DNA of 17,359 nt from Pseudomonadota bacterium (lineage in GTDB: Bacteria; Desulfobacterota; Desulfobacteria; Desulfobacterales; Desulfobacteraceae): contig JAHIVS010000654.1 of the NCBI GenBank assembly GCA_018816605.1, positions 1 through 17,359 of the forward strand, in the 5' to 3' direction. The position numbers and the translations under genes were made by a program. The notes under the pieces were generated by a model, which was given only the letters and a program-made list of their open reading frames with translations, was not told where the DNA came from and made no database searches. Of this stretch, positions 1 to 17,359 are shown in pieces (position 1 is the first letter of the stretch; each line of letters begins with the position of its first letter).

Positions 1-293
1 CGGGTGGCCATCATGGTCTCGGCCGGCTCCGCCCCCCGGGGGCAGTCGGTGTTGCAGTCGCCGCAGTAATAACAAAGCCATGGTTCCGGGGATTCCAGCA
101 ATTTATCTTTCAGCCCCAGCTGAAGGTATCGGTATATTTTTCGCGGAAACGTGGTGGTGCCGCTTGACAAGGGACAGGCGGCAGCGCAATTTCCGCACTG
201 CATGCACAGCTCAATGTCCCTGGCGCCCAGTTTTTTTATTTCACTGACTAGGTTTTGATCAATGGTATTATTTCCCAAAACACTTCTCCCCAT
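1..293 (-). CDS. HdrC/QmoC-like 4Fe-4S dicluster protein, N-terminal part (C-terminus off window)
   Basis: The reading frame is open from an ATG at 293 to the window edge, giving 97 complete codons. It carries two ferredoxin-type clusters. The first is CMQCGNCAAACP with Cys30, 33, 36 and 40. The second is CYYCGDCNTDCP with Cys74, 77, 80 and 84. Both are typical of HdrC-like electron-transfer subunits. In this family the dicluster domain often leads into a membrane haem-b or Hdr domain (QmoC, TmcB-like), and the text after the second cluster (PRGAEPAETMMAT) fits that type. The protein would pass electrons between soluble oxidoreductases and a quinone or heterodisulfide pool. The ATG at 293 has no clear Shine-Dalgarno. 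A TTG five codons later (278) follows GGGGAG and is an alternative start. The gene lies 53 nt after the response regulator and is probably cotranscribed with it. The exact subfamily cannot be fixed without the missing C-terminus. Confidence 0.8.
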   Translation of the reverse strand, partial: MGRSVLGNNTIDQNLVSEIKKLGARDIELCMQCGNCAAACPLSSGTTTFPRKIYRYLQLGLKDKLLESPEPWLCYYCGDCNTDCPRGAEPAETMMAT

Positions 294-346
294 AATGCAC
301 TAAATGAATGTGATTCTGACATCTGATTAATAAATTACATTTATGA

Positions 347-763
347 TCAGTATTCTTCATTGGATTTCCCATCCAGATGTCCTTTAGAAAGCTTGTTTAT
401 TTCCAATTCCTTAATAATGGTTTCCAGAGAATCCACGGTAATCGGTTTCTCAATGAATTTATCAATTCCGGCCTGGGCAATTCCCAGTGCCATCTCATCA
501 TTTGTCATGGTGGCCATTAAAATTCTTGTCGCATTGGGATGGAGTTTTGCCGCCATGTTTAAAAAATCAATCCCATCCATATCCGGCAAAAAATAATCTG
601 AAATTATCACATCTATGTCCTGGTACTTAAGCGAATTAAGGCCTTCCAAGCCGGATTTGAAAATCAAGAAATCTGTCCGGCTACCCTCAAAAAAAACCCT
701 CAGGGCATCACGCACATGCCTGTCATTGTCTACGAGCATGATGTGAAGGAATTTGTCTTTCAT
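347..763 (-). CDS. Single-domain response regulator (CheY-like receiver)
   Basis: This is a stand-alone receiver domain with no output domain. Numbering below counts from a GTG at 778, five codons upstream of the start chosen here. The acidic pocket is D17-N18-D19, where the second acidic position usually seen is Asn. The phosphoacceptor is D61 in VIISDYFLPDMDG. The switch Thr is T90 in RILMAT and the conserved Lys-Pro is K111-P112. The ATG at 763 is preferred because AAGGTGA lies about 11 nt upstream; the GTG has no well-placed ribosome-binding site. As a CheY-like protein it should be phosphorylated by a histidine kinase, but no kinase is in the window. The downstream HdrC-like gene follows after 53 nt on the same strand, so the pair may form one operon. 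The role cannot be deduced further. Confidence 0.85.
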   Translation of the reverse strand: MKDKFLHIMLVDNDRHVRDALRVFFEGSRTDFLIFKSGLEGLNSLKYQDIDVIISDYFLPDMDGIDFLNMAAKLHPNATRILMATMTNDEMALGIAQAGIDKFIEKPITVDSLETIIKELEINKLSKGHLDGKSNEEY

Positions 764-831
764 ATCTTTTCTATTCACCTTAAAAAAATGATTTCATCCA
801 TGGCAACCCCTAAGAGCAGAAACCATGCCAG

Positions 832-885
832 TTAAAACCAATAATGCTTTTCTTTGTAAATACAGCTAGTTATAATAAAATTCAT
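832..885 (-). CDS. Possible 17-codon leader peptide
   Basis: An ATG at 885 opens a 17-codon frame (MNFIITSCIYKEKHYWF, TAA stop at 832-834). It is preceded by a near-perfect Shine-Dalgarno, GGAGGTG, at 896-890 with 4 nt between that motif and the ATG. The stop lies about 50 nt before the response-regulator start, so it could be a translated leader. There is no codon bias toward one amino acid that would mark classical attenuation. The ribosome-binding site is the only real evidence. It could equally be chance or the residue of a lost gene. Confidence 0.25.
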   Translation of the reverse strand: MNFIITSCIYKEKHYWF

Positions 886-964
886 TTGTCACCTCCGTAT
901 TCCTTTGGTTTTTTTTATGGAAAATTCAAAAACCCCTTAGAACGATTCCAAAATTTAGCAAAAT

Positions 965-1393
965 TCATAATTTTCCATTTTCTCCGATTCCCACGTCACC
1001 CGGTATCCCATCGTTCCTCTGATGCTGGTAATCCGAAAGGGCAAGATAAAACGCCCCAACGGCAAGCTCTGCACAATGGTAATGGTCATCGGGCAGGGTT
1101 TCCAGGAATAAGGCCACATGATCCGGTAAGATCTCCCAGGCCTTTTCCACACGAAGCCCCCGTGCCAGACGAACCACGGTATTGGAGCAGGCGACCGTAT
1201 TCAGGCATCCCTGGACTTCAAAGGAAACCCGGGATAAAATGCCCTTTTCCACCATGATAAAAAACGCAATGGTATCTCCGCAGTCCCCTGTTCTTTTACC
1301 GGTTCCATCCGGAGTTTGAATCCTTTCCCTGTTGCCTGTTTCAAAGGCCATTTCAAGATACTGCAGGGAATGCCTGTTCCAAAAATCATTCAT
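965..1393 (-). CDS. IscU/NifU N-terminal-type Fe-S cluster assembly scaffold
   Basis: This 142-residue protein has the full IscU ligand set. Cys38 and Asp40 lie in GDCGDTIAFF, Cys63 in VQGCLNT and Cys107 in HYHCAELA, at nearly the spacing of E. coli IscU (Cys37, Asp39, Cys63, Cys106). Such proteins assemble a transient 2Fe-2S or 4Fe-4S cluster from cysteine-desulfurase sulfur and pass it to apoproteins in the cytoplasm. No iscS, iscA or fdx gene is adjacent. It is therefore not a standard isc operon and may be a stand-alone paralogue serving nearby Fe-S proteins such as the HdrC-like one. A tail of about 20 residues after the domain (from about 123) is Gly/Asp-rich and unlike the IscU C-terminus. 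The ATG start at 1393 is well supported by GGAGG at 1405-1401, 7 nt upstream. Confidence 0.88.
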   Translation of the reverse strand: MNDFWNRHSLQYLEMAFETGNRERIQTPDGTGKRTGDCGDTIAFFIMVEKGILSRVSFEVQGCLNTVACSNTVVRLARGLRVEKAWEILPDHVALFLETLPDDHYHCAELAVGAFYLALSDYQHQRNDGIPGDVGIGENGKL

Positions 1394-1730
1394 TCCTTCC
1401 CCTCCTTTGCCCTGGACAATTTAGCAAAGATTAGCAAAGAGCATGCCAATTTCATATCGGCAGTTAAATAAGCAAGAAAGCTATTAAATTCAAATGGTTG
1501 AAAAACAGACGGACAAAGCCGTTTCTAAAAGCCGTTTTCAAAACACCAAAGATGCGACTGGCCTGAGTTGCAAAAATGCGACCGATTCATAAACCCTTCC
1601 CAATGAGGCTTCCCATCGGATCTGCCCAAATAAATTTGCAATTGCCGGAAATTTATGACAGATTGTTTGGTGACTGCTGTTTTCAAACAAATGCCGGGGA
1701 CAACGGCAAATTATGGAGAAAGGACGTCTC
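1394..1730. other. Divergent intergenic region with short tandem repeats
   Basis: This roughly 330-nt gap lies between the divergent iscU-like and mpsC-like genes. It holds a tandem 10-mer TTAGCAAAGA (two exact copies, 1421-1440) between the iscU-like promoter and its ribosome-binding site. It also holds a tandem 13-mer of form GCCGTTTYYAAAA (1519-1531 and 1532-1544, 11 of 13 matching) and two copies of an ATGCGACY core (near 1552 and 1576). I see no intact gene in it and no convincing plus-strand promoter for the mpsC-like gene. The repeats could be operator half-sites but match no regulator I can name. Confidence 0.4.
1465..1493 (-). promoter_or_regulatory. Candidate sigma70-type promoter for the iscU-like gene
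   Basis: Read on the minus strand there is TTGAAT (1493-1488), a 17-bp spacer and TATTTA (1470-1465). It lies about 70 nt upstream of the iscU-like start. The tandem TTAGCAAAGA repeat sits between the promoter and the ribosome-binding site, where an operator would act. This is a pattern match only. Confidence 0.35.
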
Positions 1731-2105
1731 GTGGTTCAAAATAAAAGCAAAGGCCAGGTGGAGGCCGAAATTAGCGCTGCCCTGATCGCTTTTGAAAAAG
1801 AGCATATGGGACGCGGCCCCTCGGATGTAAGAAGCCATCTCATTGAAGACATGGTTTTGATTCGCCTGAAAGGGGTATTGACACCGGCTGAAAAACATCT
1901 GGCAAAAGATGGGGATGGAATTCAGCTCATCAAGAAAATACGGGCAAAGCTGCTGGAAAATTCCAGCAAAATATTGGGGGAAGTTATCATGAAAATTACA
2001 GGAATCCCCAGTGTCAGTTTCCATACAGACATCAGCACGGAAGCGGGCGAACGGGTTATTGTCATCACATTTGAGCAGGATGTGGAAAAAAAATTTTCTT
2101 CCTGA
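1731..2105 (+). CDS. MpsC / DUF2294 family protein (YbcI-like)
   Basis: This protein of about 124 residues matches the DUF2294 pattern: KSKGQVEAEIS near the start, then FEKEHMGRGPSDVR, RLKGVLTPAEKHLAK and FHTDISTEAGERVIVITFE. The family includes MpsC of the staphylococcal MpsABC system and Bacillus YbcI. In both cases it accompanies an MpsAB/DabAB-type transporter linked to CO2/bicarbonate supply and membrane potential. No mpsA or mpsB gene is in this window, so this is an orphan MpsC-like protein with no proven activity. The protein is soluble, with no signal peptide or membrane segment. I chose the GTG at 1731 because AAGGA lies 6 nt upstream and the family normally starts just before KxKGQ. 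An ATG at 1713 would add six residues. Confidence 0.8.
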   Translation: MVQNKSKGQVEAEISAALIAFEKEHMGRGPSDVRSHLIEDMVLIRLKGVLTPAEKHLAKDGDGIQLIKKIRAKLLENSSKILGEVIMKITGIPSVSFHTDISTEAGERVIVITFEQDVEKKFSS

Positions 2106-2121
2106 GACCCCAAAATAGTCG

Positions 2122-2150
2122 TTGACACCCTAAGTCAAATCTAATATTTC
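2122..2150 (+). promoter_or_regulatory. Orphan sigma70-like promoter after mpsC
   Basis: A perfect TTGACA (2122-2127) is followed 17 nt later by TATTTC (2145-2150). It starts 16 nt after the mpsC stop and points into a stretch with no ORF that ends in a strong terminator. The -35 is excellent and the -10 is weak. Confidence 0.4.
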
Positions 2151-2156
2151 CCGATA

Positions 2157-2256
2157 CTATAAATCACTGGCAGATAAGAAGAGGATCAAAATCGTTTAAT
2201 CGGTGATCAGCTTTGAATAGGCCGGCAGTGAAAACGCTGCCGGCCTGTTTTTTTTT
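2157..2256 (+). ncRNA. Candidate small RNA, about 100 nt, of unknown family
   Basis: The region between the orphan promoter and the terminator has no start codon with a ribosome-binding site, yet it can fold. ATCAC (2163-2167) can pair with GTGAT (2203-2207), and inside it GATCA (2184-2188) with TGATC (2204-2208) as an alternative. The terminator hairpin at the 3' end completes the unit. It resembles no RNA family I recognise; 6S, SRP and the common riboswitch motifs were considered. It could instead be the 3' untranslated region of mpsC. Confidence 0.3.
2218..2256 (+). terminator. Strong intrinsic terminator
   Basis: A 10-bp perfect GC-rich stem, AGGCCGGCAG (2219-2228) with CTGCCGGCCT (2237-2246), has an 8-nt loop. 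Nine T residues follow (2248-2256). It ends any transcript from mpsC or from the orphan promoter and insulates the purE promoter downstream. Confidence 0.92.
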
Positions 2257-2316
2257 ATACTATCGGGTTGAAACCATTCCTGTGCATGGGAAAAAGGGCT
2301 TCGTATCTGGAAACCG

Positions 2317-2345
2317 TTGGACGGGTATGGATCAAACAATAAAAT
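2317..2345 (+). promoter_or_regulatory. Sigma70-type promoter of the purE-like gene
   Basis: TTGGAC (2317-2322), exactly 17 bp, then TAAAAT (2340-2345). A transcript would start near 2352, giving a leader of about 20 nt that contains only the GAGGAG ribosome-binding site. The gene is thus expressed separately from mpsC, behind the terminator at 2218-2256. Confidence 0.65.
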
Positions 2346-2370
2346 CAAAACACTTAGAGGAGATAAAAAA

Positions 2371-2844
2371 ATGGGTAAAGTTATCATCATAATGGGATCC
2401 AAGACAGATCTTGACTGGTGCCGGAAAATTGAAAAAACCCTTAAAAAACTGGGTGTGGAAAGCATACTTCGGGTTGCTTCAGCCCATAAAGTCCCGCTAA
2501 AATGCCATAAACTGATTAAAGACTATGAAAAACAGGGGGTGGTCTTTATTACAGTGGCCGGAAGAAGCAATGCCCTTAGCGGCTTCACAGATGCGCAGAC
2601 CTTTTGCCCGGTCATTGCCTGCCCGCCCTACAGCGATACGTTTGGGGGGGCAGATGTTTTCTCCAGCCTGCGAATGCCTTCGGCGGTTGCTCCCATGACC
2701 GTTTTGGAGCCGGCCAATGCAGCCCTGGCTGCAGCAAAAATCCTTGCCCTGTCCGATAACCGGATCAAGGAAAGCATCCAGGCATATCAGAAAAGCGCAC
2801 AAGAGGCACTGGAAAAAGATGATCAGGAAGTTTGTACCCACTAG
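2371..2844 (+). CDS. purE: Class II PurE, phosphoribosylaminoimidazole (AIR) carboxylase
   Basis: This 157-residue protein is in the PurE fold family. MGSKTDLDW opens it, and SAHKVPLKC is the usual SAHR/SAHK substrate loop. It shows the class II signatures AGRSNALSG and FSSLRMPSAVAP where class I enzymes have AAHLPG and QMPGG-type loops. The C-terminus (PANAALAAAKILALSD, then a charged helix) also follows the class II enzymes known from spirochaetes and animals. Class II PurE makes CAIR directly from AIR and CO2 in purine synthesis. Class I PurE instead isomerises N5-CAIR made by PurK with ATP and bicarbonate. The ATG at 2371 is chosen because GAGGAG (2357-2362) lies 8 nt upstream; the frame open from 2317 overlaps the promoter. 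No purK or other pur gene is adjacent. Confidence 0.9.
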   Translation: MGKVIIIMGSKTDLDWCRKIEKTLKKLGVESILRVASAHKVPLKCHKLIKDYEKQGVVFITVAGRSNALSGFTDAQTFCPVIACPPYSDTFGGADVFSSLRMPSAVAPMTVLEPANAALAAAKILALSDNRIKESIQAYQKSAQEALEKDDQEVCTH

Positions 2845-2927
2845 TGTAACGGCTGTGAAATATTGCATGGGGCCACCGGCTGTTTGTCAATTGTATTTTT
2901 GGGAAAAACAATAAACAAAAATCCTTG
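2845..2927. other. Gap between purE and the birA promoter
   Basis: I see no gene here and no convincing terminator for purE. It is AT-rich toward the birA-leader promoter. A purE transcript might therefore read on into the birA leader, whose own terminator would then also act on it. Confidence 0.4.
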
Positions 2928-2956
2928 TTGACAAACCCTAACCCATTAATTATACA
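2928..2956 (+). promoter_or_regulatory. Strong sigma70-type promoter of the birA leader
   Basis: A perfect TTGACA (2928-2933), a 17-bp spacer, and TATACA (2951-2956). Transcription would start near 2963, some 210 nt before the birA start codon, through a region that folds and contains an intrinsic terminator. This is the best promoter match in the window. Confidence 0.75.
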
Positions 2957-2962
2957 TGCAGT

Positions 2963-3122
2963 CTGTCCCGGGCTTCGATGCGGGGAGTATGACAGAGCAC
3001 GTGAACAAAAAAAATGACGGACAGGGCCGAGGATCCATCAGCATTTTTTTTAAGGATCAGCGGCAGCGTAGGTCAATATATGGATTGTCTTTAAGCAATA
3101 TCCTCAATATTGACCTTTTTTT
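2963..3122 (+). ncRNA. Structured leader RNA of birA-pyc, candidate attenuator or riboswitch
   Basis: Three hairpins can be drawn. The first pairs TCTGTC (2962-2967) with GACAGA (2991-2996). The second pairs GCCG (3026-3029) with CGGC (3061-3064) and GATCC (3032-3036) with GGATC (3054-3058). The third is the terminator at 3070-3122. CTGTCC (2963-2968) can instead pair with GGACAG (3019-3024), which would break hairpin 1. Mutually exclusive pairings of this kind are typical of switching leaders. No second promoter is visible between the terminator and birA, so birA-pyc expression seems to need readthrough. I recognise no known riboswitch core and no T-box sequence. A terminated small RNA is the alternative. 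Confidence 0.45.
3070..3122 (+). terminator. Intrinsic terminator inside the birA leader
   Basis: A perfect 10-bp stem, AGGTCAATAT (3070-3079) with ATATTGACCT (3107-3116), closes a 27-nt loop that itself has a short inner stem. Seven T residues (3116-3122) follow. It ends 50 nt before the birA start codon and lies within the transcript from the promoter at 2928-2956. Confidence 0.75.
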
Positions 3123-3172
3123 ATTTTGGGGGCAGCACAACAGGCCCCTTGATAACTTAGGAGTTGGCTGTA

Positions 3173-4084
3173 ATGAAAGGCTGTTTTCTGTGGGGAGAAG
3201 GTTCCGACGGCATGGCATATCCGACGGATCCGGACCAGCTGAAAAACGAATGTGTTTCCTGGGCTTCGGATATCAACGCACTGTCGCCATGGACGCCCGG
3301 CACCTTCCTTCCCGACACCCCCGCAGAAAGGTGCTGGACGTCCGGACAAGCGCAAAAAAAAGCGCAATTGATCCTCACAGGCCCCTGTAAATCCTCCATG
3401 GACCTGGCCTGGCAGTTTATTTCAAAAAAAAGTCTACTGGAATGGGGGTCGCTCCTGGCATCCCGTCAGTGGAACGGCAGAGGGCAATTGGGACGGATGT
3501 GGATGTCTCCGGCGGGCAATATTTACAGCGCCACCCGTCTGCCCACCCCTTCAAAAGCCTGGGACGACCTGTTGCCTCTGGTACTGGGATATTGCCTGGT
3601 GAAAAGCTTTGCCCAGATCAATATAAAAATGGCTTTAAAATGGCCCAATGATCTTATGATGGACAATAAAAAAGTCGGGGGAATTCTCATCGAAAGAAAA
3701 GAAGATATGGTGGTGGCCGGGGTGGGAATCAATCTCATATCAAGCCCGGAAAAGACACAACTTCGGAATCACATGCTCATAGAGGCGGCATCCCTCAGAG
3801 ACTTTGGATATGAGTTCACCCCGTTTTGCCTCTGGCAAAATCTAGTGGGCCGGTGCCGGGATATTTTCAGACAGATCCTCAGGACCCAAACCCCCGCCCA
3901 GTTCATCCTTGATGCCCATGCGCATCTGGCATTCAAGGACACCGGGGTCCGCGTCATTGACCGTGAAAACAAGACCTGGGATGCCACACCCATCGGCCTG
4001 GCTGAAAACGGGGGGCTGAAACTATTGAAGAACAATGAAATAACCATTATTCAAACCGGAAGTATTTGTCCTTTGATCCAATAA
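3173..4084 (+). CDS. birA: Biotin--[acetyl-CoA-carboxylase/pyruvate carboxylase] ligase, no DNA-binding domain
   Basis: This 303-residue protein carries the BirA catalytic domain. GRGQLGR (102-108) is the biotinyl-AMP loop and is followed by WMSPAGNIY. KWPNDL (156-161) contains the catalytic Lys, K167-x-GGILIE follows, and VVAGVGINL (180-188) closes the site. It activates biotin with ATP and transfers it to a Lys of a biotin-acceptor domain, here most likely that of the carboxylase 21 nt downstream. The first 70 residues do not look like the winged-helix repressor domain of E. coli BirA, and I do not recognise them. This enzyme therefore probably cannot repress transcription itself. The usual STN substrate motif is replaced by CKSSMDLA. 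The ATG at 3173 has AGGAG (3159-3163) 9 nt upstream; a TTG at 3164 is too close to it. It is the first gene of a birA-pyc operon. Confidence 0.88.
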   Translation: MKGCFLWGEGSDGMAYPTDPDQLKNECVSWASDINALSPWTPGTFLPDTPAERCWTSGQAQKKAQLILTGPCKSSMDLAWQFISKKSLLEWGSLLASRQWNGRGQLGRMWMSPAGNIYSATRLPTPSKAWDDLLPLVLGYCLVKSFAQINIKMALKWPNDLMMDNKKVGGILIERKEDMVVAGVGINLISSPEKTQLRNHMLIEAASLRDFGYEFTPFCLWQNLVGRCRDIFRQILRTQTPAQFILDAHAHLAFKDTGVRVIDRENKTWDATPIGLAENGGLKLLKNNEITIIQTGSICPLIQ

Positions 4085-4105
4085 AACAAGTGGAAGGAAG
4101 TCAAT

Positions 4106-7100
4106 ATGGAAGAGAAAACATTTGAACAGGTGGCTGAAATTATCAAAGGCAAACGGATACTGGTTGCCAACAGGGGGATCACCGCCCGAAGAATTGTAAG
4201 ATCCATCCGGGAAGTGCTCAATGGGATTCCCGTGGTCACCACAACCGATGTGGACAAGACCGCCCCCTTCACCTCCAGTGCCCAGGAACTGCTGCTTCTG
4301 GGAGAAAACACAAGGGCGTACCTGGATATTGACAGAATCATCTCCCTGGCAAAAGCCAGAAACATTGCCGCCATTCATCCGGGATGGGGCTTTGCCTCCG
4401 AGGACGCCTCTTTTCCCCACAAATGCAAACAGGCCGGCATTATTTTCATAGGGCCGGAACCCGAACCCATGCGCCTTCTGGGAAACAAGGTTGCCGTAAG
4501 AGCCCTTGCCATAAGCCAGGGCGTTCCGGTTGTACCGGGGTCCGAAGGGGCTGTAAGCCTTTCTGAAGCACGCACCATCGCAAAACAGCTCGGTTTTCCC
4601 GTCATGCTGAAAGCCGAAGGGGGGGGCGGCGGCAGGGGTATCTATGAGATTTTTGAGGAGGACCAGTTGGAAAGCGCTTTTGATAAGGCTTCCGCCCTGG
4701 CCCATGCAGCATTCGGGAATCCCAGACTATACGTGGAGAAACTGCTGACCTCTATCAGACACCTGGAAATCCAGGTGGTGGCAGACCAGTATGGAAATGT
4801 GTTTGCCTTTGACGAGCGGGATTGCACGATCCAGCGCAACCACCAGAAACTTGTGGAAATAACGCCCTCACCCTGGCCGGGGATGACCCCTGAACTCAGG
4901 GAAAAATTGAAGTCCTATGCCAGAAAACTGGTCAAAAAAGTCGGATATCATTCACTGGCAACAGTGGAATTTCTGGTGGATGGCAGTGGTACGCCCTATC
5001 TCATTGAAGTCAACACCAGACTCCAGGTGGAGCACGGCATAACCGAATGCCGCTATGGTATTGACCTGGTTGAAGAGCAGATTGCAATTGCATTCGGCGC
5101 CCGGTTGCGCTTTGACGAAACCCGGACCATCCCCTTTAACCATGCCATGCAGGTCCGCATCAATTGTGAAGATCCCCAGAACAATTTCAAACCCAATGCA
5201 GGAAAAATCACCCAATACATTTCACCGGGCGGTCCCGGCGTCCGCCTTGATTCCTGTATTTCTTCAGGCTATGAGTTCCCGCCCCAATATGACTCTGCGG
5301 CAGCGCTTCTGGTGGCCTATGGCCGGAGCTGGCCAAAGGTGCTGGGCATTATGAATCGTTCTTTAAAAGAGTATATCGTCGGGGGGCTAAAAACCACCAT
5401 CCCCTTCCACCGGCAAATCATCAACCATGAACGGTTCAAATCCGGCAATTGTGACACCAATTTTATTTCAACTGCACCGGAATTGCTGCAATACAAGGAC
5501 AATGAATTACAATCCTTACGATTGAGCCGCCTTGTGGCAGAGATTTCAGCCAGGGGGTATAACCCTTTTGTAAAACTGGGAGCGTATCGGGGACGGGAAG
5601 ACAAACGGCTGGGCCCGTTCAACCCCAGTTTACCTGAAATTGCAAAAAACCAGGTGCCGGGTTTTTATCCCCGAAATGACCGCCAGGCGCTGCTGGATTT
5701 TATTCGGGATTCAAATCAAGTCCATTTCACCGACACCACTGCCCGGGATATTACCCAGTCCAACAGCGGCAACCGGTTTCGCCTGGCCGAGGATGCCATT
5801 ATCGGTCCCTATCTGGATGAGTGCGGATTCTTTTCCCTTGAAAACGGCGGGGGGGCCCATTTCCATGTTGCAATGCTGGCCAACATGACCTATCCCTTTA
5901 ACGAGGCCAGGGAATGGAACCGCTTTGCCCCCAAAACCCCCAAACAGATTCTGGTGCGCTCAACCAATCTTCTTGGCTACAAGCCCCAGCCGAAAAACCT
6001 CATGCAGCTGACCCGGGAAATGATCTGTGAAGATTACGACATTGTGCGCTGTTTTGATTTTCTCAACCATATTGAAAACATGGAACCCTTTGCCCAAGTG
6101 GTTTTAAACTCCACCGGCAATATATTTGAACCGGCAATCTCCCTTTCCTGGGCCAAGGGATTTGATGTTGCCCACTATCTGGGCGTGGTGGATGAAATTC
6201 TGGCCATGGTAAAACGTGTGGGAGGGCTCACACAAAAACAAGCCGAAAAAAGCGTTATTCTGGGCCTTAAAGACATGGCAGGGGTCTGCCCCCCCAGGTT
6301 CATCAAACAATTGGTGGGCGATATCCGGAAAAAATATCCGGAACTGGTCATCCACTACCACCGGCATTGTACGGACGGGCTCTTTGTTCCTGCGGTGGGC
6401 GCCGCAGCCCTTGCCGGGGCAAACATTGTTGATACTGCCATTGGAGAAGCGGTGCGGTGGTATGGCCAGGGAGATGTCCTGTCCACCGCAGCCTACCTGG
6501 AAGAGGAACTGGGTCTGAACATCAATTTAAACAGGGAAATGATTCATACAACCGGGTTTGTTTTAAAACAGATCATGCCCTATTACGACCACTACACAGC
6601 ACCCTATTTCAAGGGGGTTGACCATGGGGTCGTCTCCCATGCCATGCCCGGCGGCGCCACCTCTTCTTCCCAGGAAGGCGCGCTTAAGCAGGGCTATATC
6701 AGCCTATTGCCCTATATGCTCCGTTTCCTTGCCGGGACCCGAAAAATCATCCGATACCATGATGTCACCCCGGGATCCCAGATAACCTGGAATACGGCAT
6801 TCCTTGCCGTAACCGCCGCATTTAAGCGGGGGGGGGAAAACGAAGTCCACCACCTGCTCCACATACTGGAAAATGTTGCCGATGTTCCGGAAGCGGCCTT
6901 AAGCGAAATGCTCAAGCAAGAACGGCTGGTCCTCTACAGGGAAAGCAATGATTCCTTCAAGCAGCTCATCAAAGGAGGGTTTGGACGCCTTCCCCTTGGC
7001 TTTCCTCCGGACTGGGTTTATGAAAGTGCCTTTGGCTCGGATTATCGGCAGGTGATTGAACTGCGAACTGAAAACTCTCCCCTGGGAACACTTGAACCCA

Positions 7101-7804
7101 TAGATATTGATAAAGAGAGACACGAGTTGTCCGTCCACCTCAGCCGGAACCCGTCCCAGGAAGAGCTGGTCATGTATTTGAACCATCCGGCCGATGCATT
7201 GGCGACCATCCACTATCGTCAGAAATTTGCCAACCCCAACCTTCTCCCCATTGATGTCTGGTTCGAAGGTCTGGAAATCGGTCAGGAATTCAATTTTAAC
7301 GATACCAATGGGAAACCCCACCAGATGATTCTTCTGGATATATCCAAACCCGATGACCAGGGAACATGCCTTGTCCGGTATACCTGTGATGCCGAGTCTT
7401 TTGTCTACCCTGTGACCCTGGACAAGACGTCCAAAAAGAAATCAACCGCAGACGTGATGGCAGATAGACACAATACATTTCACATTGCATCCCCCAGCAA
7501 CGGGGATTTATGGATTGTGTATGTGATGCCGGGAGATATCGTTAAAAAAGGGGAAGAACTGTTTAACATCACCATAATGAAACAGGAAAGGGCCATTTTA
7601 TCTCCCATTGACGGCATGGTCAAACGGGTGGTCAAAGAAGCCAATTATAAAGAAGACAAAAAAATGATTCCGGTTCGGGAAGGAGAACTGATCATTGAGC
7701 TGGGTCCCATACCCACCATCTGCCCCGGGTGTGAAAAACCGGTTTCCGGAAACAATTCCAGTTTTTGTCCCTGGTGTGGAAAACCGATGGCGAACAACAT
7801 GTAA
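4106..7804 (+). CDS. Pyruvate-carboxylase-like one-chain biotin carboxylase with divergent CT site and zinc ribbon
   Basis: This 1232-residue multidomain enzyme probably carboxylates pyruvate or a related 2-oxoacid. The biotin carboxylase part (about 10-450) has the ATP loop K169-AEGGGGGRG, ERDCTIQRNHQK (237-248) and EVNTRLQVEH (301-310). The carboxyltransferase part (about 540-850) keeps the metal ligand D548, the Lys carbamylated in pyruvate carboxylase (K722 in LKDMAG), metal histidines H752 and H754, and the pyruvate-binding Arg (R618). By ungapped motif comparison several usual residues differ: T550 for His in RDxHQ, H587 for Asp in TFDVAM, C755 for Asp in HTHDTAG, and S853 for the catalytic Thr of GGQYTNL. 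The biotinyl domain is at about 1130-1200, with K1159 in IMKQ instead of the usual MKM. A C-terminal zinc ribbon follows (C1206-x2-C1209 and C1221-x2-C1224), which is unusual for the family. The start is set by AAGGAAG 5 nt upstream. Typical pyruvate carboxylases have about 1150 residues. Confidence 0.85.
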   Translation: MEEKTFEQVAEIIKGKRILVANRGITARRIVRSIREVLNGIPVVTTTDVDKTAPFTSSAQELLLLGENTRAYLDIDRIISLAKARNIAAIHPGWGFASEDASFPHKCKQAGIIFIGPEPEPMRLLGNKVAVRALAISQGVPVVPGSEGAVSLSEARTIAKQLGFPVMLKAEGGGGGRGIYEIFEEDQLESAFDKASALAHAAFGNPRLYVEKLLTSIRHLEIQVVADQYGNVFAFDERDCTIQRNHQKLVEITPSPWPGMTPELREKLKSYARKLVKKVGYHSLATVEFLVDGSGTPYLIEVNTRLQVEHGITECRYGIDLVEEQIAIAFGARLRFDETRTIPFNHAMQVRINCEDPQNNFKPNAGKITQYISPGGPGVRLDSCISSGYEFPPQYDSAAALLVAYGRSWPKVLGIMNRSLKEYIVGGLKTTIPFHRQIINHERFKSGNCDTNFISTAPELLQYKDNELQSLRLSRLVAEISARGYNPFVKLGAYRGREDKRLGPFNPSLPEIAKNQVPGFYPRNDRQALLDFIRDSNQVHFTDTTARDITQSNSGNRFRLAEDAIIGPYLDECGFFSLENGGGAHFHVAMLANMTYPFNEAREWNRFAPKTPKQILVRSTNLLGYKPQPKNLMQLTREMICEDYDIVRCFDFLNHIENMEPFAQVVLNSTGNIFEPAISLSWAKGFDVAHYLGVVDEILAMVKRVGGLTQKQAEKSVILGLKDMAGVCPPRFIKQLVGDIRKKYPELVIHYHRHCTDGLFVPAVGAAALAGANIVDTAIGEAVRWYGQGDVLSTAAYLEEELGLNINLNREMIHTTGFVLKQIMPYYDHYTAPYFKGVDHGVVSHAMPGGATSSSQEGALKQGYISLLPYMLRFLAGTRKIIRYHDVTPGSQITWNTAFLAVTAAFKRGGENEVHHLLHILENVADVPEAALSEMLKQERLVLYRESNDSFKQLIKGGFGRLPLGFPPDWVYESAFGSDYRQVIELRTENSPLGTLEPIDIDKERHELSVHLSRNPSQEELVMYLNHPADALATIHYRQKFANPNLLPIDVWFEGLEIGQEFNFNDTNGKPHQMILLDISKPDDQGTCLVRYTCDAESFVYPVTLDKTSKKKSTADVMADRHNTFHIASPSNGDLWIVYVMPGDIVKKGEELFNITIMKQERAILSPIDGMVKRVVKEANYKEDKKMIPVREGELIIELGPIPTICPGCEKPVSGNNSSFCPWCGKPMANNM

Positions 7805-7829
7805 TTTTGTTTGGCATACCCTTTGCGGT

Positions 7830-8639
7830 TCAGCCATTCACGGTGATGACAATTTCAGCTTTCAGGTCCTCCTGTTGCCCGGGCGAAGGAAGAAAACAAA
7901 GATGGTCTTTTTTCTTAAACCCCAGCTTGGGCAACAGCTTGATCCGGTAATCACACGAAGTTGCATCCTTGGATGAATTCCGGATAAAGCAAAGGCCGAA
8001 GGATCCTTTGAGAAAGGTTCCCCACTGGGCAAGCACATCTTTGGTTAATACATATTCCAGGCCTTGATTTCCGTTATCGGTTAAAAACCGGAACAACCGG
8101 AACATGTTCTTAAATCGGTTTTCATATTTTGCGGCTTCCTTTCTGTCTGCCTCCCCGGTCAGCAGGCCCATGGCTTTGGACAATATGGGAACCGGACTGA
8201 CACCGCCGATAATGGATCCTGCCAGGCTCAGATAATTTGTCGACTCATCTTTCATTGTGTTCAGCGGCATGAACCCGTTGAAATCAGCTGAAGCCACAAT
8301 GCATTCACAGTCCTGATCAAGGGGCTGTATTAAAACTTGAACACAGAGACTCCTTTCATCCCTTAATTGGGCCACCCAGTCAAAGACGGCGGCTTCTGCC
8401 GACGGTGTGGAAACGCCAAACTGCCAGTCAAACCGGTGAATGATCCGCTCCTTATCTTCCAGGCTTTCACTGAATTTTCCAACCGGAGAGGCCATGAGGG
8501 ACGCATATACATTCAAATAGCGTTTCTGGTCATCATAGAGGTGGGTATCTTGCCCTGTCAGCCTTGTTATCCTTCGTTTATCATTGTCTATATCCGATAC
8601 TTCCAGCTCGCAAAAGATTTTATCTATTTTTATTTCCAT
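7830..8639 (-). CDS. Hypothetical protein, 269 residues, unrecognised
   Basis: The ORF is convincing, with GGAGG 4 nt before the ATG at 8639. I recognise no family. The N-terminal half is acidic and soluble-looking, with Trp-containing segments (FDWQFG near 72, FDWVAQL near 87). A Gly-rich hydrophobic stretch (about 139-162, LAGSIIGGVSPVPI and on) may be a buried helix or membrane-associated hairpin. The C-terminal part is basic and ends in a beta-like segment. There is no signal peptide. It converges with the carboxylase gene with only 25 nt between their stop codons and no terminator visible there. The palindromic element lies just upstream, so it may have its own promoter inside or beyond that element. 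Confidence 0.7.
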   Translation of the reverse strand: MEIKIDKIFCELEVSDIDNDKRRITRLTGQDTHLYDDQKRYLNVYASLMASPVGKFSESLEDKERIIHRFDWQFGVSTPSAEAAVFDWVAQLRDERSLCVQVLIQPLDQDCECIVASADFNGFMPLNTMKDESTNYLSLAGSIIGGVSPVPILSKAMGLLTGEADRKEAAKYENRFKNMFRLFRFLTDNGNQGLEYVLTKDVLAQWGTFLKGSFGLCFIRNSSKDATSCDYRIKLLPKLGFKKKDHLCFLPSPGQQEDLKAEIVITVNG

Positions 8640-8662
8640 GTGACCTCCTTTGCTTTTAGAAT

Positions 8663-8670
8663 ATCCCTAA
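8663..8670. repeat. Left 8-bp target-site duplication of the MITE-like element
   Basis: ATCCCTAA here is identical to 8813-8820 and directly abuts the left inverted repeat of the element. Confidence 0.7.
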
Positions 8671-8812
8671 CCCAACTTTCGGACGTCGTCTTTGCAGGAG
8701 CGGGTCAGGCTTTTTTTATTGTGCTTTTTATCACTATTTCAGTTTTAGACTGAACAAACTGCAATAAAGAAAGCCTGACCCCATGTTAAATTGGCCAACC
8801 CCGAAAGTTGAG
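8671..8812. mobile_element. MITE-like 142-bp palindromic element with 8-bp target duplication
   Basis: The ends are 12-bp inverted repeats: CCCAACTTTCGG (8671-8682) and the complement of CCGAAAGTTGAG (8801-8812), 11 of 12 matching. A second pair of arms (8702-8721 and 8762-8781, beginning GGGTCAGGCTTT on either strand) lies inside them. The spacer between outer and inner arms is exactly 19 nt on both sides although its sequence is unrelated. A small hairpin, TTCAGT/ACTGAA (8738-8743 and 8749-8754), is near the centre. The element is flanked by perfect direct repeats ATCCCTAA (8663-8670 and 8813-8820). It encodes no protein. It looks like a non-autonomous transposable element or a REP/BIME-like unit; I cannot name the parent family. 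Confidence 0.75.
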
Positions 8813-8820
8813 ATCCCTAA
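8813..8820. repeat. Right 8-bp target-site duplication, overlapping a stop codon
   Basis: ATCCCTAA, identical to 8663-8670. Its CTA (8817-8819) is the TAG stop codon of the enoyl-CoA hydratase gene on the minus strand, so the insertion went in at the very end of that gene without changing the protein. Confidence 0.7.
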
Positions 8821-9617
8821 AATTCGGGCGCCCTTTTCTCCATAAATGCGGTGACACCCTGCAGACACTCTCCCGACACAATGAGTCGGGCCGCAGTTTC
8901 AGCTTCCAGCTCAAGTGCTTTTTCCAAGGGCAGTCCCGGGGTTTGCCGAATCACCGCCAATGCATGGCGGACAGCCCTGGGCCCGTTTTGGGCGATCTGT
9001 TCTGCCAGATCCGTTGCTTCACTGACAGATTGTCCCTGTTCGCTGACGCGGTTGACCAGACCTATTTTCAAAGCCTCGCCAGCACCTACCCTGCGAGCGG
9101 TCAGTATAAGGTCTGAAGCTGCGCCCGTTCCGACAAGCCTGGTTAAATACACGCCGCCTCCCCAATCGGGCATCAACCCCAGCCGCACTTCTGAAAAACA
9201 CAGGAATGCCGCTTTGTCCATCACCCGCAGATCGCACCTTGTCGCAAGCTCCATGCCGCCGCCATAGGCCAATCCGTTGATAGCGGCAATTATGGGAACC
9301 GGAAGGGAAACAAAATTGTCCACTGCGTTCCGAATACGGCTGACCAGTCTTCCGGCCAATGCCAGATCCTTGCTGTCCAACACTTCTAAAAATTGTGTCA
9401 CCAAAGGGTTTTCAGGATTCACATCAAAGCCTGTGCAAAAGGCAGCGTCTCCTGCGCCGGTGATGACAATGGCCCGGGGAAGATTTTGTCTCAATTCTTC
9501 GGTAACACTTTCCAGGCCCCGGAACATGGATTCATCGAACGCGTTTTTTTTGCCTGGGCGGTTCAGGGTCACCAGGGCAATCTTGTTTTTTCTTTCCACT
9601 TGAATGTTGCCTATCAT
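8817..9617 (-). CDS. Enoyl-CoA hydratase/isomerase (crotonase) family protein
   Basis: This 266-residue protein has the crotonase pattern. The first oxyanion-hole segment is FCTGFDV (60-66), with Thr where Ala is usual. The second is AINGLAYGGGMELATRCDL (112-130). Glu123 and Glu143 (SEVRLGLMP) align with the two catalytic Glu residues of mitochondrial enoyl-CoA hydratase, so hydration of a 2-enoyl-CoA is plausible. Crotonases vary widely in substrate and reaction, and no beta-oxidation partner is nearby to narrow it. The C-terminus (GVTAFMEKRAPEF) is typical of the family. The ATG at 9617 follows GGAGG 7 nt upstream. The stop codon lies within the target duplication of the palindromic element. 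Confidence 0.88.
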   Translation of the reverse strand: MIGNIQVERKNKIALVTLNRPGKKNAFDESMFRGLESVTEELRQNLPRAIVITGAGDAAFCTGFDVNPENPLVTQFLEVLDSKDLALAGRLVSRIRNAVDNFVSLPVPIIAAINGLAYGGGMELATRCDLRVMDKAAFLCFSEVRLGLMPDWGGGVYLTRLVGTGAASDLILTARRVGAGEALKIGLVNRVSEQGQSVSEATDLAEQIAQNGPRAVRHALAVIRQTPGLPLEKALELEAETAARLIVSGECLQGVTAFMEKRAPEF

Positions 9618-10148
9618 CCTATATCCTCCCTATATCTTTTGGCAATCTCATCTTCATCCGCTATCAAAAGTATAAAGGATTGGCAAATACTATTCTCAAT
9701 CGTGAAGAAAGACCAGGCACCCGGAGGGGGGACAGGGGCAACCCACATTTAATTTACAGTTCCCGGCCATGATCCCTGCAACCCGGATATTTCACGAATC
9801 GAATTTGCTTCAGATGCAAGTTGCAGAACGCGCACCTGTAATCATTTAAGATTCGTTGCAGGAATCTTTGATTTTTGAGATTCGAAAAAACTATATTTTT
9901 GGTTTGAATAATTTTAAATGAATGTTGACTAACAGGGAGAGTCTGGGGTAAATTTCCACTCGGGAAATGGGACTTGCTTTGGAGGTAGTCTTCACTTGAA
10001 ACCCTTGCTTTGATCTCCCAAATTAGAAATCAAGGGCTATGTCACCGATAACAAAAGTAGCCGACGCCGCTTTCATATTGCTTGGGGAGTCCATAAACAT
10101 TTTTATAGCTGCGTCTTTAACGTTTATAGTATTACTCCCTGTAACCCC
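9618..10148. other. 530-nt region without an intact gene
   Basis: This AT-rich stretch separates the hydratase gene from the hsd operon. It contains several small inverted repeats: AAGATTC/GAATCTT around GTTGCAG near 9848-9868, CCCTTG (10002-10007) with CAAGGG (10031-10036), and ATTTCC/GGAAAT near 9953-9968. None is followed by a clear T-run that would make it the hsdR terminator. On the minus strand the part nearest hsdR holds an open frame without a start (10023-10148). The rest shows nothing I can name. The region may be a boundary scar of the restriction island. Confidence 0.4.
10023..10148 (-). pseudogene. Possible C-terminal gene remnant after hsdR
   Basis: Directly after the hsdR TAA and in the same frame, 41 codons stay open to a TAA at 10023-10025. 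They read GVTGSNTINVKDAAIKMF and then a tail ending VIGDIALDF. The composition is protein-like, with amphipathic alternation and few rare residues. No start codon with a ribosome-binding site precedes it; the first ATG lies 17 codons in. I do not recognise the sequence. It may be the end of a broken gene or simply chance. Confidence 0.25.
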
Positions 10149-13100
10149 TTAAACTGTCGTTTCTTTAACTTGGCTGTACACGGCTTTTACCAGATAGGTT
10201 GCCGCAACATTTCTGAAAGATTCATCATTCATAAGCCTGATAAAAATCTCTTCGTTCCCGTCCATGCGTTCAACAAACAGGTTTTCCAACTGCTTGTTGA
10301 AAACAGGTTCGAAATTCTCAAGGCTGTTTGCCATAACTGCTTGTCGCAGTTTTTCATTGGCAACGGCAGTTTCTCGCACCTGATCAAAAAACAGCTGGTC
10401 AGCAGGAGTAAACTCAGTCCCAAAACGCTCGTTCAGTTTGTCAACCAGAGTAGAAAGCTGCACATCATCTTCTGCCTGCCCGGTCCCCACCTCTGTAGGG
10501 CCGTAAACAGCCTCGGCTTCACCGACCATTAAATCAATTTTCCCTTCACTGATTTTCTGCAATCGGTAATATTTCAACTCAACGTCATCATCAATATGTA
10601 CAGTGCGCGTATCCGTTGTTCGAGGCAGCTTGGTAATTAGAAAACGCACATAGGAGTAGAGCTTTTCATGATCAGAGTCTTGATACGGTATGATTTGCGA
10701 AACAAAGCTGTACAGATTCCGAAAGCTGACCAATTGGCCTTTGAACAGGTTCTGATCTTCTTCACTTAAATCTGCAAATCGTTTCACCGCCACATCCAAC
10801 ATCGCGTTAAGTTTTTTATGCTCACCGCCTGTTGGATTCAGACGATTACGGAACCAGATTTCACACCAGCTGTTTACCTCGTCATTGGTAAATACTTTCC
10901 AGTTAATCAGGGTATGGGCTAACGTGTTCAGCTGCTGTGGATCTGTATCGTCTCCTTTATCGGTCACTTCATAATATGGTTTGAAGGCAAGGAATATATC
11001 TTCCGGTTCATTCACAAAATCCAGCACAAAGGTATCTGTTTTTCCTCGAATTGTACGGTTTAGGCGTGACAGGGTCTGCACTGCCTGAATTCCGGAAAGC
11101 GTCTTGTCAACATACATGGTATGCAAAAGCGGTTGATCAAAGCCTGTTTGATATTTTTCAGCAACAAGCAGAACCTGGTACTCTTCCGTATTGAATTTTT
11201 CCGGTAGTTCCGATTCTTTAATACCGTTGTTCATACCGACTTCAGTAAATTTCTTGTCGGCAAATTCTTTCAGTGTGATTTCACCTGAAAAAGCCACCAA
11301 AGACTTAACGTCGGTGTAACCCTTGCGCTTGATATATTTATCAAACCCAAGCTTGTAACGGACCGCGTGCTCACGTGAACTTGTGACCACCATGGCTTTT
11401 GCCCGCCCGCCGATTTTATGGCGGGTGTGCGTTCTGAAGTGTTCAACAATAACTTCAACCTTCTGGGCAATCTCATAATCATGAAACTGAACAAAACGGG
11501 CCAGTGCCCGGGCCGCTTTACGACGCGGAACTTCCGGGTCTTCCTCTGCTTTTTGAATCAGCTTATAGTAGCGTTTGTAGCAGGTATAATGTTCAAGAAC
11601 ATCATGAATAAATCCTTCTTCGATCGCCTGTCGCATGCTGTATAGATGAAACGGCGCCTTGCCGTCGGCTCCCGGCTCATTGAACACGCAAAGCGTTTTA
11701 AATTTCGGCGTTGCGGTAAAGGCAAAGAAACTCAAGTTTGGCTGTTTGGGACGCTTTAGCTGCTCCCGGAGAAGATTTTTTTTAGCCGCTTCACTCAAGG
11801 TTTCATCTTCCATATCCAGGAGTTGTTCGGCGATTGCCGATTCAATGCCGTCTTTGTTCAGAATTTTTCTCAGCTCCATGGCTGTTTCACCGCTCTGTGA
11901 GCTGTGGGCTTCATCCACGATCACGGCAAACCGTTTTCCTTCAGTGGCTATCTCGATCGATCTCCCTTTCGACTCAAGGGTTTTTATGGCCTGTGAGATA
12001 AAAGGAAACTTCTGGATGGTGGAAATGATAATCGGGACGCCATCGGCCAGGGCCCTGGCCAGCTGCTGGGTGTTTTCATCGATTTTTTGAACCACCCCAA
12101 GCTTATGTTCAAACTGAAAAATCGTATCCTGCAGCTGCTGATCCAGTACCCGGCGATCTGTAATGACCACCACCGAATGGAAAATCTTTTCATTGTCCGC
12201 ATCATGCAGGCTGGACAACCGGTGCGCCAGCCAGCCGATAGAGTTTGATTTTCCCGATCCGGCCGAGTGCTGAATCAGATAATTATGACCGGAACCATTC
12301 GCCTTTGCATGATCGGTCAGTTTTCTTACGGCAGCAAGCTGATGATAACGTGGGAATATCATCTTTTCTTTTCGAATGCGCTTAATCCCTTTATGGGTTA
12401 CCACGCTCTTTTCTTCGACGTCCAGATGGATAAACCGGGCCAGAATATCCATGAGACTGTCACGGGTCAACACCTGCCGCCAGAGATAAGAGGTGCGCAC
12501 ATCCCCATAGGCCAGCGGATTTCCGGCACCTTGATTCTCCCCAAGATTGAAGGGCAGGAAAAATGTATCTTTCCCTTCCAGTTTTGTTGTCATATAGACA
12601 AGCTCTGTATCGACGGCAAAGTGAACCAGACAGCGTTCTTTGAACGCAAACAGCGGATCTTTAGGGTCCCGCTCAAAGCGATATTGATACTTGGCGTTTT
12701 CTACTGTCCAGCGTGTGGCGGACATGGGATTTTTCAATTCCAGCGTTGCCACCGGCAAACCGTTTACCGCCAGAACAATATCCGGGATGGCACAGGTCTT
12801 TGTTTTGACCTGTCTTACAATCGTCAACCGGTTCTGACCAAAACGCTGGGCAGCTGCCGGATCCAGTCCGGTATTGGGAGAAAAAAAGGCCAAACGCACC
12901 GTCTTGCCAACGCACTTGAAGCCTTCACGCAATATCGATAGAGCCCCTTTGGCATGCAGCTCTTTGGTCAGACTGTCGATGAGCATTGTGGACGCTTTAG
13001 CCGCATCCAGCTGGGTGATGCGCTCCCAGAATTTGGGCTGGGTCTGCTTTATAAAGCCAATTATATCATCAGGAAATAACGCCCGTTCCGGGTCATATCC

Positions 13101-13181
13101 TTTGGCATCGCCTTTATGATACCCACCGCTGGTGATCAGCATGTGCTCAATAGCATTTTCAAAATCAATTTCTTTATGCAT
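10149..13181 (-). CDS. hsdR: Type I restriction enzyme R subunit (HsdR)
   Basis: This is the motor and nuclease subunit of a type I restriction-modification complex. It translocates DNA with ATP and cuts unmethylated DNA far from the recognition site. Numbering here counts from an ATG at 13211. The nuclease domain has PD144 and E158-L-K160 (PD-(D/E)xK). Walker A is SAGSGKS with K321. The DEAH box is D433-E434-A435-H436. FAFTATPK is helicase motif III, and QTLSRLNRT is motif VI. The length of about 1010 residues is normal. The ATG at 13181 is preferred because GGAG lies 6 nt upstream. The ten extra codons from 13211 (MTLKTLTENS) are encoded by 9-bp repeats. That upstream ATG does have AAGGA 5 nt before it, so both starts are possible. 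It is the last gene of the operon. Confidence 0.95.
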   Translation of the reverse strand: MHKEIDFENAIEHMLITSGGYHKGDAKGYDPERALFPDDIIGFIKQTQPKFWERITQLDAAKASTMLIDSLTKELHAKGALSILREGFKCVGKTVRLAFFSPNTGLDPAAAQRFGQNRLTIVRQVKTKTCAIPDIVLAVNGLPVATLELKNPMSATRWTVENAKYQYRFERDPKDPLFAFKERCLVHFAVDTELVYMTTKLEGKDTFFLPFNLGENQGAGNPLAYGDVRTSYLWRQVLTRDSLMDILARFIHLDVEEKSVVTHKGIKRIRKEKMIFPRYHQLAAVRKLTDHAKANGSGHNYLIQHSAGSGKSNSIGWLAHRLSSLHDADNEKIFHSVVVITDRRVLDQQLQDTIFQFEHKLGVVQKIDENTQQLARALADGVPIIISTIQKFPFISQAIKTLESKGRSIEIATEGKRFAVIVDEAHSSQSGETAMELRKILNKDGIESAIAEQLLDMEDETLSEAAKKNLLREQLKRPKQPNLSFFAFTATPKFKTLCVFNEPGADGKAPFHLYSMRQAIEEGFIHDVLEHYTCYKRYYKLIQKAEEDPEVPRRKAARALARFVQFHDYEIAQKVEVIVEHFRTHTRHKIGGRAKAMVVTSSREHAVRYKLGFDKYIKRKGYTDVKSLVAFSGEITLKEFADKKFTEVGMNNGIKESELPEKFNTEEYQVLLVAEKYQTGFDQPLLHTMYVDKTLSGIQAVQTLSRLNRTIRGKTDTFVLDFVNEPEDIFLAFKPYYEVTDKGDDTDPQQLNTLAHTLINWKVFTNDEVNSWCEIWFRNRLNPTGGEHKKLNAMLDVAVKRFADLSEEDQNLFKGQLVSFRNLYSFVSQIIPYQDSDHEKLYSYVRFLITKLPRTTDTRTVHIDDDVELKYYRLQKISEGKIDLMVGEAEAVYGPTEVGTGQAEDDVQLSTLVDKLNERFGTEFTPADQLFFDQVRETAVANEKLRQAVMANSLENFEPVFNKQLENLFVERMDGNEEIFIRLMNDESFRNVAATYLVKAVYSQVKETTV

Positions 13182-13189
13182 GGAGTTCT

Positions 13190-13235
13190 CCGTTAGGGTC
13201 TTTAAAGTCATTAACGTCCTTAAGGTCTATTCTTT
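13190..13235 (-). repeat. Degenerate 9-bp tandem repeats upstream of hsdR
   Basis: Read on the minus strand, four consecutive 9-mers follow the pattern GACNTTAAN: GACCTTAAG, GACGTTAAT, GACTTTAAA and GACCCTAAC, then the hsdR ribosome-binding site. They overlap the last codons of the four-helix-bundle gene. A similar array lies upstream of that gene (13793-13832). Confidence 0.55.
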
Positions 13236-13777
13236 TTTCGAGCCGCTATTCTCATGCGCGTCATTTTCTCGTGCATGCCGCCATCTTTCAGAAAGGCCGC
13301 TTCAAGTGCCTTCAGTTGTTTAAAAAGCAGATAATCCGTCTGCTTGATCAGCACAATCGCCATATTGGCAATGGTCTCCGGCGGACGGGTTTTGACCATC
13401 TCCATGAAAAAGGCCGTGTCATTATGCTCACGCCCCAGCTGGCGCATGGCGTTCAGCTCCTTGGAATTTTCCTCCCACTGCCGATGCTCCCGTGTCCGCA
13501 GATAATCTTCATAATCGATCAACAGTTCCTGAAGACTGGCCTTGGCCACACTCACCAGCTTGATCTCCATCTCGCTGGAGGTGGCCGAAGCGGCAGACCC
13601 CTCCACAATATTCTGCTTGCCCGACCGCGCCGCCTGCACCATCTGATCAATGGTGCGATCCCCGCGCCGCAGATAGTTTTTGCAGAAATAAAAGGTCATA
13701 TCGTAAATGGCTTCCGCCTTCTGATAACTGATCAGCTTCCGGTAGTTGCCTTTTCTGGGGATGAGCTCGTCTGTCAT
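13220..13777 (-). CDS. Four-helix-bundle suffix-domain protein in the hsd operon
   Basis: This 185-residue protein belongs to the four-helix-bundle family related to 23S rRNA intervening-sequence proteins and to Avd of diversity-generating retroelements. The core has AEAIYDMTFYFCKNYL (22-37), RTIDQMVQAARSGKQNIVEG (41-60) and an ASLQELLIDYEDYLRTR segment. The C-terminal end FLKDGGMHEKMTRMR is the suffix element seen in a subfamily that often lies among restriction-modification genes. Its function is not established; basic family members bind nucleic acid. It lies between hsdS and hsdR. The ATG at 13777 follows AGAGAGG 7 nt upstream. Arrays of a 9-bp repeat lie just before it and just after it, which suggests that this gene plus its repeats entered as a unit. 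Confidence 0.85.
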   Translation of the reverse strand: MTDELIPRKGNYRKLISYQKAEAIYDMTFYFCKNYLRRGDRTIDQMVQAARSGKQNIVEGSAASATSSEMEIKLVSVAKASLQELLIDYEDYLRTREHRQWEENSKELNAMRQLGREHNDTAFFMEMVKTRPPETIANMAIVLIKQTDYLLFKQLKALEAAFLKDGGMHEKMTRMRIAARKKNRP

Positions 13778-13792
13778 GAGAAAGCCTCTCTG

Positions 13793-13832
13793 TTAAGGTC
13801 GCTAATGACTTTAAAGTCTTTAATGTTTTCCC
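13793..13832 (-). repeat. Degenerate 9-bp tandem repeats upstream of the four-helix-bundle gene
   Basis: On the minus strand the array reads ACATTAAAG, ACTTTAAAG, TCATTAGCG, ACCTTAACA and then AGAGAGG, the ribosome-binding site. It resembles the array before hsdR (13190-13235) in direct orientation. Because each unit holds TTAA, the two arrays also match as inverted repeats: 22 of 24 positions agree between CTTTAAAGTCATTA-type segments. Confidence 0.55.
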
Positions 13833-13843
13833 GCCTTGCCTCA

Positions 13844-15283
13844 TTATCCATGGTTGACAAGCTCCTCAGCTTCAGGGAGACGGAAATTGCGCACGTCGAT
13901 CTTGCCGGTTACGGCATTGGTGATGAGGGCGGAACGGTATTCCTGGAGGCGGGTGATGACGATCTCCACTTTATGAGTGAAAGCTTCCAGCTCACCAATG
14001 CTTTCATTAAGGTGTTCAAGAATTTTATACTGTTCATCAACAGGTGGGATTGGTAACCAAACTTCTTTTAGTGATTCCGAATAAATCACTTCGATTGTTG
14101 TTGCATTACTCATCAATTTCAAATGCTCAAAAACGAACCCACTTTCTCCAATCAAAACTTTCAGGTAACTGTTCAGAATTTGCTTCTGGTTGATTTGCAG
14201 TCGCATTAAACATGGATGTAAAATACCTTTTTCAGCGTCATGCGGCACAATTAAACATCGACCTATTGTTCCCCTTGTAGTCACCAAGAGGTCATCTGGA
14301 AAAACTTCAAATGCTATTAAATCTCTATATTTTTCGAACGATATATAGTTGTTTCCGCCTTTAAGATCCTGACTAATTACATTTTTTTGATTATAAACCT
14401 TCACCTCACTATCATTCATTTCCGAGCTTTGAAGTTGACTGCCGAAGGGGCCGGTTTTAATTGCAGCTTTCTTATATTTCAGCAAATGCTTTATCCTCTT
14501 CGTCTCCCAATGCGCCGGGATTTCCCCGAGCCAGTCGATGCCGGAGTCACGCATGGAGGCCTTGGGATCAAGCCCTTTGGTGACGGCGTGACTGATGAGG
14601 GCGGTGCGCTTTTCCAAAAGCTTCTCCAGAAGCGCTTTTTTTTTGGCAATCAGCGCATCAATCTTCGCTGTTTTATAATCAAGAAATGCCGCAATAGTTT
14701 GCTGCTCTGGAATGGATGGAAGCGAAAAAGAAAAGGTTTTCAGTGCCTCAAAGTTTAAACCTTCTCGACCAGCCCCGGTTTGTTCAACGTTTATTTGTGT
14801 TTGCCCAGCATCAGAACTCATTGCGTAAAAAAGATATGAAGTTGTGATTATTGCGTTTGGCCGAATTATGCAAACATGCTGATTTACGTTGGCGTCTTCG
14901 TATTCATCACCCCAGAAATAACACCTGCCAATAGAGGCTCCGGTAATATTCAATAATACATCACCAGTTTTGACCTGACTGTTTTTCATATCTGCATGCA
15001 CAGACTCATCTATGAAAGCCACATCATGCAGTTTCAATCCATCAAAGTGAATATTCTGGCTTCGTAACAGTGGAATGCCAGAATTCTGATAAACTGTAGC
15101 CCCCCCACGCGGAGTGACTCCGCTACCAATTTTTATGGAAAGAAACTTTAATCGTTTTACACCCCAGTGCTTCGGCACATTCCCTATCCATTCCACACCC
15201 GATTCCTTATACTCCGAATAAGGCTGATACCTCACAGCCGCAGCACCATCCGGAACTGCTTCCTGTAAATGCTTATCCCCCAT
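13844..15283 (-). CDS. hsdS: Type I restriction-modification specificity subunit (HsdS)
   Basis: This 479-residue protein sets the DNA sequence bound by the complex. It has the two-fold HsdS layout. A half-repeat SGVEWIGNVPKHW (29-41, counted from a GTG one codon upstream) precedes target-recognition domain 1 (about 42-190). The central conserved helix is IPEQQTIAAFLDYKTAKID and the following Lys-rich coil (to about 240). The second half-repeat SGIDWLGEIPAHW (248-260) precedes target-recognition domain 2 (to about 415), and a C-terminal helix ends in NAVTGKIDVR. The two recognition domains differ, so a bipartite asymmetric target is expected. The ATG at 15283 is preferred, with GAGGTG 5 nt upstream; that site lies inside the duplicated hsdM tail. 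The start overlaps the stop of the short upstream ORF. Confidence 0.94.
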   Translation of the reverse strand: MGDKHLQEAVPDGAAAVRYQPYSEYKESGVEWIGNVPKHWGVKRLKFLSIKIGSGVTPRGGATVYQNSGIPLLRSQNIHFDGLKLHDVAFIDESVHADMKNSQVKTGDVLLNITGASIGRCYFWGDEYEDANVNQHVCIIRPNAIITTSYLFYAMSSDAGQTQINVEQTGAGREGLNFEALKTFSFSLPSIPEQQTIAAFLDYKTAKIDALIAKKKALLEKLLEKRTALISHAVTKGLDPKASMRDSGIDWLGEIPAHWETKRIKHLLKYKKAAIKTGPFGSQLQSSEMNDSEVKVYNQKNVISQDLKGGNNYISFEKYRDLIAFEVFPDDLLVTTRGTIGRCLIVPHDAEKGILHPCLMRLQINQKQILNSYLKVLIGESGFVFEHLKLMSNATTIEVIYSESLKEVWLPIPPVDEQYKILEHLNESIGELEAFTHKVEIVITRLQEYRSALITNAVTGKIDVRNFRLPEAEELVNHG

Positions 15284-15417
15284 CACAGCACCTCACTGAG
15301 CATGGAAACAATTTCTTTTTCCAGCAGACTGGTCTCTTTGGCAATGGCTTCAAGCGGGCGTGGCGGCTGGTAAACGTAGAATTGTCGGGTCAGCAGAATC
15401 TCATGGCCGGCTTTGGT
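15283..15417. repeat. 135-bp direct repeat, copy of the hsdM 3' end (hsdS side)
   Basis: It aligns without gaps to 17081-17215 at a constant offset of 1798 nt, with 13 mismatches by my count (about 90% identity). It carries the hsdS ribosome-binding site at its 3' end (minus strand). Identity stops sharply at 15417. Confidence 0.9.
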
Positions 15418-15492
15418 TTGAACGTTCCGGCATTTCCGGACGGTTGCGCTTATTCGATGTTTGAAACAGGAAAAAAAGGGGAGTTGCATCCC

Positions 15493-15609
15493 TTCAGTCA
15501 AGTAGCGATCAAATAAAGACAAAGCGTCTAACATGTTTATTTTCAATGCGTTAGGTCCGGTCAGGGGTGCCGCGTTCCCCTCTCCAGTCAAATAACCGTC
15601 AAATAAAAG
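15493..15609. repeat. Two imperfect 26-bp direct repeats in the non-HsdM part
   Basis: TTCAGTCAAGTAGCGATCAA plus 6 nt (15493-15518) resembles 15583-15609 (TCCAGTCAAATAACCGTCAA and on) with about six differences. They encode the two LFDxYLT motifs. This suggests that the segment is itself built from repeats and is not a normal gene end. Confidence 0.45.
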
Positions 15610-15611
15610 GT

Positions 15612-17081
15612 TCATTTGGCCCACCATGGCAGATATTTCATGAATTTTCGGGACGCCTGGCTGTCATAAGGCACAATGCTGTCGGCTTCCAGTGCATCCT
15701 TAATGACTCTGGAAGCCATGGAGCTGTTTTTCTCTGCAATGCCGAAACGTTCACGCAGAGTGCTGTTGGTCATATAATCGCGCTGAACATACCGCAGGCA
15801 GGCATGCAGATAGCAGGCACGGATACGATCCTGTTTGTCCATGTCTCTGAATTCCCGGTGAGCAAACAATACTGCCCGGGTATGTTCTTCGGTTTGTTCA
15901 AACAAGGGGGCCGGAAGCTGGTAAAGTTCGGTCTGAAAAACCACTTTGTCAATGCCGCTGCCGCGCTCTTCACATACGCCGATTCGACGCATGAAAGACG
16001 CAAGCGCTTCATTGCGGGATTTGGGCGGGCTGTCCAGAAAGCGGTCCGTTTTCACCAGCGGAAGTCCGGGATTGGTAATTTCCATGCGGTTGGCAAAAAT
16101 CTCAACCAGCGGCGCGGTTCCGGTGATATGGAAGTCTTGATGAATGATGGCATTGGCGACCATCTCGCGGATGGCCAGCTCAGGAAACATGGGGACTTCT
16201 TTGCGCAATGCCTGTCCGATCACTTCATTACTTGGAAGCAGGTTTTTTACATATTCAATCAACCCCTCAAAACCGACCGCATACCCTTTTCCACCTTCCT
16301 GTTCTCGAATGGTTTCGACCCGGGTTTCCCCTTTGTAGAGAATAACGCGAACGGCCTTACGCCTGAGGGTATGAAAATCAGACAATCTGCGCGCTAAAAG
16401 AACCGCCCCCAGATTCGTAACATGCCATTTCCCGCCATTGCCCTTGCGGATCATTTCTTCTGTAGCAAGTGAATCTAAAATTCCGTCTCGTCCTTCTGGC
16501 AGGGGAAGTGAAAGCAAGTCAAAATATGCTGGATAGTCCAGCAATTTCAGCACATCTTCTGTGGCAATGTTTTCAGCTGCGACCTCTTTTTCAAATGGAA
16601 TACGATCGAAGACCCGCCACAGTTCGCGCTCTTTCTCAGGATAATCTTTCAGCTTTTTCTTGTAAGAGCCAATACGGATATATTCGATGTTTTTAAATTG
16701 AACCGGATGTCTGAAGGCAGCCCCTATCTCCAGGAGCACCATTGGTTTTCCGTCGTGAACAAAGGCATAAAAATGAAAATTGATCTTGGGTGAAAGCAGT
16801 CGCAGCAACCAGCTCTCCAGCTCTTCATTGCCTATCTTGGCTATACCAGGGTTAAATGCGGTTCCAATGATGTCGTGGCTGGAATCATCCACCCCCCATA
16901 CCATATAGGCGTGGACCTTACCGTTCAGGGCGGCTCCATTAGCCAGTGCAGAAAGGTATTCGCCTATTTCCTGAGGATCTTCATTGTTGTGTTTTAATTC
17001 CAGCCATTCAGTTTCTGTTGGCAATTTCCGTAATTCCGACAGCATGCTGATCAGTTCCGATTCTTGTAATTTTATACTCAT
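15612..17081 (-). CDS. AlbA_2 (Schlafen-like) and HATPase-domain protein in the hsd operon
   Basis: This 489-residue protein has an N-terminal AlbA_2/Schlafen-like domain: ETEWLELKHNN (23-33), LSALANGAAL (43-52), VWGVDD (61-66) and RIGSYKKKLKDYPEKE (136-151). A GHKL-type ATPase-like domain follows: EMVANAIIHQDF (306-317), ITNPGLP (335-341) and EERGSG (371-376). The C-terminal 90 residues look like a winged helix. Proteins of this build (COG2865) are often found beside type I restriction genes. Their role is not established; control of restriction or nucleic-acid processing has been suggested. The start shares one base with the hsdM stop (TAATG), with GAGGTG 5 nt upstream inside the hsdM tail. 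The gene is bracketed by 135-bp direct repeats, which marks it as an inserted cassette. Confidence 0.88.
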   Translation of the reverse strand: MSIKLQESELISMLSELRKLPTETEWLELKHNNEDPQEIGEYLSALANGAALNGKVHAYMVWGVDDSSHDIIGTAFNPGIAKIGNEELESWLLRLLSPKINFHFYAFVHDGKPMVLLEIGAAFRHPVQFKNIEYIRIGSYKKKLKDYPEKERELWRVFDRIPFEKEVAAENIATEDVLKLLDYPAYFDLLSLPLPEGRDGILDSLATEEMIRKGNGGKWHVTNLGAVLLARRLSDFHTLRRKAVRVILYKGETRVETIREQEGGKGYAVGFEGLIEYVKNLLPSNEVIGQALRKEVPMFPELAIREMVANAIIHQDFHITGTAPLVEIFANRMEITNPGLPLVKTDRFLDSPPKSRNEALASFMRRIGVCEERGSGIDKVVFQTELYQLPAPLFEQTEEHTRAVLFAHREFRDMDKQDRIRACYLHACLRYVQRDYMTNSTLRERFGIAEKNSSMASRVIKDALEADSIVPYDSQASRKFMKYLPWWAK

Positions 17082-17215
17082 TACAGCACCTCGCTGAGCA
17101 TGGAAATAATCTCTTTTTCCAGCTGACTGATCTCTTTGGCAATCGCTTCAAGAGGTCTTGGCGGCTGGTAAACGTAGAATTGTCGGGTCAGCGGAATCTC
17201 ATAGCCGACTTTGGT
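17081..17215. repeat. 135-bp direct repeat, hsdM 3' end (original position)
   Basis: This copy is the authentic 3' end of the hsdM frame and carries the ribosome-binding site of the AlbA_2 gene. It is about 90% identical to 15283-15417. Beyond 17215 the frame continues as normal HsdM, while the other copy changes to unrelated sequence, which shows which copy is native. Confidence 0.9.
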
Positions 17216-17359
17216 CTTGTTGTGGTCAATCCACGCATCCGGAACATGGGGGAGTACTTCTGCCTGCAGGTAGGTCTCGCAATGATCTCTCACCAGATCA
17301 AGCAGCTTGTCATGATCGGTTTGGTTATCGTAGCCCAAAGGCAACGGCAGTTCGATATC
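17081..17359 (-). CDS. hsdM: Type I restriction-modification methyltransferase subunit (HsdM), C-terminal part
   Basis: The frame is open to the window edge and ends with TAA at 17081-17083. The 92 visible residues match the conserved HsdM C-terminus: AEVLPHVPDAWIDHNKTKVG, then YEIPLTRQFYVYQPPRPLEA and a helical end ISMLSEVL. HsdM transfers a methyl group to adenine in the target set by HsdS and protects host DNA. The AdoMet-binding and NPPF catalytic motifs lie outside the window. It would be the first gene of the operon as seen here. Confidence 0.92.
   Translation of the reverse strand, partial: DIELPLPLGYDNQTDHDKLLDLVRDHCETYLQAEVLPHVPDAWIDHNKTKVGYEIPLTRQFYVYQPPRPLEAIAKEISQLEKEIISMLSEVL

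Follow-up and report, generated by a model that had tools for sequence, protein, structure and literature searches.

Organization of the Window's hsd Locus

The window, a stretch of 17,359 nucleotides from a member of the Desulfobacteraceae, carries a restriction-modification (R-M) locus, all features of which lie on the minus strand. The 3′ end of hsdM (17081..17359; PADLOC MTase_I, 8.4e-27) bears the working copy of the gene's tail, and the gene runs past the window edge. Its stop is overlapped by the start of a Schlafen-type gene (15612..17081), behind which lie hsdS (13844..15286; Methylase_S, 1.1e-22), with a likely ATG at 15283, and hsdR (10149..13211), recognized by HSDR_N and SWI2_SNF2, with TIGR00348 under its cut-off. 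The insert between hsdM and hsdS is one Schlafen gene; since hsdM and hsdS stand outside it, no R-M genes are carried in.

The Schlafen protein comprises 489 residues. Pfam assigns an AlbA_2 domain to residues 23–144 (PF04326, SLFN_AlbA_2, 9.2e-15) and a GHKL ATPase to residues 321–405 (PF13749, HATPase_c_4, 5.1e-22, above cut-off), and a structure model with fold comparison points to a probable C-terminal winged helix at about 413–489. SLFN structures appear in the fold matches to this model. A 98% identical protein (P0002) bears the name Desulfobacter postgatei. Residues E23, E28, and K30 are invariant across 27 sequences and form the arrangement E-x4-E-x-K, which we take to be the SLFN catalytic pattern. 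The protein is a putative defense RNase. When relatives were sought in a viral collection, four stretches fitted a pattern and none codes for a relative.

A spacer of 194 bp separates the Schlafen stop from a second hsdM tail, and a pair of sites sits within it. Site 1 (TTTGACGGTTATTTGACTGG, 15584..15603), a few nucleotides past the Schlafen stop, consists of two half-sites with 11-bp spacing; site 2 (TTTGATCGCTACTTGACTGA, 15494..15513) is 90 bp away from it. A bridge ORF of 114 residues (15283..15627) connects the Schlafen stop with the hsdS start, spanning both sites and the tail relic on the way, and similar bridge ORFs are present in loci L062 and L095.

The hsdM End Is Repeated on Both Sides of the Schlafen Gene

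The original prediction that the hsdM end is duplicated, with sharp ends, around an AlbA_2/HATPase gene was borne out. A repeat search of the window returned a single pair of 137 nucleotides at 91% identity (15281-15417 and 17079-17215), and base-by-base alignment showed 124 of the 137 bases to be identical, with similarity stopping sharply at both sides. The left copy (17079..17215) is the hsdM end plus the overlap TAATG, and the right copy (15281..15417), apparently a decayed hsdM tail, includes a TGATG overlap and adjoins the hsdS start. Both tails match the C terminus of a type I methyltransferase model. The window's downstream flank gave a local score of 223 against its own upstream flank and at best 50 in 43 comparisons with upstream flanks from other loci, and the repeat is therefore not due to chance.

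The hsdS-side tail has H where all 28 HsdM tails compared have Y, and at three positions it has A, L, and T, residues that occur there in no HsdM tail of the 28. Because these residues are absent from the other HsdM tails, the hsdS-side copy looks, at the sequence level, like a decaying relic rather than a tail from another hsd lineage; the comparison consisted of residue tallies and identities, 135 bp being judged short for a tree. This speaks against the earlier suggestion that the tail derived from a related hsd locus. Retention of the second tail probably reflects the stop/start overlap and the hsdS ribosome-binding region that it contains.

Gene-less relatives with both tails were sought within the window's family, at 28 hsdM loci with ∼1.5-kb flanks. 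All 28 lack the Schlafen gene, and, in keeping with the original prediction, no real second tail was found: 27 gave one tail match each, and the extra match in L035 covers 25 residues at E 0.03. No insert-free counterpart of the window's own locus was found, which counts against target duplication.

Flanking Repeats Recur at Unrelated Targets

Among relatives of the gene, direct repeats between a locus's own upstream and downstream flanks were found at E ≤ 1e-5 in 7 of 45 first-set loci compared with 11 of 1980 cross pairs (Fisher 4e-8, the cross pairs not being independent). The seven are the window, L067, L078, L083, L088, L096, and L108, of which L078 and L083 are alike; 13 of the 58 loci had been left out and L083 retained. 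At E ≤ 1e-3, own direct repeats were present in 5 of 28 later-set loci compared with 8 of 756 cross pairs. These 28 remained after exclusion of 5 of 33 loci as too short and may include L143 and L156, which are one place and the same as first-set L068; only L163 and L164 of the five were counted as target duplications.

At the same threshold, direct repeats outnumbered inverted ones by 9/41 to 1/41 in the first set (counted without the window, whose upstream flank is too short) and by 5/28 to 0/28 in the later set, for which the own-versus-cross and inverted comparisons served as flank controls. Control genes had flank repeats in 8 of 136 cases, three of them the Schlafen repeats again, leaving 5/133 (2/133 at E ≤ 1e-5). 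The pooled strong cases (7/69) differ from the control genes with p 0.008; the second set's two cases alone (2/28) do not differ significantly (p 0.14).

The repeated target is a moxR-like gene end in L163 (78 bp), a pqiB|pqiC-like junction in L108 (78 bp), a glycosyltransferase-like start in L164 (102 bp), and an integrase end in L096 (223 bp), although the last could instead be the remnant of a second integrase. The duplications span 56–223 bp, and the copy-to-copy space is 1.64–2.09 kb in nine loci; in the strong cases the duplicated stretches contain gene edges. The unit is not confined to restriction loci. The original prediction had held that the unit carried the hsdM tail in, against which stand both the long flanking repeats at non-hsd targets and the decayed look of the hsdS-side copy. 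Flanking repeats occur in a minority of loci, and this counts against the target-duplication reading. By-eye comparison revealed no shared sequence at the unit ends.

Several candidates were rejected. The match of the upstream tail to the right flank in L059, L060, and L061 either was equaled by some cross comparisons or failed to convince; the 260-bp repeat of L169 is perhaps a dispersed host repeat, that of L170 is the site unit itself, and those of L174, L006, and L007 are weak.

Sites empty of the gene were observed for relatives of one case. All 13 moxR relatives of L163 with at least 474 bases behind moxR lack a Schlafen match, these relatives being only 61–75% alike; a 14th, with only 164 bases behind moxR, was left out. 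A DNA search of 22 family genomes for an empty L108 site found the repeated stretch only in its own genome (G393), twice. For L096, integrase-like DNA is present in 13 of 59 family genomes, one of them its own, and five compared relatives showed no Schlafen match; at about 63–70% alike they are distant and so were not taken as empty sites. At the hsdM|hsdS junction of Arcobacteraceae, the gene is present in L109–L111 and absent in L112 and L113, with no Schlafen match in L112–L117. Insertion there is without duplication, which counts against the target-duplication reading.

Helically Phased Sites Adjoin the Gene

A site of ∼20 bp, frequently in the form of a repeat with 11-bp spacing, is present twice beside the gene, between it and the next gene (hsdS, hsdR, PLD, and others). 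The pair was detected at p ≤ 0.01 in 29 of 44 first-set loci, 14 of 58 having been left out as same genome, near-identical, or truncated. Control windows, drawn for the first set only, gave 0/44, 0/44, 1/44, and 0/40. In the later set, where 3 of 36 loci are without the gene's C terminus and 2 of the remaining 33 were too short, the pair was detected at p ≤ 0.01 in 13 of 31 loci; without the two copies of a first-set locus, the counts are 11/29 at 0.01 and 13/29 at 0.05. The test was not passed at p ≤ 0.05 in 11 of 44 first-set and 16 of 31 later-set loci, which counts against the site pair.

Site-to-site distances cluster at 54–56, 66–67, 76–78, 88–90, 98–101, and 107–110 bp. These ∼11-bp steps identify the pairs as helically phased DNA sites (period 11, p about 2e-4, or 0.006 when each 60% cluster is represented by one locus). 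The phasing set comprised the 42 of 73 loci that passed a cut of 16/20 (75 non-redundant loci, two too short), with the upstream cases L080 and L108 added by hand.

When 10 genomes were scanned with a 17-mer motif, 13 matches were obtained. As 11 adjoin this gene and the other two fall within coding sequence, there is no sign of a wider regulon, and that possibility was set aside. A palindrome suspected by eye in the core between the sites was also rejected, the longest perfect stem being 4.45 compared with 4.24 in shuffled cores (42 loci). Of 4227 Rfam families compared with the window and six loci, none matched a spacer at its gathering score; one unrelated Rfam match lies outside the spacer in L062. 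Within the literature search made, the phased site pair beside this gene appears new.

Probable Insertion with Long Target Duplication and Its Alternatives

Nobusato et al. (2000) reportedly proposed insertion with long target duplication from genome comparison and tied it to restriction genes. To our knowledge, no enzyme is known for it. As far as the accessible portions of the relevant papers go (PMC1643837, PMC3031569, PMC2749054), it is characterized by long, variable direct target repeats on both sides and by association with R-M loci, both of which are found here; the inserts described there are R-M genes, whereas ours is a single Schlafen gene with phased sites that also occurs beside non-R-M genes. 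To judge from the sequences, the pattern agrees with this mode of insertion, known from R-M genes, and extends it to a lone Schlafen gene.

It is probable that the window's unit was inserted at hsdM-hsdS in this way, the phased sites beside the gene being putative operators. A unit of 1.6–1.7 kb, consisting of one bacterial Schlafen gene and its helically phased site pair, would have entered the junction with 137 bp of the hsdM end copied on insertion, so that hsdM holds one copy and hsdS the other. The flanking repeats would then be target duplications and not carried-in sequence. Given that the same pattern of one small gene and conserved sites is seen at several unrelated targets, the mechanism could be tested using a single protein and a single DNA site. 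The unit differs from a classical insertion sequence or transposon in that the Pfam search of the window's ORFs detected no transposase domain within it and in that its duplications are not short, and from an integrase-driven island or gene cassette in that the same search detected no integrase domain.

Entry of a cassette, namely the gene with an hsdM tail from another hsd locus, by homologous recombination (whether a circle joined by one crossover or homology at one side combined with an illegitimate second joint) predicts the same structure, and L062 and L095 likewise have hsdM-tail remnants behind site 2. The Arcobacteraceae loci resemble plain exchange, and rearrangement of hsd loci with accessory genes inside is known in C. 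jejuni, according to the accessible part of PMC5183652. The recurrence at moxR-, pqi-, glycosyltransferase-, and integrase-type targets and the decayed look of the second tail nevertheless make this route unlikely. What endures of the original prediction is a one-gene unit that left both neighbors intact without a transposase, but not hsdM homology as a general rule. Somewhat less improbable, though still doubtful, are random illegitimate insertions of a gene transferred for its defense value and devoid of mobility machinery, among which those duplicating a target edge survive because the neighbors stay intact. Ends and duplication lengths do vary, and gene edges lie inside the strong duplicated stretches; yet intergenic inserts need no duplication, and long repeats recur in two sets.

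With regard to the sites, we lean slightly toward their being operators only, with the protein controlling itself and the next gene, akin to the controller and repressor proteins of other restriction loci. The probable winged helix of the structure model would bind the phased sites, most likely controlling both the Schlafen gene and its downstream neighbor, which in the window is hsdS. The position of the sites ahead of the next gene and the confinement of 11 of the 13 motif matches to this gene fit such a role. On the other hand, sites are kept where no partner gene is visible close behind (e.g. L082 and L088), and the promoter is only presumed. That the gene together with its phased sites constitutes a new type of self-contained mobile element is the most improbable of the readings considered. 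The protein, with its nuclease-type AlbA_2 domain, GHKL ATPase, and winged helix, would have to assemble on the phased sites and drive insertion through widely spaced nicks, which would give target duplications of about 60–220 bp; if true, this would supply the enzyme for insertion with long target duplication.

Insertion of this kind suggests a route by which restriction and other defense operons could gain a Schlafen gene with their neighbors unharmed, and bacterial Schlafen proteins gain a candidate DNA partner. In the accessible text of PMC12839542, proteins combining a Schlafen RNase, a minimal histidine kinase, and a wHTH are linked to BREX; they share the domain order and a location next to or within defense loci, but phased sites and flanking duplications are not mentioned in that text. 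RptR, a repressor of type I R-M islands, is likewise a type I locus regulator that binds direct repeats, binding being only putative in our case. It differs in being a 9-kDa protein acting on 9-bp repeats within the promoter that precedes its own gene, and Schlafen and AlbA go unmentioned in the accessible part of that source (PMC12255303). The mlo/rlo genes of C. jejuni are similarly accessory genes between hsd genes, for which the available portion of PMC5183652 does not describe flanking duplications or sites. One homologue of the Schlafen gene carries the annotation MloB in a plasmid record.

The hsdM 3′ End Is Duplicated around the Schlafen-type Gene

The minus strand of the window carries, in order, hsdM (cut by the window end), a Schlafen-type gene (AlbA_2, GHKL ATPase, and probable winged helix; 15612-17081), a 194-bp spacer, a second hsdM tail, hsdS (13844-15286), a four-helix-bundle gene, and hsdR. 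Base-by-base comparison revealed a 137-nt direct repeat with sharp ends (15281-15417 and 17079-17215; 124/137 identical), confirming the original prediction that the hsdM 3′ end is duplicated around the AlbA_2 gene. The hsdM stop and Schlafen start overlap as TAATG, and the stop of the second tail and the likely hsdS start overlap as TGATG.

Insertion at the hsdM-hsdS junction, as originally proposed, was supported; derivation of the tail from another hsd lineage was not, the second tail being an apparent relic. Six residues distinguish the hsdS-side copy from the tail of hsdM itself. At one position it carries H in place of the Y shared by 28/28 HsdM tails, and at three others it carries A, L, and T, residues found there in 0/28; the remaining two positions vary among HsdM tails and are little informative. 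These residues favour reading the hsdS-side copy as an hsdM relic rather than a functional tail from a different lineage. The copy lies within a single open frame of 114 residues that links the Schlafen stop with the hsdS start; similar frames are present at the related loci L062 (113 residues) and L095 (116 residues), which also carry short hsdM-tail remnants behind their second site, like the window. That the second tail is still joined in an open frame to the hsdS start suggests selection for translation coupling of hsdS.

The best reading is that a Schlafen unit was probably inserted with a long target duplication, carrying its own phased sites. “Insertion with long target duplication” is described as frequently accompanying restriction-modification gene insertion in Helicobacter pylori (PMC1643837, PMC3031569, PMC2749054), and accessory genes are known inside hsd loci of Campylobacter jejuni (PMC5183652). 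Searches of open-licence journal papers yielded no account of long target duplications around Schlafen genes or of these phased sites.

Flanking Direct Repeats and Loci without the Schlafen Gene

The 1.5-kb upstream and downstream flanks of each Schlafen gene were compared with each other, with cross pairs between loci as the control. Direct repeats were detected at E ≤ 1e-5 in 7/45 loci of the first set, versus 11/1980 cross pairs; at E ≤ 1e-3, 9/41 loci had direct repeats and 1/41 an inverted repeat. Among 136 control ORFs from the same loci, 8 direct repeats (three of them the Schlafen repeats again) and 4 inverted repeats were found at E ≤ 1e-3. In relatives gathered later, direct repeats at E ≤ 1e-3 occurred in 5/28 own-flank pairs versus 8/756 cross pairs, and inverted repeats in 0/28. 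Strong cases amounted to 7/69 when pooled, versus 2/133 control genes (p = 0.008); those of the second set alone (2/28) gave p = 0.14 against control genes.

Besides the 137 bp of the hsdM end in the window, the strong cases comprised 223 bp of an integrase end (L096; 96%), 189 bp in L088 (85%), 78 bp spanning the ATGA overlap of pqiB-like and pqiC-like genes (L108; 97%), 78 bp of a moxR-like gene end (L163; 96%), 102 bp of a glycosyltransferase-like gene start (L164; 90%), 56 bp in L067 (84%), and 97 bp in L078/L083 (67%), the genes outside the window being assigned by reading translations. The copies lie 1.64-2.09 kb apart. A 260-bp repeat at L169 resembles a dispersed host repeat.

Matches to moxR were found in 29 genomes, and 14 besides that of L163 were examined at their best place. 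A Schlafen match behind moxR was found in 0/13 informative relatives (61-75% alike to the L163 moxR), the count being 13 because L180 has only 164 bases behind moxR. Within the stretches examined, 28 hsdM loci of the window's family showed no Schlafen gene and no real second tail. In Arcobacteraceae, hsdM is followed directly by hsdS at two loci (L112, L113), and at three (L109-L111) the Schlafen gene lies exactly at the hsdM/hsdS overlap without visible duplication.

Paired Sites beside the Schlafen Gene Are Phased

A site of ∼20 bp, often composed of two half-sites 11 bp apart, lies directly behind the Schlafen stop (window, 15584-15603), with a second copy further on (15494-15513). Site sequences are group-specific (TTTGAC-type, TATGTGAC-type, ATTGATGGG-type, and others). 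For each locus, the top-scoring pair of 20-mers separated by 55-120 bp within the first 180 nt was tested against 300 dinucleotide shuffles. In the first set, 29/44 loci reached p ≤ 0.01 and 33/44 reached p ≤ 0.05; control segments taken from within these genes and from their surroundings gave 0/44, 0/44, 1/44, and 0/40 at 0.01. The later set gave 13/31 and 15/31, respectively, or 11/29 and 13/29 once two duplicates of a locus already in the first set were excluded. Misses were in many cases distant relatives, but L064, L070, L072, L074, L102, and L141 are 61-72% alike. The pair precedes the gene in L080 and L108, site units lie on both sides of it in L169 and L170, and in L163/L164 the site region behind the Schlafen stop has grown into a tandem array of several ∼66-bp units.

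Inter-site distances were quantised (54-56, 66-67, 76-78, 88-90, 98-101, and 107-110 bp; exceptions, 96 and 118). For the 44 loci passing a 16/20 cut (42/73 downstream, with two upstream added), the resultant length at period 11 was 0.79 (p about 2e-4 versus uniform spacings, periods 9-13 scanned), periods of 10.5 to 11.5 fitting almost equally. When a single representative of each cluster was kept, the value was 0.77 for clustering at 60% (12 loci, p = 0.006) and 0.79 for clustering at 70% (24 loci, p = 2e-4). The best internal period was 11 in 28/32 tallies, ties counted. Spacing quantised on the helical repeat favours sites that are bound as double-stranded DNA from one side of the helix, and argues against their having an RNA or coding role. 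The core between the sites was no more palindromic than expected by chance.

Distribution and Neighbours

Within the nearest family, 53/86 genomes had a match at E ≤ 0.001, and E ≤ 1e-130 was reached at only seven places. Counts including the centre genomes were 14/395 across the phylum (E ≤ 1e-80) and 17/369 and 19/288 in two other groups (1e-60). Neighbouring genes vary: hsdM/hsdS (L062, L066, L076), hsdS/hsdR (L064, L086, L087), DUF1156/PLD anti-phage genes (L077), and, as read from translations, OLD-like (L060) and AAA-like (L059) genes; on some plasmids (L082, L088), no recognised defence gene lies close by. In a Streptococcus satellite phage (L080), the homologue, preceded by its site pair, adjoins the integrase at the element's end. 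The Schlafen gene at L069 (944-2085) is broken by an apparent two-ORF transposase insertion.

The hsdS/hsdR interval of Oligosphaera ethanolica holds a second AlbA_2-like gene (L062, 9150-11147). In the same interval of the window, the four-helix-bundle gene (13220-13777) is surrounded by 31-nt inverted arms (13193-13223 and 13793-13823; 84% complementary) containing short repeats 9 bp apart, and is possibly another small inserted unit.
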